Below the pieces are notes generated by a model. That model did not search any database, was not told the origin of the DNA, and saw only the letters and a program-made list of their open reading frames with translations. This document shows positions 1 to 62,501 of a stretch of DNA of 62,501 nucleotides, piece by piece (the first letter of the stretch is position 1; every line of letters starts with the position of its first letter). The position numbers were made by a program, and so were the translations under genes. This stretch comes from Salinisphaera japonica YTM-1 (GTDB taxonomy: Bacteria; Pseudomonadota; Gammaproteobacteria; Nevskiales; Salinisphaeraceae), in contig NZ_AYKG01000011.1 of assembly GCF_003788585.1 (NCBI RefSeq), forward strand, positions 1 through 62,501, in the 5' to 3' direction.

Positions 1-69
1 ATCGCGATGCCTTGTCTTGCCGCGGCTTGGCCACCGGTGCGCCGGCTTATCTTATGACGACACGCCCTA
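1..69. repeat. Possible decayed end of the dispersed ~300-bp repeat
   Basis: The first bases hold GTCTTGCCGC near position 14 and end in ATGACGACACGCCCTA at 54-69, which resembles the internal and terminal parts of the repeat copies at 27301 and 45543 (ATGAAACCTCAACACGCCCTA-like end). The match is gapped and only the right part would lie in the window. It could be chance similarity in a GC-rich spacer just downstream of the Mo-enzyme gene. Confidence 0.22.
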
Positions 70-81
70 GGCCCGCCTGGC

Positions 82-1149
82 TCAGGCGATCTCGACCGGA
101 TGCGCCAGGATCGCGTTATAGAGCACGCCGTGGTCGTTCCAGGGCACCGACTCGGGCTGGCAGTTGCCTTGCTCGTCGGTGGCGCGCACACGGATCTCGT
201 GGGCGCCGACGGTGGCCTGCCAGGCCAATGACCAGCACACCCAGGCCGCCGGCTGGTTGATATCGCCAAGGTCTGCGGCCTGCCAGGGGCCGTCGTCGAT
301 GGATACCTCCACGTGGGCCACCCGGCCTTCACCGGAAAACGCCCGCCCGTGCAGGCGCGTGGCGCCGGCCGGCATACGTCCCGGCCAGTCCAGATCGATG
401 AAACTCATCACCGGCATGACGGTTACGGGAACACCGTCTGCCGGGGCCTGGGCCGGATAATCCGGGCCGGCCAGGGTGTAGTCCTGGGTGTTCCAATGGG
501 TATAAAGCCGCCGACGTGCGACCTTGATCCGCCCCAGCCATTTCACGCTGGCGGCCCCCAGCCAACCGCTGACCACCAGACGCGCCGGCGCGCCGTGGTC
601 GGCCGGCAAGGGCTCACCGTTCATGGACAAGGCGATGAGCGTGTCGTCGGCCAGGGCTTTTTCGATCGGCAGGGGGCGTGAAAACCGATCGGCGTCCAGG
701 CCTTCGGGCAACACGTCGACGGCGTCCTCGCGCACGCCGGCCCGTGCCAGCACATCGGCCAGACGCACGCCGGTCCATTCGGCCACGCCGATGGCCCCGC
801 GCTGCCACTGAGCGTTACCGGCCTGGCGGCCATAGTCGCGCTCGAAGAACGTGCGTGCATTACCGGCACATTCGATCGCTCGGATGCGCGTGATGCGCGG
901 CAAGGCGGCCAGATCCGCCAGGCCGAGCGACACCTCTCGTGCCAGCCCGTCGCCTTCCAGGCGCAGGCGCCAGGTGCCGGCGTCGATGATCGGTGTAGGG
1001 CTGTGATTGCGCACGTAGAAGGCATGAATCGGCGTGAGATAACCGGTGAGTTGGCTCAGCCGTGTTTCGGCATTCGCGCGCTCGCCGTTGGGCACGGATA
1101 GAAACGAGGCGTCGGGCGTCGATTTGTCGAGATCCGGCGTGTCGGGCAT
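82..1149 (-). CDS. Sulfite oxidase-like molybdopterin oxidoreductase
   Basis: A 355-residue protein of the sulfite oxidase family (Oxidored_molyb domain followed by the Ig-like Mo-co dimerisation domain). The Mo-ligand cysteine sits in IECAGNAR, and the motif HGAPARLVVSGWLGAASVKW is typical of the cofactor pocket. The C-terminal third (from about VMSFIDLDWP) is the beta-sandwich dimerisation domain. I chose the ATG at 1149; the frame stays open to 1296 but that would run into the divergent regulator gene. With this start there is no Tat or Sec signal, so it may be cytoplasmic, unlike most bacterial sulfite dehydrogenases. No cytochrome partner is adjacent. Substrate (sulfite or other) is not shown by the sequence. 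Confidence 0.85.
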   Translation of the reverse strand: MPDTPDLDKSTPDASFLSVPNGERANAETRLSQLTGYLTPIHAFYVRNHSPTPIIDAGTWRLRLEGDGLAREVSLGLADLAALPRITRIRAIECAGNARTFFERDYGRQAGNAQWQRGAIGVAEWTGVRLADVLARAGVREDAVDVLPEGLDADRFSRPLPIEKALADDTLIALSMNGEPLPADHGAPARLVVSGWLGAASVKWLGRIKVARRRLYTHWNTQDYTLAGPDYPAQAPADGVPVTVMPVMSFIDLDWPGRMPAGATRLHGRAFSGEGRVAHVEVSIDDGPWQAADLGDINQPAAWVCWSLAWQATVGAHEIRVRATDEQGNCQPESVPWNDHGVLYNAILAHPVEIA

Positions 1150-1249
1150 GGCTTTGATCGGTGTGGCGTGCAGCAAAATCTTACGGCAGGGCCACGCGCG
1201 TTGCTTGGAAACAGTTACGATTGAACGTTCTGAAACCACGGGGGCACGT

Positions 1250-1717
1250 ATGACCGAGCAAGTGCCAGACGACGAGACCGCGATTTCCGGGTTCATCGAA
1301 CGTATGGGCCTGTCGGCCCAGGGCGACGGCCTGCCGCGAATCGCCGGGCGAATACTGGGTTATTTCATCGTGCACGGCGGGCCGACGAGTCTGTCGACGC
1401 TGGCAGCGTCACTGTCGGTCTCGCGCGCCTCGATCAGTACCAATGCCCGCATGCTGCGTGATCTGGGCGTGCTGGATGCCACGTCGGTACCCGGCGATCG
1501 CCAGGATTATTATCAGTTGGCGCCGCGCCACTACGTACGCGTGCTGGAAGGCTATGTACAGCGCATGGGCGCGCTCGGCGAGTCGCTGGCCACGGCCGAG
1601 CGTGAAATCGGCGACGATCATGTCGCCGCCCACGAGCGCCTGGCCGATATGCGGGCCTTCGTGACCACCGCGCGGGCCCAGACCCGCGAGCTGATCCGCA
1701 CGCTGGATGATGATTGA
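1250..1717 (+). CDS. GbsR/MarR-like transcriptional regulator
   Basis: A 155-residue winged-helix protein. Residues about 15-75 contain the DNA-binding part: GRILGYFIVHGGPTSLSTLA, then SVSRASISTNARMLRDLGVL as recognition helix and turn, then the wing with PGDRQDYYQL. The C-terminal half is a helical dimerisation region rich in Ala/Arg/Glu. This arrangement matches the GbsR-type branch of MarR regulators. The ATG at 1250 was chosen because the upstream in-frame start at 1046 would overlap the divergent Mo-enzyme gene. The 100-bp gap between the two divergent starts is the likely shared promoter region, so autoregulation and control of the Mo enzyme is a reasonable inference. Confidence 0.78.
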   Translation: MTEQVPDDETAISGFIERMGLSAQGDGLPRIAGRILGYFIVHGGPTSLSTLAASLSVSRASISTNARMLRDLGVLDATSVPGDRQDYYQLAPRHYVRVLEGYVQRMGALGESLATAEREIGDDHVAAHERLADMRAFVTTARAQTRELIRTLDDD

Positions 1718-1825
1718 GCCGGTCGTGACATCCGTGGCTGATATGCTCGCCCCACGGCCCGGCCACGAATCCTTTTATGTTGTGTACTGATCGATCACAC
1801 GCGGGCCCCTGCGGCTGATTCGGCG

Positions 1826-3079
1826 ATGGATGCGTTCTGGTTCTCGGCCACGGTCTGGAAATACATCTCGATTCCGGTGTTCAGCGCGCTGGTGGGTTAT
1901 GTGACCAACGTGGTCGCGCTCAAGATGATGTTCTACCCGCTGGAATTCCGCGGGGTCTGCCGGCCTTATCTGGGCTGGCAGGGCATCGTGCCGCGCAAGG
2001 CCTCGAAGATGACCGGCGTGGCCGTGGATACGCTGACCGATTCGCTCATCGACGAGGACGAGATCTTCGGCCGGATCGATGCCGATGCCCTGGCTGCGGT
2101 GCTTGAAGGCCCCATGCGCCGCGAAACCGGGCTGATCGCCGAGCAGATCATGCAGGAGCAGCACCCGGCGCTCTGGGCCCGGCTGCCCACGGCCGTGCGC
2201 GATGAGATCAAGCGCCGACTGCGTGCGCGGGCGCAGCATATCGTGGCTGCGGTCAATGCCGACATGCGGGCCAATCTGTCGTATTTGTTCGATCTCGACG
2301 GCATGATCGTCAAGGCGCTCGTGCGCGATAAATCGCTGCTCAACGACATCTTTCTGCAGACCGGGCACCGTGAGTTCAAATTCATCGCGCGCTCGGGGCT
2401 GGTGCTGGGCGGGTTATTCGGCCTGATACAGATGCTGATCTGGCTGGCTTTCGACGGCTGGTGGCTGCTGCCCGTCTTCGGCCTGATCGTGGGCTTTGCC
2501 ACCAACTGGCTGGCGCTGAAGATGATCTTTGCCCCGCGCCGGCCGGTGCGTATCGGCCCGTGGCGCGTGCAGGGGCTGTTCTTCCGGCGTCAGAACGAGG
2601 TGGCCGAAGACTATGGCCGACTCGTGGCCGAGCGGGTGCTCACGCCGCGCGCGCTGGTCGATGAGATCCTTTACGGGCCTTATGCCGACAAACTGAATGC
2701 GATCGTGCGGCATGAGGTCGCCACCGCGGTGGATGAAGCCCTGTCGCGGATGCGCCCCTTGATTGGCTGGGCGCTGGGTGAGGCTGATTATGCCGCGCTC
2801 AAGACCCGGGCCGGAGAAGAGACCGTGGCCCGCATGCCACGCGTTCTGGCCGATGCCGAGCCGTATTTCCAGCGCGCGCTGCGTATCCGTGAAACGCTGA
2901 CCGAACGCCTGAGCGCACTGAACCCACGGGCCTTCGAGGCCATGCTGCGCCCGGCCTTCGAGGAAGACGAATGGATCCTCGTGGCCGTGGGTGCAGCGTT
3001 GGGCCTGGCGGTGGGCTGGTTCCAGCTTGTCGTGGTGTTCTCCGATGTCTTCGTGGCGCGTTTCGGCGCGTTGTTTTAA
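1826..3079 (+). CDS. DUF445 family membrane protein
   Basis: A 417-residue integral membrane protein of the DUF445 family. Two internally similar segments are visible: GYVTNVVALKMMFYPLEFRG at residues about 21-40 and GFATNWLALKMIFAPRRPVR near 225, each a membrane hairpin ending in a charged motif. A last membrane helix (ILVAVGAALGLAVGWFQLVVVF) closes the protein. The long stretches between are helical and charged, presumably cytoplasmic. Function of the family is not established. The next gene begins 15 bases downstream and is probably cotranscribed. Confidence 0.85.
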   Translation: MDAFWFSATVWKYISIPVFSALVGYVTNVVALKMMFYPLEFRGVCRPYLGWQGIVPRKASKMTGVAVDTLTDSLIDEDEIFGRIDADALAAVLEGPMRRETGLIAEQIMQEQHPALWARLPTAVRDEIKRRLRARAQHIVAAVNADMRANLSYLFDLDGMIVKALVRDKSLLNDIFLQTGHREFKFIARSGLVLGGLFGLIQMLIWLAFDGWWLLPVFGLIVGFATNWLALKMIFAPRRPVRIGPWRVQGLFFRRQNEVAEDYGRLVAERVLTPRALVDEILYGPYADKLNAIVRHEVATAVDEALSRMRPLIGWALGEADYAALKTRAGEETVARMPRVLADAEPYFQRALRIRETLTERLSALNPRAFEAMLRPAFEEDEWILVAVGAALGLAVGWFQLVVVFSDVFVARFGALF

Positions 3080-3094
3080 CGCCTGGGGTCGTTC

Positions 3095-3844
3095 ATGAGC
3101 CAAGACAAACCGTTTTCGCCTGCCGCCGCCGGCAAGCCCCTGGGCTGGTTGCGCCGGACCTGGCGCGATGCCGAGCACTGGCCGCTGGCCGGCCAGGCCT
3201 GGCACGCCGCCCATGCAGCCGAAGACCGCGCGTTGGCCGAGCTCAAGGCGCGTCTTGATGCGCTGGATCAACCCGCGGCACGGCCGGCCGAGGCTGAAGA
3301 CGCCGCCGGCGTGGATGAACAGCCGCCGCCGGAATGGCTGTTGGCCGATCTGTTGCAGCGCGAGCGCAGCGTGGATCCCGATCGCGCCCGGCGCGATCTG
3401 TATCGCCAGGTGCTGCGACAGCTCGTGCCTGACGAGGTCGCGATCCTGCGCGTGATCGCCCAGCGCGGCGTTGCCACGTTGTGTCATATCGGGGCCAGTC
3501 GTCTGCCGGCCGGGCCGGTCTCGTCGCTGCGCCTGGAAAACGCCAGCGCCGTGGGCCAGGAGGCCGGCGTGTTGTTGCGTGAATGCACCCCGCAATACAT
3601 GCATCACCTGCTCACGCTCGGCCTGCTGCGCGTGGGCGATGCCGATACGCGCCTGGAGGCCGACTACGAGCTGTTGCTGGCGGATCCCGGCGTGCGTGAG
3701 GTCATGGACGACGTGCGCGAGCGTTGGCGCTGGTATCCACGCGTCCTGCGGCATTCGGTCACGTTGTCTCATCTGGGCGAGGCGCTCTGGCGCGACTGTT
3801 ATCCGGCGGCCCGTGCCATCGACAAGAAAAGAGCGCGTTACTGA
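3095..3844 (+). CDS. Unknown protein, weakly Abi-alpha-like
   Basis: A 249-residue soluble protein. The N-terminal ~100 residues are Ala/Glu/Arg-rich and low in complexity. The core from about residue 80 (PPPEWLLADLLQRERSVDPD, then YRQVLRQLVPDEVAILRVIA) resembles the DUF4393/Abi-alpha arrangement in which a helical pair is followed by a 'LSPDEARIL'-type motif. The remainder (HHLLTLGLLRVGDADTRLEADYELLLADPGVR) looks like a small winged-helix-like unit. It follows the DUF445 gene by 15 bases, suggesting an operon. I recognise the family only weakly, and no defence role can be claimed from sequence. Confidence 0.6.
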   Translation: MSQDKPFSPAAAGKPLGWLRRTWRDAEHWPLAGQAWHAAHAAEDRALAELKARLDALDQPAARPAEAEDAAGVDEQPPPEWLLADLLQRERSVDPDRARRDLYRQVLRQLVPDEVAILRVIAQRGVATLCHIGASRLPAGPVSSLRLENASAVGQEAGVLLRECTPQYMHHLLTLGLLRVGDADTRLEADYELLLADPGVREVMDDVRERWRWYPRVLRHSVTLSHLGEALWRDCYPAARAIDKKRARY

Positions 3845-3895
3845 TCGCTGAGCCGTAGCGAATAGGACTGGACGAAAATCGTCGCCGCAGCGACA

Positions 3896-3910
3896 CTATC
3901 CGACCGATAG
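3896..3910. promoter_or_regulatory. Short inverted repeat upstream of acyl-CoA synthetase gene
   Basis: CTATC-cgacc-GATAG lies about 60 bases before the synthetase start in a 120-bp intergenic region that is the only space for its promoter. It could be a repressor half-site pair. The arms are short, so chance is possible. Confidence 0.2.
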
Positions 3911-3967
3911 AAAAGAATTATTTTCCGCCGGCGGCACGCACGCACACCGGTGACAGGGAGGAGCGTT

Positions 3968-5797
3968 ATGAGCGAGACGGAACGACAGACCGTCAGTGCC
4001 TGGGATATGCTGAAACCCACGTGGGACAAGTTCGAGCGCTTGCCGGCCTTGTTGAAGGGGGTGGCGGTGATGTTGCGCTCGCGTTTCAACCCGCATTTGT
4101 CGATCGCCGCGCTCATCGAGCAGCACGCTGCCAAGAAAAGCGACCATCCGGCACTGACCTTCGACGACAAGACCTGGTCATACAGCGCGTTCAACGGCCA
4201 GGCCAATCGCTATGCCCATGCCTTTGCTGCGGCCGGCATCAAGCGCGGCGAGACGGTGGCCCTGCTCATCGACAATCGACCGGAAACCCTGATTCTGGTG
4301 GCTGCACTCGCCAAGCTTGGCGCGGCCGCGGCCATGTGCAACACCAAGCAGCGCGGCGACGTGTTGGCGCACAGCGTGACCACCGTCGAGCCCAAGGCCA
4401 TCGTGGTGGGCGATGAGCTGGCCGAGGCCTACGACGAGATCGCCGATCACGAAGATATCGGGCGGCTGGCGCATATCTGGCGCATGGGCAACCCGCATGA
4501 TGATCTGGATCTGGCGGATACCGGCCGCACCGATCTGATCGCGGCCGCCAAGAGCCAGTCAGACGCAAACCCCAAGACCACCGGCCAGGTCGAATCCACC
4601 GATACCTGTTTCTATATCTTCACCTCGGGCACCACCGGCATGCCCAAGGCCTCGCGCATGAGCCATCGACGCTGGTTGCGCGGCGGGGCCGGGCTGGGCC
4701 TGCTGGGCCTGCGGCTCGGCGCGGATGATCGGTTCTATTGCGCGCTGCCGCTGTATCACAACAACGCGCTGACCGTGTCCTGGGCGTCGGTGCTGTGCTC
4801 GGGGGCCACGTTCTGCCTGGCGCGCAAGTTCTCGGTCTCGAACTTCTGGGACGATATCCGGGCCCACGACGCCACGGTGTTTTCTTATATCGGCGAGCTG
4901 TGTCGCTATCTGCTGTCGGCCGAGCCGGGCCCGGGCGACAAGAAACATCGTGTGCGTGCGGTCGTGGGCAACGGCCTGCGCCCGGATATCTGGGACGAGT
5001 TCAAGGCACGCTTCCAGATCGGGCGGATCTGTGAGTTCTACGGCGCCAGTGAAGGCAACCTGATCTTCGTCAACGGCTTCAACATGGAGCGCACGGCCGG
5101 CTTCTGCCCGTTGCCGTTCGCGGTCGTGGCCTATGACACCGACACCGAAAAACCGGCCACGGACAGCCAGGGCAGGATGCAGGAAGTCGAGAAAGGTGAG
5201 ATCGGTCTGTTGTTGAACAAGGTCACCGATTTCGCGCCGTTCGAAGGCTATACCGACGAGGCTGCGGGCGAGGCCAAGCTCTATCGCGGCGTGTTCAAGA
5301 AAGATGACTGCTATTTCGATACCGGTGATCTGGTGCGCCGCCAGGGCATGCGTCATATCGCGTTCGCCGACCGGCTGGGCGATACCTTTCGCTGGAAGGG
5401 TGAAAACGTGGCGACCACGCAGGTCGAAAACGCCGTCAACGCCTTCGACGAGGTCGAGGAATCCGTGGTCTACGGCGTGGAAGTGCCCGGGGCAGACGGT
5501 CGGGCCGGCATGGCCGCCATCACGCCGGTCGGAGACGCCGAGCACTTCGACTGGGCCGGCCTGGCCCAGCACTTGAAGCGCGAACTACCGATATATGCGG
5601 TACCGGTATTCGCACGCATCAAGCCCGAACAGGAGATGACCGGCACGATGAAATATCGCAAGGTTGATCTGAAAAAAGACGGCTATGCGCCGGACTCCGG
5701 CGATACCGTCTATCTGCTATCCGGCGACGACCCGGGCTACCAGCCCATTGACGAGGCCACGCGTGACAAGCTCGATGCTGGCTCGTTATCGCTTTAG
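3968..5797 (+). CDS. Long-chain acyl-CoA synthetase (FATP/FadD6-like)
   Basis: A 609-residue AMP-forming synthetase that would activate long-chain fatty acids to acyl-CoA with ATP and CoA. The ATP/AMP signature is FIFTSGTTGMPKASRMSH; later motifs include FYGASEGN (adenine pocket), YFDTGDLVRRQG, DRLGDTFRWKGENVATTQVE (hinge and C-terminal domain) and a terminal MTGTMKYRKVDLKK lysine region. The FRWKGENV motif and overall length match the FATP/very-long-chain branch rather than classical FadD. ATG 3968 is preceded by a strong GGGAGGAG; a GTG six codons upstream is less likely. It faces the TetR gene tail to tail, and probably belongs to the same lipid regulon as fadE. Confidence 0.9.
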   Translation: MSETERQTVSAWDMLKPTWDKFERLPALLKGVAVMLRSRFNPHLSIAALIEQHAAKKSDHPALTFDDKTWSYSAFNGQANRYAHAFAAAGIKRGETVALLIDNRPETLILVAALAKLGAAAAMCNTKQRGDVLAHSVTTVEPKAIVVGDELAEAYDEIADHEDIGRLAHIWRMGNPHDDLDLADTGRTDLIAAAKSQSDANPKTTGQVESTDTCFYIFTSGTTGMPKASRMSHRRWLRGGAGLGLLGLRLGADDRFYCALPLYHNNALTVSWASVLCSGATFCLARKFSVSNFWDDIRAHDATVFSYIGELCRYLLSAEPGPGDKKHRVRAVVGNGLRPDIWDEFKARFQIGRICEFYGASEGNLIFVNGFNMERTAGFCPLPFAVVAYDTDTEKPATDSQGRMQEVEKGEIGLLLNKVTDFAPFEGYTDEAAGEAKLYRGVFKKDDCYFDTGDLVRRQGMRHIAFADRLGDTFRWKGENVATTQVENAVNAFDEVEESVVYGVEVPGADGRAGMAAITPVGDAEHFDWAGLAQHLKRELPIYAVPVFARIKPEQEMTGTMKYRKVDLKKDGYAPDSGDTVYLLSGDDPGYQPIDEATRDKLDAGSLSL

Positions 5798-5814
5798 AGC
5801 CACGGGCTTTAGAG

Positions 5815-5845
5815 GCTACGGGCTGCGGATTGCGCAGCCCGTAGC
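5815..5845. terminator. Hairpin between convergent genes
   Basis: A perfect 13-bp stem (GCTACGGGCTGCG with its complement) and 5-base loop lie 17 bases after the acyl-CoA synthetase stop and 5 bases before the stop of the opposing TetR gene. There is no T run on either side, so it would be a weak intrinsic or a bidirectional stability hairpin. Confidence 0.55.
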
Positions 5846-5849
5846 AGAT

Positions 5850-6560
5850 TCAAGCAGAATCGATATCCTCGCCCGGCAGACGCGGGTCGGATTCGGTGGC
5901 CTCGTAGTGTTGGGCGCCGAAGATCATGGCCCGGAACATGATCTTGGCCTCGCGCGCCATCTCCGCAGCCGATAGCCCGGTCTCTTCGGTCAGCCATTCG
6001 GCGACCAGTTCATTGAACATGCCCACCAGGGCCACCGCCGGCAGCCGATAGTTGCGCGCCGGCAGATCGCCGGCCTCGGCCATCAGTTCGGCATAGCGCC
6101 GGATGATTTCAGCCAGCGCATGCGTGGTTTCGCGCCGTTTCTTTTCCATCGCCTCGGACACGCCCACTGCCTCGATACAAACGATGCGCCCGCGTCGCGG
6201 GTCGTCCAGCAGGAACATGACGCTGGCCTCGATGGTGTCGGCCACGCGCTGGGTGAGCGACTCCCGCCCGTGGGTCAGCGCGTTGCGGATGATGTCTTCC
6301 ATATCCGTGACGAGCGAGGCGTAAACGGCATGCAGGATCGATTCGCGCCCCCCGAACTGCTCGTAGAAATGCCGCGTGGATACCTTGGCCTGGCTGCATA
6401 CCGCCTCGATCGGCGTCGAGGCATAACCGCGCTCGCCGAACAGGGCGGTGCCGGCCGCGATCAGCCGCTGATGGCGCTGACGCCGCAGCTCTTCGGCTGA
6501 CAGGCCGCGATAGCCGCGGCGCCGGCTGCCGACACGTGCTTTGGAGGAGGAATCGGTCAC
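5850..6560 (-). CDS. TetR family regulator, probable repressor of the fad operon
   Basis: A 236-residue TetR regulator. The N-terminal helix-turn-helix is visible as RLIAAGTALFGERGYASTPIEAVCSQAKVSTRHFYEQFGG, followed by a helical ligand-binding domain. The frame is open to 6632, but those residues would be encoded inside the palindromic operator region and look non-protein-like. I therefore favour the GTG at 6560, preceded by GAGAG. It is divergent from fadE with two palindromes in between, and convergent with the acyl-CoA synthetase gene. By analogy with FadR/PsrA-type TetR repressors of beta-oxidation, acyl-CoA is a plausible ligand, but this is inference. Confidence 0.85.
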   Translation of the reverse strand: MTDSSSKARVGSRRRGYRGLSAEELRRQRHQRLIAAGTALFGERGYASTPIEAVCSQAKVSTRHFYEQFGGRESILHAVYASLVTDMEDIIRNALTHGRESLTQRVADTIEASVMFLLDDPRRGRIVCIEAVGVSEAMEKKRRETTHALAEIIRRYAELMAEAGDLPARNYRLPAVALVGMFNELVAEWLTEETGLSAAEMAREAKIMFRAMIFGAQHYEATESDPRLPGEDIDSA

Positions 6561-6614
6561 TAGAGAGCTCTCGCTTGACGACGGTCTGTAGGTTGGTATT
6601 ATCTGAAAACCCAT

Positions 6615-6659
6615 CTTTTTGAAAAGGGGCATTTCGTATTTCTTTTCAAAAAAGATACG
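6615..6659. promoter_or_regulatory. Twin AT-rich palindromes, probable TetR operators
   Basis: Two related palindromes stand in the TetR-fadE divergent gap: CTTTTTGAAAAG at 6615-6626, and a longer one at 6635-6659 built around CTTTTCAAAAAAG with CGTAT/ATACG outer arms. Their centres are about 27 bp apart, so two dimers could bind nearly the same face. The AT-rich composition contrasts sharply with flanking genes. They sit 30-75 bp upstream of fadE and about 55-100 bp upstream of the TetR start. Confidence 0.6.
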
Positions 6660-6688
6660 AACCCTGATCGGTGCGAGACGAGGTCGTC

Positions 6689-9190
6689 ATGATTGGATTG
6701 ATTGCTGCGGTGGTTCTCATCGCTCTTTACTGGACGCTGCTATATCGCGGCGTATCGCTTTCTGTGTTTACGGCCGTGACGGCCGTGGCCATTGCTGCGC
6801 TTTGGGCCGTGGGTATTCTGGGCCCGGTCGGCGTGACGATCGTGGCCGTGCTGTTCGCGATCCCGGCGATCGCGTTCAACGTGGTGCCGCTGCGCCGCAA
6901 CCTGTTGACCAAGCGCCTGTATACGGTCTTTCGCAAGATCCTTCCGGAGATGGGCCAGACCGAAAAAGACGCCATCGAAGCCGGCGAAGTCTGGTGGGAA
7001 GGCGAGATGTTCCGCGGCCGGCCCAACTGGAACCAGCTGCTGGACTTCAAGCTCACCGAGCTGACGGCGAAGGAGCAAGCGTTTCTGGATAACGAAACCG
7101 AAACGCTGTGCTCGATGATCGATGACTGGGAGGTCAACTTCGAGCGCAAGGACCTGCCCGAAGAGGTCTGGAACTATATCCGCGGCAATAATTTCCTTGC
7201 GATGCTCATCCCCGAGAACATGGGCGGCCTGGGTTTTTCGGCCTACGGCCAGTCCTGTGTTGTGGCCAAGATCGCCACGCGCTCGTTGACCGCGGCCGTG
7301 ACGGTCATGGTGCCCAACTCGCTCGGCCCGGGTGAGCTGCTCACCCATTACGGCACCAAGGAACAGCAGGATCGCTGGTTGCCGGGTCTTGCCAGTGGCA
7401 AGGAATTGCCGTGTTTCGCGCTGACCGGCGTTGAAGTCGGTTCCGATGCGGCCCAGATGCCTGATCGCGGCATCGTCTGCAAGCGCCAGATCGACGGCGA
7501 AGAAGTGCTGGGCCTGTCGCTGACGTTCAACAAGCGCTACATCACGCTGGCCCCGGTTGCCACGGTCATGGGCCTCGCCTTCAAGCTCAAGGACCCGGAC
7601 GGCCTGCTGGGGGATCCCAACACGGTGGACTACGGCATCACCTGTGCGCTGCTGCCCACGGACACGCCGGGCGTGAACATCGGACGGCGTCATTTCCCGG
7701 GGGCGGTCTTCATGAACGGCCCGATCCACGGTGAAGACGTCTTCGTGCCGATCGATTCGATCATCGGCGGCAAGGAAAAAGCCGGTAAGGGCTGGCGCAT
7801 GCTGGTCGAATGCCTGTCGGCCGGGCGTGGTATTTCGCTGCCGGCGCTGTCCACGGCTACCGGCAAGGGCATGTACGGCATCACCTCGGCCTATTCACGC
7901 ATCCGTCGTCAGTTCGGCACGGAGATCGGCAATTTCGAAGGCGTGCGCGAAGGCCTGGGCGTGATCGGCGGCTATGCCTATATTCTGGAGAACGTGCGTA
8001 ACCTGACGGCCTCGGCGGTGGATCACTGCACGCCGTCGGTGGTCACTGCGATGATCAAGTATCACTCCACCGAGATGATGCGCACGGTCATCAATCACGC
8101 CATGGATATCCATAGTGGGCGCGGCATCATCATGGGCCCGCGCAACTATCTGGCCGCGGCTTATCAGGCGCTGCCGGTTGCCATCACCGTCGAGGGCGCC
8201 AACGTCATGACGCGGTCGTTGATGATCTTCGGCCAGGGGGCCATTCGTTGTCATCCGTATGTGCTTTCAGAGATGGAAGCCGCGCATAGCGATAACTTCG
8301 ATAAAGGCCTGAAGGATTTCGACAAGCTGTTGTTCTCGCATATCGGCTATACCGTGAACCGCATGGTGCGCTCGTTCACGCTGGGCATTACCGGCTCGCG
8401 CCTGGCCAAGGCGCCGGTTGATAACGAGATGTCGGATTATTACAAGCACATGGAGCGTTTCTCGGCCGCGCTGGCCTTCTCGGCTGACTTGTCGATGGGC
8501 AGCCTGGGCGGCGCGCTGAAGCTCAAGGAATCCACCTCGGCACGCCTGGGTGATGTGCTGTCGCACCTGTATATGGCCTCGGCCACGTTGAAGGCCTTTG
8601 AGGTCAACGGGCCGACCGAGGAAGACAAGGTGCACGCCCAGTGGGCAATGGAATATCACCTGCACGAGATTGAGAACGCCTTCTTTGAGTTCGCGCGTAA
8701 CTATCCGATCAAGGGTCTGCGCGGCGTGCTCAAGGCCGTGGCGTTGCCGACCGGGCGCAAGTTCGCCGGGCCGTCGGATGAAATCAACGCCAAGCTCTGT
8801 GACCAGATGCAGGCCATGAGCCTGGACTCGGCCTTCGGCAAGCGCATGAGCTACGACATCTATATCGGCCAGGGTGAGAACGACCCGACCGGCCGTCTGA
8901 TGGGTGCCTTCAACAAGCTGCAGGAAGTGGATGCTTTCTACGGCGACTTCCTGCGCGGCGTGAAGAAGGGCGAGATCGCCGGCGAAGTGCTCGAGGATCA
9001 GTTGGCCGATGCCGTGGCCAACAACAAGCTGGACGAAACCCAGGCTCAGAAAATCCGCGAATACGACCGCCTGCGCTACGACGTGCTGTTGACCGACGAC
9101 TTCTCCAAGGAGTATCTGGTTAACCCGAACTCCGAGGAAGGCCGCAAGGCCGAGCACGCCGAACAGGCGGAGCTGCGAAAGGTATCCTAA
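6689..9190 (+). CDS. fadE: Acyl-CoA dehydrogenase, FadE type
   Basis: An 833-residue enzyme that would carry out the first step of beta-oxidation (acyl-CoA to trans-2-enoyl-CoA with FAD). It matches the long gammaproteobacterial FadE architecture: an N-terminal hydrophobic segment (about residues 1-60, with two membrane helices), the acyl-CoA dehydrogenase core (IPENMGGLGFSAYGQSCVVA, FALTGVEVGSDA, SAGRGISLPALSTATGKGM, IHSGRGIIMGPRNYL) and a C-terminal DUF1974-like helical domain of about 280 residues. E. coli FadE has 814 residues. The ATG at 6689 follows GACGAGG; GTG 6671 is an alternative. It is the first gene of a four-gene run, the next one starting with no spacing after its TAA. Confidence 0.93.
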   Translation: MIGLIAAVVLIALYWTLLYRGVSLSVFTAVTAVAIAALWAVGILGPVGVTIVAVLFAIPAIAFNVVPLRRNLLTKRLYTVFRKILPEMGQTEKDAIEAGEVWWEGEMFRGRPNWNQLLDFKLTELTAKEQAFLDNETETLCSMIDDWEVNFERKDLPEEVWNYIRGNNFLAMLIPENMGGLGFSAYGQSCVVAKIATRSLTAAVTVMVPNSLGPGELLTHYGTKEQQDRWLPGLASGKELPCFALTGVEVGSDAAQMPDRGIVCKRQIDGEEVLGLSLTFNKRYITLAPVATVMGLAFKLKDPDGLLGDPNTVDYGITCALLPTDTPGVNIGRRHFPGAVFMNGPIHGEDVFVPIDSIIGGKEKAGKGWRMLVECLSAGRGISLPALSTATGKGMYGITSAYSRIRRQFGTEIGNFEGVREGLGVIGGYAYILENVRNLTASAVDHCTPSVVTAMIKYHSTEMMRTVINHAMDIHSGRGIIMGPRNYLAAAYQALPVAITVEGANVMTRSLMIFGQGAIRCHPYVLSEMEAAHSDNFDKGLKDFDKLLFSHIGYTVNRMVRSFTLGITGSRLAKAPVDNEMSDYYKHMERFSAALAFSADLSMGSLGGALKLKESTSARLGDVLSHLYMASATLKAFEVNGPTEEDKVHAQWAMEYHLHEIENAFFEFARNYPIKGLRGVLKAVALPTGRKFAGPSDEINAKLCDQMQAMSLDSAFGKRMSYDIYIGQGENDPTGRLMGAFNKLQEVDAFYGDFLRGVKKGEIAGEVLEDQLADAVANNKLDETQAQKIREYDRLRYDVLLTDDFSKEYLVNPNSEEGRKAEHAEQAELRKVS

Positions 9191-10465
9191 ATGGTCGATT
9201 GGGCATGGCCCGGTACCCGTCGGATCGAGATCCGTGATCCCGATCTGACGGGGGTGACCGATATCAACAAGGCGGCCGAAATCGATGCCCGGCGTGTGGG
9301 CTTGTCCCCGCGCCGGGTCGATCGTATCTGGCAGGCCGTGGAAGATGTCTACCGCAGCCGCGTGCATCCGGGGCTGTCGTTCTGTCTGCGCCGCGACGGC
9401 GAGATCGTGCTCGACCGAGCGATCGGCCACGCGCGTGGCGTGGCGCCCGATTGCCCGCCAGGGCCCCAGAGCGTGGCCATGGCAGCGGATACGCCGGTGT
9501 GTATGTTCTCGGCTTCCAAGGCCGTTATCGCGGTGCTGACCCACAAGCTGGCCGAAACCGGAGCGATCGACTTGGACGCGCCGGTGTCACGTTATATTCC
9601 CGAGTTCAGCGGTGAAGGAAAAACGCACACCACACTGGCCCAGGTGTTGACGCATCGCGGCGGCTTCCCGTGTTTCCCGCGTGGAGACGGCAACGCCGAA
9701 GTGTTGCGCGACTGGGACGCGTGTATTGCGCGTATCTGTCGGGCCCCGGCCAATGCCGGCGGCGAAAGGCTGGCGTATCACGCCATGACCGGCGGTTATA
9801 TCCTTGGCGAGGTGATCCGGCGGGTGACCGACAAGCCGCTGACCGCTTATTTGGACAAGACGCTGCGCAAGCCCCTGGGCATGCGTTACTTCACTTATGG
9901 CCTGGACGGGCGCTCGCGCTCTCGCGTGGCGGCCAATCATGTGGCCGGCATGCCCGTGCGCTGGCCGATGTCCAAATGGGCCGAGGCGGCACTGGCGCGC
10001 TCGTTCGAGGATGTCGTGGCGTTGTCCAATGAATCGCTGTTCATGGATACCGTCATCCCCTCGGGCAATCTGTATGCCACGGCTGAAGAAATCTCGCGGT
10101 TCTATCAGATGATGCTCGACGACGGTCGCTACGGCGATCAGCAAGTGCTGGCGCCCGAAACGGTCGCGCGTCTGCGACGCCCGGCCGGGCGCCTGGCCAT
10201 CGATCATATGCTCAAACTGCCCATGCGCTATAGCCAGGGCCTCATGTTGGGAATGAATCCGGTTGGGGTGTATGGGCCAATGAGTGGGGCGGCTTTCGGC
10301 CATGTTGGCTTCATGAACATCTTCGGCTGGGCCGATCCGGATCGCCGTCTGAGTGTGAGCTTGTTGACCACCGGCAAGGCGTTGCTCGGCGGGCATTTGA
10401 TTCCGCTCGTGAAGATGCTCGGGCAGGTCAATCATGAATGCGGCGGCTGGCGGCGTGGGTTATGA
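9191..10465 (+). CDS. Serine hydrolase, beta-lactamase/EstB family
   Basis: A 424-residue hydrolase of the class C beta-lactamase-like esterase family. The nucleophile motif SxxK is S107-A-S-K110, the Tyr motif region is around YHAMTGGYILGEVIRR, and a late HVGFMNIFGWADPD segment corresponds to the third active-site region. No signal peptide is visible, which favours a cytoplasmic esterase over a beta-lactamase. Its ATG abuts the fadE stop and its own stop overlaps the next start by four bases, so it is translationally coupled in the lipid operon. Acyl-ester or lipid-derived substrates are likely from context only. Confidence 0.85.
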   Translation: MVDWAWPGTRRIEIRDPDLTGVTDINKAAEIDARRVGLSPRRVDRIWQAVEDVYRSRVHPGLSFCLRRDGEIVLDRAIGHARGVAPDCPPGPQSVAMAADTPVCMFSASKAVIAVLTHKLAETGAIDLDAPVSRYIPEFSGEGKTHTTLAQVLTHRGGFPCFPRGDGNAEVLRDWDACIARICRAPANAGGERLAYHAMTGGYILGEVIRRVTDKPLTAYLDKTLRKPLGMRYFTYGLDGRSRSRVAANHVAGMPVRWPMSKWAEAALARSFEDVVALSNESLFMDTVIPSGNLYATAEEISRFYQMMLDDGRYGDQQVLAPETVARLRRPAGRLAIDHMLKLPMRYSQGLMLGMNPVGVYGPMSGAAFGHVGFMNIFGWADPDRRLSVSLLTTGKALLGGHLIPLVKMLGQVNHECGGWRRGL

Positions 10466-11688
10466 CAGACACGCACGATAAATCGGTTGAACGCCGGGCC
10501 ACGGGCTGGGCCACGGCCGGCCTGTGGTTGCGCGGTGGGCTTGATCTGGCCGGCGATATCTATCGCGGCACGGTGGATATGGTCGAAAACGTGCATGCCA
10601 CGATCAGCGATCGCAGCCGGCCCGTGAATCCGACGGCACGCTTCGAGGCGCCGATTCGCCAGCTGGTTTATCGCCAGGTGCGTGATATCGGGGCCTTGAG
10701 TTTTGCCTTGTCGCGCGCCAGCGCGGCCCCCAGCGCGCGTTTTGCACCCTGGCCGCAGCACGCGCGCTCGGCGGATGTATCACTGCATCTGCAAAGCGCG
10801 CTCAACGGTGTTTGCGGTGATTACCTGGCCCGGCGTGCCAACGTGCTGGCCCTGGATATGGCGTTCGTCGATGCCAGCGGCGATATCTTCGATCTGGACG
10901 ATGCCGCGGCCACCCCGCAACCGGGCGATGACGGGCGCGACCATCTGGTCGTGCTTATCCACGGGCTGGGCATGAATGATCGGCACTGGCAGGCCCGCGG
11001 CACCGACATGGGCGCGCGTCTGGCCGCCGACTTGGGCGCCACCACCTGGCGGCTGCGCTATAACACCGGACGCCCCATCGCCGACAACGGCCAGGCACTG
11101 GCCGAGCGCATGGAACAGCTCTGGCTGAGCGCCGAACGCCCGGCCCGCACGATCACGCTGGTGGGCCACAGCATGGGCGGCCTGGTGGCCCGGCGCGCGC
11201 TCGAATACGGCCACGGCGTGGGCCACGGCTGGGTGGGCTGTCTGGACGCGCTGGTCTGTCTGGGCTCGCCCCACCACGGCGCGCCGCTGGCTCGGCTGGG
11301 CCACCTGTTGGATCGGGGCCTGGCCTGGAGCGAATTCTCACGCCCGTTCACCGCGATACTCGATGCGCGCAGTGCCGGGGTCAAGGATCTGCGCGACGGC
11401 GTGGCCTGGGGCGGGCCGGCCGCTGACGAGGCGCCCGAGATCGGCTATCTGCTGATTGCAGCCACTCTGGGCCTGTCCGATGACGACTGGCTGGGAGAGA
11501 GCCTGGGCGATCTACTGGTCAATGTCTCGAGTGCCGCCGATGCGCGTTCGCAACGCACCGGCGCGGCGATCGCGCTCGAGGTCTTTCATCGACTGAATCA
11601 TTTTGATCTGCTTTACGACGAGGCCGTGTATGTCCGGATACGCGACTGGCTCGTGGCACGACAGAATTCACACGTATTGAAGTATTAG
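10462..11688 (+). CDS. Alpha/beta hydrolase, lipase/PGAP1-like
   Basis: A 408-residue alpha/beta hydrolase. The oxyanion strand motif VLIHGLGMNDRHW begins near residue 162 and the nucleophile elbow is GHSMGG with Ser237; a LGSPHHGAPLARLG segment after it is typical of lipase-like and PGAP1-like esterases. The N-terminal ~140 residues are helical and amphipathic (VDMVENVHATI), and may associate with membrane or lipid. The ATGA overlap with the serine hydrolase gene decides the start at 10462. Together with FadE and FabG it suggests hydrolysis of an ester whose acyl group is then oxidised. Confidence 0.85.
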   Translation: MTDTHDKSVERRATGWATAGLWLRGGLDLAGDIYRGTVDMVENVHATISDRSRPVNPTARFEAPIRQLVYRQVRDIGALSFALSRASAAPSARFAPWPQHARSADVSLHLQSALNGVCGDYLARRANVLALDMAFVDASGDIFDLDDAAATPQPGDDGRDHLVVLIHGLGMNDRHWQARGTDMGARLAADLGATTWRLRYNTGRPIADNGQALAERMEQLWLSAERPARTITLVGHSMGGLVARRALEYGHGVGHGWVGCLDALVCLGSPHHGAPLARLGHLLDRGLAWSEFSRPFTAILDARSAGVKDLRDGVAWGGPAADEAPEIGYLLIAATLGLSDDDWLGESLGDLLVNVSSAADARSQRTGAAIALEVFHRLNHFDLLYDEAVYVRIRDWLVARQNSHVLKY

Positions 11689-11705
11689 ATAACAAGGAGT
11701 CAACG

Positions 11706-13061
11706 ATGAGCGATTATCTCGTCAACGCGGCGTCCAAGCCGGCTATGCGCAAAGTCATGCAGTCGATGGGCATTCCCACGCCTACCCAGCTGGCGCGCGC
11801 AGAAGGTGCCTACCAAGAAAAATTCCTGGACGGGCAGCGTGTTGTCGTCGGCGCCGGCAAGAACGCTGCCGCACGTCACGTCATCCAGCAAACGCTGGCG
11901 GGTACCGGGGCCGACGTCGTCGAGGCCAATGCCGAAGACGACAACAAATACGATGCGCTCGTCTTCGATGCCACCGGCATGACCGCGGCCCGTGATCTGC
12001 GCGCGTTGTACGAATTCTTCCACCCGATCGCTCGCCAGCTCACGCGTAACGCCCGTGTGGTCGTGCTGGCCAGTGATCCCGACGCGATGGAAACATTGGC
12101 CGGCGCCACGGCTGCCCGGGCCGTCGAAGGGTTCACCCGCTCGTTCGCCAAGGAAATCGGCAAGTTCGGCTCTACCGTCAACCTCATCTATGTGGCCCCG
12201 GGGGCCGAAGACCGGGCCGCGGGGCCGCTCCGGTTCTTCCTTTCGGACCACAGCACGTTCGTCGACGGCCAGGCCTTGACCGTGAAAGCCACCGGCCAGA
12301 TGCCGGCCGAGATTCCGACCACCCAGCCTCTGGCCGGCAAGACCGCGCTCGTCACCGGTGGTGCCCGGGGCATCGGTGCCGCCACCGCCGAGCGCTTGGC
12401 CGCCGAGGGCGCGCACGTTGTCTGTCTGGATATTCCCCAGGATCAGGACACCCTGGAACAGACCGTGGGCGAGTTCGGGGGCACCGCGTTGCCGCTGGAT
12501 ATCACCGACGACAACGCCCCGCGCCAGATCGCCGATTTCATGAAAGAGAAATTCGGCGGTGTGGATATCGTGGTTCACAACGCCGGTGTCACCCGCGACA
12601 AGACTCTGGCCAACATGCCCGAGCACTACTGGGACATGGTCATGGCCATCAACCTCGAAGCCATTCTGGCGGTCGACGGCGTGCTGACCGATGAAAAGAT
12701 CATCAACGAGCACGGCCGCGTCATCTGTCTGTGCTCGATCGGCGGCATCGCCGGCAACCGCGGCCAGACCAACTACGGCACGACCAAGGCGGGTCTTATT
12801 GGCTTCGTCCAGCGCCAGGCCGATGCACAAGCTGCGCGCGGCGTGACCTTCAACGCCGTGGCACCCGGCTTCATCGAAACCCGCATGACCGCCGAAATGC
12901 CCTTTGGTGTGCGCGAAGGCGGGCGGCGCCTGTCCTCACTGGGCCAGGGCGGCACCCCGCGGGATGTGGCCGAAACCATCACCTTTCTGGCCACGCCGGG
13001 CGCCGGCGGCTGCTCGGGCAATGTCCTGCGTGTCTGCGGCCAGAGCCTGATCGGCGCCTGA
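11706..13061 (+). CDS. Long FabG-type 3-oxoacyl reductase (tandem Rossmann)
   Basis: A 451-residue SDR of the high-molecular-weight FabG class. The first ~200 residues form a degenerate flavodoxin/Rossmann-like domain; the second domain begins at GKTALVTGGARGIGAATAER (NADP-binding TGxxxGIG), with HNAGVTRDKTLANM, catalytic Ser in CSIGGIAGN and the Tyr-Lys pair in YGTTKAG. It would interconvert 3-oxoacyl and 3-hydroxyacyl thioesters, with acyl-CoA likely given the operon. The start follows a good AAGGAG. It is the last gene before a strong terminator. Mycobacterial FabG4 is the best known protein with this layout. Confidence 0.9.
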   Translation: MSDYLVNAASKPAMRKVMQSMGIPTPTQLARAEGAYQEKFLDGQRVVVGAGKNAAARHVIQQTLAGTGADVVEANAEDDNKYDALVFDATGMTAARDLRALYEFFHPIARQLTRNARVVVLASDPDAMETLAGATAARAVEGFTRSFAKEIGKFGSTVNLIYVAPGAEDRAAGPLRFFLSDHSTFVDGQALTVKATGQMPAEIPTTQPLAGKTALVTGGARGIGAATAERLAAEGAHVVCLDIPQDQDTLEQTVGEFGGTALPLDITDDNAPRQIADFMKEKFGGVDIVVHNAGVTRDKTLANMPEHYWDMVMAINLEAILAVDGVLTDEKIINEHGRVICLCSIGGIAGNRGQTNYGTTKAGLIGFVQRQADAQAARGVTFNAVAPGFIETRMTAEMPFGVREGGRRLSSLGQGGTPRDVAETITFLATPGAGGCSGNVLRVCGQSLIGA

Positions 13062-13085
13062 TCCGACAACACAGCACTACAACCC

Positions 13086-13120
13086 AAAAGACCGCGGCAT
13101 CGATCGCGGTCTTTTTGTTC
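13086..13120 (+). terminator. Rho-independent terminator of the fadE operon
   Basis: AAAAGACCGCG and its complement CGCGGTCTTTTT form an 11-bp stem around GCATCGAT, ending in a T run, 25 bases after the fabG-like stop. It closes the fadE operon. Confidence 0.9.
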
Positions 13121-13352
13121 CCGGTTCGCGGGTTGGCGCTACGATCGGCAGTTAAACCGGCGAAAAGCGATAGATTGTCTGACATCAGGATGTAATTTTT
13201 ATTTATTTTTCCAACGAAATCAAACGGATGGAAAAAGTTAGCCGATTAAAATACCGGCATAAAAACCGGCAAGTCGGTTATCACAGACATACTTCAACAA
13301 AGCTTCGCCCGACTGGCTCATAACCGATCTGACTTACGGGCTTGCGCCCTAC

Positions 13353-14516
13353 ATGTCGGCCGACCCGGACCGTGTGTTGGCAAGCCAAGCGCATCGGCTG
13401 GCGCAGAAATCCGCCGCGCTGAGCGCGTTGCCGCCAGCGACGCGCCCCGCGCTGCAAAGCATGTTGCGTACGGTCAACACCTACTACTCAAATCTCATCG
13501 AGGGCCAGAGCACACACCCGGTCGCCGTCGATCGTGCGATACGAGCAGGCATGGAAACGCAAACGCCCGGCGTATTGATATCGCTGGCACTTCGAGAAGC
13601 CGAAGAAACCATCGCCACGCGACAGGCGGTCGCCGCTTTCGAGCGTCCCACAACCCCTGAATTTATCCGGCATATTCATGAGCTGATCTTTTCCAAGATC
13701 CCCGAGTCCGCGCGGCGAACGACCGCCGCCGAGGGCGATCGAACGATCGTGGTCGAGCCCGGGGTTTTTCGCGCAGTCGATGTACAGGTTGCACGCCATG
13801 TGACCATTGCCTACGGCCAGCTGGCCGGCGCGCTATCGCGTTTCGACGAGCAGTATCGGCCCGATCGGGTCAGCCTGCGCGGCGACCAGGGATTGATTGC
13901 CGCCGCGGCCGCGCACCATCGCCTGGTATTTCTATATCCCTTCGCCGACGGCAATGGACGGGTGGCCCGCCTGTTCAGCGGTGTCTATATTGATTCTGTT
14001 CTCGAACAGCCGGCGATATGGAGTCTTTCGCGCGGCTTGGCCCGTAGCCGTGAGCAGTATTATCGCCACCTGGCAGAAGCCGACGCGCCGCGGCAAGGCG
14101 ATCTTGATGGACGCAGCCCGCGTAGCCAGCGCGCGCTGTATACGTTCTGCGCGTACTTCTTGGCCCGCTGTATCGATCAGGTGGACTACATGGCTGAGCT
14201 GCTGAATATCGACGGGTACAAACACCGAGTCGAATATCTTGTTCGCCAGGCCAATCAGAGCGCGCTTCCGGGTATTCCTCGGCTCGATTCGGGCGCCGAG
14301 GGCGTATTGAAGGCCGTCTTCATTGAAGGCGAGCTGACGCGCGCCGAAGCAAGCCAGCGCACCGGTTACAAGGAACGCATGGGCAGAAACGTGTTGCAAC
14401 ATCTATTGAAAGAGGGCTTGTTGGTCAGCGACAACCAACGTGGCCCCGTGCGCCCCGGCTTCCCCGCGGCGTATCTGGAATACTTATTCCCGAAAATGGC
14501 CGGCGCGGACTACTGA
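13353..14516 (+). CDS. Fic domain protein with Tyr replacing the catalytic His
   Basis: A 387-residue Fic family protein. The N-terminal part holds a class II inhibitory helix motif S46-N-L-I-E50-G51, matching (S/T)xxxE(G/N). The Fic core motif normally reads HPFx(D/E)GNGRxxR, but here it is Y195-PFADGNGRVAR: codon TAT at 13935-13937 where CAT would give His. The C-terminal ~110 residues (GVLKAVFIEGELTRAEASQR... MGRNVLQHLLKEGLLVSDN) look like a winged-helix domain. Fic enzymes move AMP or other nucleotide groups onto target proteins, and the His acts as base, so the canonical activity is doubtful here. The upstream 235 bases are AT-rich and contain its only promoter space. It is monocistronic. 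Confidence 0.88.
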   Translation: MSADPDRVLASQAHRLAQKSAALSALPPATRPALQSMLRTVNTYYSNLIEGQSTHPVAVDRAIRAGMETQTPGVLISLALREAEETIATRQAVAAFERPTTPEFIRHIHELIFSKIPESARRTTAAEGDRTIVVEPGVFRAVDVQVARHVTIAYGQLAGALSRFDEQYRPDRVSLRGDQGLIAAAAAHHRLVFLYPFADGNGRVARLFSGVYIDSVLEQPAIWSLSRGLARSREQYYRHLAEADAPRQGDLDGRSPRSQRALYTFCAYFLARCIDQVDYMAELLNIDGYKHRVEYLVRQANQSALPGIPRLDSGAEGVLKAVFIEGELTRAEASQRTGYKERMGRNVLQHLLKEGLLVSDNQRGPVRPGFPAAYLEYLFPKMAGADY

Positions 14517-14527
14517 CAGGCGGCAAA

Positions 14528-15373
14528 TCAACTTCGCGCAGCCAGCCAGTCCCCGATCACCGGCCAGATCTCGCGCTGGGCGTCCTTGGACACGACGATG
14601 CCGGGATGATCGTAATTCTGGGCATAGCCGTGGGCCGTGCCGGCTTCCATGAACGTCGTATCAAGGCTTTGCGTGGCGTCGACGAAGGCCCGGCAGCCGG
14701 GCGTGGGGTCAACCTTGTCGGCGCTGCCGCTGATCGCCAGGACAGGACACGACAGGCCCGCCAGATCGTTGCGGATTATCGACGAACGCCGGCCGCGGGC
14801 GACCCAGTCGCAGGCATCGATCGCCGCGGCAGCCGGCTCATCGACCGGGCCCAGGCCGACGGCGCGGGCGGGCAGATGGCCACGCAGGCGCACCAGCCCG
14901 CGGGTAACCAGATTGCCCGGCCAATCGAGCATGCGCTTGGATTGTTCATACTGGCTGGCCAGTAACACCAGGCCGGCGATGGCATCGGAGGCCACATGGC
15001 GCGCCAGGCCGCGGGCCGCGGTCACGCCGCCAAACGAATGGCCGATCCAGAGCGCCGGCTGGGCGTGGCGCTCGGCCACGAGTGCCGCCACGGCCGGTAT
15101 ATCGTGGGTCATGTGCTCGGCAAGGCCCAGGCGTGCACGGCCGCAATCCGGCCCATCGGATAGCCCGCGGCGCTGCAGGATATAGACCGGGTGCCCGCGT
15201 TCAGCCAGATAAGCCGCCAGGCCGATGCCACGCTCGGACAGCCAGAACCGCCGGTCGGTGAACATGCCATGCATGAGCACGACCGGCGGCCCGTCGCCTG
15301 CCGACCCGCAGACCGTAACCAGACACTGCCCGCCGTCGGCGCCGGCCAGCGTCAGGTGTTGTATATCAGCCAC
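14528..15373 (-). CDS. Alpha/beta hydrolase
   Basis: A 281-residue alpha/beta hydrolase with the oxyanion motif VVLMHGMFTDRRFW near residue 31, nucleophile GHSFGG (Ser113), an acidic residue in LAISGSADKVDP and a late His in GTAHGYAQNYDHP. The layout resembles lysophospholipase or PhaC-like esterases lacking a signal peptide. The start overlaps the upstream DUF3429 gene by eight bases, placing it third in an operon after hemD. Substrate is unknown. Confidence 0.82.
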   Translation of the reverse strand: MADIQHLTLAGADGGQCLVTVCGSAGDGPPVVLMHGMFTDRRFWLSERGIGLAAYLAERGHPVYILQRRGLSDGPDCGRARLGLAEHMTHDIPAVAALVAERHAQPALWIGHSFGGVTAARGLARHVASDAIAGLVLLASQYEQSKRMLDWPGNLVTRGLVRLRGHLPARAVGLGPVDEPAAAAIDACDWVARGRRSSIIRNDLAGLSCPVLAISGSADKVDPTPGCRAFVDATQSLDTTFMEAGTAHGYAQNYDHPGIVVSKDAQREIWPVIGDWLAARS

Positions 15374-15851
15374 GAACGATGTGCCAGCCGATCGCGATCA
15401 CGCAGCCGGCCACCACGATCGTCAGCACACGGCGCAGCTGCAGAAAGCCGGTGTGTTGCCAGCCCTGGCGGTGCCCGCGTTCGTCAGCACCCCAGGCCAG
15501 GATGAGTGCAACGAGCAGCAGCCCGAACGCCCAGGCATCGCCCCAGACCTGGCCCAGCAGCAGGGCCGGCCAGGCGATGAGCGCAGGCACCACGCCCAGC
15601 ACCATATCCAGCGCGGGCGCCCGCCCACGGGCCAGCATCAGCCCCCACTGCACGCCGCCGATGAACGACACGATGGTCGCCAGATAGACGAGCGCGATAT
15701 GCAGCACGCGCTCGGGCAAGAGCGTGGTCCCGACATAGGCCTCGTACACGCCGGCCACGAAGGGCACCAGCGCCAGAAGCCCGAGGCCGGCTGCCAGCAG
15801 CAAGGCAGGCGCGCCGTTGCCCGCAGGCGATTTTGGTTTGGTGTCGGTCAT
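15366..15851 (-). CDS. DUF3429 family inner-membrane protein
   Basis: A 161-residue protein with five predicted membrane helices (for example PALLLAAGLGLLALVPFVAG, ALVYLATIVSFIGGVQWGLM, and a C-terminal VLTIVVAGCVIAIGWHI). The IVSFIGGVQWGL motif is characteristic of DUF3429. The function of the family is unknown. The ATG overlaps the hemD stop by four bases, and its stop overlaps the hydrolase start. Confidence 0.85.
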   Translation of the reverse strand: MTDTKPKSPAGNGAPALLLAAGLGLLALVPFVAGVYEAYVGTTLLPERVLHIALVYLATIVSFIGGVQWGLMLARGRAPALDMVLGVVPALIAWPALLLGQVWGDAWAFGLLLVALILAWGADERGHRQGWQHTGFLQLRRVLTIVVAGCVIAIGWHIVRG

Positions 15852-16699
15852 GGGGTCGGCCCGGCGTTGGCGGCGCGTGTGAAGTGATCGGTCAGAGCAC
15901 GCACCAGAGGTTTCATGAAATAGCTGGACTCGGGCATCAGATCAACTGTGATGTCTTGCTCGGCCAGGGTATCGGCCACCAACGGGCCGACGGCCGCCAC
16001 GCAACGCGCGCCCAACGCGTTCTGCAGTGCCGCCAGCCGCTCGGTCTTGCGGGCCACCTTGAACAATCGGCGAACCTGCGGCGAGCTGGTAAAGGCCACG
16101 GCATCCACGCCACCCGTCACGATCTGGTCGATGAAGCCGGCCACGGCGGCGTCTTCGGCATCGTCGGCATAGATATAAGGTGCGACCGGCCAGACCTCGG
16201 CCCCGGCCGAGGTCAACGCGTCCTGTAGCGGGGTGTTCGGCTCGGTGCCGTAGAGCTGCACGCCGACGCGGTGGCCGGTCAGATCGATATTGGAAAGCGC
16301 ATCAATCACCCCGGCCGTGGTCGGTTCGCTGGCCGCGATATCCCGGCCGATGCCCAGAGGTTTCAGCTCGCGCACGGGTTTCGGGCCACGCGTGATCTGT
16401 CGCGCCTGGGCTTGTGCAGCCCAGAAACGCTCGGCCGTCGACGCATCGATGGCCTGCACGAACGCATCGATCCGGCGTACGCCTTCGCCGGTGAGCCAGA
16501 TCATGTCGGACAGACCTTGGGCGATGACCGAATCGACCCAGGCACGGACCGGCGCGGCATCGGGCGCATCACGGATATCCACCAGCGGGCAACGCACGAC
16601 CGTTGCGCCGCGTTTTTCGAGCATGTCGGCGAACAGATCGAGCTGGCGGGATTCGGGCACGCCGATACAGCGCCCGGTCAGAACATCGGCAGAGCTCAT
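15848..16699 (-). CDS. hemD: Uroporphyrinogen-III synthase
   Basis: A 283-residue HemD-like protein that would cyclise hydroxymethylbilane to uroporphyrinogen III in tetrapyrrole synthesis. The two-domain pattern is visible: an N-terminal segment with TGRCIGVPESRQLDLFADML and LSDMIWLTGEGVRR, and a C-terminal domain with VQLYGTEPNTPLQDAL, VWPVAPYIYADDAEDA and DAVAFTSSPQVRRLFKVA followed by CVAAVGPLVADTL. HemD sequences are poorly conserved, but these motifs are typical. It is separated from hemC here and instead heads an operon with a membrane protein and a hydrolase. Confidence 0.85.
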   Translation of the reverse strand: MSSADVLTGRCIGVPESRQLDLFADMLEKRGATVVRCPLVDIRDAPDAAPVRAWVDSVIAQGLSDMIWLTGEGVRRIDAFVQAIDASTAERFWAAQAQARQITRGPKPVRELKPLGIGRDIAASEPTTAGVIDALSNIDLTGHRVGVQLYGTEPNTPLQDALTSAGAEVWPVAPYIYADDAEDAAVAGFIDQIVTGGVDAVAFTSSPQVRRLFKVARKTERLAALQNALGARCVAAVGPLVADTLAEQDITVDLMPESSYFMKPLVRALTDHFTRAANAGPTP

Positions 16700-16930
16700 G
16701 AGCAGCAGGACGATCGATGAATCATGGGCCGGAGTCTACCGGTCACACGAGGCGCGGTCGTGTCGCGTCGAAGTATTCATGCTGTGAATATCGAGAATTG
16801 ATTGCATTTTCTATTCGTATTGATGACAGCGCCATAGAATAGCTCGCAAGACGAGTCGGGAATGCTATCTTTTCAAACGGCACCCCGAAAGCGCGACTTT
16901 TTCGTTTTGGCATCAATCGAGGAGATGACC

Positions 16931-18529
16931 ATGTCCAATTACAGCGACAACGTGAGCCAGATCAGCAAGCTCTGCGATCAGCAGGGCGAAGCCTGGGCCG
17001 CGATCAACCCCGAGCACGCGGCACGCCTGCGGGCCCAGAACCAGTTCCACACCGGTCTGGATATCGCCCGATACACGGCCAAGATCATGCGTGAGGACAT
17101 GGCCGCCTACGACAAGGACTCGGCCAATTACACGCAGTCCCTGGGCTGCTGGCACGGGTTCATCGGCCAGCAGAAGGCCATTTCCATCAAGAAGCATTTC
17201 GGCTCGCTGAAAGGCCGGTACCTGTATCTGTCGGGCTGGATGGTCGCCGCACTTCGCTCCGAGTTCGGCCCGCTGCCGGACCAGTCGATGCACGAGAAGA
17301 CCACCGTGCCGATGTTGATCGAGGAGCTGTACACGTTCTTGAAGCAGGCCGATGCCTGGGAGCTCAACCACTATTTCCGTGACCTGGAAGAAGCCCGCGA
17401 GAACGGCGATGAAGTGGCGGCCAAGAAGGCCCAGGAAAACATCGACAACTTCCAGACCCACGTCATCCCGATCATCGCCGATATCGATGCCGGTTTCGGC
17501 AACGAGGAAGCCACTTATCTGCTGGCCAAGAAGATGATCGAGGCCGGCGCCTGTGCCATCCAGATCGAAAACCAGGTCTCGGACGTCAAGCAGTGCGGCC
17601 ACCAGGACGGCAAGGTCACCGTGCCGCACGCCAGCTTCCTGGCCAAGATCAACGCCGTGCGCTATGCGTTCCTGGAAATGGGCGTGGACGACGGCATCAT
17701 CGTGGCGCGTACCGATTCCCTGGGCGCTGGCCTGACGCAGCAGATCGCCGTCTCGGAAGAGCCGGGTGATCTGGGGGATCTGTACAACAGCTATCTCGAC
17801 GGCGAAGAGATCAAGGATCCGTCGGACATCAACGCCAGCGATGTCGTGATCAAGCAGAACGGCAAGCTGGTCAAGGTCAAGCGTCTGTCCTCGGGTTTGT
17901 TCGAGTTCAAGAAGGGCACGGGCGAGGATCGCGTGGTGCTCGATTGCATCACCAGCCTCAAGAACGGCGCCGATCTGCTCTGGATCGAGACCTCCACGCC
18001 CAACGTCGCCCATATCGGCGGCATGGTCAGCCGTATCCGCGAAGAAGTGCCGGATGCCAAGCTGGTCTACAACAACAGCCCGTCGTTCAACTGGACGCTG
18101 AACTTCCGTCAGCAGGTCTATGACGCCTGGTCGGAAGAGGGCAAGGACGTATCGAACTACGAGCGTGCCAAGCTCATGGGCACCGAATACGACGACACCG
18201 AGCTGGCGGCCATGGCCGACGAGTGGACCAAGAACTTCCAGCGTGATGCTGCCCGCGAATGCGGCGTGTTCCATCACCTGATCACGCTGCCGACGTATCA
18301 CACGGCCGCGCTGTCCACCGACGAGCTGGCCCGCAACTACTTCGGCGACGACGGTATGCTGGCCTACGTCCGTGACGTGCAGCGCACCGAAATCCGCGAC
18401 GGCATTGCCACCGTCAGGCATCAGGACATGGCAGGCTCGAACATCGGCGACGACCACAAGGAATTCTTCTCGCGTGAAAACGCGCTGAAGGCCGGTGGCA
18501 AGCACAACACCATGAACCAGTTTGGCTAG
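16931..18529 (+). CDS. aceA: Isocitrate lyase
   Basis: A 532-residue isocitrate lyase of the long, Pseudomonas-like class; it splits isocitrate to glyoxylate and succinate and allows growth on acetate and fatty acids. The active-site loop is KQCGHQ with Cys222, the metal/substrate residues appear in IIADIDAGFGNEEATYLLAK and IEDQ-type IQIENQVSDVK, and NNSPSFNWTLNF is the conserved late motif. ATG 16931 is preceded by GAGGAG; in-frame ATGs at 16862 and 16925 are less well placed. It serves the acyl-CoA degradation genes nearby. It is monocistronic with a good terminator. Confidence 0.96.
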   Translation: MSNYSDNVSQISKLCDQQGEAWAAINPEHAARLRAQNQFHTGLDIARYTAKIMREDMAAYDKDSANYTQSLGCWHGFIGQQKAISIKKHFGSLKGRYLYLSGWMVAALRSEFGPLPDQSMHEKTTVPMLIEELYTFLKQADAWELNHYFRDLEEARENGDEVAAKKAQENIDNFQTHVIPIIADIDAGFGNEEATYLLAKKMIEAGACAIQIENQVSDVKQCGHQDGKVTVPHASFLAKINAVRYAFLEMGVDDGIIVARTDSLGAGLTQQIAVSEEPGDLGDLYNSYLDGEEIKDPSDINASDVVIKQNGKLVKVKRLSSGLFEFKKGTGEDRVVLDCITSLKNGADLLWIETSTPNVAHIGGMVSRIREEVPDAKLVYNNSPSFNWTLNFRQQVYDAWSEEGKDVSNYERAKLMGTEYDDTELAAMADEWTKNFQRDAARECGVFHHLITLPTYHTAALSTDELARNYFGDDGMLAYVRDVQRTEIRDGIATVRHQDMAGSNIGDDHKEFFSRENALKAGGKHNTMNQFG

Positions 18530-18579
18530 TCTGGAACACGGTGTTGCGCCGCGGTGACTTCGACCGCCGCGGCTATTTT

Positions 18580-18608
18580 CGGGGCCCCTTTGGGCCCCGT
18601 TCTTTTTT
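18580..18608 (+). terminator. Rho-independent terminator of aceA
   Basis: An 8-bp stem CGGGGCCC/GGGCCCCG with CTTT loop is followed by TTCTTTTTT, 50 bases after aceA and just before the stop of the convergent MFS gene. Confidence 0.85.
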
Positions 18609-18620
18609 GTGCGCTCGTGA

Positions 18621-19832
18621 CTACGGCGACGCGCGCGCCTCCAACGGCGCCAGGCGCATCATCGCCACGATGCCGATGGCCGGCCCCGCGGCCAGCGCCA
18701 GGAACGCTGTGCCCCAGCCGAAGCGTTCGGCCAGCCACGGGATCAGCCATAGCGAGGGCGCGGTCAGGGCAAAGCCCAGCGCCAGTTGTAGCGTCAGGGC
18801 GCTGCCGATCGTGGCCTGGTCGCCCAGTTCGGTGACGAGCGTGGAGAACTGGGCTGAGTCCGCGATCACGCTGATTCCCCAGATCAGACCCACGACGAGC
18901 AGCACCGGCCAGCCCAGCGGGCCGAGCCAGCCAACGCTTGCCGCGCAGGCGCCCGATACGCTCATGCAAACGATCGTGGTGCGCGAGCGGCCCCAGCCAT
19001 CAGCCACGCGCCCGGCCACCAGGCAACCAAGCGCGCCGATACCGATACAGGCAAAACTGGCCAGCGCGCTCCAGGCCGTGCTGTTGGCGATACCCGCGCG
19101 CGACAGCGCCTGGGAAAAGAACAGGCCGAACCAGGCCCACATGGCATACAGCTCCCACATATGCCCCCAATAGCCGATACAGGCCAGGCGCACGCCGCGA
19201 TTGGCAAGCGCTCTGAACGCTTTTTTCGGATCGAACGGGGCACTGGGAAACGACAACGGCCCGTCGCGCCCGGCGATCCAGACGATCAGCCCGCCGCCAA
19301 TCGACAGCGCCGAGCTGGCCACGATCACCGGTTCCCAGGCCAGCCCGCCCAGGCCGTTGATCAAGTGCGGCAACGCCGAGCCCAGCGCCAACGCGCCCAC
19401 CATCACGCCAAGCGCCAGCCCGCGGTCCCGGTGAAACCATGCGGCCATCGCTTTCATCGCCGGCGGATAGACGAGCGCCAGACACATGCCCGTAGCCACG
19501 CGAACCGCAATCACGCCGGTCGGCGTGGTCACGATCAATACACCCAGGTTGGCGATGCCGGCAGCGACCGCGCCCAGCGCCATCAGGCGTCGTGGGTTGG
19601 CCCGATCGGCCAGATTCAACGTGGCCGATATCAACGCGCCGGCCACGAAACCGAGCTGCACGGCAATGGTCAGCCACGCGCCCCAGCCGGGCGCCAGATG
19701 CCAGGCCGCCGTAAGCTCGGGCAGCACGGCCGTGGCCGACAGCCACGGCGCCATGCCCAGCAACATGCCGGTGGCCAGTACGGCGAGTGCGAGCCAACGC
19801 CCCGATGGGGCCGCGGCTACAGGCGGGCTCAT
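18621..19832 (-). CDS. MFS transporter, CynX/NimT-like
   Basis: A 403-residue major facilitator with about twelve membrane helices. The helix 2-3 region NLADRANPRRLMALGA and the helix 4 motif RVATGMCLALVYPPAMKAMAAW resemble the cyanate/nitroimidazole transporter (CynX/NimT) subgroup; the second half repeats the pattern with GRVADGWGRSRTTIVCM. Substrate cannot be read from the sequence. It stands alone, convergent to aceA. Confidence 0.82.
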   Translation of the reverse strand: MSPPVAAAPSGRWLALAVLATGMLLGMAPWLSATAVLPELTAAWHLAPGWGAWLTIAVQLGFVAGALISATLNLADRANPRRLMALGAVAAGIANLGVLIVTTPTGVIAVRVATGMCLALVYPPAMKAMAAWFHRDRGLALGVMVGALALGSALPHLINGLGGLAWEPVIVASSALSIGGGLIVWIAGRDGPLSFPSAPFDPKKAFRALANRGVRLACIGYWGHMWELYAMWAWFGLFFSQALSRAGIANSTAWSALASFACIGIGALGCLVAGRVADGWGRSRTTIVCMSVSGACAASVGWLGPLGWPVLLVVGLIWGISVIADSAQFSTLVTELGDQATIGSALTLQLALGFALTAPSLWLIPWLAERFGWGTAFLALAAGPAIGIVAMMRLAPLEARASP

Positions 19833-19903
19833 CGACAGGCCAGAATAACTAAAAATCTCATCCGCGCAGTGTGTAAGACATCGTTCCCGGCGGCGCTTGG
19901 ACT

Positions 19904-20311
19904 TTAGAACAACGGGCGCTGTGGATCGGCGGTGATGTCGGCGGCCGGCTGTGGCGTGTGCTGCTGCAATATCCAGTTCATGAGCACATCACGGATATAG
20001 CGCTGCTGCTCGATGTCTAACGCCCGGCCGGCCGGAATACCGTGCCAGCTCGCCAGACAGCCGCGACAGCAGGTGGCCGTGGCGTGCTGGGCGATGAATA
20101 CAGGATGGCCGCGCATCGGCGTCTGGCGCCCATCGCGGTAAGGCTCGGCCGGGGCCAGGCGGTTACGGATGAAATCGCCGGCGTGCCCGGCGATGCGTTC
20201 TTGGCCGTGCCGATCGATCATCGCGTTTTCCCGCGCACCAAGCTGAAAGCGCGCACGAAACGGCGAGCGCGCCAGTTTCTGTGCCAGGGCGTTGGGATCG
20301 GGCCGCGTCAT
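19904..20311 (-). CDS. DUF4186 family protein
   Basis: A 135-residue small protein of the DUF4186 family. The diagnostic segment HPVFIAQHATATCCRGCLASWHGIPAG contains a CCRGC cluster and conserved His residues, suggesting metal binding. Function unknown. The start overlaps the stop of the upstream PanE-like gene by four bases, so the two are cotranscribed. Confidence 0.85.
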   Translation of the reverse strand: MTRPDPNALAQKLARSPFRARFQLGARENAMIDRHGQERIAGHAGDFIRNRLAPAEPYRDGRQTPMRGHPVFIAQHATATCCRGCLASWHGIPAGRALDIEQQRYIRDVLMNWILQQHTPQPAADITADPQRPLF

Positions 20312-21204
20312 AAAGCCGGATGGCGTGCGCGAATCCGCGCGATGATGGCTTCATGCTCTGGTGCGGCCACGCCGAGCCGTTTCGCCTGAGCCACCAGCCA
20401 CCCGTTGATGGCCTCGATTTCTGTCAGCGCCCCGGCTTGTAGATCGGCCCGCATCGAGGAGGTATTGGCGGCCGTGGCGTGGGCGACAGCGCGTACCGTT
20501 TCGATCGAGCCGCCCGGCCAGCCGCCGTCCAGAGTCGCAAGAATCGTGTCGGCCTCGGCGGCCAGGGCCGTCGCGGGGGCCATGAGCGTTGTATTGTCCA
20601 CGAGCGCCCCGTTGCGCACGTCATAGAGCGCGGTCAACGGGTTGAGTACCGCATTGACGACCAGTTTTCGCCACTGTGGCATGCGTATCGCGTGCTCCCA
20701 TTGCGCCCCCGGCCAGGCCCGGGCCAGCGTCGGCCAGTCGGCGGGTGGCGTGCCGCCGCCGAAGGCCGTTTCGTTTTCTGCAACGACATCGAGCGTTTCC
20801 GGGGTGTCGGATTTCACGGCACTGGCTGTCACGACCTCGATTAGCCGCTGCGACGGCCTGAGCAGGCCATCGAGGCTGCCGATACCGTTCTGCAGCCGCA
20901 GCACGAGGGCATCCGGCGCCAGATCGATCGGTGCCAGCCGGGCGGCTGAATACGGGGTCTTGCAGGCCACCACCAGCCGCGTCACAGCCGTCACGTGCTC
21001 GGGCGGTCGTACGGGCAGCGCCAGCATTTGCGAACGGGTATCGCCGGCAAAGCGCAGATGAACACGCCGCTGATGCGGCCGGCCGGGGCGGATCACCGTT
21101 ACCGATGCGCCGGCCCGCTGTAGATAAAAAGCGGCCAATGTGCCCATGCGCCCACAGCCCACGATATGCCAGGGGTGTCCGGCGGGCGGCGCTGGGTGAT
21201 TCAC
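20308..21204 (-). CDS. 2-dehydropantoate 2-reductase-like protein
   Basis: A 298-residue ApbA/PanE family ketopantoate reductase-like protein. The NADP-binding motif VGCGRMGTLAAFYLQRAG is at the N-terminus; LRLQNGIGSLDGLL and the C-terminal helical domain with WRKLVVNAVLNPLTALYDV and EIEAINGWLVAQAKRLGV are typical. The reaction would be NADPH reduction of 2-dehydropantoate to pantoate for CoA synthesis, but this family has divergent members. The GTG at 21204 is preceded by GGAG at 7-base spacing and is preferred to the ATG at 21255. Confidence 0.85.
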   Translation of the reverse strand: MNHPAPPAGHPWHIVGCGRMGTLAAFYLQRAGASVTVIRPGRPHQRRVHLRFAGDTRSQMLALPVRPPEHVTAVTRLVVACKTPYSAARLAPIDLAPDALVLRLQNGIGSLDGLLRPSQRLIEVVTASAVKSDTPETLDVVAENETAFGGGTPPADWPTLARAWPGAQWEHAIRMPQWRKLVVNAVLNPLTALYDVRNGALVDNTTLMAPATALAAEADTILATLDGGWPGGSIETVRAVAHATAANTSSMRADLQAGALTEIEAINGWLVAQAKRLGVAAPEHEAIIARIRARHPAL

Positions 21205-21331
21205 CAAAAGACTCCGGGCAATGACAAGACATGAATGCTTGTATGATACCTGCAACGCGCGGGCAATTACGTAAGTGGAAAGCCTGACGCGCAGGGGTTA
21301 TCGCATTCATAAAATAAACAAGAGTGGTCTC

Positions 21332-24300
21332 ATGGCGAACACGAGAACCAATACGCGGGGGTTCGACCTGCCGTTATTCATCGTCGGCGGGCTGGTATTG
21401 CTCTCCGGCATCGCATTGGCGGGCGCGGGCGGTTATCTGGCCGGTCTGGGCGGCTCGTGGTACTACCTGGTCGCAGGGATCGGCATGCTAATTGCCGGCC
21501 CGCTGATCATGGCCGGCGTGCGGATCGGTATCTGGCTGTATGCGCTGGTATTCATCGGCACGCTGGGTTGGACGGTCTGGGAAGCCGGGCTCAATTATTG
21601 GCGCTGGGTGCCGCGTCTCGACGTGGTGCTGGTGCTGGGTATCCTCGTGGCGCTGGTGAGCCGGCGTGTGGGTGAGCCGTTCTCGCGCGGCTTCAAATGG
21701 GGCGTGAGCGGCGCGCTGGTCATCGCGCTCGTGGTGGCCGGCGGCCTGGCTTTCGTGCCCTATGGTTTCACCCATCCCGGGCAGGTGCCCGGCGCTAATT
21801 CAGTGGACGTGGCGACCGATACGGGCAACGTGCAGGCCGCCAACAATCCGGCCCAGGGCGATTGGGCGGCCTACGGCCGTGATCAGGCCGCAACGCGCTA
21901 CTCACCCACCCACCAGATCACCGCCAAGAACGTGGCTGATCTCGGCAAGGTCTGGCAGTACCAGACCGGCGATCGGCTCGATCATCGTTGGGGCGCGGAA
22001 ACCACGCCGCTCAAGGTCGGCGATTCGATGTACCTGTGCACCTCGCTGGGCAAGGTCATCTCGCTGGATGCCGCCACCGGGAAACAGAACTGGGTCTACG
22101 ACGCCAAGGTCGCCAAGAAGAACATTCCGTATACCGCGGCCTGTCGCGGCGTGACCTATTACAACGTGCCCCAGGCAAAGACCGCCAGCCTGCCCACGGG
22201 CCCTGACGGCCAGCCGGCCTGTGCGGCGCGTATCGTTTACGGCACGCAGGATGCGCGCCTGATCGAAGTCGATGCCCGTACCGGCAAGCTCTGCCGGGAT
22301 TTCGGCCACAACGGCCAGCTCTCGATCGCCGATCATCTGGGCTATAACCCGGCCGGCTACGTTGCGATCAACTCGGCGCCGGTAATCGTCAACGGCGTGC
22401 TCATCACCGGGCACCAGACCATCGACGGCCAGCGCCGCTACGCGCCGTCGGGCGTCATCAAGGCCTACGACGCCGTGACCGGCGAGCCGGCCTGGGTCTG
22501 GGACCCGGGCAATCCGGACGTCAACACGCCCATGCAGGGCGACGGCGAATACGTGCGCGGCTCGCCGGATATGTGGACCACCGCCGTGGGCGACGACAAG
22601 CTCGACATGATTTATCTGCCGATGGCCAATGCCTCCGGCGATTACTGGTCGGGCTCGCGTACACCGGCCATGAACAAGTGGGCCACCGGCGTCGTGGCAC
22701 TGGATGCCTCGACCGGCAAGCCGGTGTGGCATTTCCAGACCTCGCATATGGACGTCTGGGACTATGATCCGGGCAGCCAGCCCACGCTGATCGATTTCCC
22801 TGACAGCAACGGCGACAAGGTGCCGGCGCTGATGATGCCCACCAAGCAGGGCAGTATCTTCGTCTTCAACCGCCAGACCGGCGAACTGCTCGGCGGCGGG
22901 GCCACCGAAAAGCCGGTACCCCAGGGCGGTGCCGAGGCCGATCTGCGCACGGCCACACAGCCTTACTCCAACTACGCCACGCTCCAGCAGCCCCGGCTTA
23001 CCGATCGTGACATGTGGGGTATTTCGCCGTTCGACCAGCTCTATTGCCGTATCCAGTACAGCCAGGCCCGCTACGACGGCATGTACACACCACCGATGGC
23101 CAACCAGCCGTGGATCGAGTACACCGGCTACAACGGCGGCTCGGACTGGGGCAGCCTGGCCATCGACACACGTCGCGGCGTGATCATCGCCAACTATAAC
23201 GACGTGCCCAACTACAACCGGCTCGTGCCGCGTGCCCGGGCCAACGAGCTGGGCTGGGTGCCGCGTGAACAGCAGAAGGTCGACAAGGGCGGCGCCGAAG
23301 GTGCGGGTGACCCGCAGATGGGCACGCCTTATGCCATCGACGTCAACGCCGGCTGGCGCGTGCCCTATACGCACATGCCTTGCACCGAGCCGCCGTACGG
23401 CCATATCCGGGCCATCAGCCTGTCTTCGGGCAAGACCCTGTGGGATCGACCGCTGGGCACGGCGCGTGCCAACGGCCCGTTCGGCTTGCCCACCTACATG
23501 CCGATCAACATCGGCACGCCGAACAACGGCGGCCCGGCGGTCACGGCTGGCGGCCTGGTGTTCATTGCCGCGGCTACGGACAACCTCATTCGGGCCATCG
23601 ATATCGAGACCGGCAAGACGGTTTGGTCGGACGTGCTGCCGGCCGGCGGCCAGGCCACGCCCATGGTCTACTCGGTGAACGGGCGCGAGTTCGTCACCAT
23701 CGTGGCCACCGGGCATCACTTCATGCAGACCCCGATGGGTGACTATGTCGTGACCTATGCGCTGGCAAGTGATGACGACGACGGCCAGAACACGCCACAG
23801 CTGAGCACAGGCTCGGACAAGGGCGCCAGGACGACGACCAACCCGGCCGCCGATCAGCCCAGCAACACGCTGACCCCGGCCGACGTACCGGGTGAGTCCG
23901 CGCAAGGCCAGATCCGGGCAGACGACAGCAACGCTGGATCGGCCAACGCCATGTCAGGGCGCGACACGGATCGTAGCGAGGCATCCGACAACGCCACGGG
24001 CGGCAACGACAGGTCGGCGAGCAGCCCGTTGCCGAATCGCGCCGCGCCGGGGGAGGCCACGTCCGCCGATGAGATGTCAGACAACGACACGCGCTCGGCC
24101 GCCGACGCGAACCGTGCTGCCCCGGATGCCAATAGTGCCGATAGTGCCGATAGTGCCGATGAAACATCGGGCGACACTGCCGGCCAGGATGGTTCCGACG
24201 ACACAGAGTCGCCCGGGCCGAGTATCGATAACGACACCACCTCGGCCGCACCGGAGGCACGCGAGACCGCGCCCACCCCGGCCGAGAACACGATGTCCTC

Positions 24301-24361
24301 GGGCAGCAACACAACGCCGTTGGCGCCGGCCGAGGATCACACCACGCCGAGCCAGCATTGA
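21332..24361 (+). CDS. Membrane-bound PQQ dehydrogenase with acidic C-terminal extension
   Basis: A 1009-residue quinoprotein of the glucose/quinate/shikimate dehydrogenase family. Five N-terminal membrane helices fill about residues 1-145; the periplasmic eight-bladed PQQ propeller follows (DWAAYGRDQAATRYSPTHQI, WGAETTPLKVGDSMYLCTSL, VNAGWRVPYTHMPCTEPPYG). Such enzymes pass electrons to ubiquinone. The propeller ends at about residue 810 (GDYVVTYAL), where most relatives stop. Here about 198 more residues follow, low in complexity and rich in Asp, Ser, Ala, Thr and Asn. Three exact 9-bp repeats (ATAGTGCCG) at 24132-24158 encode part of it. The sugar or polyol substrate is uncertain. Start at 21332 after AGAG. 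Confidence 0.9.
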   Translation: MANTRTNTRGFDLPLFIVGGLVLLSGIALAGAGGYLAGLGGSWYYLVAGIGMLIAGPLIMAGVRIGIWLYALVFIGTLGWTVWEAGLNYWRWVPRLDVVLVLGILVALVSRRVGEPFSRGFKWGVSGALVIALVVAGGLAFVPYGFTHPGQVPGANSVDVATDTGNVQAANNPAQGDWAAYGRDQAATRYSPTHQITAKNVADLGKVWQYQTGDRLDHRWGAETTPLKVGDSMYLCTSLGKVISLDAATGKQNWVYDAKVAKKNIPYTAACRGVTYYNVPQAKTASLPTGPDGQPACAARIVYGTQDARLIEVDARTGKLCRDFGHNGQLSIADHLGYNPAGYVAINSAPVIVNGVLITGHQTIDGQRRYAPSGVIKAYDAVTGEPAWVWDPGNPDVNTPMQGDGEYVRGSPDMWTTAVGDDKLDMIYLPMANASGDYWSGSRTPAMNKWATGVVALDASTGKPVWHFQTSHMDVWDYDPGSQPTLIDFPDSNGDKVPALMMPTKQGSIFVFNRQTGELLGGGATEKPVPQGGAEADLRTATQPYSNYATLQQPRLTDRDMWGISPFDQLYCRIQYSQARYDGMYTPPMANQPWIEYTGYNGGSDWGSLAIDTRRGVIIANYNDVPNYNRLVPRARANELGWVPREQQKVDKGGAEGAGDPQMGTPYAIDVNAGWRVPYTHMPCTEPPYGHIRAISLSSGKTLWDRPLGTARANGPFGLPTYMPINIGTPNNGGPAVTAGGLVFIAAATDNLIRAIDIETGKTVWSDVLPAGGQATPMVYSVNGREFVTIVATGHHFMQTPMGDYVVTYALASDDDDGQNTPQLSTGSDKGARTTTNPAADQPSNTLTPADVPGESAQGQIRADDSNAGSANAMSGRDTDRSEASDNATGGNDRSASSPLPNRAAPGEATSADEMSDNDTRSAADANRAAPDANSADSADSADETSGDTAGQDGSDDTESPGPSIDNDTTSAAPEARETAPTPAENTMSSGSNTTPLAPAEDHTTPSQH

Positions 24362-24391
24362 TGCCGGCATGGACTGATCAATCGTGATTTC

Positions 24392-24418
24392 AAGACGGCC
24401 TTCGAGCCGTCTTTTTTT
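24392..24418 (+). terminator. Rho-independent terminator of the PQQ dehydrogenase gene
   Basis: Stem AAGACGGC/GCCGTCTT with a CTTCGA loop and a seven-base T run, 30 bases past the stop. Confidence 0.9.
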
Positions 24419-24481
24419 ATGCGCAGCCACCGGGCGCGGGCGTCTCGATCCTGACACGTCCGCGCCGGCGTCATCGCCGTG

Positions 24482-26029
24482 TTACCCGGCCGCTTTCTGG
24501 TCGCGTGCCATGGCCATGGCCGCCCGCGGTCCGGCCCAGAGTGAAGGCAACAACACCAGGGATACCGGTATCGCCGTCAGCACAATGAACTGTTGCAGCA
24601 CGCCGATGCCGCCATCGCCGAGAATCAACAAGGCCGCGGCCATCAGCGCCATCAGAATGCCCCAGAACGCGCGCAGCCAGGTCGGCGGGTTGTCGTGGCC
24701 GGCACCCACCACGGAAATGGCATAGCTCATGGAATCCCCCGTGGTGGCCACGAAGATCGCGGTCAGTACCAGGACGGCCAGTGCCGTGATCGTGCCGCCC
24801 GGCAACGACTGGGCCACGGTCAACGTGGCGACATCGAACTTGAAGGCCGCCAACGGCTGGGTCAGATCAAATGCCCCGGTCATCTGCCCGTGGATGCCCG
24901 AGCCGCCCAGCAGGGTGAACCAGGCGGTGGTGATCAGCGGCGCCAGTACGGCCACCGACACGATCATCTGACGCACCGTGCGCCCGCGCGAGATACGGGC
25001 GACGAAAATCGCCATCAACGGCCCGTAGCCGATGAACCAGGCAAAGAAGAAGATCGTCCACCACTTCAGCCAGCCCGGCGAAGCCGTCAGCGTGCTCTGC
25101 GTGGCCATGGTGAAAAAGCCCGATAGATACGCGCCGAACGACTCGCTCCAGGCCTGAATCAGGAACCGCGTGGGCCCGAAGACGAACACCACGCCCGCGA
25201 TCACCAGCGCCAGAATCACGTTGAAGCGGCTCAGCCACTGAATGCCGCGGGTGATGCCCGTTACGGCTGACGTCACATACACCAGCCCCAGCAGCGCGAC
25301 GATCACCAGTTGGGTCGCCAGGCCTTCCGGCGTGCCGACCAGCACGTGCAGGCCGTAGCCCACCTGCGTGGCCAGAAAGCCGATCGGCCCGACCGTGCCG
25401 GCCACCACCGCAATCACACAGATCGCATCCACGAGGCTGCCCAGCGGGCCGGCCAGCCAGCGCTTGGGCAGGGTATCCATCAGCAGGGCGCGCGGGCGCA
25501 GCGGCTGGCCCAGATCATAATGCGCGCGCGCCAGCACCAGCGCGGTCAGTGCGCCCAGAATCGCCCAGGCCAGAAAGCCCCAGTGCATGAACGACTGTGC
25601 CAGCGCATGCGGCACGGCCTCGGGCGTACCGGGCGCGTTGTCGAAGGCCGGTGGCGTGTTCAGGTAGTGATAGACCGGCTCGCCCGCGGCAAAGAACACC
25701 CCGCCGCCGGCCAGCAACGTGCACAGGATGATCGACAGCCACTGAAACGTGCCCAGCTCCGGGCGCTCGATCCCGCCGATACGGGCACTGCCCGCCGGCC
25801 CGGCGGCCACGCCGAGGGCGATGACGAACGTGGCGATCAACAACCACTCGAACACCGAGCCCAGGTTCACTGCGGTCCAGGTGAAGCCGGCGGCAATGAA
25901 ATCCGCGATCTTTGGCCCGGCCAGCGCAGTGGCCACGAGAAAGACAACAACGAAACCCAGCGAGGCGCCGATCGATAGCCGATCGAGGCCCGGATTATCA
26001 CGTGGGCCGGGGGAGGAGGAGTCAGACAT
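24482..26029 (-). CDS. BCCT family transporter
   Basis: A 515-residue member of the betaine/carnitine/choline transporter family with twelve predicted membrane helices. The family signature is seen in WWTIFFFAWFIGYGPLMAIF followed by VARISRGRTVRQ, and GGVFFAAGEPVYHYL in helix 3-4. The Trp/aromatic box is partly altered (FFFAWFIGYGP where betaine transporters usually have WAWWISWAP), so the substrate may differ from betaine. The start at 26029 (MSDSSSPGP) fits the family length; the open frame upstream to 26212 is Arg-rich and unlike protein. It could serve osmoprotection in a saline habitat. Confidence 0.88.
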   Translation of the reverse strand: MSDSSSPGPRDNPGLDRLSIGASLGFVVVFLVATALAGPKIADFIAAGFTWTAVNLGSVFEWLLIATFVIALGVAAGPAGSARIGGIERPELGTFQWLSIILCTLLAGGGVFFAAGEPVYHYLNTPPAFDNAPGTPEAVPHALAQSFMHWGFLAWAILGALTALVLARAHYDLGQPLRPRALLMDTLPKRWLAGPLGSLVDAICVIAVVAGTVGPIGFLATQVGYGLHVLVGTPEGLATQLVIVALLGLVYVTSAVTGITRGIQWLSRFNVILALVIAGVVFVFGPTRFLIQAWSESFGAYLSGFFTMATQSTLTASPGWLKWWTIFFFAWFIGYGPLMAIFVARISRGRTVRQMIVSVAVLAPLITTAWFTLLGGSGIHGQMTGAFDLTQPLAAFKFDVATLTVAQSLPGGTITALAVLVLTAIFVATTGDSMSYAISVVGAGHDNPPTWLRAFWGILMALMAAALLILGDGGIGVLQQFIVLTAIPVSLVLLPSLWAGPRAAMAMARDQKAAG

Positions 26030-26462
26030 AGGCAGGGCGGGGCGGTAAAAGAGCTGAAGCGCCGGCATCATACGCATGGCGCGGGCGGTCGCGAAAAATA
26101 CGTGGTGGGCGCACCAGGTTGGCCTGGGTCTTTGTGCGACAGGATCGTTGCGGCATGCGCATTCCCGTCCGCGTATTGACCGCGCACCGCCGAGGCTTGG
26201 TCTTGGACTCACGGGCCGCGGCTGCTAGCTTGTCGACATGCCGGGCCATGGGGTCGCGGCACCCATCATCGGGTCTGGCCGCCGTTGTCGCGGTCCCAAA
26301 CGGCCGGCAGCCCGGCTCGGTGCGGGCAGCAGGATTTCCTGCTGCCCACTTTCTTCATGACGACAGGCCCAACAACGGCCGTAAGACAACACCACGCCTG
26401 CCCGTGTTGCTTGCCGCCGCGCGTCATATCGGCGACGCCGCCGCACCCGCGGCCGGCCCGAT
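26030..26462. other. Intergenic region with one strong hairpin
   Basis: No gene is supported in these 433 bases although short Arg/Pro-rich frames are open. A near-perfect hairpin at 26324-26347 (GGGCAGCAGG with its complement, TT loop) lies downstream of the FNT gene on the minus strand and may end its transcript. The T-rich side is on the plus strand, so it is not a clean minus-strand terminator. The promoter for the BCCT gene must lie in the lower half. Confidence 0.5.
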
Positions 26463-27269
26463 TCAGTCGTCGATCTCCAGGCGCACCTGGCCATAGGCCA
26501 GCAATGAAAACAGCACCGTGCCGCCCAGAATATTGCCGATCAGCGCCGGCACGACGAAGCCCCAGAGGCCGTCGATCACGCTCAACTGGTTCGTCAGCAC
26601 CAACAGCCAGACTTCCATCGAGCCCACCACCACATGCGCAAAGCCGCCAAGCGCAATCAGATACGTCGGCAACACGATCACCCAGATCTCAAAGCCGCGC
26701 GCATTGGGCAGCATCCACACCAGCGCCGCCACGAAAAAGCCCGCCGGCACCGCCAGCAGCAGCATCGATAGAAAATCGCGCCCCAGAATGGCGTGTTCGG
26801 CAATCGAGCGCATCGCCTCCAGATGCCCCGGCGTGGCGGCCTCGCCCACCAACACCACGAATGCGGCCGCCACGAACGTCCCCACCATATTGGCCACGAA
26901 CACGACGCCCCACAGCCGCAGCGTGCAGAACAGCGCATGCCAGCTCGTACGCGCCATGAGCGGCAGGACCACGCTGATCGTATTCTCGGTAAACAACTGC
27001 ATGCGCCCGAGTACAACCAGCACAAAACCCGCGCAGTAACCGAAATCCGCCAGCACCGTGCGCCAAGGCGAGTCCGGCAGCTCGGCGTGCAACAGGCCCT
27101 TGGCCACCACCGACGAGGCAATCGCGATACCCGCGGCAATGCCCGACCACCACAACGAACCCAGGGGGCGGGCCATCTCCTCCTCGCCGTCGTGGCGAAT
27201 GCTTTGGTAAACCTGGCGCGCCGAAAGCCGCGTGCTCGGCGTATCGTCCGGACCGGTGTTCTGGGGCAT
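26463..27269 (-). CDS. Formate/nitrite transporter family channel (YfdC-like)
   Basis: A 268-residue FNT family membrane protein with six helices. Family marks are SLWWSGIAAGIAIASSVVAKG in helix 1, GRMQLFTENTISVVLP at the helix 2 break, and VLPTYLIALGGFAHVVVGSM in the helix 5 loop region. The N-terminal 35 residues are hydrophilic and carry the YQSIRHDGEEE motif common to YfdC-like members. It would pass small monovalent anions. It is a single gene with repeat copy 1 starting 31 bases before its start codon, so its promoter may be inside or beyond that repeat. Confidence 0.87.
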   Translation of the reverse strand: MPQNTGPDDTPSTRLSARQVYQSIRHDGEEEMARPLGSLWWSGIAAGIAIASSVVAKGLLHAELPDSPWRTVLADFGYCAGFVLVVLGRMQLFTENTISVVLPLMARTSWHALFCTLRLWGVVFVANMVGTFVAAAFVVLVGEAATPGHLEAMRSIAEHAILGRDFLSMLLLAVPAGFFVAALVWMLPNARGFEIWVIVLPTYLIALGGFAHVVVGSMEVWLLVLTNQLSVIDGLWGFVVPALIGNILGGTVLFSLLAYGQVRLEIDD

Positions 27270-27300
27270 GGGGCAGGGGCTTGAAGCAGGCGCTATAGCC

Positions 27301-27601
27301 TAGGGCCTGTTGTCGTTTCATGCGAGCGCCGCTTTCGCCCAGAGGCTGCGGTGTGTCCTGCAAGGCGCGAGTAGAAGCGTCGTGGCGTGCCACGATCAAG
27401 GCTTGCCAGCGCCACGGCGCCCATCTTCGATTTTTTATGGGCGTGCTAACCCGAAAGGACAAGCGCTGTCTTACCGCAATACATCGTTCTAGCCCACTGC
27501 GCGACGACGACTGCGCGGCGTGCGCTACGCCTCGTCTTGCCGCCCATAGTCACAATATGGAGCGCTTGACGCGGGCTCGTATGAAACGGCAACAGGCCCT
27601 A
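27301..27601 (-). repeat. Dispersed ~300-bp inverted-terminus repeat, copy 1
   Basis: A 301-bp element with about 27-bp terminal inverted repeats: left end TAGGGCCTGTTGTCGTTTCA, right end complementary with two mismatches. TA stands at both outer edges, as expected of a TA target duplication. Inside is the conserved palindrome CGTGGCGTGCCACG. Orientation is opposite to copies 3 and 4. Open frames inside (for example 27320-27616) are by-products of the repeat, not genes. No transposase is present, so it fits a MITE moved by an enzyme elsewhere. Confidence 0.85.
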
Positions 27602-27918
27602 ACGATGAAGTCGTGATTTTATGGGGCTGTGGCGCCGGCGTTGTGTGTTGTAGCGGCGTTATTGCCCGCGTATTCAGCGCTCTGAAAAACAAGGCCAACG
27701 AGGTAGTCCAATACGATTAATACATCGTTTTTAGTGCGTCGGTGGTGATCGGCATGGGAACCTTTATCGGCATAGCGATCGCAATCGATCGCCAGAAATA
27801 ACGCTCGGCGCACGTCGGGAGCAGTCTCGTGAACGGCGCGCGCTTACCGGGTTATCTGCGCGTCTGATTCATCGCGCGGGTGTACCATGCACCCAATAAT
27901 CAGCTACGCCGTACCGTC
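27602..27918. other. Spacer upstream of poxB
   Basis: No convincing gene. A short plus-strand frame near 27735-27800 would read as a hydrophobic segment (VVIGMGTFIGIAIAIDRQ) ending in TAA and may be a remnant of a membrane protein, but nothing upstream continues it. The remainder is mixed sequence that must hold the poxB promoter. Confidence 0.4.
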
Positions 27919-29649
27919 ATGGCCAAGACCAAAACCGTTGCCGATCTGCTCGTCGATCTGCTCATCCAGGCCGATGTGAAATACGTCTGGGGACTGCCCG
28001 GGGACTCGCTCAACGGCTTTACCGAATCACTGCGCGTACGCTATGAAATCGCTTGGCGTGGCGTACGTCATGAAGAAGTCGCTGCCCTGGCGGCCACGTA
28101 CGAAGCCGAGGCTCGCGATGCGCTGTCGGTATGTGCCGGGTCCTGCGGGCCAGGCAATCTGCATCTGATCAACGGCCTGTTCGAGGCCCAGCGAGCCAAC
28201 GTACCCATGGTGGCCATCGCCGCCCAGATTCCTTCATCCGAGATTGGCCTGGGCTACTTTCAGGAAACCCATCCCCAGAACCTGTTCGCCGAATGCAGCG
28301 ACTACTGCGAGCTGGTCTCCAATGCCGCCCAGTTGCCGCAGGTCTTCGAAGCGGCCATGAACAGCGCCATCGTCAACCGCTCGGTTTCGGTCATCGTCTT
28401 GCCGGGCGACGTGGCCCTGGCCGATTCCCCCGTCGAGCGCGTGCGCTGGCAGCCGCCGGTACGCGGCGTGACGGTGCCGCCTGAGGGGGCCCTCGATGAC
28501 CTGGCCGAGCGTCTGAACAGCGCCGATAACATCGCGATCCTCGGTGGCTATGGTTGCCACGGCTATCACGACCAGGTCGTCGCCCTGGCCGACAAGGTCA
28601 AGGCCCCGGTCGTGCACGCCCTGCGCGGCAAGCAGTCGCTGGAATACGACAACCCCTACGATGTCGGCATGACCGGGCTGATCGGATTCTCCTCGGGCTA
28701 TGAGGCGCTCAAGAAATGCGATCTGCTGGTCATGCTGGGCACCAATTTCCCGTACCGGGATTTCTTCCCCGACCACGGCAACATCATCCAGATCGATATC
28801 CGCGGGCATCACCTGGGACGTAGATCCCAGCTCGCCATGGGCCTGATCGGCGATATCGGCCCCACGCTGGATGCGCTCCTGCCGCGGCTGGACACGCACG
28901 ACAACACCCGTTTTCTCAAGATCAGCCAGGACAACTATCGCGAAGCCCGCAAGGATCTCGACGAGTTGGCCAGTGCCCGCGACGACGGCAAGCCGCTGCA
29001 CCCGCAGTACCTGACCGCCCGTGCCTCCGAACTGGCCGCTGAGGATGCTGTATTCACGGCCGATGTCGGCACGCCCACCGTCTGGGCCGCGCGGTATCTC
29101 AAATTGAACGGCAAGCGCCGTCTGGCCGGCTCCTGGATGCACGGCTCCATGGCCGTGGCCATCCCGGCAGCCATGGGCTGGCAGGCAGCCTACCCGGGCC
29201 GCCAGGTCGTGGCCCTGGCCGGTGACGGTGGCCTGTCCATGCTCATGGGTGATCTGATCACGCTGGCCGCGGAAAATCTGCCGGTCAAGGTCATCGTCTA
29301 TAACAACGAAACGCTCGGCTTCGTGGCCATGGAGATGAAGGCCGCCGGCTATATCGACAAGACCACGGACCTGCCCAGCGTGGATTACGCTGGCCTGGCT
29401 CAATCGCTGGGCATATACGGCGTGACCGTGCGGGATTCATCGGGCCTCGACGATGCCCTGGCCAAGGCATTCGCTCACGACGGCCCAGCCGTCATCGACG
29501 TGCACACGGCCAAGCAGGAACTCTCCATGCCGCCGCGCATCGAAGCCAAGCAGGCCCGCGGTTTTTCGCTCTACATGATGAAGGCCGTCATGAACGGCCG
29601 GGGCGACGAAGTCATCGACCTGGGCAAGACCAACTGGTTCGGGCGTTGA
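27919..29649 (+). CDS. poxB: Pyruvate dehydrogenase (quinone), thiamine-diphosphate dependent
   Basis: A 576-residue ThDP enzyme close in length to E. coli PoxB (572). It would oxidatively decarboxylate pyruvate to acetate and CO2, reducing ubiquinone through FAD. N-terminal PYR domain: YVWGLPGDSLNGF, RHEEVAALAA with the catalytic Glu, then FQETHPQNLFAECSDYCELV. The central FAD domain follows and the C-terminal PP domain has the ThDP motif GDGGLSMLMGDL...IVYNN. MAKTKT at 27919 was chosen as start by family length, although the ribosome site is weak. It is probably monocistronic; DedA begins 78 bases later. Confidence 0.9.
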   Translation: MAKTKTVADLLVDLLIQADVKYVWGLPGDSLNGFTESLRVRYEIAWRGVRHEEVAALAATYEAEARDALSVCAGSCGPGNLHLINGLFEAQRANVPMVAIAAQIPSSEIGLGYFQETHPQNLFAECSDYCELVSNAAQLPQVFEAAMNSAIVNRSVSVIVLPGDVALADSPVERVRWQPPVRGVTVPPEGALDDLAERLNSADNIAILGGYGCHGYHDQVVALADKVKAPVVHALRGKQSLEYDNPYDVGMTGLIGFSSGYEALKKCDLLVMLGTNFPYRDFFPDHGNIIQIDIRGHHLGRRSQLAMGLIGDIGPTLDALLPRLDTHDNTRFLKISQDNYREARKDLDELASARDDGKPLHPQYLTARASELAAEDAVFTADVGTPTVWAARYLKLNGKRRLAGSWMHGSMAVAIPAAMGWQAAYPGRQVVALAGDGGLSMLMGDLITLAAENLPVKVIVYNNETLGFVAMEMKAAGYIDKTTDLPSVDYAGLAQSLGIYGVTVRDSSGLDDALAKAFAHDGPAVIDVHTAKQELSMPPRIEAKQARGFSLYMMKAVMNGRGDEVIDLGKTNWFGR

Positions 29650-29727
29650 GCACTTGGGGAGTGGCGGGTTCGCATCCGGCCATCGAACACGCCACACTCT
29701 TAACGTGATGCCACCACCCGAGCGCAC

Positions 29728-30300
29728 GTGATCGACTTCGAGGCCTATGGATATCTGGCGCTGGCCATGTGTCTCGTCAATCTCGTGCCGCCACTGCCTG
29801 CCGAGGCCTCGATTCCGTTTGCCTCAGCCCTGTTTAACCGCCACGGCATGGCTATCGGCGGGGCTATACTGGCGGCCACCCTCGGCCTGACCGTGGGTAC
29901 CCTGCCAATCTACATCGCCGGGCGTTTGACCGGCGAAGCGCGTTTCAAACGCTTTCTGGTGGGGCCAGGGCGTTGGCTGTTGCTCACTCCGGCCGATGTC
30001 GATCGCTCCGGGCGCTGGTTCACACGTCATGGTGCGGCACTCGTCATCCTCGGCCGGCTGGTACCCGGCATGCGCTCCATGGTCTCGTTGCCGGCCGGCT
30101 TCCACCGCATGCCGTTTCCGCGGTTTCTTCTGTTCACCATGGTGGGGTCTGCCGGCTGGGCCAGTGTGCTCGTTCTGACTGGCCACTGGCTCTCACACGC
30201 CGTGATGGGCATGAACGCACTGCGGGTCGGCCAGGCTCTTCTGGTTCTGGTGGGCGTACTCTATCTCGTGCGCCTGATCCGCGTTCTGAAAAAAGACTGA
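29728..30300 (+). CDS. DedA family membrane protein
   Basis: A 190-residue DedA/SNARE-associated family protein. The marks are LVNLVPPLPAEASIPFASAL near the N-terminus (the family's E/P motif, here PPLPAEASIP), GRLTGEARFKRFLVG, then FTRHGAALVILGRLVPGMRSMVSLPAGFHRMPFPRFL, the classical R-x-x-P-G-x-R segment. Four to five membrane helices are predicted. Members take part in lipid carrier recycling and envelope integrity. It starts at a GTG; no ATG in frame fits. Confidence 0.85.
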   Translation: MIDFEAYGYLALAMCLVNLVPPLPAEASIPFASALFNRHGMAIGGAILAATLGLTVGTLPIYIAGRLTGEARFKRFLVGPGRWLLLTPADVDRSGRWFTRHGAALVILGRLVPGMRSMVSLPAGFHRMPFPRFLLFTMVGSAGWASVLVLTGHWLSHAVMGMNALRVGQALLVLVGVLYLVRLIRVLKKD

Positions 30301-31224
30301 GCGCTCGTAAATGGCGGATACACGGGCTTGTCGCACCGGCCTAGGTAATCCGTATTACGACGAAGGGTTGACTCGCTAACACAGGCCGCGTCCCCGGTTA
30401 TCTGTCCAGGTCCAAGCCTGTTTGTCAGTCCCGATTGATGTGTTTGTTCCTTGCCTGGGCGTGCCCCGAGTTTTCGTATTTATCGATCGTCGGCCACTCA
30501 GGCCAGTGGTTGGCCGAGCGGCGTTTCGCCGATGGTGCCAACATCGCGTGCTGTCAGAGCCCGTTGCCAGATAAAGCATGAAATCCATGTATTCCCGTAA
30601 AAACAGAGGCTTATAATCTGTTTTTCGGAGAGGCTAAGCACCGTTCGGTAGTGTTTGTTTTTTGAAACACTGTTTTGTTTATATAAAGAGCGGTCAAAGG
30701 AAATACTTGATGTGACGACGCTCGTGGATAAGACAGGGGGAGCGAGCGTGGCCGACCAAACGATTAAAGCAAGCATTCATAAGGCCTAAGGGCGGCCGAT
30801 AGAGCCACTTTGGGCAATGGATAATTCGAGTTAGACTTAAGTATTAGAAACCGCGCCATTAGACGAGAAACGGATATGGAAGTCTCGGCTTGAGTCGGTA
30901 TATCGCTCCGAATAATAAGCACGGTATTTTTGGCGTATAAAATTTTATTCATTTTAATCATATAGTTACGTATTATATGCAAGAGGTGGCGGCAAGGTGA
31001 GGTCGCGCGATTTGCGCGACTGAAAATAGCGGCAATGGAGCACAGCAAAAAAATTTTCTGAACCGATAGATTTTACGATTCAGTGATTTGCATTGATATT
31101 CCCCCTCGAAAGTAAGTGTATAACCCCATATAAAATTTGCGTTTTCAAAATGAGTCATTGATAAAGACTGTGAGCATTCCTGCCGGCCGTGGGGGCCGGG
31201 GATACCATGCACAGGGGGATAAGA
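30301..31224. other. Long AT-rich non-coding region before the Ig lipoprotein
   Basis: About 920 bases without a supported gene. From about 30590 the base composition drops well below the rest of the window, with runs such as TTTTGTTTATATAAAG at about 30670 and AAAATTTTATTCATTTTAAT at about 30939. A TATTAT hexamer near 30970 could serve as a -10 box for the lipoprotein gene. Short minus-strand frames (30376-30588, 30498-30776, 30973-31233) have no protein-like features. The region looks acquired or kept open for regulation. Confidence 0.5.
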
Positions 31225-34200
31225 ATGACTCACCGATCTCGAGCGATGCGGGGGCGCATCCTGAAAGGCGCAGCACCTGCCAGAGCACTGCCTGCCGTAC
31301 TACTCGGCTGTCTGCTGGCCGGCACATTCACTGCCTGCACCTCCGGCGACGGCGGCGACAACGGCGGCGCCGGCAGCCCGGATACCGGTACGAACGTGGG
31401 GGCCAACAACCCCGACCAGCCGGCCGGCCTGGCGTTCTCCTATCCCGTCGACGGCCAGACCGACGTCTATCCCGGTACCACCATCGCCTTCGCCTTCAAC
31501 GGCGATGCGGCCGGCGACGTGCAGCTGGTCGATACCCAGACCGGCAACGTACTGCCGGCCCGCGTCGTGGATCGCGGCAACGGCATCTTCAATATCTACC
31601 CGGCGGATTCCGACGCCCGCATGGCCCCGGCCACCACCTATGCCGTGGTCGCCCAGGGCACCATTGGCGACGACGACAACACCGAGTTCGCCGACGGCGA
31701 CACCCTGTTCGCCTTCAGCACGGCCGCCGCCGGCGGCGCGGCCACGTCAGCCGATTTCACGCTCGTCAACTTCCCCACGGGCAGCGATGCCGGCTTCCCG
31801 ATCAACGGCGAATCCTTCCCGTTCACCCAGTTCAACACCCTGCGGGCGCGTTTCTCCCAGCCGGTCGACGAAGGCAGCGTCAAACTCTGTACCGGCAGCG
31901 AATCCTTGGGCGACGACAACTGCACCGTGGCCGTCACCGGCCCGGACGGCAGCAATGTCGCCGGTCGCCTCTCTGTGCTGGGCAAGGATTTCGTCTTCGA
32001 CCCCGGCAGCATCAACCCCGATCCCAGCAACCAGGACGCCGATCAGTACGACGGCGACGATCTCGAAGCCGGCGTCCAGTACACCGTCAACTTCGACGAC
32101 GACTTCGTCTCCGCCTCGGGGCAAACCCTCTCCGGTACCGATTCGTTCAACGTCACCCCGCTGAGCATCAACACCGGCGATCGGGTCGATGTGGTCCAGC
32201 GCCTGCGCATCGGCGTCATCGGCAACGACGATGACGACAACGACAGCATGTCCAGCCCGTTGACCGGCCGCACGGCCAACAACATCGAGCTGGCCAGCCA
32301 GCTCATCGGCAGCTATGACCTGGCCGCCGTACCCAGCCCCGAACAGGGCGGGCTGCAGGTGCGCCTGGCGGCTTTCAACGGTCAGCGGTTTGGCGGCAAG
32401 ATCCCGACGGTGTTGCCGCGGGGGCAGAAGTTTCTGCTTCAGAACTTCAACTTGGCGCTTGGCAGCCAACTCAACGACGACGGCACCTTTAGCGAGGCCG
32501 TGGTCGATACGCCGGTCAATCTGGACAATCTCGACGTCCAGTTCGCCAACGATTCGGACGTGTATCTGCTGGCGAATGATCTTTCCAACGTTGAGACGCC
32601 GACGCGGGTGGCGCAGCGTCTCGACCTAAACATTTTTGGTCAGGTCAGTCCGAACAGCCCGATCGAAGCGCTTTCAAACGGTGTGGTCAATCAGACCGCG
32701 TTGAACGTGCTGGCCTCGGGTGTGGCTATTCCGCAAGACAATGGGGATATTAGCCTCGTGCTCTATGGGGCATTGCCAATCTCGGTGAATCGTGATGCAG
32801 AGGCCGCCGCTAACTTCGAATTAGAGTTGACGTTGCCGGCTAGTTCGGATGATCAGCCAACGATCATGGCGGACCAGGGTGCGCCATTCATAACGGCACA
32901 GTACCCGACGGCTTGTAGTTACGTATTCAACACGCTGTCTTTCGACAGTGACAGCGCGTCGTTTTCACCCATATTCAATGCCAGCGACGTTTTGCCCGGG
33001 TTAAGCGGCACCACGAGCCTGTCGGCCAACGAGCAGAAATGCCGGGATTTAATGGCAGAACGCTTTATCTTTGGATCCGGCGTCGGCGACGACGATAACC
33101 CCACAGCTACGTTCAATTTTCCCGAGCCGCGTCCAAATGCTGTATCGGTAGATACAAGCCCGGCTTTCTTGTTCTCCGAAGCAGTTGATCCAGCGAGCAT
33201 TACGCGGGTTCAGATGATGAACGCTGACGGTGAAACAATCTCTGTTCGCAGTCGCATCGAAGGTTCAAGTCTCGTTGTCTCACCTGTTGAACGTCTCGAT
33301 GCGGACACGAAATATACCGTGTCGCTCGGCGGTGGGATCACCGACTTAAACGGAAATCCGCTTGACCGATCTATGCGCGGTGGCGTCAGCGACACTTTTG
33401 ACTTCAACACGCAACCCTTGGTGTTGCCGCGAGATGACGATGGCTCGATCACTCAACTAGAGCAAAGTGACACGGAAACCGTTCGACAAACCGCTCCGTT
33501 TCTCACCACTTTGACACCCGGTGTTCCTTGCGCACTGATGCCGGATACGTCCAATTCGGCTGATTACTTTATGGACGGCGGAAGTCAGGCCGGTCGATGC
33601 GTCGGCGACGATCCAGACGAAGCTGAGCAGTTTGCTCCTGTTTCTAGCCGAACATACTCATCGCCGAAATTGGAAGGGGTGCAAAATATTCAGAGCACGA
33701 GGCGCGTATACGACGTCTTCAAATCTCCTTCCAATTTTCCGGTAGTCGGATATTTTTCCAAGGCAGTCCAGTCAGAATCTGTCAAATTAGCCAATGGATG
33801 CTTGATTGGCGGGTCGGGAAATACCGTTGATGGCGCAACAATTGCGATCCAGAAAATGTCTGCTGGGCAATGCGAAGGCGTTGTCCCTGGCGCCCTAGCG
33901 AAACTTTCACCTAATTCGGGGCTAACACGGGGATTTCAGTTTAAGCCGGCCGCAGGCTTCCAAGCCGGGCAGCGGTACTGGGTTGTCGTTTGCGGAAGTG
34001 CAAACAACCTGGATCCGGACAATCAAAGTCCAGCCAGCAGTTGCAGCTCGCAATCCACAGTCATAGGGCAGAGCGGATTCGCTCTAAATACTAATCCTTT
34101 GTCGTCGACTGGGACCAAAGCAAATGTTTTAGCTGGTGGGAATAGTGCGTTCGATACCTGCCCAGGGAATAGTCCGACGCCGGCACCACAACAAGAGACA

Positions 34201-35202
34201 AACTGCTTTTCTGATTATCGCGGTGGTGGTGGCCCCGACATTGTGATGCCGTTCACCGCGACTGCGCCGACCTCGGATTATGCGACTGTTCTACGCGCGT
34301 TGCCTGAAGCCGATACCAACGGTAACGGTTTTTTCGACAACGGAAATGTCCAAGCTACGGCAATTCCTGATGGTTTGTTTTCATTCGTCCAATTCCCGGT
34401 CGGCTTCAATGGAACAGTTACTGATCAGCTTACTAGCAGCCAAGGCGACGTGACCACGGAATTTCCTGACGAACTGGGACGAGAGCGGGCTCAACTACCA
34501 AATGTTGTTTATTCCGATATCTTCGAGACCGCATTATCAGCAGCACCGCCGGTAGCTTCATTCTTGGGAGGTGAGCGACCGATTCGAATCAAACCTGCGC
34601 AATTCGGCAGGGAGTGCGATGAGGCCTTTGGCCTAACCTTGAATAACGGGAATTCGGTGATTGGCGAAAACACGAGAAAGACGTGCATTCCCGTCGAATT
34701 GCCGCCAAGTGGCATCTTGACCGGGACGTCTCTTTCGTTCTTCTCGCTAGTGACCGGTCGATTGATATTGAGATTCCCGTATCAGATCGATGCCGACGGA
34801 GTTGCCACGCAACAGCCGCAGCGAGGTTACATCGTTCCTCGGTGTAGCGGGACCATCACCCGCCGGGACTCTGTCGACTCTGATTATGCGAAGCCATATA
34901 ACTATGCGCCATGCTTCGTCGCGAATCTCACGGTTACGGTCAACGCCGACGGCTATATCGACGACTTGGATAACGGTAGCGCCACTCGCGTAGCGCAACA
35001 AGACGTCAATATTCAAGTCGTAGGTCCGGTGGGCTTCCAGCAAAACGGGCGATTGGCGATCAGCACTTTGAACACTAAAAGATTCATAGTCGTTGCGGAT
35101 GCGACCGGTGGGCCGACGCCAGCGCCAACCCTCGCAGGAGAACAAGCGCTCCAACTTCTAGGCGCGCCCATACATGGAGGCGAAGCGTTTCCTAGTCGAT
35201 AA
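31225..35202 (+). CDS. Giant Ig-like (Big_5) domain lipoprotein
   Basis: A 1325-residue exported protein. The signal region LLGCLLAGTFTAC suggests lipidation at Cys38 (or Cys29), followed by a Gly/Asp/Asn-rich linker. Several bacterial Ig-like (SbsA/Big_5) units are visible: about residues 67-165 (SYPVDGQTDVYPGTTIAFAF), 175-315 (RARFSQPVDEGSVKLC), 631-725 (SPAFLFSEAVDPASITRV... TKYTVSLGGGITDLNGNPLD) and a weaker one near 820-950. Such proteins stand on the outer-membrane surface or form filaments. ATG 31225 has a strong AGGGGG site. The first ~430 codons are extremely GC-rich at third positions; from about 32640 onward codon use is clearly more relaxed, as in the following gene. The exact function is unknown. 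Confidence 0.85.
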   Translation: MTHRSRAMRGRILKGAAPARALPAVLLGCLLAGTFTACTSGDGGDNGGAGSPDTGTNVGANNPDQPAGLAFSYPVDGQTDVYPGTTIAFAFNGDAAGDVQLVDTQTGNVLPARVVDRGNGIFNIYPADSDARMAPATTYAVVAQGTIGDDDNTEFADGDTLFAFSTAAAGGAATSADFTLVNFPTGSDAGFPINGESFPFTQFNTLRARFSQPVDEGSVKLCTGSESLGDDNCTVAVTGPDGSNVAGRLSVLGKDFVFDPGSINPDPSNQDADQYDGDDLEAGVQYTVNFDDDFVSASGQTLSGTDSFNVTPLSINTGDRVDVVQRLRIGVIGNDDDDNDSMSSPLTGRTANNIELASQLIGSYDLAAVPSPEQGGLQVRLAAFNGQRFGGKIPTVLPRGQKFLLQNFNLALGSQLNDDGTFSEAVVDTPVNLDNLDVQFANDSDVYLLANDLSNVETPTRVAQRLDLNIFGQVSPNSPIEALSNGVVNQTALNVLASGVAIPQDNGDISLVLYGALPISVNRDAEAAANFELELTLPASSDDQPTIMADQGAPFITAQYPTACSYVFNTLSFDSDSASFSPIFNASDVLPGLSGTTSLSANEQKCRDLMAERFIFGSGVGDDDNPTATFNFPEPRPNAVSVDTSPAFLFSEAVDPASITRVQMMNADGETISVRSRIEGSSLVVSPVERLDADTKYTVSLGGGITDLNGNPLDRSMRGGVSDTFDFNTQPLVLPRDDDGSITQLEQSDTETVRQTAPFLTTLTPGVPCALMPDTSNSADYFMDGGSQAGRCVGDDPDEAEQFAPVSSRTYSSPKLEGVQNIQSTRRVYDVFKSPSNFPVVGYFSKAVQSESVKLANGCLIGGSGNTVDGATIAIQKMSAGQCEGVVPGALAKLSPNSGLTRGFQFKPAAGFQAGQRYWVVVCGSANNLDPDNQSPASSCSSQSTVIGQSGFALNTNPLSSTGTKANVLAGGNSAFDTCPGNSPTPAPQQETNCFSDYRGGGGPDIVMPFTATAPTSDYATVLRALPEADTNGNGFFDNGNVQATAIPDGLFSFVQFPVGFNGTVTDQLTSSQGDVTTEFPDELGRERAQLPNVVYSDIFETALSAAPPVASFLGGERPIRIKPAQFGRECDEAFGLTLNNGNSVIGENTRKTCIPVELPPSGILTGTSLSFFSLVTGRLILRFPYQIDADGVATQQPQRGYIVPRCSGTITRRDSVDSDYAKPYNYAPCFVANLTVTVNADGYIDDLDNGSATRVAQQDVNIQVVGPVGFQQNGRLAISTLNTKRFIVVADATGGPTPAPTLAGEQALQLLGAPIHGGEAFPSR

Positions 35203-35292
35203 ATTCGGTTTTAGAGACAAGTTTGCGTGAGTGAAGCTCGGCACCTCGCATCGAACCATACCGAGCGAGTTGTGAAAAATGAGGAGATAGAT

Positions 35293-35913
35293 ATGAAAGT
35301 GGCTAATATTAAAATCGCTATCGCCGTAGCAACGTTGTCGGTAACTGCCACCGCGGCAGTTGCTCAGCCGGCCGCGCCAAACGTCATGCCGGAAGGGCAG
35401 TTCACTTTTCTTGGGAAGGCCAACCTGACGAAAAGCACTTTTCTGGGCAACGTGGGCTCGACCTGTGACCTACGTTTGACTGGTGAAGTGTCTAACACAA
35501 CAGATCCGGCAGGCATCTATATCGATGTCACCTCCGGGTCGGTCACCGGAAGCGAGCAGTTCTGCCCAGACATCGACGTGGTCGGCTTCACTCAGGGCCG
35601 CACAGGGACTCCGGAAAACCCGGGGACTTGGGAAGCGTTTGTCCCGGATTCAGTAGCGCAGCAAGCACTTAACCAAGGGCCTCTTACCGCCGCAGACGTT
35701 ACCTTCCAGAACGTCATGGTTGAAGTACCGCTACTCTCGGATTGCACAGGCAATGTCACCGCTAAGTTCTCTAACGGGCTGAATGACGTCTCTGACCCGT
35801 CGCAGTTTACGTTCGATGCCTCGTTCGACGGCTGTAACGTCGTCACAACACAGCCGTCCGGTTTGACGGTTCAGCCGAACATGTCCGACGCGCCAGATGT
35901 GAACGTGCAGTAA
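35293..35913 (+). CDS. Secreted beta-rich protein, PraB-like
   Basis: A 206-residue exported protein with a clear signal peptide (cleavage after AVA, about residue 24). The mature part has four Cys (STCDL, EQFCPD, SDCTGN, DGCNV) and many Thr/Ser/Asn-rich strands. The opening GQFTFLGKANLTKSTFLG and the late NVTAKFSNGLNDVSDPSQFTFDASFDGC resemble, by eye, the PraB family (protein activator of alkane oxidation) of pseudomonads. ATG 35293 is preceded by GAGGAG. It lies 90 bases after the Ig lipoprotein and shares its lower GC, so both were probably acquired together. The family call is tentative. Confidence 0.7.
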   Translation: MKVANIKIAIAVATLSVTATAAVAQPAAPNVMPEGQFTFLGKANLTKSTFLGNVGSTCDLRLTGEVSNTTDPAGIYIDVTSGSVTGSEQFCPDIDVVGFTQGRTGTPENPGTWEAFVPDSVAQQALNQGPLTAADVTFQNVMVEVPLLSDCTGNVTAKFSNGLNDVSDPSQFTFDASFDGCNVVTTQPSGLTVQPNMSDAPDVNVQ

Positions 35914-35920
35914 AGAAGCC

Positions 35921-36031
35921 GACGGGATCAGGTCTTGCATTGCCACATTCGTGAAGTGTGGCGATCAAGACTCAGCCAACGGGGTCAGGTCTTGCATTGC
36001 CACATTTTTGAGATGTGACGACTAAGACTCG
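35921..36031 (+). repeat. Two tandem REP-like hairpin units
   Basis: Two 53-bp units at 35921-35973 and 35979-36031 share GTCAGGTCTTGCATTGCCAC (ATCAGG in the first). Each folds on itself: outer arms GTCTTG.../...AAGACT and inner arms CCACA/TGTGG in unit 1, CACAT/ATGTG in unit 2. A third, less complete unit is at 36157-36201. Such palindromic units beside a REP-associated transposase are its usual substrates. Confidence 0.75.
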
Positions 36032-36053
36032 ACTTCCAGGCTTTAACGAAAAC

Positions 36054-36081
36054 CCCGGCACACGCTTCGGCGTGTGCCGGG
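36054..36081. terminator. Strong UUCG hairpin
   Basis: A perfect 12-bp stem CCCGGCACACGC/GCGTGTGCCGGG with a TTCG tetraloop, 140 bases past the PraB-like gene. It lacks a T run, so it could be a rho-assisted end or mRNA-stability hairpin for the lipoprotein-PraB transcript. Confidence 0.5.
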
Positions 36082-36085
36082 CCTT

Positions 36086-36136
36086 CAACCCAGCCGCATC
36101 CGTCATCGCTCGATGGCCGATGCGAGTGGGCTGAAC
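36086..36136. repeat. Flanking imperfect inverted repeat, copy A
   Basis: Starts CAACCCAGCCGCATCCG and ends GATGCGAGTGGGCTGAAC, ends nearly complementary. The same outer parts recur at 37869-37929 on the other side of the transposase/toxin-antitoxin segment, and a fragment (CAGCCCAGCCGAATG) at about 36253. Confidence 0.55.
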
Positions 36137-36156
36137 TAGGTCACAGGAGAGTTAGC

Positions 36157-36201
36157 GGCGTGAGGTCTTGCATTGCCACGTTTGAGTAGTTTGAGACTAG
36201 A
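36157..36201 (+). repeat. Third REP-like unit
   Basis: TGAGGTCTTGCATTGCCACG at 36161-36180 repeats the core of the two tandem units upstream, with a decayed second half (TTTGAGACTAGAT). It lies 136 bases before the transposase start codon. Confidence 0.6.
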
Positions 36202-36336
36202 TTTCGTAAAAATTGAAATTCCCGGTGCGGCGTCGTTGTTCGTGTCGGGTTTCAGCCCAGCCGAATGAGCCGTTGTGTGGCGGTTTATTCGAGTGGGTTG
36301 ATCGATTGGATACCACGACCAGGGATTGTTGTTCTG

Positions 36337-37224
36337 ATGAGCAGACCGTTACGTATCGATTTAGCCGGTGGCGTGTATCACGTCACGGCGCGTGGTGATC
36401 AGCGCGGGGCGATTTATTTCGCTGATGCCGATCGCCGGGCGTGGCTTGATGTGCTGGGCGAGGTCTGCGAACGCTATGGCTGGCGCTGTCATGCGTGGTG
36501 TCAGATGACGAACCATTATCACCTGTTGATTGAAACGCCCGAGGGCAATCTGTCGCACGGGATGCGCCAGGTCAACGGCGTCTATACCCAGTATGTAAAC
36601 CGAGCTTATCGTCGCGTCGGACATCTGTTTCAGGGGCGCTACAAGGCTATTCTCGTAGAAAAAGAAGCCTATTTGCTGGAAGTTGCGCGTTATGTGGTGC
36701 TTAACCCGGTGCGCGCCTTCATGGTGGATACGGTTGGCGAGTGGCCCTGGAGCAGTTACTCGGCCATGGTCCGCCACACGGCCGTTGCCTCGTGGATGGA
36801 ACGCGATTGGCTGTTGGGCCAGTTCGGGATGACCCGCTCGGCGGCGATTGCCGCGTATGCCGACTTCGTACGTGCGGGCGTGGGACAAGAGCCGATCTGG
36901 TCACATTTACGCGGGCAGCTGTATCTGGGCGATGAAGCCTTTGTTGCCGATATGCAGAACCGGGGGCTTGGCGGCGATCTACGCGAAGTGCCGCGTATGC
37001 AACGCCGGGCACCGCCCAGACCACTGACGACCTATAGCGGCGCGGGCCATTCGCGGCATGAGGCCATGGCCCGGGCTTATCTGGCCGGTGGTTATAGCCA
37101 ACGCGAGATTGCCGATCATTTTGGCGTGCACTACGCCACAGTCAGTCGGGCGGTAAAGCGCTTTAAAGCGGCTGAGCGCGTCCACCCGGAAACGACCGGA
37201 TCACCGCGTGAGGTTCGCGCATGA
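36337..37224 (+). CDS. REP-associated tyrosine transposase (Y1_Tnp/RAYT)
   Basis: A 295-residue single-strand DNA transposase of the IS200/IS605-related RAYT class. The HUH motif is H60-Y-H62 in QMTNHYHLLIETP; the catalytic Tyr lies in QVNGVYTQYVNRAYRRVGHLF (Tyr83 likely), followed by QGRYKAILVE. The N-terminus MSRPLRIDLAGGVYHVTARG is canonical and fixes the start at 36337. A C-terminal helix-turn-helix (GYSQREIADHFGVHYATVSRAVKRF) is an added DNA-binding part found in some RAYTs. REP-like units stand just upstream. The gene is intact. Confidence 0.93.
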   Translation: MSRPLRIDLAGGVYHVTARGDQRGAIYFADADRRAWLDVLGEVCERYGWRCHAWCQMTNHYHLLIETPEGNLSHGMRQVNGVYTQYVNRAYRRVGHLFQGRYKAILVEKEAYLLEVARYVVLNPVRAFMVDTVGEWPWSSYSAMVRHTAVASWMERDWLLGQFGMTRSAAIAAYADFVRAGVGQEPIWSHLRGQLYLGDEAFVADMQNRGLGGDLREVPRMQRRAPPRPLTTYSGAGHSRHEAMARAYLAGGYSQREIADHFGVHYATVSRAVKRFKAAERVHPETTGSPREVRA

Positions 37225-37256
37225 CCACTCTGACAACGGATCGGCGTCCGCCTGTT

Positions 37257-37550
37257 CTAACGCACCCGATCGATCCAATACGCCGGTCGGCGATGCTGAT
37301 GGGCAACAGCGAGAATACGCAGCACGTGGCCGTCGCACTCGTAGACAAGACTGTATGGAAAATGATTCATCAGGCCGCGGCGAACATTCGGGCGTATTTC
37401 GGTATACAGCGCGGGATACGCGGCTATCCGCCGTGTGGCGGCTTGAAATTCGGCCAGGAACCGTTGCTCGGTGGCTGGGGCTTGCGCTCGGTACCAGGTG
37501 ACCGCTTCGTCCAGCTCCTCTTCGGCCAGAGCTGTGATTTCGACCTGCAT
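37257..37550 (-). CDS. ParE/RelE family toxin
   Basis: A 97-residue toxin of the ParE/RelE superfamily. EITALAEEELDEAVTWYRAQ opens with the typical two-helix hairpin, followed by FLAEFQAATRRIAAYPALY and the core strands RRGLMNHFPYSLVYECDGH and VLRILAVAHQHRRPAYW. The ATG overlaps the antitoxin TGA by one base. Longer frame to 37871 is a by-product. RelE members cut mRNA at the ribosome while ParE members poison gyrase; sequence alone does not decide. Confidence 0.88.
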   Translation of the reverse strand: MQVEITALAEEELDEAVTWYRAQAPATEQRFLAEFQAATRRIAAYPALYTEIRPNVRRGLMNHFPYSLVYECDGHVLRILAVAHQHRRPAYWIDRVR

Positions 37551-37753
37551 CAACGCGAGTGTTTTTCCATCGCTTCGGCCAGCGGGCGCGACCGTAAACG
37601 ACCCTCTTTCACGGCTTGGCTGCGTGCCGCGGCTTCGTCGGCCCAAAGGGCTTCGACCGTGGGGTCGGGCAAGTCGAGTTCGGCGATCAGCTGTTCGATC
37701 AAGCGCAATTTTTCCGTCGCCGGCAAGCGACTGGCCTGTTCTAGAAGCGTCAT
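37550..37753 (-). CDS. Addiction-module antitoxin
   Basis: A 67-residue antitoxin of the 'addiction module protein' family (PF09720-like): LPATEKLRLIEQLIAELDL followed by EALWADEAAARSQAVKEG. These short helical proteins precede and neutralise a ParE/RelE toxin. It overlaps the toxin gene by one base. The pair faces the RAYT gene tail to tail with 32 bases between stops, forming a compact mobile-looking segment. Confidence 0.85.
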   Translation of the reverse strand: MTLLEQASRLPATEKLRLIEQLIAELDLPDPTVEALWADEAAARSQAVKEGRLRSRPLAEAMEKHSR

Positions 37754-37868
37754 GGGGTTTTCCCGTGCGAAGGCGTTCTGGGCAGATCATAGCAAAGCAT
37801 GGCCCGCCTGCTCGCGGGTCGGTACGCAAGAAGCAGCCGGGCGGCGCATACCACCTGTCATGGCCGGG

Positions 37869-37929
37869 CAACCCAGCCGAATCCGCTATTCACAAAGCCT
37901 GTCGAATAGCCGATCCGAGTGGGCTGAAC
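37869..37929. repeat. Flanking imperfect inverted repeat, copy B
   Basis: Starts CAACCCAGCCGAATCCG and ends GATCCGAGTGGGCTGAAC, sharing both ends with copy A at 36086-36136 but with a different middle. Together the two copies bracket the transposase, toxin and antitoxin genes. Confidence 0.55.
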
Positions 37930-38008
37930 CAGACCACGGGGACCCGTGCGCAAACCCGCTTTCAGGGGAAAGCGCGGCTCGCACCACAACGCACCGTAAG
38001 GGGGAGCA

Positions 38009-38929
38009 ATGAATCATCATTCAATAGGCCGGGCGAGTCTGGCCGGGCTGGCACTGGGGCTGAGTGCCCTGTGTGTGGCCGGCACCGCCAGTGCCCAGGG
38101 CCAGATGCGCGATCTTGAAGCCACCGGCGGCGACACCTTGATCGGTGACGCCATCAGCTTCGTCGGCAACAACCTGTATCTGCGCTTTGGCGCCGGCTAT
38201 CTCGACTACTACGGCACCAGCTCGGAATTGAAGGTTCAGGACGCCCAGGGCCTGGCGGCCCAGGCGTTCGGCCCCGGCGAATCCAGCCTGGACGGCACCG
38301 GCAGCAGCTTGAACGACAAGCTCTTTCCCTCGGGCACGCTGGGGCTGTTCATCCCCTGGACCAATCATCACCTGGCCACCGAGGTCACGATCTCCGCACC
38401 CATCAAGCTCGACTTCCAGGTCGACGGCTCGGCGGCCACGTCCTCGCTGGCCCCGGACGCGTTGGGCGGCAACGGCCCCGGCAATGCCATTGATCCCGGG
38501 GTGCCCACGCTCAATCGCAACATCGGCCAGCTCAAGACCTTTCCGCCGAACATCAGCTTCGTCTATCGGCCGTTCGTGCACACCCGTATCCAGCCGTATA
38601 TCGGCGTGGGGGCCATGTATCTCTATACCTACGACACCGATATCAACGAACCGCTGTTGAACAGCCAGAACGAGCCCACGCTGTATCTCTCCAAGCCCTG
38701 GGCCTGTACCGGCAAGCTGGGTGTGGATATCAACATCACCGAAAAATTCTTTGTCGGGGCCGAGGCCCAGTATCTGGGCTGTGCCGAGGTCAAGGCCGAG
38801 CTCAACGATATCAGCGTCCGGGCCGACAACGTCTCCGGTGCCTTCGGGCCGGTGGATGTGGGCACCATTTCTTCGACCAACAGTTTCGAGGCCGTGTTGT
38901 ATCAGCTGTCCATGGGGGTGCGCTTCTAG
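38009..38929 (+). CDS. OmpW family outer-membrane protein
   Basis: A 306-residue protein with a signal peptide ending ASA (about residue 29) and an OmpW-like beta-barrel. Marks: LYLRFGAGYLDY near the start, LGLFIPWTNHHLATEVTIS, FPPNISFVYRPFVHTRIQPYIGVGAMYLYTYD (the family's PPT-N-Y-F-P pattern), LGVDINITEKFFVGAEAQYL and a C-terminal VRF. OmpW proteins, including AlkL, help small hydrophobic molecules cross the outer membrane. It is longer than the usual ~210 residues, with insertions between strands. Good GGGGGAG ribosome site. It stands immediately beyond the flanking repeat and shares high GC with the next gene. Confidence 0.85.
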   Translation: MNHHSIGRASLAGLALGLSALCVAGTASAQGQMRDLEATGGDTLIGDAISFVGNNLYLRFGAGYLDYYGTSSELKVQDAQGLAAQAFGPGESSLDGTGSSLNDKLFPSGTLGLFIPWTNHHLATEVTISAPIKLDFQVDGSAATSSLAPDALGGNGPGNAIDPGVPTLNRNIGQLKTFPPNISFVYRPFVHTRIQPYIGVGAMYLYTYDTDINEPLLNSQNEPTLYLSKPWACTGKLGVDINITEKFFVGAEAQYLGCAEVKAELNDISVRADNVSGAFGPVDVGTISSTNSFEAVLYQLSMGVRF

Positions 38930-39044
38930 CGCGCCGCCGGGCTAGGCGTCAACGAATTGATCATCCCGATATCCGGTCTTGCTGGCTTTTTTTCAGAGTC
39001 TCCCTTTGCAGGTAAGCACCCCGGGACTGATCTTTTTTAAATCG

Positions 39045-39071
39045 TTGTGCGGCGCCGATTGCGCCGCACAA
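39045..39071 (+). promoter_or_regulatory. Leader hairpin before the lipoprotein gene
   Basis: A perfect 11-bp stem (TTGTGCGGCGC with its complement, loop CGATT) ends one base before the AGAGGGGA ribosome site of the next gene. Between ompW-like and lipoprotein genes, it may protect one transcript from decay or separate their levels of expression. Confidence 0.5.
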
Positions 39072-39088
39072 GAGGGGAAACAGACATC

Positions 39089-40168
39089 ATGAAACCATCC
39101 CATCTAATGCAGATGTTGAAAGTCGGGACCATCGCCGGGCTGACCGGCGCGGCCCTGGCCGGCTGCGGGCTGATCTACAAACCCGTGGGCCATACCTTGA
39201 ACCACTACAGCCTCGACGAGATCGTGCCCTATGCCCTGGGCTCGGGCGATCTGGATCTGGCGGCCTGCGGCACCGGCATGGGGTTGAACCAGCTGGGCGG
39301 CAGCTTCTCACGCGTGATCAAGCGCCCGGCGCGCTTGATGATCGTGACCAACACCACCGCCTCGTTCTGCTCGGAGATCCAGGCCCAGAAATACCACCTG
39401 AAGGTGCAGCGCAACCTGCACAACGGGAACACCGACGTGGCCCGCGATAATCGTATCGTGGCCCAGCGCTGGGAACGCCTGACCGCCCTGCGCCGCTACC
39501 AGGTCTATCAGGACACCGTGAACGCCTACGGCGAGATCGGCACCGACAAATGCCCGGACCTGAGCAACGAGCTGGGCACCGATCAGGACCAGTTCGTGTA
39601 TCTGACCGGCGTGCTGGTGGGCGTGCAGGGCCTGCTCAACGATATCCAGGCCAACTCCAGCGTGGGTATCCCGCAGAACATTGCCGCCAAGGCCGGCCGG
39701 GCCTCGGACTGTATCGACAACCAGCAATGGTGGGGCGTGCCCAAGGCACTCGAAGCCGTGGTGTGGCTGTCGGTGCCGGGTAATGCGCCCGAGGGCGCCC
39801 AGCCGTATGCCCAGCTGCAACAATCCGCCGAGATCGGCCGCCGGGCCGGTATCGCCCTGCCGGCGATGCTCTATGCCCTGGCCGCCTATGGCCAGTCGGA
39901 CATGGCGCGCCAGAAAGAGGCGATCAAGATGGTGGCCGAGATCTATAACGACTACGAGCCGGGCAAGGCCCCCGACGACCGCGACGAGAACAACGATGCC
40001 GCGCAGTATCTGCTGCTGAACCAGATCGCCTACAACGAAGCGCTGTATCTCTCGGATCGGATCTGGATCGATGCCGAAGGCCATCGCACGCCGCTGGTGG
40101 CCCTGGGCAGTTTCCCGGGTGAAGGCGCCCCGACCCAGGAGATCGATGCGGGAAGTTATTTGAACTAG
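39089..40168 (+). CDS. Lipoprotein of unknown function
   Basis: A 359-residue lipoprotein with lipobox LAGC (Cys26). The mature protein is mostly helical: LDEIVPYALGSGDLDLAACGTGMGLNQLGG, then EIQAQKYHLKVQRNLHNGN, DQFVYLTGVLVGVQGLLNDIQ and PALLYA-type repeats with AKAGRASDCIDNQQWW. Helix-turn-helix periodicity hints at a TPR-like scaffold similar to TatT-type periplasmic lipoproteins, but I do not recognise a named family. It follows OmpW by 159 bases and may act with it in uptake. Start 39089 has a strong AGAGGGGA. Confidence 0.75.
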   Translation: MKPSHLMQMLKVGTIAGLTGAALAGCGLIYKPVGHTLNHYSLDEIVPYALGSGDLDLAACGTGMGLNQLGGSFSRVIKRPARLMIVTNTTASFCSEIQAQKYHLKVQRNLHNGNTDVARDNRIVAQRWERLTALRRYQVYQDTVNAYGEIGTDKCPDLSNELGTDQDQFVYLTGVLVGVQGLLNDIQANSSVGIPQNIAAKAGRASDCIDNQQWWGVPKALEAVVWLSVPGNAPEGAQPYAQLQQSAEIGRRAGIALPAMLYALAAYGQSDMARQKEAIKMVAEIYNDYEPGKAPDDRDENNDAAQYLLLNQIAYNEALYLSDRIWIDAEGHRTPLVALGSFPGEGAPTQEIDAGSYLN

Positions 40169-40205
40169 TCGTTGGTTGGGCACGCGGCGCGGGCATAGAA
40201 GATGC

Positions 40206-40518
40206 TAGGGCCCGTTGCCGTGTCATACGAGCGCCGCTTTCGCCCCGAGTCCGCAGTGTGGCTTGCAAGGGGCGAGTCGCGGCGTCGTGGCGTGCCACGA
40301 TCAAGGCTTGTAAAGGCGCAGGGCGCCCATCTCGAATCTTTTATCGGCGGCCCAACCCTTCGAGACAAGCGCCCGGGAATTAATTACACGTCGGCAATGC
40401 AGTGTTCTAGCCCACTTGCGCAGAATGACGCGCCAAGTGCGCTACGCCTCATATTGCCGCCCATAGTCACAATATGGAGCGCTTGGCGCGGATTCTTCTG
40501 AAACGGCAACAGGCCCTG
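40206..40518 (-). repeat. Dispersed ~300-bp inverted-terminus repeat, copy 2
   Basis: A 313-bp copy: left end TAGGGCCCGTTGCCGTGTCA, right end GGCAACAGGCCCTG. The left edge has TA; on the right the A is changed to G. It contains the same inner palindrome CGTGGCGTGCCACG and shares orientation with copy 1. It lies 37 bases past the lipoprotein stop. Confidence 0.85.
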
Positions 40519-40671
40519 GGCCGCGTGCCGAGGATATTTGTTCTATCTTTGAGCTGTATGGGTGTTTTCTTCGCAGAATGCAGCCGCCGATCACGGTGGC
40601 GCTGGCGAGTAATGCCCCGAGCACACAATTCGCGTTGATTAACGGCAATGTCTAACGAGGGGAGTAGTGAC

Positions 40672-41472
40672 ATGGCGCGTGTGCTATCGACAGATCACGC
40701 CGTCGACGAATGGCCGGAGCCGGCCGCAACACAGCCGGCAATCCAGCAACTGGCCGGCCTGCTCGTGCGCGATACGCGTTATATGACCGCGGGTTATCGT
40801 CTGCTTGCCGGCGCTATATCGCGGGTGCGATGTCGACAGTGGCCAAGCGAACCCGGCCCGGGGTATGCCTTCATGCCGGCCCTGTGTTTAAGCACGCCGG
40901 CATCGCGCTTACGGCGCTATACCTGCTGTGCTCCCGAACTGGAATCTACCCACGGCCAAGAGCCGGATGGCTGCTGGTTATCGCTGCATACGACGTATGG
41001 CGCGGCTCCAACAAGCGATCGATTCAGGCTGGACAAGCGGTATCAATCCGATATCGGCCCGGTCGACGTTGACAGTTATGTGCGCTACCTGGGCATTTAC
41101 CGCAAGATCGTGGAGTCACACGCCTGTGCGATGACCAAGATCGTGGCGATAAACGCGCTGGGCGAACGCCAAGCCTTTACTGAATTCACCGCGCGGCACT
41201 GTGAGCTACAGCCGCTGTTTCCGCTTTCACGCTTTCAGCTAACGGTCGATCTGTTGCCCGGGGTGGGCCAGAAGACGCGCAAGCGCCTGGAGGCTTACGA
41301 TCTGAAAAGCATTCCGGCTGTCGCTGCCGCCGACCAAAGCACATTGGCGGCCGCCCTGGACAACCGTCATACCGACGCCCAGCGGATCAAACGTGCTGCC
41401 GAGCAACTGGCCGAACGCGCCTGTCGGCCCACACGCGGCGAGCGGCTCGGCCCGCCACCCGGCCACGACTGA
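40672..41472 (+). CDS. Unknown protein with helix-hairpin-helix motif
   Basis: A 266-residue hypothetical protein. The C-terminal part has a clear helix-hairpin-helix-like segment, LLPGVGQKTRKRLEAYDLKS at about residues 192-212, followed by IPAVAAADQSTLAAALD, reminiscent of DUF4332/HhH modules that bind nucleic acid. The preceding part (YVRYLGIYRKIVESHACAMTKI) looks like ordinary protein, but residues about 50-110 are rich in Arg/Cys/Pro and could reflect an old frameshift; another frame is open over 40710-41072. ATG 40672 follows GGGGAG. It is convergent with the Mo-enzyme operon. Confidence 0.5.
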   Translation: MARVLSTDHAVDEWPEPAATQPAIQQLAGLLVRDTRYMTAGYRLLAGAISRVRCRQWPSEPGPGYAFMPALCLSTPASRLRRYTCCAPELESTHGQEPDGCWLSLHTTYGAAPTSDRFRLDKRYQSDIGPVDVDSYVRYLGIYRKIVESHACAMTKIVAINALGERQAFTEFTARHCELQPLFPLSRFQLTVDLLPGVGQKTRKRLEAYDLKSIPAVAAADQSTLAAALDNRHTDAQRIKRAAEQLAERACRPTRGERLGPPPGHD

Positions 41473-41551
41473 TCTCCACGAGACGCCGGCTCGACGCACT
41501 TCGTCGGTTCTCGACGCCGTAACCAGGCCGAAACGGCTTGCTTGCAGCTCA

Positions 41552-43786
41552 TCAAGCGCTGTGTTCGCGGCGAGCAGTCATTAGAGCGCCTCGCTTGAAG
41601 GGCACCGTGCGCAGACGCAGGCCGCAGGCGGCATGAACCGCGTTGGCGATCGCGGCGGGAATGGCCGCGGAGGTGGCCTCACCTGCGCCCAGAATCGGCT
41701 GGTCGGGCCGGTCGATCAGGGTGATGTCGATTTCTGGCAGAGCCGCGAAATCGGCCAGCGGGTAGGCGCTCCATTCCAGGCTGGTGATGCCGTAGGGGTC
41801 GAACGTGATGGCCTCGTTGAGCGTGCGGTTGATGGCCTGGATCACGTTGCCCTCGATCTGATTGCGCAGGCCGTCGGGGTTCACGACGGGCCCACAGTCG
41901 TGGGCCACCCAGGCGTGGGTCACACGAATACCGTGCGTGCCCACCACAACGGCCACGACCGCGGCCACGCGGGCGGCGTTGTTTTCATAGGTGAGCTGGG
42001 CCATGCCGCGCCCGCGCGCGCCGTCATCCTGCCAGGTGCCGGGTGCGGACTCGCCGGCTTGCCAGCCCGCGGCGTGGGCCACGGTTTCCAACACGCGCCG
42101 GGCCCGCGGTTCGTGCAGGTGGGCCAGGCGAAACGCCAACGGATCACGCCCGGCCGCGTGGGCCAGCTCGTCCATGAACGACTCGTTGGCAAAGGTGTTC
42201 TGAATGGCCCCCAGCGTGCGCAGGGCCGATGCGCGCAGCGGCATGTCCCGGTTGGCCAGCCAGTTGACGACGATATGTTCTGCTTTCAGGTCATAGCCCG
42301 AGATCGTGTTCCGGTCGCCGCCAACGTGGCGCGTATCGGGCACCAGATCACGCGCGAGCTGGCCGGCCAACAGGCTGGCGGCACCCAGTTGTTTGGCCGG
42401 GCGGTTCAGATGGGTGGGCGTGCGGTTATCGAACTGCCAGGCAGTGATCGCCCCGTCGTTACCCAGCGTGGCGCCAAGCCGCATACGCATGGCACAGCCC
42501 AAGGGCGCCCAGCCGTGTTCGTCGGCGCGCGACCATTGCACGCGGACCGGGCGGCCCACGGCCCGCGAGAGCAGGGCCGCATCCGCTGCGGCATCATCAG
42601 CACCGTTATGGCCGTAGCAGCCCGAGGCCTCGACGTAGCTCACACGGATATCGTCGCGGCCCAGCAGCTCAACCAGCGCGGCGCGCAGCGGATACACGCC
42701 TTGTGTGCCCGACCAGATATGCACGCCGTCAGGGCTTACATCAGCAATCGCCGCCGACGGGCCGATCGAATCATGGCTTTGAAACGGCCAGTGATAGGTC
42801 GCCGTGTGGGCATCGCTGCCCAGTGCGGCCGGGCCCGTGTCGCGTATCACATCCCGCGTGGCCGGCAGCGTTTCCAGATGCGGAAACAGCGCATCGCCGG
42901 CCGGCACCGTCATGGTGGTGTCCCATGCAAGGCGCAGTCGCTCGGCGGCCTGCATGGCCTGCCATTCATCGGGGGCGACCACGCCCACGAAACGGCCCAC
43001 GCGCACGACTTGTGCCGCCTCGGGTAGGTCAGAGGCATCGATTGCGATCAGGCGCGCGGCATCGGGCGAGAACGCGCCGGTGGTCGGCGGGCGGATCACC
43101 CGGCCGTGCCACATGCCGGGCACCACGAGATCCTGCATGTAGGTAAACCTGCCGGCGATCTTGGCGGGGATGTCTTCCCGCGCGATCGATTGGCCGACCG
43201 GCCCGCGATGTACAGCCGGCGCGAACGCGGGTAATTCGGCCGCCAGGGGCCGGTCGATGCCGTCGGCGATCAGCGCAGCGTAGGACAGGCGTTGAGCGCT
43301 CGATGCTGCATGGCCCACGACGTGCCCGTTGGCGCTCGTCAATGTATCGGCGGCAACGCCAAGACGTGCGGCGGCGCGCTCGATCAGGGCGGCCCGGGCC
43401 AGGCGTGCCGCGTGGGCCAGTTGGGTGCCGCCGCTTTGTAGTGTCTTGCTGCCCGCGGTATAGCCCAGATCCGGCGTGAGGGCGGTATCGGCCTGGAGCA
43501 GACGCGTGTCGGCAAAGGCCACGTCCAGCCCGCCGGCCGCCAACTGGCGCAGGGCCGTGGCTACACCTGTGCCCAGCTCGACCTTGCCGCTATAGATCGT
43601 CACCCGGCCGGCGGCGTCGATGGCCAGCCAGGCATCCACGCCGCCGGCGCGGAGTTGGTCGGTGCGGGTGGTTTCAGCCATATCAGCTACAAAACGCGCG
43701 GCCGTGGCCACGCCCGGCATGGACAGACCAAAGCCCACCACGAGGCCGGGCACGCTCTTGAGCACGTCGCGTCGGGTGAGACTCAC
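41552..43786 (-). CDS. Isoquinoline 1-oxidoreductase-type Mo-binding large subunit
   Basis: A 744-residue molybdopterin subunit of the xanthine-oxidase family (IorB-like, single-chain fused type). A Tat signal is visible at the N-terminus (TRRDVLKSVPGLVVGFGLSM). Cofactor motifs include GKVELGTGVATALRQLAA, GYTAGSKTLQSGGTQL, SGTQGVYPLRAALVELLG, SGCYGHNGADDAA, RTLGAIQNTFANESFMDELA and GAGEATSAAIPAAIANAV with the catalytic Glu near GAGE. The GTG at 43786 overlaps the FeS subunit stop by four bases and fits the Tat start. With the FeS and cytochrome c subunits it forms a periplasmic three-part dehydrogenase, likely for aldehydes or N-heterocycles. Confidence 0.9.
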   Translation of the reverse strand: MSLTRRDVLKSVPGLVVGFGLSMPGVATAARFVADMAETTRTDQLRAGGVDAWLAIDAAGRVTIYSGKVELGTGVATALRQLAAGGLDVAFADTRLLQADTALTPDLGYTAGSKTLQSGGTQLAHAARLARAALIERAAARLGVAADTLTSANGHVVGHAASSAQRLSYAALIADGIDRPLAAELPAFAPAVHRGPVGQSIAREDIPAKIAGRFTYMQDLVVPGMWHGRVIRPPTTGAFSPDAARLIAIDASDLPEAAQVVRVGRFVGVVAPDEWQAMQAAERLRLAWDTTMTVPAGDALFPHLETLPATRDVIRDTGPAALGSDAHTATYHWPFQSHDSIGPSAAIADVSPDGVHIWSGTQGVYPLRAALVELLGRDDIRVSYVEASGCYGHNGADDAAADAALLSRAVGRPVRVQWSRADEHGWAPLGCAMRMRLGATLGNDGAITAWQFDNRTPTHLNRPAKQLGAASLLAGQLARDLVPDTRHVGGDRNTISGYDLKAEHIVVNWLANRDMPLRASALRTLGAIQNTFANESFMDELAHAAGRDPLAFRLAHLHEPRARRVLETVAHAAGWQAGESAPGTWQDDGARGRGMAQLTYENNAARVAAVVAVVVGTHGIRVTHAWVAHDCGPVVNPDGLRNQIEGNVIQAINRTLNEAITFDPYGITSLEWSAYPLADFAALPEIDITLIDRPDQPILGAGEATSAAIPAAIANAVHAACGLRLRTVPFKRGALMTARREHSA

Positions 43787-44259
43787 GTGGCGTTCCGCGC
43801 CTGACGCTGCATGCGAGCGGCGCGCTTGATCGCCCGCACAATGCGTACGTGTGTGCCGCAGCCGCAAAGGTTGGAGGTCAAGGCGGCGGCGATGGCCGCG
43901 TCGTCCGGGTCCGGGGTGTCGGCCAGCAACGCGGTGGCGGCGATCATCATCCCGCTGATGCAATACCCGCACTGGGCGGCCTGTTCATCGATAAAAGCCT
44001 GCTGAACGGGCGAGAGCGCGTCACCCGGGGCTAGACCCTCCACGGTGGTGACCGGCCCATCGACCGCGGCGAGCGGCAACACACAACTCTGGCGCACGTC
44101 GCGGCCCACGAACACGGCACAGGCCCCGCATTCGGCCAGCCCGCAGCCATAGCGCGTGGCCTTGAGATCAAGATGATTGCGCAGCGCGTAGAGCAGCGGC
44201 ATATCGCCCGGCGCATCGATGTCGTGGGCCGTGTCGTTGACGATCAATCGATAAGTCAT
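43783..44259 (-). CDS. [2Fe-2S] subunit of the Mo dehydrogenase
   Basis: A 158-residue ferredoxin-like subunit (IorA-like). The plant-type cluster is in GCGLAECGACAVFVG and the second, helical cluster in CGYCISGMMI followed by CGCGTHVRI, both complete. It has no signal peptide and probably crosses the membrane bound to the Tat-exported large subunit. It would pass electrons from the Mo centre to the cytochrome. Overlap with the large-subunit start and an 8-base gap to the cytochrome stop show one operon. Confidence 0.93.
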   Translation of the reverse strand: MTYRLIVNDTAHDIDAPGDMPLLYALRNHLDLKATRYGCGLAECGACAVFVGRDVRQSCVLPLAAVDGPVTTVEGLAPGDALSPVQQAFIDEQAAQCGYCISGMMIAATALLADTPDPDDAAIAAALTSNLCGCGTHVRIVRAIKRAARMQRQARNAT

Positions 44260-44267
44260 CGCGCGCC

Positions 44268-45491
44268 TCAGTGTTTTCGTGCCGCGGCGACATCGGCGCC
44301 GGAAATACCGCTTGCCCCCACGCGGGCCCGCAGCGTGTTCACCAGGGCCGCGATCTGGGCATCGCTCAGCCGGCTGGCATAGCCCGGCATGAAAACGCGC
44401 CCGTCGGCCCCGGTACGCGCTACGCCGTCCAAGAGCACGCGGATCAGATTATCCGGATCGGCGCCCGTGACCGTGGCATAGCGCGAGAATGCATCGGCCG
44501 GCCCGCCCGGCGCGCCCGCAACGTGACAACTCACACAGTGGCGCGCGTAAAGCGTATCGCCGAGCGCGCTGGTTTGGGCGGCCTCGGCCGAGCCCGTCGG
44601 CGCCGAACTGGCCCGGGCGGGCACCGTGCGTAGATAAGCGATCATCGCGGCCCGGTCGGCATCGCTCAAAACCCGCGTGCTGTCGGTAATCACCTCGGCC
44701 ATCGGCCCGGCAGCAACCGCGGCCGCGGACGGCGCGCGCACATGGCCGGTGGCCAGATACTCGTCCAGTGCGGCATCCGACCAGCCGCCAACGCCATCGG
44801 CGTGGGACGTGATATTGGGCGCATACCAGCCGCCGAGCTTGGCACCGGTCAGGGCGCGATCGCTGTCGAGCGCGTATGTGGTACTGCGCGGCGTATGACA
44901 CTGGCCACAGTGGCCAAGCGTTTCGACCAGATAATGGCCGCGGGCCACCGGGCGATCAGCACGCGGCGCCGGCGCGTCCAGGTCGCCCGGTTCGAAGTTC
45001 AGCCATTTCCAACCACGAATCAGCGCGCGCTGGTTGAACGGAAAGATCAGCGCGTTATCCGGCGGCGTGTAATCAACCGCCGGCACCGTTTGCATATAAG
45101 CCCACAACGCCGCGATATCCGCCCGCGACATATTCGTATAGCTGGTGTATGGAAACGCCGGATACAGCTGCTCGCCGTCGTCGCCAATGCCCTCGTGCAT
45201 GGCCCGCAGGAAATCACCGTCCGACCACGTCCCCAGCCCGGTCTGAACATCCGGCGTGATATTGGTCGAATACAGCGTGCCCAACGGCGTCTCAAAGGCA
45301 ACGCCGCCGGCATACGGCGCCCCGCCTTCGCGGGTATGACAGGACTGACAGTTCCCCGCGGCGGCCAGATACCGCCCGCGCTCGACAGGGTCGCTCGCCG
45401 CGCCTGTGGCGGTGGCCGCAATAATGAATAGCGACAGGCCGATACAGGACCGGACCACTGTTCGGCGGTGTCGGAAAACGCTTGGGCGCAT
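44268..45491 (-). CDS. Triheme cytochrome c subunit
   Basis: A 407-residue periplasmic cytochrome with three CxxCH heme sites: CQSCH at residues 48-52, CGQCH near 200 and CVSCH near 320, the arrangement of the cytochrome subunit in membrane-bound alcohol/aldehyde dehydrogenases. A signal peptide is plausible (VRSCIGLSLFIIAATATGAA). The reading frame stays open into repeat copy 3, so automatic annotation may start it too far upstream; MRPSV at 45491 or MLELS at 45524 are the believable starts. First gene of the operon cyt c - FeS - Mo subunit. Confidence 0.9.
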   Translation of the reverse strand: MRPSVFRHRRTVVRSCIGLSLFIIAATATGAASDPVERGRYLAAAGNCQSCHTREGGAPYAGGVAFETPLGTLYSTNITPDVQTGLGTWSDGDFLRAMHEGIGDDGEQLYPAFPYTSYTNMSRADIAALWAYMQTVPAVDYTPPDNALIFPFNQRALIRGWKWLNFEPGDLDAPAPRADRPVARGHYLVETLGHCGQCHTPRSTTYALDSDRALTGAKLGGWYAPNITSHADGVGGWSDAALDEYLATGHVRAPSAAAVAAGPMAEVITDSTRVLSDADRAAMIAYLRTVPARASSAPTGSAEAAQTSALGDTLYARHCVSCHVAGAPGGPADAFSRYATVTGADPDNLIRVLLDGVARTGADGRVFMPGYASRLSDAQIAALVNTLRARVGASGISGADVAAARKH

Positions 45492-45542
45492 GTTTAAGGG
45501 CGTGCTCGGCGACAGCTCGAGCATGCCACCCGGCGCCGGGGT

Positions 45543-45841
45543 TAGGGCGTATTGAGGTTTCATACGAGTCCGCGCCAAGCGCTGTTTTACGGCAAGACGA
45601 GGCGTAGCCGACGCCGCGCAGTCATTCTGCGCCAGTGGGCTAGAACGCTGTATTGCCGATGTGTCGTTAATTTTAGGGCGCTTGTCCCGAAGGGTTGGGC
45701 CGCCCATAAAAAATCGAAGATGGGCGTCCTTCGGCGTTGCGAGTCTTGATCGTGGCACGCCACGACGCGGCGACTCGCGCCTTGCAGGACACGATTTGCG
45801 GACGCCAACGCGGCGCTCGTATGAAACCTCAACACGCCCTA
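45543..45841 (+). repeat. Dispersed ~300-bp inverted-terminus repeat, copy 3 (variant ends)
   Basis: A 299-bp copy in the opposite orientation to copies 1 and 2. Its ends read TAGGGCGTATTGAGGTTTCA and the complement of TAGGGCGTGTTGAGGTTTCA, so both termini carry the same changes relative to the other copies (GCGT for GCCT, GAGG for GCCG). TA is found at both edges. It occupies the whole space between the cytochrome operon start and the FadL-like gene's stop, so the operon promoter must be within or just outside it. Confidence 0.85.
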
Positions 45842-45870
45842 GCCAACGCGCCGGGGAGATAATTAGCTGA

Positions 45871-47013
45871 TCAGAACGCGACGCCGATCTTGCCGGTGAA
45901 TGCCCAGAACCGGCCGTCGTCGAATTCGGCCAGCGGGTCGCCGCTGGTGGATACCGGTGAGCCGTTGAGCCAGAAGTAGCTCAGCCCGGTGCCGAAGGTG
46001 ACTCGCTCGGTCAGCTGAAACAGCCCGCCCAGCGCGACGGCCTGGCGATCGCCGGCCACCCGCAGCGGGGTGTAGGGCGCGCTGTTGCCGTCTTCGATCA
46101 GGCCGGACACGGAGCCGGAGAAGAACGAGGTGAAGCGATAGCCCACGCCCAGTTCGTAGGTGATGGTGTCGTCGAAATCGACCAGGCCACGGCCGGCGAG
46201 ATTCGTGAACAGCTCAGGCTCGAGCAGCGATTTCTCGTGCTCGACGTAGCGCACCGAGCCAAAGGCCACCGTGTTCGGGGCGATGCCGGTACGGGCCTCG
46301 AGCAGCCAGCTTTCCGGGGTGTCGATGCTCGTTACCGAGCTCTGGTCGAGACTGACCGGCACCGCGCCGCCCGGCGTGGCCACGACGGTGTCCAGACGCT
46401 CGCGCGAGGGCAGTTTGTGGGTGATTCGTGAGTTGTAGGTCAGCGCCACTCGCAGCGCGATCTCGGGCCGCTCGTAGGCCACGCCGGCCAGCCAGCCCGT
46501 GCCCCAGTCGTTGCGAAAATCGACGTTGTAGCCTGACAGCGGGCCATAGCCCAGGCCCTGAAGCGTCACGTTGCCGCCCACGCGCTGCTGACGCACGCCG
46601 CCGAACAGCGTGAACTCGTAGGGCAGCGTATAGGCCAACACGCCGGTGAAGGCGATGGAATCAGCGGTTGCATCGGTGCCGCCGAATTCCGGCATGTTGT
46701 CGGCGTATTCCAGATCGATGCCGAAGGGCTGATCCACGAACAGGCCCGCCGCCAGGCGATCGGTCAGATCGACCTTGAGCAGGCCGGCGGGCAGGTTGAA
46801 GTTCTCTGCCGCATCGCCCGTGCCAACGCCTGATAGCGTGCCCGTGCCGGTAATGTCCGGTACGACGCGTGTATACGAGATTTCTGCATAGTTGCCCGGC
46901 GTGAGGATCGCCGAGACAGACTGCGTCGTGCGCTGCAGCCCGCCGGCCATTGCGATTGATGAGCCCAGCAACCCCACACTGCCCAGACCGGCCACGACAC
47001 AATTCTTGAACAT
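45871..47013 (-). CDS. FadL/OmpP1-like outer-membrane transport protein
   Basis: A 380-residue beta-barrel of the FadL (Toluene_X) family with a signal peptide (SVGLLGSSIAMAG). It shows LKVDLTDRLAAGLFVDQPFG, DWGTGWLAGVAYERPEIALRVALTYNS, SWLLEARTGIAPNTVAFGSVRYV and terminal TGKIGVAF, which are typical strands. The family takes up long-chain fatty acids and other hydrophobic compounds. ATG 47013 was chosen; the open frame upstream lacks signal features. It lies upstream (by transcription) of repeat copy 3 and the Mo-dehydrogenase operon, in the same direction. Confidence 0.85.
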   Translation of the reverse strand: MFKNCVVAGLGSVGLLGSSIAMAGGLQRTTQSVSAILTPGNYAEISYTRVVPDITGTGTLSGVGTGDAAENFNLPAGLLKVDLTDRLAAGLFVDQPFGIDLEYADNMPEFGGTDATADSIAFTGVLAYTLPYEFTLFGGVRQQRVGGNVTLQGLGYGPLSGYNVDFRNDWGTGWLAGVAYERPEIALRVALTYNSRITHKLPSRERLDTVVATPGGAVPVSLDQSSVTSIDTPESWLLEARTGIAPNTVAFGSVRYVEHEKSLLEPELFTNLAGRGLVDFDDTITYELGVGYRFTSFFSGSVSGLIEDGNSAPYTPLRVAGDRQAVALGGLFQLTERVTFGTGLSYFWLNGSPVSTSGDPLAEFDDGRFWAFTGKIGVAF

Positions 47014-47216
47014 CTCTGAACTCGCTCTGGTGGAACCCGACCCGCAACCGGCCGACAGCGAAATCATAGATGGTCGAAAAATTAAAAGATAAGCGACCTA
47101 AGTATAGTTGCGACTTTTAAAAGCCGATTATCAAAAACTGCGTGCTTGTTGCAGCTATTTTGGCCGTTTCATGACGTGTTCATGACGTGGCTGGGCGTTG
47201 ATGAATCAACGATCCG

Positions 47217-48044
47217 TCAGCCTGAGCCCGGGCGCAGACGGGCACACCATCGCGTCAGGGCCGTGCCCGGACCGCGCAGGGCCTCGACGACAGAAAAATG
47301 ATGCTCACCGGCCAGTTCGTGGCTTTGCGTGGCCACACCGAGGCCGGTCCAGATATTGGCCAGCAGATGGCTCTGGCGCTTGAGCTCGGCCAGCTCATCG
47401 GCGCCGACGACACAGAGCAGATCGCCGGGGAAATCGGGCTGAGACAGGGCCGGCGACAGCGCACCGGCGCGCGGCATGTCCAGGCCCAGCGTGGCACCGA
47501 TATCAGTGGTCCGGGCCAGCGGGCGCAGGTCATGCAGGCCGCTGATCGAGACCACACGCTTGATTCGGGCACGCGCGGTGTCGGGCAGGCCTGAGTGTTG
47601 TGTCACCGCGTGGGTGACGAGATGCCCGCCGGCCGAATGCCCGGCCAGGATCAGATCCCCTGAGGTGGCATCGGCAATATCGCCAATGGCCGCGATAACC
47701 GAGTCACAGAGGGATTCCAGCGATACATCCGGGCATAGCGGGTATTCGATGAAGGCCACGCGTAGACCGCAGGCCAGGGCGCCGGCGGCCAGCTGATGGT
47801 TCTCGGCGGCGTCCAACGAGCGCCAGTAGCCGCCGTGAATGAACACCAGCGTGGCGTGGGCCGGAGCATCCGGCTCGACGATATCGATGAACTCACGCGG
47901 GTGGCCGCCGTAGCGGCGCTGGCGCATGCGCGAGCCGTGGGTGTGGCGAAAAGCCGCGCCATCGGTTTGCCAGGCGGCCAGCCAGGCATCGGCATCGGCC
48001 ACAGCCCCGCGGTTGTCGTACGCCTTATCCCAGACATTGCTCAT
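47217..48044 (-). CDS. Alpha/beta hydrolase, kynurenine formamidase-like
   Basis: A 275-residue hydrolase. The oxyanion motif is FIHGGYWRSLD (HGGxW, typical of kynurenine formamidase and related esterases); the nucleophile is in AGHSAGGHL; acid and His lie in CVVGADELAELKRQS and ELAGEHHFSVVEAL. With ATGA overlap to the SDR gene upstream, the two are cotranscribed. Formamidase function is one possibility but there are no tryptophan-degradation genes nearby. Confidence 0.82.
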   Translation of the reverse strand: MSNVWDKAYDNRGAVADADAWLAAWQTDGAAFRHTHGSRMRQRRYGGHPREFIDIVEPDAPAHATLVFIHGGYWRSLDAAENHQLAAGALACGLRVAFIEYPLCPDVSLESLCDSVIAAIGDIADATSGDLILAGHSAGGHLVTHAVTQHSGLPDTARARIKRVVSISGLHDLRPLARTTDIGATLGLDMPRAGALSPALSQPDFPGDLLCVVGADELAELKRQSHLLANIWTGLGVATQSHELAGEHHFSVVEALRGPGTALTRWCARLRPGSG

Positions 48045-48919
48045 GCGTCACCGCCGTTCACATAAGCCTCGAACGCGTCCTTGTAGTCCGGGTGCCAGCG
48101 CGACAGGGCCGGGCGGTTTTCGGTGATATCGCCGGCGGCCCAGGCGGTACGGCGTCGATCAGTTTCTTCGTCCACGGCGTTGTCGGGGCAGATGACGTAG
48201 AAATCACCGGCCGCCATGGCGTGATCCAAGCGCTCGATGACTTGTTCGGGCGTCCAGGCCTCGGCGGGTTGCGTGGCGTGGCGGGCCTTGGACATGCCGG
48301 TATAAGTGAAGCCGGGGACAAGCAGATGCACGCTCAAGTCGTCGCCGCCTTCGGCGTTGCGCAGCTCGTGGGCCAGGGCTTCGGTATAGGTTTTCACGCC
48401 GGCCTTGGTCACGTTATAGGCCGTATCGCCCGGCGGGTTGGTAATGCCCTGCTTGGAGCCGGTGTTGATGATGGCCGCCGGGCCGGTCTGGGCCAGCAGC
48501 TTCGGGGCGAACGCCTGGCCGCCGTGGATCACGCCCCAGAGATTCACGCCCATCAGCGCGCGCCAGCGGTCCATCTTTTCAAAGGCACCGCCGCCGGCGT
48601 TCACGCCCGCGTTGTTCATCACGATGCCGATATGATCGAAATCACGGGCGGCCTCGTCGGCCAATGCTTGCACGGCCTCGAAATCGGCGACATCGATCGG
48701 CCGGCCGCGCACCTGGACATCGGCCTGGCCGGCGCTACGGGTAGCGGCGCGAACGTCTTCGACGGCGTCGTCCAGCGCATGGCCCGGACGATCCGCCAGC
48801 ACGATGTGCATGCCTCGGGCGGCGAAATGAGAGGCCGCGGCCAGGCCGATGCCGCTGGCAGCCCCGGTGACGACGGCCGCATGACCGGGCTGAATGGCGG
48901 GATGCGTGCTCGTGCTCAT
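48041..48919 (-). CDS. SDR family oxidoreductase
   Basis: A 292-residue short-chain dehydrogenase. The cofactor motif is TGAASGIGLAAASHF, NNAGVNAGG follows, and the catalytic Tyr-Lys is in YNVTKAG. D-rich LADRPGHALDD after strand 2 points to NAD(H). A C-terminal region with PEQVIERLDHAMAAGDFYVICPDN is shared by a group of uncharacterised SDRs. ATG 48919 has GGAG at a good distance. It heads a two-gene operon with the hydrolase. Confidence 0.88.
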   Translation of the reverse strand: MSTSTHPAIQPGHAAVVTGAASGIGLAAASHFAARGMHIVLADRPGHALDDAVEDVRAATRSAGQADVQVRGRPIDVADFEAVQALADEAARDFDHIGIVMNNAGVNAGGGAFEKMDRWRALMGVNLWGVIHGGQAFAPKLLAQTGPAAIINTGSKQGITNPPGDTAYNVTKAGVKTYTEALAHELRNAEGGDDLSVHLLVPGFTYTGMSKARHATQPAEAWTPEQVIERLDHAMAAGDFYVICPDNAVDEETDRRRTAWAAGDITENRPALSRWHPDYKDAFEAYVNGGDA

Positions 48920-49038
48920 GATCTGCTCCAACGAAAGCGACCGGTCGGGTGGCCCGGCCGGTCGATTAGCTTCATTAGGCAAGTATATCAGCGGCGACCG
49001 CGCGGCCGAGGCGCCGCGCGGGGCCAACAGGGCATCGC

Positions 49039-50478
49039 TTAGATGCCGATATCGCGCAGGCGCTTGCCCGAAAGCAGATTGCGCTCGATCTTTTCCAGCG
49101 AGATGCCCTTGGTTTCGGGCACCAGCAGCAGGGTGAAGACGATGAAGGCGATATTGACTACGGCCAGAATGCCGAAGGTGGCCGTGCCGCCGATACCGGT
49201 GAGCATCACCGGGAAGAAAAAGCCGATACAGAAATTGCCGATCCAGTTGGCCCCGGTAGACACGCCGATACCGAAGTCACGGCCCTGCAGCGGCTGAATC
49301 TCGGCACACAGCGTCCAGATCAGCGGGCCGGCCGACATGGCAAAGCCCACCACGAAGATCAGCACCATGGCCATGGCCAGGTATTGCAAAAAGGTCGTGG
49401 TCGCACCGATATGCAGCACGAATGACAGCACGGCCATGGTCACGCCCATCATGAAAAAGCCGGCATAGAGAATCGGCTTGCGCCCGGCGCGGTCGACCAG
49501 GGCGATGGCGATGAAGGTGGCCAGCACGTTGGTCAGGCCCGTGACCACGGTGGCCCAGAGGCTGGCCGAGGTGCCTTCGAAGCCGGACATCTGAAAGATA
49601 CGCGGCGCGTAGTACATGATCACGTTCATGCCCGTGAACTGCTGCACGATCTGTAGCGCAAAGCCCAGAAACACCGAGCGGCGGAAGTTCGGGTTGCGCT
49701 TGAACATCGCAAACCCCTTGGCCTCGGACTCACGATTGAGCGCGTCCCGGATCTCACCCAGCTCGTAGTCGACCTCTTCTTTGGTGCCGCGCAGCTTGGA
49801 CAGGACATCGCGCGCCTCGTCGAAGCGGTCCTTAGCGGCCAGCCAGCGCGGGCTGTTGGGCACCGACAGGGCGCCCACGAACAACAGAATCGCCGGGATC
49901 ACCAGCACGCCGAACATCCAGCGCCAGCTCTCGATATAGGAAAACGCCGCGTTGGAGACGAAAGCCGCCAGAATGCCCACCGTGACCATCAACTGATAGA
50001 ACGAGATGGTCGTGCCGCGTATCCGCTCGGGCGTGACTTCGGAGAGATACAACGGCGCGGTGAATGAGGCCACGCCCACGGCCAGGCCCAGCAGAATACG
50101 CCCGATCCACAGCAGCGTCGGGCCCTGGGCGACGACACAGACCAGAGCGCCCACGATGAACAGCGCCGATGAGGCCAGAAGGGCGCGCTTGCGTCCCATG
50201 CTCTTGGAGATCGAGCCGGCGGAGAGCGCGCCGGCGGCCGCCCCCACCATCATCGAGGACACGACCCAGCCTTCCATCTGCGACGAGAGATTGAACTCTT
50301 CGTTGATGAACGGCAGGGCGCCGGATATCACGCCGATATCCATGCCGAACAGCAGGCCCGCCAGTGCGGCCAGCCCGCAGGACAGCCATACCATGGGCAC
50401 GATATCGGCATGGGCCACAGCCTGTGGTGGGGTGCGCGTCGCACCGTTGGACGAAGAAGATTCAGCGGTCCCTGCCAT
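49039..50478 (-). CDS. MFS sugar:proton symporter (GalP/XylE-like)
   Basis: A 479-residue sugar porter with twelve helices. Family signatures are present: FGMDIGVISGALPFI in helix 1, SKSMGRKRALL (RxGRR-type), PNSPRWLAAKDR after helix 6, QIVQQFTGMNVIMYYAPRIF in helix 7, DRAGRKPIL, and PETKGISLEKIE at the end. It would take up a hexose or pentose. A good GGGAGTGTCAC site precedes the start. The cra-like regulator lies 180 bases upstream in the same direction. Confidence 0.9.
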   Translation of the reverse strand: MAGTAESSSSNGATRTPPQAVAHADIVPMVWLSCGLAALAGLLFGMDIGVISGALPFINEEFNLSSQMEGWVVSSMMVGAAAGALSAGSISKSMGRKRALLASSALFIVGALVCVVAQGPTLLWIGRILLGLAVGVASFTAPLYLSEVTPERIRGTTISFYQLMVTVGILAAFVSNAAFSYIESWRWMFGVLVIPAILLFVGALSVPNSPRWLAAKDRFDEARDVLSKLRGTKEEVDYELGEIRDALNRESEAKGFAMFKRNPNFRRSVFLGFALQIVQQFTGMNVIMYYAPRIFQMSGFEGTSASLWATVVTGLTNVLATFIAIALVDRAGRKPILYAGFFMMGVTMAVLSFVLHIGATTTFLQYLAMAMVLIFVVGFAMSAGPLIWTLCAEIQPLQGRDFGIGVSTGANWIGNFCIGFFFPVMLTGIGGTATFGILAVVNIAFIVFTLLLVPETKGISLEKIERNLLSGKRLRDIGI

Positions 50479-50576
50479 GTGACACTCCCTGAGCGATGCG
50501 TCGGCGACGATCGCAGCTGTGGTTCAAGCCTTGCCGCGAGCGCGGGCGCTTACGACGTGGCGTTAAAATAGCGCGT

Positions 50577-50595
50577 CGTGGGACCGATTCCCACG
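50577..50595. promoter_or_regulatory. Palindrome upstream of the sugar porter gene
   Basis: CGTGGGACCGATTCCCACG, with 6-bp arms and a CGATTC centre, lies 99 bases before the porter start. The GAATCG core (reverse strand) is shared with the sites in front of fruB, so the adjacent LacI-type regulator is a candidate binder. Confidence 0.35.
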
Positions 50596-50658
50596 CCAGA
50601 TCGTCGTTTTCAGGCGGTTTTACGACGAATGTTTAATGTTTTTGTATCAGCCAGATAA

Positions 50659-51684
50659 TCACCGCGGCGGGCGCTGGCGCAGAATCCGATCGAGCCGATC
50701 GCGGCCCGGATCGATCGTGCCGGCCAACGCGGCCAGCAGCCGCTCCACGGCCCGCGCGGCCACGTGCTCGTGTTGTTGGGCCATCGTGAAAACGGTGGTG
50801 GGCAGGAAATCGAGCAGGCGATGATCGCCGAAGGTAGCCAGCTGCGGCATGGCGCGGCTGGTCGGTGTCGCGTGTCGATCCAGCAGCACATCCAGCGCGC
50901 CGTCCAGAAGCGGATAGGCAGCGGTCACGATCGCGGCCGGCCAGGCGTGCTCGGCCAGATGATCGCGCAGCAGGCCCGCGCCGGTCGCCCGGTCATAGCG
51001 CGTGCCACAACGGGTATGCGCGCCGACCGGCTGGTCCGCCACGGCGTCTAGAAAACCGGCCCGGCGGCGGCGCGTGATCGACAGTTCGGCGACCGCATCG
51101 AGCCAGAGAATATCGCCCGGCGGCGCATGCCTGGCCCGGTTGGCCAGCACCGCCTGTGTGAGCTGTCTCGCCGCGCCTTGATTGGAGGACGCCACGCTGC
51201 GCAGGTGGGTTGCCGACAACGGCCGGTCGAGCGCGATCACGGGGGTGCCCGCGGCCTGAATCTCGGGGTAGAGGGCATCGTGTTCGGCCAGGCACGAGGC
51301 CACGATCAAACCATCGATCTTGCGTGCACGCAGGCCGGCCACCAGCGCCCGTTCGGTGGCGGCGTCATCGTCGGAATCCACGATCACCAGCTGATACCCC
51401 TGCTCGCGCAGCCGGCGCTCGATCTGTTTGGCCAGGCGCGCATAGCTGGTGTTCTCCAGGTCGGGGACGATAAGACCCAGCGTGCGTGTCTTGCCCCGGC
51501 GCAGGGCGGCCGCGCGTATGTCCACGCTGAAATCGTGCTCGGCGATCACGGCCTCGACGCGCGCAACCGTGGCCGGGCTGATCCGCCGGGCGCCCGCCTG
51601 ACCGTTGACCACATAACTGGCCGTGGTGCGCGACACGCCGGCCAGGCGCGCAATATCCGCCAGTGTTTTTGGCTTCGTGGTCAT
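50659..51684 (-). CDS. LacI family regulator, Cra/FruR-like
   Basis: A 341-residue LacI/GalR regulator. The N-terminal helix-turn-helix and hinge read TLADIARLAGVSRTTASYVV...ISPATVARVEAVIAEHDF, the SRTTASYV recognition helix matching the Cra (FruR) subgroup. The periplasmic-binding-like domain has LGLIVPDLENTSYARLAKQIE and ATFGDHRLLDFLP. It is divergent from fruBKA with TGAATCG sites in the gap. In relatives, fructose 1-phosphate releases the repressor from DNA. Confidence 0.88.
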   Translation of the reverse strand: MTTKPKTLADIARLAGVSRTTASYVVNGQAGARRISPATVARVEAVIAEHDFSVDIRAAALRRGKTRTLGLIVPDLENTSYARLAKQIERRLREQGYQLVIVDSDDDAATERALVAGLRARKIDGLIVASCLAEHDALYPEIQAAGTPVIALDRPLSATHLRSVASSNQGAARQLTQAVLANRARHAPPGDILWLDAVAELSITRRRRAGFLDAVADQPVGAHTRCGTRYDRATGAGLLRDHLAEHAWPAAIVTAAYPLLDGALDVLLDRHATPTSRAMPQLATFGDHRLLDFLPTTVFTMAQQHEHVAARAVERLLAALAGTIDPGRDRLDRILRQRPPR

Positions 51685-51721
51685 GACAAATCGGCCTCAT
51701 GACAGGCTTGAGACTTTTGTA

Positions 51722-51800
51722 TGAATCGTAGGTAATACACTTGATTCTGAATCGCGGCACTTACAGCATGCGACTCTAGTCAGGCTGACACGATTCAGCC
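51722..51800. promoter_or_regulatory. Cra-like operator cluster upstream of fruB
   Basis: Three TGAATCG elements lie in the fruR-fruB gap: forward at 51722-51728 and 51748-51754 (26 bp apart), and reverse inside GGCTGACACGATTCAGCC at 51783-51800. The last, read on the minus strand, contains GCTGAATCG, the strong half of the E. coli Cra consensus, and has 6-bp symmetric arms. They are 80-155 bases before the fruB start. Confidence 0.6.
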
Positions 51801-51878
51801 ATGCGCCGTTTGGCGAATAGACCGATCAGCTGCCCGTGCCATGTTCGGGCGGGGTCGGTCTCGATCCGCAGGATGCCC

Positions 51879-54752
51879 ATGCTCGAACTCACCCCTGATG
51901 CTGTTTTGCTGGATCGCACGGCTGCCGACTGGCGCGACGCCCTGGCCCAGGCCGGCCAGGCGTTGATCGCGGCCGAGCTGGTCGAGCCCGATTACGCCGA
52001 TGCCCTGTTCGAGCGCGAGGCCCAGTCCTCGACCTATCTCGGTAACGGCATCGCGATCCCGCACGGCACCAAGCCGGCCGCGCGCTGGGTGCGCCAGACC
52101 GGTCTGCGCGTGCTGCAGTTTCCCGACGGGGTGACCTGGCACGACGGCAACGAGGTCTGCGTGATCGTGACCATCGCGGCCGCCGGGGATCAGCATCTGG
52201 ATATCCTGCGCCAGCTCACCCACGTGCTGGATACGCCCGGCGTGGCCGACAGGCTGGCCCGGGCCGAGCGGGCCGAAGACGTGGTCGCGCTGCTGTCACG
52301 GGCGCCGGTGACCGGCCGCCTGGACAAGGCCACCATCGCCGCCCGCGTGCCCGTGGCCAGCCGCGAAGGGCTGACCGCGATCGCCGCGGCCCGCCTGCAC
52401 GACGCCGGGGCGGCCGGGCCGGGCTTCGTGGCCGCGGCGATGGCCGCGCGGCCGACCGAACTCGGCGATGCGCTATGGCTGGTCGAGGCCTGTATCGATG
52501 CGCGCCAGCCGGCGCTGGGGCTGGCCACGCCGGCCGAGATTGACGACGTGACCGGCGTGTTCGTGCTGGCCCGGCCCAATGCGGCCGACGGGGCCACGCA
52601 GCAGGCCATCAACGAGTTGCTCGCGCGTTTGTTGGGTGTGCTGGAAGCCGGTGAGGGCCGGCGCCTGGCCGAGTTGGACGGGGCCCAGCTGCTGGGCCGG
52701 CTGGCCGGCGAATCCGCCGGCGCCGAGGTGTTGCGCGTGCGGGTACGCAACGCCCACGGGCTGCATGCCCGCCCGGCCAAGCAGCTGGTTCAGGTCGCGC
52801 GGGAGCAGCGCCTGCCGATCCGGGTGCGCCTGGAGGCCGGCGGGGCGGATGCGGTTTCGGCGGCCAGCCTGACCAAGGTCATCGGCCTGGGGGCCCGGCG
52901 CGGCCAGATGCTGGTGTTTTCGGCCGAAGGCGAAGGCGCGGCCCACGCGCTGGGCGCGATTGCCGATGCGGTGCGCGGCGGTCTGGGCGAAGACGTATTG
53001 CCCCTGGAAGACACCAGCGAGGCCCGCCCGTCGCGTAACAAGCTGACACCCGTGGCTCGGGCGCCGGCGCCGGCGCCCGATACGCCGCTGGCCGCGGTGG
53101 CGGCCTCGCCCGGCATGGCCATTGCCCCGGTGTTCGTCATGCGCCTGCCCGAGTTCGAATACGCCGAGACCAGCGATGACTCGGTGGGCGAGCGCAAGCG
53201 CCTGGACGCCGCCATTCGTGCGGCCTATAGCCAGCTGACCGATCTCACCCAGGCCGCCGACGGCGGCGATATGGCCGAGATCCTGTCGATGCACGAAGAG
53301 ATGCTGCGCGATCCCGAACTGCGCGAGGCCGCGGTCGAGGCGATCAACGAGGGCGCCTCGGCCGAGGCCGGCTGGTGGGCGGCCATCGATGCCTCGGCGC
53401 GAGCCCAGGCGGCCCTGGCTGATCGGATACTGGCCGAGCGTGCGGCCGATCTGCGCGATGTCGGCCGGCGTGTGCTGGGCCGGCTGTGCGGCGTGGCCAT
53501 GCCCGCGCCGCCGGATCATCGTTATATTCTGATCGCCGAGGATATCGGGCCCTCGGACGTGGCCCAGCTCGATACCCAGCGCGTGAAGGGTCTGGTCACG
53601 GCCAAGGGCGGGGCGACCTCGCACTCGGCGATTCTGGCGCGCAGCCTGGGCATGCCGGCGGTGGTGGGCGCTGGCGAAGGCATTTTGTCGCTGGTCGACG
53701 GGATCGATCTGATCATCGACGGCGAGCGCGGGCGCGTGGTGGCCGAGCCGAGCGAGGCACGCCGGGCGCGCACCGAAAAAGCCATCGCCGAGCGCGCCGC
53801 CCTGGAAGAACGTGCCTTTGCCGCCCGCCACGAGCCGGCGACCACCACCGACGGCGTGCGCATCGAGGTCGCGGCCAATCTGGGCAACACCTCGCATGCG
53901 CTTGATGCCGTCGAGCGCGGCGCCGAGGGCGTGGGCCTGTTGCGCACCGAGTTCATCTTCATGGCGCACCCGCAGGCCCCGGATCTGGATACCCAGATGG
54001 CCGAGTATCGACGCGCCTTCGATGCGCTGGGCCCGCATCGGCCGTTGGTGGCCCGTACGCTGGATGTCGGCGGCGACAAGCCGCTGGATTACTGGCCGGT
54101 ACCGCCCGAGGACAACCCGTTTCTGGGCCTGCGCGGTATTCGCCTGGCGCTGACCCGCCCGGCGGTACTAGAAAGCCAGATGCGGGCGTTGATTGCCGCG
54201 AGTGCGGGCCGTCCGCTGCGGATCATGTTTCCCATGGTCAAGGACGTGGCCGAGTTCCATGCGGGCAAGGCCATCTATGACCGCGTGATCGCCGATTTTG
54301 ACGATGTCGATGTCCAGCTCGGCGTGATGATCGAGATCCCTTCCTGTGCGCTGCTGGCCGAAACCCTGGCCCCGCACGTGGATTTCTTTTCCATCGGCAC
54401 CAACGATCTCACCCAGTACACGCTGGCCATTGATCGCGGCCATCCGCGGCTGTCGGCCCAGGCCGATGGCCTGCATCCGGCCGTGCTGCGCCTGATTCGC
54501 ATGACCGTGCAGGCAGCGGCCGGCCAGGATTGCTGGGTGGGTGTCTGCGGCGAGCTGGCCAGTGATGCCCAGGCCATCGGCGTGCTGGTGGGCCTTGGCG
54601 TGGATGAGGTCTCGGTCAACGCGCGCCAGATTCCGCTGGTCAAGGCACGTATTCGCGAGCTGTGCCAGCGCGATATGAGCGTGCGCGCCGATAAACTGCT
54701 GGCGCTGGGCACGGCCGAGGCCGTGCGTGAAGCCGTCGAGGCCGAGACATGA
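51879..54752 (+). CDS. fruB: Fused fructose PTS IIA-HPr-Enzyme I protein
   Basis: A 957-residue multiphosphoryl transfer protein. It takes phosphate from PEP and passes it to the fructose transporter. Domains in order: EIIA-Fru (residues about 1-145, phospho-His62 in GNGIAIPHGT), a linker, HPr (about 284-370, His296 in NAHGLHARPAKQL), and Enzyme I (about 405-957, His582 in GGATSHSAILARS, PEP-binding RTEFIFM and LRTEF-type motifs, Cys in CGELASD). It therefore combines the whole general PTS chain, as in pseudomonads. ATG 51879 is preceded by GCAGGA; ATG 51873 is equally possible. The stop overlaps fruK by four bases. Confidence 0.95.
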   Translation: MLELTPDAVLLDRTAADWRDALAQAGQALIAAELVEPDYADALFEREAQSSTYLGNGIAIPHGTKPAARWVRQTGLRVLQFPDGVTWHDGNEVCVIVTIAAAGDQHLDILRQLTHVLDTPGVADRLARAERAEDVVALLSRAPVTGRLDKATIAARVPVASREGLTAIAAARLHDAGAAGPGFVAAAMAARPTELGDALWLVEACIDARQPALGLATPAEIDDVTGVFVLARPNAADGATQQAINELLARLLGVLEAGEGRRLAELDGAQLLGRLAGESAGAEVLRVRVRNAHGLHARPAKQLVQVAREQRLPIRVRLEAGGADAVSAASLTKVIGLGARRGQMLVFSAEGEGAAHALGAIADAVRGGLGEDVLPLEDTSEARPSRNKLTPVARAPAPAPDTPLAAVAASPGMAIAPVFVMRLPEFEYAETSDDSVGERKRLDAAIRAAYSQLTDLTQAADGGDMAEILSMHEEMLRDPELREAAVEAINEGASAEAGWWAAIDASARAQAALADRILAERAADLRDVGRRVLGRLCGVAMPAPPDHRYILIAEDIGPSDVAQLDTQRVKGLVTAKGGATSHSAILARSLGMPAVVGAGEGILSLVDGIDLIIDGERGRVVAEPSEARRARTEKAIAERAALEERAFAARHEPATTTDGVRIEVAANLGNTSHALDAVERGAEGVGLLRTEFIFMAHPQAPDLDTQMAEYRRAFDALGPHRPLVARTLDVGGDKPLDYWPVPPEDNPFLGLRGIRLALTRPAVLESQMRALIAASAGRPLRIMFPMVKDVAEFHAGKAIYDRVIADFDDVDVQLGVMIEIPSCALLAETLAPHVDFFSIGTNDLTQYTLAIDRGHPRLSAQADGLHPAVLRLIRMTVQAAAGQDCWVGVCGELASDAQAIGVLVGLGVDEVSVNARQIPLVKARIRELCQRDMSVRADKLLALGTAEAVREAVEAET

Positions 54753-55723
54753 GCCACGTGCTGGCCATTACCTTGAACCCGGCGCTGGATCTGTCCATCG
54801 GCGTGGATCAGCTCGTGCCCGGCACGCTGCATCGCGCACGGAATGCCGCCACGGTGGCCGCTGGCAAGGGCCACAACGTGGCCTGTGTGCTGGCCGCACT
54901 CGGCCATGACGTCACCGTGGCCGGTTTTCTGGGCGATGAAAACGACGGTGCCCATGCTCGCCTGTTCGCGGCCCACGGCCTGGTGGATCGCTGTACCCGT
55001 ATCGCCGGGGCCACGCGTACCAACGTGAAGATCGGCGAGGCCGATGGCCGGGTCAGCGACGTGAATACGCCCGGGGCCATCGTCAACGACACCGATTGGC
55101 AGGCGTTTATGGCCACACTCGACGACGCATTGGCGCAGGCCCCGGCCGCGGTCGTGCTGGCGGGCAGCCTGGCGCCAGGCATCGCACCGGCCCGCATCGG
55201 CGATATCGTCCAGCGCTGCCACACATACGAGGTGCCGGTGTGGCTGGATACCAGCGGGGCGGCGCTGGCGGCCGGTGTCGCTGCCGGCTGCGCGTGGGTC
55301 AAGCCCAACGCCTGCGAATTGGCCGAATGGGCCGGCGTGGCGCTGGCCGATGAGGCCGAGCTGCTGACCGCGGCCCACGACATGCAGGCCGCGGGCGGCG
55401 CCCACGTCATCGTCTCGCGCGGCGGGGAGCGGCTTTATGCCTGTCACGCCGGCCAATTGTGGGTGGTTACGCCGCCGCGGGTGGCCGTGGCCAATACGGT
55501 CTGTGCCGGCGACAGCCTGTTGGCGGGCCTGTTGCACGGCCAGCTATCCGGCCAGGCCACCGACGAGGCGCTGAGGTTTGCCTGTGCGCTGGCCGCCGAG
55601 GCGGTGCGCCATGTCGGCGTTGGCCGTGCCGATGCCCCTGATTTTTCTGATCTGCAGGCCCAGGTGTGCCTGGAAACGACCCCGCACGGTGCTGTCGCGA
55701 CAGCCCGGGAGCCCAGCCCATGA
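54749..55723 (+). CDS. fruK: 1-phosphofructokinase
   Basis: A 324-residue PfkB family kinase converting fructose 1-phosphate to fructose 1,6-bisphosphate. N-terminal LNPALDLSIGVDQLVPGTLH and AAGKGHNVACVLAALGHDV are typical for 1-PFK; the catalytic base is Asp255 in VCAGDSLLAGLL (usual form GAGDS). Overlap of four bases with both fruB and fruA shows tight coupling. Confidence 0.95.
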   Translation: MSHVLAITLNPALDLSIGVDQLVPGTLHRARNAATVAAGKGHNVACVLAALGHDVTVAGFLGDENDGAHARLFAAHGLVDRCTRIAGATRTNVKIGEADGRVSDVNTPGAIVNDTDWQAFMATLDDALAQAPAAVVLAGSLAPGIAPARIGDIVQRCHTYEVPVWLDTSGAALAAGVAAGCAWVKPNACELAEWAGVALADEAELLTAAHDMQAAGGAHVIVSRGGERLYACHAGQLWVVTPPRVAVANTVCAGDSLLAGLLHGQLSGQATDEALRFACALAAEAVRHVGVGRADAPDFSDLQAQVCLETTPHGAVATAREPSP

Positions 55724-57474
55724 AACTCACGATCGTCACGGCCTGCCCGGGCGGGCACACCACCTCCTGGCTGGCCGCACAGCGTCTGTCGCGGGCCGCC
55801 GAACGGCGCGGCTGGCAGACCGTTTTCCACGAGGAGGATACGGGCGCCTCCGAGCTTGTCATCGTGGCGGCCAGCGCGCCGGTGGATCTGGCTCGTTATG
55901 ACGGGCGCGCGCTCTATCACGCCGATATCGGCGCGGCACTTGCCACGCCGGATGTCGTGCTGGACGCGGCCGAGCACGAATCCGTGGTCTATGACCATGC
56001 CAACGCGCCGTCGGCGCTTTGCACCGTGCGGCCCGAGGTCAGCGCGAACGCGCCAAGCGCCAAGCAGATCGTGGCGGTCACGGCCTGTCCGACCGGCGTG
56101 GCCCATACCTTCATGGCGGCAGAAGCCTTGTCTGAAGCCGGCCGGGCGATGGGACATGGCATCCGCGTGGAAACCCAGGGCTCGGTGGGCGCCCAGGACG
56201 CGCTCACCGACGACGAGATCGCGGCGGCCGACGTGGTGCTGCTGGCCTGTGATATCGAGGTCGATGAAACCCGTTTTGCCGGCAAGCCGATCTATCGCAC
56301 GGCCACGGGAACGGCGCTGAAAAAACCGCGCCCGACGATCGAGGCCGCCCTCACCGAGGCGGTGCCTGCCGGTGAGGGCGCGGCGGCTGCAGCCAAGACG
56401 GCGCCCAAGAAATCGCTCAAGGAGCGCGGGGTCTACAAGCATCTGTTGACCGGCGTGTCCTATATGCTGCCGATCGTGGTGGCCGGCGGGTTGTGTATCG
56501 CCCTGTCGTTTGTCTTCGGGATCGATGCCGCGGATGAAAAAGGCAGCCTGGCCGCCGCACTCATGCAGATCGGCGGCGGCTCGGCGTTCAAGCTGATGGT
56601 GCCGGTGCTGGCTGGTTATATCGCTTACTCCATCGCCGATCGGCCGGGGCTGACGCCGGGGTTGATCGGCGGCTGGCTGGCCACCGATCTGGGGGCCGGT
56701 TTTCTCGGCGGCATCGTGGCCGGTTTTCTGGCCGGCTACGTGGCCAACGCCATCAAGAAAGCCGTGCCGCTGCCGGCCAGCATGGAATCCTTGAAGCCGA
56801 TTCTCATCATCCCGCTGGCCGCCTCGCTGGTGACGGGGCTGACGATGATCTATGTCGTGGGCACGCCGGTGGCCGCAATACTGACCTCGCTGACCGCGTT
56901 TCTGAACTCGATGGGCTCGACCAACGCCGTGCTGCTGGGCGCGCTGCTGGGCGCGATGATGTGTATCGATATGGGCGGGCCGATCAACAAGGCCGCCTAT
57001 ACCTTCGGCGTCGGCCTGCTGTCGTCACAGACCTATCTGCCGATGGGCGCGATCATGGCGGCCGGCATGGTCCCGCCCATCGCCATGGGCATCGCCAGCA
57101 TCGTCGCACGCGCCAAGTTTGCTGAATCCGAGCGCGAGGGCGGCAAGGCGGCGCTTGTACTGGGCCTGTGCTTCATCAGCGAGGGCGCGATTCCGTTTGC
57201 CGCCAAGGATCCGCTGCGGGTGCTGCCGGTGTGTATCGTCGGTGGGGCGCTGACCGGCGCACTGTCCATGCTGTTCGGCTGCAAACTGATGGCGCCCCAC
57301 GGCGGGCTGTTCGTGTTGTTGATTCCGGGGGCGGTGAGCCACGCACTGGCATATCTGGCGGCGATCGCCGCCGGCTCCCTGCTGGCCGGGCTGGCCTATG
57401 CGGTGATCAAGAAAAACGCCGGCGACGCGCCTGGCCAGGCCAGCGAAGAAAGCGGTATCACACAGCAGACATAG
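55720..57474 (+). CDS. fruA: Fructose PTS transporter subunit IIB'BC
   Basis: A 584-residue fructose permease that phosphorylates fructose to fructose 1-phosphate during uptake. Two IIB-like domains precede the membrane part: the first at residues 1-105 keeps a Cys9 in TACPGGHTTS, the second has the phospho-Cys123 in VTACPTGVAHTFMAAEAL. IIC follows from about residue 230 (YKHLLTGVSYMLPIVVAGGL, MCIDMGGPINKAAYTF, GAIPFAAKDP). The ATG overlaps fruK's stop. Confidence 0.95.
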   Translation: MKLTIVTACPGGHTTSWLAAQRLSRAAERRGWQTVFHEEDTGASELVIVAASAPVDLARYDGRALYHADIGAALATPDVVLDAAEHESVVYDHANAPSALCTVRPEVSANAPSAKQIVAVTACPTGVAHTFMAAEALSEAGRAMGHGIRVETQGSVGAQDALTDDEIAAADVVLLACDIEVDETRFAGKPIYRTATGTALKKPRPTIEAALTEAVPAGEGAAAAAKTAPKKSLKERGVYKHLLTGVSYMLPIVVAGGLCIALSFVFGIDAADEKGSLAAALMQIGGGSAFKLMVPVLAGYIAYSIADRPGLTPGLIGGWLATDLGAGFLGGIVAGFLAGYVANAIKKAVPLPASMESLKPILIIPLAASLVTGLTMIYVVGTPVAAILTSLTAFLNSMGSTNAVLLGALLGAMMCIDMGGPINKAAYTFGVGLLSSQTYLPMGAIMAAGMVPPIAMGIASIVARAKFAESEREGGKAALVLGLCFISEGAIPFAAKDPLRVLPVCIVGGALTGALSMLFGCKLMAPHGGLFVLLIPGAVSHALAYLAAIAAGSLLAGLAYAVIKKNAGDAPGQASEESGITQQT

Positions 57475-57527
57475 CAATCGCCCGCCGGGCGCGTACAGTG
57501 GGGCTGACACGTCAACCCGGAATTGTT

Positions 57528-58313
57528 ATGTATCGACTACTGAGCACGTTTGTTGTCACCGCGGGCCTTGCGGTGGCCGGCCCGGCCCTGGCTGATCGCT
57601 CGGACGCCGGGCCGAGTGATGTCCCCGCGCCGATCGAAAACGCGATCGCCGATCCGGCGCGTGGCGATGCCGCAGCCGACGACGAGCGCCGCAAGCCGGC
57701 GGCGGTACTGATGTTCTCCCAGGTTGAGCCGGGCGATACCGTCATCGAGCTGATCCCCGGCAGCGGCTACTGGACCGCCATGCTCTCCGATATCGTGGGC
57801 GAGGACGGGCATGTAGTCACCGTGCTGCCGACGGCCGTGGCCGAGAAACACCCGGATGCGCTGGCCGGTATCAAGAAAATGGCCGCCGAGCCGGGCCATG
57901 CCAACGTCGAGGTCGTGACCGTCGATGCCGATGCGTTGTCGTCGATCGAGAGCCCCCCCGCCGATCTGGTCTTTACCGCACAGAACCTGCACGATTTTGC
58001 CAACAAGGGCATGGGCACGATCACGCCCCAAGCGTTTGCCAGCGAGATCAAACCGCTGCTGGCCGACGACGGCGTGCTGCTGGTCAACGACCATGCGGCG
58101 ACTCGCGGCACGGGCCTGGCCCATACTTCGGATCTGCACCGTATCGATCCGGCGCTGGTGAAAAAACAGATCGTGGCGGCCGGCTACCGCTTTGACGGCG
58201 CCAGCGATGCGTTGGCCAACCCGGACGACTCGCACAAGATCAAGGTTTTCGACGAGCCGATCAAAGGCCATACCGACGAGTTCATCTATCGCTTCGTGCC
58301 GACGAGCGATTGA
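57528..58313 (+). CDS. Exported SAM-methyltransferase-like protein
   Basis: A 261-residue protein with a Sec signal peptide (LLSTFVVTAGLAVAGPALA) and a class I methyltransferase-like core: PGDTVIELIPGSGYWTAMLS replaces the usual glycine-rich SAM loop, NVEVVTVDADALSSI and LVFTAQNLHDF follow, with HAATRGTGLAHTSDLHRIDP near the end. Such exported SAM-fold proteins are found in several proteobacteria; because SAM is not expected in the periplasm, the true ligand is unclear. It begins 53 bases after fruA. Confidence 0.78.
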   Translation: MYRLLSTFVVTAGLAVAGPALADRSDAGPSDVPAPIENAIADPARGDAAADDERRKPAAVLMFSQVEPGDTVIELIPGSGYWTAMLSDIVGEDGHVVTVLPTAVAEKHPDALAGIKKMAAEPGHANVEVVTVDADALSSIESPPADLVFTAQNLHDFANKGMGTITPQAFASEIKPLLADDGVLLVNDHAATRGTGLAHTSDLHRIDPALVKKQIVAAGYRFDGASDALANPDDSHKIKVFDEPIKGHTDEFIYRFVPTSD

Positions 58314-58323
58314 TCGACACGGT

Positions 58324-58353
58324 TCGCCCGGCCGGCTTGAGTCGGCCGGGCGA
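58324..58353 (+). terminator. Hairpin after the methyltransferase-like gene
   Basis: A perfect 11-bp stem TCGCCCGGCCG/CGGCCGGGCGA, loop of 8, 10 bases past the stop. No T run follows, so termination is uncertain. Confidence 0.5.
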
Positions 58354-58398
58354 GCATGCGCACACTGGCGCTGTTCACGCTTAAACGAGAGCAATGTC

Positions 58399-59232
58399 AT
58401 GGCAACTATCAAAGTCGGCACCGAGAACTCGGCCCCGATCGAGCTGTATTACGAAGACGTGGGCGCCGGCAAGCCGGTGGTGCTCATCCACGGCTGGCCG
58501 CTGTCCGGGCGCTCCTGGGAAAACCAGGTGATGCCCCTGGTGGCCGCCGGTTATCGCGTGATCACCTATGACCGGCGCGGCTTCGGCCAATCCAGCCAGC
58601 CGCATACCGGTTATGACTACGACACGCTGGCGGCTGATCTGAACACGCTGATGAACCAGCTGGATTTGAAGGATGCCACGCTGGTGGGTTTTTCCATGGG
58701 CGGCGGCGAAGTCGCGCGTTACGTGGGTAATCACGGTACCGATCGTCTGGCTGGAGTGGTGTTTGCGGCGGCGGTGCCGCCGTATCTGTATGTCACCGAC
58801 GACAACCCGGACGGCGGCCTGGACGATGCCACCATCCAGTCTTTCGAGGACGGCGTGAAAGCCGATCGGGCCGCGTTCTTCGAGGATTTCTCGACCCAGT
58901 TCTTCTCGACCGAGAAAGAAGGCCTGCTGGTGTCCGAGGCCAATCGGGTTTATCACCGCAATATCGCCTGGGCCGCCTCGCCCAAGGGCACGCTGGACTG
59001 CATCGGCGCCTTCGGGCGTACCGACTTCCGCGATGATCTGAAAAAGATCGATGTGCCCGCGCTGGTCATCCACGGCGATGCCGATGGCATCGTGCCGTTG
59101 GAGGTGTCCGGCAAGCGCACGGCGGATACGGTCAAGGACGCCTCGCTGCACGTCATCGAAGGCGGGCCGCACGGCATCAACGCCACGCACCCCGAGGCCT
59201 TCAACAAGGCGCTGATGGATTTCTTGAACTAG
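58399..59232 (+). CDS. Alpha/beta hydrolase, non-heme chloroperoxidase-like
   Basis: A 277-residue hydrolase. Oxyanion motif VVLIHGWPLSGRSWENQ, then YDRRGFGQSSQPHTGYDYDT, nucleophile Ser99 in VGFSMGGGEVARY, acid in VIHGDADGIVP and His in EGGPHGINATH. This set is that of the cofactor-free chloroperoxidase/perhydrolase and esterase group. No signal peptide. The gene lies between two hairpins and is likely transcribed alone. Confidence 0.88.
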   Translation: MATIKVGTENSAPIELYYEDVGAGKPVVLIHGWPLSGRSWENQVMPLVAAGYRVITYDRRGFGQSSQPHTGYDYDTLAADLNTLMNQLDLKDATLVGFSMGGGEVARYVGNHGTDRLAGVVFAAAVPPYLYVTDDNPDGGLDDATIQSFEDGVKADRAAFFEDFSTQFFSTEKEGLLVSEANRVYHRNIAWAASPKGTLDCIGAFGRTDFRDDLKKIDVPALVIHGDADGIVPLEVSGKRTADTVKDASLHVIEGGPHGINATHPEAFNKALMDFLN

Positions 59233-59257
59233 GGAATCGTTCGTTCAGAATGCCGCC

Positions 59258-59294
59258 AGCCGATATCGGCCATGTTGTCGATATCGGCTTTTTT
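59258..59294 (+). terminator. Rho-independent terminator of the hydrolase gene
   Basis: Stem AGCCGATATCG/CGATATCGGCT with 10-base loop and a T run at 59289-59294, 26 bases past the stop. Confidence 0.85.
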
Positions 59295-59306
59295 ATGAGT
59301 GTGCAG

Positions 59307-59660
59307 ATGAAACGTATTTTCGTGGCCGGCCTGGCCGGTTTCGCCCTGTCGGTACTGGCTGGCTGTCAGCAGAGCCAGGCGCCCGGCAACCATATGACCG
59401 CCGCTAGTGATATCGACCAGGACACGCTGTGCCAGGTCAGCACCTGGAAGCCGATCAACGTGGCCAGCCAGTGCGAGGCCGGCCAGAAGATTCTGTATCG
59501 CCCCGGCGATGAGGCTGGCTCCGAGCAGTCGGCACTATTTACGGCCGCCAACTGTGATCTGCGTTTCTCGGTGTCGGCCACGCCGGGCGGCACCGCCTGT
59601 ATCTATCGTCCGATCCGCTCGGCCAACGCGCTGGCCACGCCGGACGACGCTGCGAGCTAA
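59307..59660 (+). CDS. Small lipoprotein of unknown function
   Basis: A 117-residue lipoprotein: MKRIFVAGLAGFALSVLAGC gives lipobox LAGC with Cys20. The mature part has four further Cys (DTLCQV, ASQCEAG, AANCDLRF, TACIYR), possibly two disulfides, and no recognised domain. It starts just after the terminator of the preceding gene, with GTG 59301 as an alternative start. Its stop overlaps that of the convergent arsB by three bases. Confidence 0.75.
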   Translation: MKRIFVAGLAGFALSVLAGCQQSQAPGNHMTAASDIDQDTLCQVSTWKPINVASQCEAGQKILYRPGDEAGSEQSALFTAANCDLRFSVSATPGGTACIYRPIRSANALATPDDAAS

Positions 59661-60976
59661 GTACCGGCCAGGTGATTCGCCACGGGCAGCCAGGCCCACA
59701 GGGCGACAAGCGCAGCCAGTAGAACCGGCGGGGTCAGGATCAGCCCGATCTTCATGTATTGGCCCCAGCCGATTGCATGGCCCTTGCCGGCCAGCACATG
59801 CAGCCAGAGCAGGGTGGCCAGGCTGCCGATGGGCGTGAATTTCGGGCCGAGATCGTTGCCGATGATGCTGGCATGGATCATCAACTCGCGCGTGAGCGCA
59901 TCCACAGGCGCCTGATCGATCGCCAGGCTGGCCACCAGCGTGGCCGGCATGTTGTTCATCATCGCCGCCGTTGCCGCCACCACGAAACCGGTGCCCACGG
60001 TGGCGATGAAATGGCCCTGACCGGCCAGCCAGGCCAGCACGCCGGCCGCATGTGCTGTCAGCCCAGCCTGGCCCAGGCCATAGACCACGACATACATGCC
60101 CAACGAAAACCACACGATGGGCCAGGGCGCGTTGGCTATCACCGGCTTGAGCGCGATACGCGGGCGCTGGCCGGGCTGACCCACGCGGGCCGCGATCAAC
60201 AGCAATAACCCGGCGGCGCTGCCGATCGTCGCCGAAAACGGCACATCGTAGGCGGCCAGACCGAACAGAGCGGCCAGCAGCACCACGAGCAACGGGCCGG
60301 CCAGATAGAAAACCTGTCGATCGACAATCGCCGTGGCCGGATCGGTCAATACGTCGGCGCTATAACGGCTTGGCAGATCGCGTGCGAAGAACACGAGCAG
60401 CACACCCAGCGTGGCCGCGATCGAGACCAGGGCCACCGGGGCCATGATCAAGGCATAGCGATCAAAGCCGATCCCGAAATAATTGGCCGTCACGATATTC
60501 ACGAGATTGGAGAGGGTCAGCGGCAGGCTGGCGGTATCCGCGATGAAGCCGGTGGCGATGATGAAAGCCAGTGCTGCGGGCCCGGCCAGGCCCAGCCGTG
60601 CCAGAATCGCTGCCACGATGGGCGTGAGCAGCAGGGCAGCGCCGTCGTTGGCAAATACCGCGGCGATCAGTGCGCCCAGCAGCACCACATAAATGAACAA
60701 GGCGCGCGTGCGGCCCGCAGCCCGTCGCGCGATATGCAGCGCGGCCCAGGCAAAACAGCCGGCGCCGTCGAGGATCAACGAGATCAGAATCAACGCGACA
60801 AACGTGAACGTGGCGTCCCAGACGATGCCCCAGACCGTGGCTACGTCGGCCAGATCGACCACGCCCGTGGCCCATGCCAGCCCGGCCCCGGCCATGGCCG
60901 ACCAGCCGATGCCCAGCCCACGGGGCTGGATGAGCACCAGGGCCAGCGTGGCCACGAAGATTGTCAGTGCCAGCAT
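59657..60976 (-). CDS. arsB: Arsenite efflux permease
   Basis: A 439-residue ArsB-type ion permease with about twelve helices. Conserved stretches: VFANDGAALLLTPIVAAIL, IADTASLPLTLSNLVNIVTANYF and NNMPATLVASLAID followed by GNDLGPKFTPIGSLATLLWLH, the classical ArsB/NhaD pattern. It exports arsenite or antimonite from the cytoplasm, driven by proton motive force here as no arsA is present. It begins six bases after arsC. Confidence 0.93.
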   Translation of the reverse strand: MLALTIFVATLALVLIQPRGLGIGWSAMAGAGLAWATGVVDLADVATVWGIVWDATFTFVALILISLILDGAGCFAWAALHIARRAAGRTRALFIYVVLLGALIAAVFANDGAALLLTPIVAAILARLGLAGPAALAFIIATGFIADTASLPLTLSNLVNIVTANYFGIGFDRYALIMAPVALVSIAATLGVLLVFFARDLPSRYSADVLTDPATAIVDRQVFYLAGPLLVVLLAALFGLAAYDVPFSATIGSAAGLLLLIAARVGQPGQRPRIALKPVIANAPWPIVWFSLGMYVVVYGLGQAGLTAHAAGVLAWLAGQGHFIATVGTGFVVAATAAMMNNMPATLVASLAIDQAPVDALTRELMIHASIIGNDLGPKFTPIGSLATLLWLHVLAGKGHAIGWGQYMKIGLILTPPVLLAALVALWAWLPVANHLAGT

Positions 60977-60982
60977 CGGTGA

Positions 60983-61393
60983 TCAGCCGCCGTGCCGGGC
61001 GTGCACGATCTCACCGTCTTCTTTTTCAAAGACCGCGACGGGATTGGCTAATAACGCCAGTACCCGCTCGGACGGCCGGCACAACGCCGCGCCCGTGTCC
61101 GTGATGACCACGGGCCGGTTGATCAGGATCGGATGAGCCTGCATCGCCGCGAGCAGGGCATCGTCGCTGATCGCGGCCCGTGTCAGGCCGAGTTCGGCGG
61201 CCTTGGCCTCTTTCGCACGCAGCAGTTCGCTCGGGGCAATGCCCAGGCGGGCAATCAGCGCACGCAGCTCGGCCAGCGATAGCGGGTGGTCCAGATACTC
61301 GATGATCTCAGGGTCTTCGCCCGAGGCTCGGATCATCGCCAATGCGTTACGTGACGTGCCACAGGCGGCTTTGTAATAGATCGTGACGGTCAT
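60983..61393 (-). CDS. arsC: Arsenate reductase, glutaredoxin-dependent type
   Basis: A 136-residue ArsC with catalytic Cys11 in KAACGTSRNAL and the anion-binding Arg set in INRPVVITDTGAALCRPSERV. It reduces arsenate to arsenite with glutathione/glutaredoxin. The start overlaps arsR by four bases. Confidence 0.95.
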   Translation of the reverse strand: MTVTIYYKAACGTSRNALAMIRASGEDPEIIEYLDHPLSLAELRALIARLGIAPSELLRAKEAKAAELGLTRAAISDDALLAAMQAHPILINRPVVITDTGAALCRPSERVLALLANPVAVFEKEDGEIVHARHGG

Positions 61394-61737
61394 GTTTTTG
61401 TCTCGGCGGGTGCTTCGACCAGTGCATCGACCAGCCCGGCACAGACCTCGGGCCGCCCGTTGCAACAGTCGCGGGCCAGATAGAACAGCGTCTCGCGCAC
61501 CGCGCCCAGCTCGGCGCGATAGATCATAGAGCGCGAGTGCCGCGTGGCCGTGGCCAACCCGGCCCGTGTAAGCACGGCCAGATGGGCCGACATCGTGTTG
61601 TGCGGCACGGCCAGCCGGCGCGCGATCTCGCCGGCGGCCAGGCCGTCGGGCTCGGCCGTTACCAGCAGGCGAAAGACCGCCAGCCGTGTTTCCTGGGCCA
61701 GGGCGGCAAAACGTGCGATCGCGATTGACTCGTCCAT
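61390..61737 (-). CDS. arsR: ArsR family arsenic-responsive repressor
   Basis: A 115-residue winged-helix repressor. RFAALAQETRLAVFRLLVTA and EIARRLAVPHNTMSAHLAVLTRAGL give the DNA-binding fold. The inducer cysteines are C-terminal: Cys91, Cys92 and Cys99 in DCCNGRPEVC, not in the alpha-3 helix as in the E. coli protein. This suggests the C-terminal metalloid site class (A. ferrooxidans type), although the spacing is not identical to that protein by memory. First gene of arsRCB. Confidence 0.92.
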   Translation of the reverse strand: MDESIAIARFAALAQETRLAVFRLLVTAEPDGLAAGEIARRLAVPHNTMSAHLAVLTRAGLATATRHSRSMIYRAELGAVRETLFYLARDCCNGRPEVCAGLVDALVEAPAETKT

Positions 61738-61921
61738 ATGTCCAAATATATCGACATTATGCGGCGAGCGCAATGCGTTGCGCGGTGGGTTCTTTGAAGC
61801 TGTCCGCGAATGAACGCCAATAAACGCGAATGAATACAGAGGGTCGGCTTGTGGGCGGCGTCCGGCTTTGGCGGTCACCGTAGCGTGATGCGGTTACGAC
61901 GTGCGGTGTGGCCGGCGTGCG

Positions 61922-62137
61922 TTATTTCCAAGACAGATCGGGCTGGCGACCGTTCGTCATGCAGTCCCGGAGATACAGATTGATCAGGCTCTGGTAAGGA
62001 ATTCCCGTTTCCTCGGCCATGGTCTTGAAGTAGGTGATGACGTCGTCTCGCATACGAATCGTGACCTGGCGCTTGAGCTTTGCCGCATACGGATTCTTGC
62101 GGGATGTCATCGTTGAAAAATCATATTCCTCTTTCAT
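61922..62137 (-). CDS. brnA: BrnA family antitoxin
   Basis: A 71-residue BrnA antitoxin. The ribbon-helix-helix part is AAKLKRQVTIRMRDDVITYF followed by KTMAEETGIPYQSLINLYL, the family's hallmark. In intact modules BrnA binds and neutralises the ribonuclease BrnT and represses the operon. Its ATG overlaps the brnT stop by four bases. The toxin gene upstream is truncated, leaving the antitoxin orphaned. Confidence 0.9.
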   Translation of the reverse strand: MKEEYDFSTMTSRKNPYAAKLKRQVTIRMRDDVITYFKTMAEETGIPYQSLINLYLRDCMTNGRQPDLSWK

Positions 62138-62332
62138 GGCATCGGACCTTCGTAATACTGACCTTCGCGGGCCTTGGCCTTGCGGGCTGATATGAGGCGG
62201 ATGAGCTGGCCGTGTGACCGTTCGCAGTGGCAGACGATGAGTATCCGCGAACGGTCGCTCAGGCCGAGCAGGATGAAGCGATCCTCCGGTTCGGACTGTT
62301 TGTCGTCGAAGAACTGGCTGGCGTATTCGTCT
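62134..62332 (-). pseudogene. brnT: brnT toxin gene, 5' part removed by repeat copy 4
   Basis: On the minus strand this reads as the C-terminal two thirds of BrnT: EYASQFFDDKQSEPEDRFIL, then LGLSDRSRILIVCHCER and IRLISARKAKAREGQYYEG. The usual N-terminus (FEWDxxKAxxNxxKHGVxF) with its active-site residues is missing: the frame meets the terminus of repeat copy 4 exactly at 62333. The rest may lie beyond the repeat, outside the window. Brn ribonuclease activity is therefore presumably lost. Confidence 0.82.
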
Positions 62333-62501
62333 TAGGGCCTGTTGCCGTTTCATACGAGTCCGCGCCAATCGCTGTTTTGCGGCAAGACGAGGCGTAGCTC
62401 ACGCCGCGCAGTCATTCTGCGCCAGTGGGCTAGAACGCTGTATTGCCGCAAAACAGCGCTTGTCCCGAAGGGTTGGGCCGCAAATCACGCCCTGCGGCGT
62501 T
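62333..62501 (+). repeat. Dispersed ~300-bp inverted-terminus repeat, copy 4 (cut by window end)
   Basis: Left 169 bases of the element: TAGGGCCTGTTGCCGTTTCA end with the same following sequence as copy 3 (GTCCGCGCCAA, GGCAAGACGAGGCGTAGC, TTCTGCGCCAGTGGGCTAGA). Orientation as copy 3, termini as copies 1 and 2. It is inserted in brnT. Confidence 0.85.

What the first reader, a model, noticed from the sequence alone, without database searches (positions are those of the whole stretch)
27301..27601. A MITE-like family of ~300-bp elements with ~26-bp terminal inverted repeats and TA edges
At least four copies (27301-27601, 40206-40518, 45543-45841, 62333-end) share ends of the type AGGGCCTGTTGCCGTTTCAT and inner sequence, in both orientations, with TA at both edges in the two complete copies with intact ends (copy 2 has TG on its right side). 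No transposase lies inside. Seen directly: repeat boundaries and symmetry. Inference: non-autonomous elements mobilised by a TA-targeting transposase (IS630/mariner-like). All sit beside or inside genes, so they may bring promoters or RNA structures.
Basis: partly seen in the sequence, partly recalled or inferred. Interest (0 to 1): 0.75.

Follow-up and report, generated by a model that had tools for sequence, protein, structure and literature searches.

The report
Structured mini-transposons that borrow IS5 ends
The repeats are tiny jumping DNA elements that carry no gene of their own; they appear to be moved by IS5-type transposases and share, across many proteobacteria, a conserved pair of mirror-image folded hairpins whose purpose is unknown.

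Summary
In detail: four copies in the window, 155 end matches in the genome, TA on both sides in 22 of 30 copies examined, and two empty sites with a single TA in a congener. [quoted passage not shown] The IS630/mariner assignment is not supported: in Iodobacter an 858-bp insertion sequence with the same ends carries an IS5-family transposase, and four congeners hold IS5 elements with closely similar ends. The interior is the surprise. Canonical elements (~268 bp) consist of two homologous ~112-nt hairpins in inverted order. Stems covary strongly while an internal loop (AAGGC facing AACGC) is nearly invariant. A covariance model of one hairpin, built without sequences of this genus, finds two of the four window copies and matches 114 of 369 genomes sampled from the class. 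In 20 matches opened, the core lies between several different terminal repeats; one such end type also bounds a second IS5-family element. A conserved structured core thus seems to exchange or adapt its ends. What the hairpins do is not shown.

The parts
27301..27601 (+). MITE copy 1 with flanking TA duplicates (27301-27302 and 27600-27601); element proper 27303-27599; derived form with altered arms, not detected by the hairpin model
27303..27321 (+). left terminal inverted repeat of copy 1 (GGGCCTGTTGTCGTTTCAT)
27581..27599 (-). right terminal inverted repeat of copy 1
40206..40518 (+). MITE copy 2 (TA left, TG right); a copy with the same edges is present at the same site in congener G010; not detected by the hairpin model
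45543..45841 (-). MITE copy 3, TA on both sides, ends of the GAGG subtype; in G010 this site holds only a left-end remnant of about 30 bp
45686..45813 (-). hairpin unit (arm A) of copy 3, found with a model built from other genera; E 1e-7
45590..45658 (+). part of the second hairpin unit (arm B) of copy 3, opposite strand, E 0.011
62333..62501 (+). MITE copy 4, truncated by the contig end; starts TA + GGGCCTGTTGCCGTTTCAT
62360..62472 (+). complete hairpin unit of copy 4, E 4e-12 with the model from other genera; loop motif GAGGC 62389-62393 (AAGGC in the consensus) and AACGC 62434-62438
62464..62501 (-). start of the second, inverted hairpin unit of copy 4, cut by the contig end

Best explanation
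These are MITEs that insert at TA (mostly Y-TA-R, often CTAG) and are mobilised in trans by IS5-family (IS427-like) transposases recognising the ~19-bp ends. They are not simple internal deletions of the IS: beyond the ends nothing matches it. The interior is a conserved core of two homologous ~112-nt hairpins in inverted order joined by a CCC-NNN-GGG mini-hairpin, so the whole strand folds into a Y with the paired ends as its stem. Shown here by computation: ends shared with IS5 elements, TA duplication, empty sites, covarying stems, nearly invariant internal loop, inverted-dimer architecture, wide occurrence, and the same core behind different ends. Inferred: the transposase acts on the ends in trans; the hairpin is recognised as a single strand (RNA or ssDNA) by some host or element factor; the inverted duplication ensures that either strand displays one correctly oriented hairpin; the core has followed or swapped ends to use different IS5-type transposases.
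For: IS5 partner with the same ends: 858-bp element, two copies 854/858 identical, TA-flanked, in Iodobacter BJB302, a genome with 33 + 32 end matches, many of them paired at MITE spacing. Own genus: IS5 elements of 855-860 bp with ends GGGCGTGTTGCCG (G003, G007), GGGCGTGTTGAGG and GGGTCTGTTGAGG (G006), and GAGG/GATG forms (G001). Repeat ends partly track them: G001 0 of 100 listed rows with CCG; G006 about 74 of 100 listed AGG (counted by eye). TA duplication in 22 of 30 own and 44 of 54 other copies. Empty sites. Structure: 59 of 88 pairs changed on both sides (shuffles 32.5), score 0.428 vs 0.153, slid at most 0.085; arms 0.730 vs 0.206. Arm-A model hits arm B on the opposite strand over full length in 16 of 18 elements. 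Different ends, same core: all 20 loci opened have inverted ends, 18 are 265-275 bp, and in 14 both arms are detected; both loop 5-mers in 23 of 34 arms vs 12 of 10,200 shuffles. A second end type bounds another IS5-family IS.
Against: No transposition was observed. The window's genome has no NF033580 match, so its roughly 80 copies are orphans or the partner was lost or unassembled; its commonest end (GGGCCTGTTGCCG) was not found on a complete IS in the genus, the nearest differing by one base. In G006 about 18 of 100 listed ends are CCG-type; the only hint of a CCG-type IS there is one such end 155 bp from a broken NF033580 match (L204/L208). In this genus many copies have altered, partly unpaired arms, and several such forms recur at different TA-flanked sites, so a perfectly paired arm is not needed for persistence and perhaps not for movement. 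The wobble asymmetry rests largely on three base pairs (19 vs 10, not significant, without them); in + orientation it shows in arm A (25 vs 7) but not arm B (10 vs 13), and it is absent in own copies (18 vs 16). In 4 of the 18 long elements opened the second arm was not detected. IS partners were found for only two end types.
Confidence: 0.86

Rival explanations
1. The copies are mobilised by an IS630/Tc1-mariner transposase.
For: TA duplication with CTAG preference fits IS630 as well (recalled); the genome has one IS630 element, itself sitting in the CTAG at the edge of a copy.
Against: Its ends differ (GTGTCCTGTAAC vs GGGCCTGTTGCC); elements with matching or near-matching ends carry IS5-family transposases in Iodobacter and four congeners and, by annotation, in Azotobacter, Halomonas, Aeromonas and Raoultella plasmids. 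IS630 elements of other genomes were not searched.
Confidence: 0.04
2. The palindromic arms are kept paired by a mutational process (intrastrand template switching or conversion between arms), not by selection on a folded molecule.
For: Blocks change on both sides together (e.g. GCCG/CGGC to GAGG/CCTC within one genome); derived copies exchange whole modules.
Against: Among the most conserved positions are those of the non-palindromic internal loop, which such a process would erase; the same loop motif occurs in 23 of 34 arms behind different ends; G.T exceeds A.C in unit orientation, with the reservations given.
Confidence: 0.12
3. The core is mainly a host-beneficial regulatory RNA (mRNA stabiliser, terminator or processing site) spread by transposition and kept for its effect on neighbouring genes.
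For: Nearly all copies tested were called intergenic; stem-loop MITEs are reported to affect transcripts (PMC10969869, passages seen); wobble asymmetry hints at a single strand; of 11 own loci queried, three (L010, L009, L002) are occupied in a congener as well.
Against: Three of the 11 loci are empty in G011, one more looks empty in other congeners, and one site in G010 holds only a remnant, so gain and loss are common; no effect on any gene was tested.
Confidence: 0.15
4. The model hits in distant genera are unrelated palindromes that score only because they are hairpins.
For: Covariance-model E-values were calibrated on short random sequence; structure alone adds score.
Against: Total length 265-275 bp in 18 of 20 loci, two inverted units detected in 14, the CCC-NNN-GGG hinge visible, and the loop motif far above shuffles.
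Confidence: 0.03

Closest known systems
MITEs derived from insertion sequences (reviewed in PMC10969869; passages seen)
   Same: Short, no transposase gene, terminal inverted repeats, target duplication, mostly intergenic copies, stem-loop folding
   Different: A conserved core unrelated to the IS interior, an inverted dimer of one hairpin unit, found behind several different ends; the unit is found in 91 of 272 genera sampled
IS5 family, IS427-like insertion sequences (incl. elements related to ISPa67)
   Same: Same or similar ends; TA duplication; in the passages of PMC3281130 seen (Table 2) IS427-group elements are 832-865 bp, 10 of 11 with 2-bp duplications (ISPha1: 4); ISPsp10 duplicated TA (PMC4133298, passage seen)
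   Different: The repeats have no transposase and share only the ends (0 of 503 HSPs wholly internal)
ERIC elements of enterobacteria
   Same: Intergenic MITEs (PMC10969869, passages seen); one distant relative here (L279) has ends starting TATACCC, which resemble ERIC ends as I recall them
   Different: About 127 bp (PMC2759123, start of abstract seen; that its RU-1 is ERIC is recalled); its core was not compared here
TIMEs (Tn3-derived miniature elements of Pseudomonas, PMC4133298; passages seen)
   Same: 262 bp, non-autonomous, similar predicted folds among members
   Different: 38-bp Tn3-type ends and 5-6 bp duplications; usually single copy

Membership tests
MITE | short element, no transposase, terminal inverted repeats | tested here: met
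MITE | target-site duplication and single-copy target in empty sites | tested here: met
   22 of 30 own copies with TA both sides. Of 11 own loci queried: clean single-TA empty sites at 2 (L022, L028), an equal-length site reading CTG for CTA at L004, a poorly aligned stop-codon site at L006, a remnant at L026 (copy 3), occupied in a congener at 3 (L010, L009, L002), no usable result at 3 (L001, L013, L030)
MITE | ends shared with an autonomous element | tested here: met
   identical over 18 bp in Iodobacter; close variants in the window's genus and on plasmids
MITE derived from an IS by internal deletion | interior homologous to the IS | tested here: not met
   0 of 503 HSPs at E<=0.01 wholly internal (more than 25 bp from both ends) against four IS5 elements
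IS5 family (mobiliser) | transposase of the family in the element with the same ends | tested here: met
   NF033580 268 bits vs cut-off 110; Pfam DUF4096 and DDE_Tnp_1
IS5 family, IS427 group | group assignment in ISfinder | not testable with these tools
   size and TA duplication fit, ISfinder not held
IS630/Tc1-mariner derived MITE | ends of an IS630 element | tested here: not met
   the only DDE_3 match of the own genome has other ends; other genomes not searched
Known Rfam RNA family | match at gathering score | tested here: not met
   0 in the window; in 8 other loci three matches at E<=1, all far below gathering scores
Transposition in trans | observed movement | not testable with these tools
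   needs an assay

The most novel reading that the evidence does not exclude
A phylum-wide family of 'end-swapping' satellite transposons: one ancient structured core (an inverted dimer of a hairpin with a nearly invariant internal loop) persists by acquiring the ends of whichever IS5-type transposon is resident, and its hairpin is read as a single strand by a conserved host or transposition factor, the inverted duplication making it orientation-independent.
Probability: 0.4. Interest if true: 0.88.

Novelty: new variant of a known kind. Interest (0 to 1): 0.74.

Why it matters
Bacterial MITEs are usually thought of as IS remnants tied to one kind of IS (general knowledge). Here the interior outlives the ends: a structured unit is recognisable in 91 of 272 genera sampled from one class and also outside that class (52 of the 91 matching genomes, 45 of them in one family). 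That makes two questions testable: how a gene-less element changes the transposase it depends on, and what reads the conserved hairpin. It also gives a covariance model (R1) with which unlabelled intergenic repeats could be annotated.

Tried and rejected
IS630 as mobiliser: rejected on the ends. A known RNA family: none. A clear RNA signature on one whole strand: not found (43 vs 23 in 21 mixed sequences, 35 vs 24 without this genus, 18 vs 16 in own copies); an asymmetry appeared when each arm was read in its own orientation, and it weakens without three pairs. IS partners for further end types: three 30-31-base end queries against plasmids. For GGGCCTGTTAACACT three of 13 matching records were opened and two hold an IS5-family gene at the end, one does not. 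For AGAGCCTATCC all matches were chance-level and none was opened. For GGGAACCTCTGCAC one of 116 records was opened; it shows an IS481 gene nearby, no IS5 gene. Literature: ten searches of the open library, by listing, showed no description of this core; passages of four papers were read. Subscription papers and ISfinder are not held, so earlier mention cannot be excluded. Protein structure prediction was not used. Dropped before counts: nine duplicate or spurious pairings; eight loci set aside as low-G+C and ten with short flanks; sequences 90% or more identical. End-pattern rows beyond about the first 100 per genome were not listed, and subtype counts from those lists were made by eye and include IS ends. 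The gene calls are crude.

Full report
OBSERVATION. Copy 1 is 27303-27599 between TA dinucleotides; copy 2 has TG in place of the right TA; copy 3 is inverted; copy 4 runs off the contig end. The window is contig 11 of a 3.26-Mb, 69-contig genome. One congener, G010, has a contig of 27,578 bases like that of a named Salinisphaera record, so the genus is most likely Salinisphaera; this is an inference from contig length. The end pattern occurs 85 times forward and 70 times reverse in the genome, with 0 for the backwards control. All 13 congeners searched match by blastn (G007 only at one end), as does one of three same-family genomes of other genera (over 161 bases) and none of 44 genomes of other families in the order.

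TARGET SITE. Of 30 own copies, 22 have TA on both sides, and none shares three or more bases; of 54 copies from other loci, 44 have TA on both sides. The outer neighbours are mostly C or T on the left and G or A on the right, so targets are mostly YTAR, often CTAG. Flanks of 11 own copies plus one congener copy were joined and searched in 14 genomes of the genus. In G011 two sites (L022, L028) are empty with exactly one TA, and one (L004) is empty at equal length with CTG in place of CTA. The L006 site is a stop codon in congeners but aligns poorly beyond it. Copy 3's site in G010 retains only about 30 bp of one end. Copy 2 is shared with G010, and L009 and L002 are also occupied in G011. Three loci (L001, L013, L030) gave no usable result. 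The family is therefore mobile and partly old.

MOBILISER. The one IS630 element of the genome has ends GTGTCCTGTAAC and sits in the CTAG beside a copy. By contrast, an 858-bp element in Iodobacter BJB302 begins and ends with the MITE ends of that genome (identical over 18 bp), is flanked by TA, is present twice (854 of 858 bases identical), and encodes an IS5-family transposase (NF033580, 268 bits against a cut-off of 110). Similar elements annotated as IS5 family with such ends lie on plasmids of Aeromonas, Azotobacter, Halomonas and Raoultella (the last annotated ISPa67). One Azotobacter plasmid carries both the IS and a MITE. In the window's genus, 9 of 14 genomes have NF033580 matches, 7 over the cut-off. 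The elements with both ends found there are 855-860 bp with ends GGGCGTGTTGCCG (G003, G007), GGGCGTGTTGAGG or GGGTCTGTTGAGG (G006) and GAGG/GATG forms (G001). The MITE ends partly follow: in G001 none of 100 listed end matches is of the CCG type; in G006 about 74 of 100 listed are AGG and 18 CCG; in the window's genome about 84 of 100 listed are CCG and 14 AGG (counted by eye, and the lists include IS ends). The window's own genome has no NF033580 match, and its commonest end, GGGCCTGTTGCCG, was not seen on a complete IS of the genus. IS427-group elements are 832-865 bp, 10 of 11 with 2-bp duplications, in the passages of PMC3281130 that I saw; I did not test the group assignment.

INTERIOR. 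Against four IS5 elements, 0 of 503 HSPs (E up to 0.01) of the MITEs lie wholly inside: only the ends are shared. Among the loci, 58 facing end pairs lie within 450 bp; 50 are 100 bp or longer and 35 of these are 263-268 bp. Most folds shown have the same plan: paired ends, a left arm, a CCC-NNN-GGG mini-hairpin, a right arm (part of the output was cut). On 21 sequences under 90% identical, 94.2% of cells pair, 59 of 88 pairs have changes on both sides (shuffled mean 32.5, 0 of 500 shuffles as high), and the covariation score is 0.428 against 0.153 shuffled and at most 0.085 when slid.

INVERTED DIMER. A covariance model (R1) of the left arm was built from 18 sequences outside the genus. It finds the window's copy 4 (62360-62472, E 4e-12) and copy 3 (45686-45813, E 1e-7), but not copies 1 and 2, whose arms are altered. 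It also matches the right arm, on the opposite strand and over its full length, in 16 of the 18 elements (E 9e-19 to 8e-12; the two Iodobacter elements are the exceptions). So the element is an inverted dimer of one ~112-nt unit. One-arm elements (about 174-217 bp) and bare end hairpins (43-69 bp) also occur.

WHAT IS CONSERVED. In 58 arm matches the stems vary freely and covary (score 0.730 against 0.206 shuffled, at most 0.140 slid), while the internal loop is nearly fixed: A35, G36, G37, C38 on one side and A83, A84, C85, G86, C87 on the other at 91-100%. In 31 non-redundant arms not used to derive the structure, G.T pairs outnumber A.C 39 to 10 when each arm is read in its own direction; without three pairs it is 19 to 10. 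Read on one strand of the whole element, arm A shows 25 to 7 and arm B 10 to 13; on a plain two-strand test the mixed set gives 43 to 23, the set without this genus 35 to 24, the own copies 18 to 16. Cells are not independent, so this is a hint of single-strand function, no more.

IN THIS GENUS the arms have diversified. Four arm segments occur in a canonical or an alternative form; of 30 copies, 7 are canonical in all four, 7 alternative in all four, 16 mixed. Window copies 1-3 fold less strongly against shuffles (z -5.7 to -6.2; truncated copy 4 -4.7) than the four canonical elements tested (z -10 to -17).

DISTRIBUTION. R1 at E up to 1e-6 matches 114 of 369 genomes drawn from the class (91 of 272 genera) and 91 of 398 drawn from the phylum, 52 of them outside the class and 45 of those in one family. 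I opened the best hit of 20 class-level genomes. All 20 are bounded by inverted repeats; 18 are 265-275 bp, with both arms detected in 14 and one in 4; the other two are 180 and 197 bp with one arm detected. The boundary sequences fall into about ten types, some of them similar to each other, for example GGGCCTGTTAACACT, AGAGCCTATCCGTGA, GGGAAACGCTGATTAA, GGGAACCTCTGCACGAA and one TATACCC type. Both loop 5-mers are present in 23 of 34 arms, against 12 of 10,200 shuffled arms. The GGGCCTGTTAACACT type bounds elements annotated as carrying an IS5-family transposase in Polaromonas and Variovorax plasmids, 28-38% identical in pieces to the Iodobacter enzyme. The same core is thus found behind ends that belong to at least two different IS5-type elements.

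READING. A MITE mobilised by IS5-type transposases is well supported. That the core adapts or exchanges its ends follows from the comparison, though the order of events is not shown. That the hairpin is read as RNA or single-stranded DNA, and that the inverted duplication makes this independent of orientation, is my inference. Function is open.

Noticed in passing
window 35917-36030: Two tandem copies of a 57-bp unit, 84% identical; not examined.
   Followed up: no
L040 (contig C9:1-1203 of the window's genome): The genome's only DDE_3/IS630 element sits in the CTAG right at the edge of a MITE copy, ends GTGTCCTGTAAC.
   Followed up: partly
contig ends of the window's genome, e.g. window 62333-62501: Many listed end matches lie close to contig ends, so this repeat probably limits the assembly.
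   Followed up: no
L006 locus and congeners: Because the element starts with G, insertion at the TA of a TAG stop codon leaves a TAG; by my reading the copy in L006 ends the upstream gene this way.
   Followed up: partly
L092, L050, L133 (Pseudomonas): These elements (330-359 bp) carry a further insert of about 65 bp with its own hairpin in one arm.
   Followed up: no
L247 (G011:C28:1-1000): The L002 copy is shared with G011, where the two ends lie about 600 bp apart, so something seems to have inserted into the element.
   Followed up: no
window 61922-62368: ORF with a weak BrnA-antitoxin-like match below the family's cut-off, next to copy 4.
   Followed up: no
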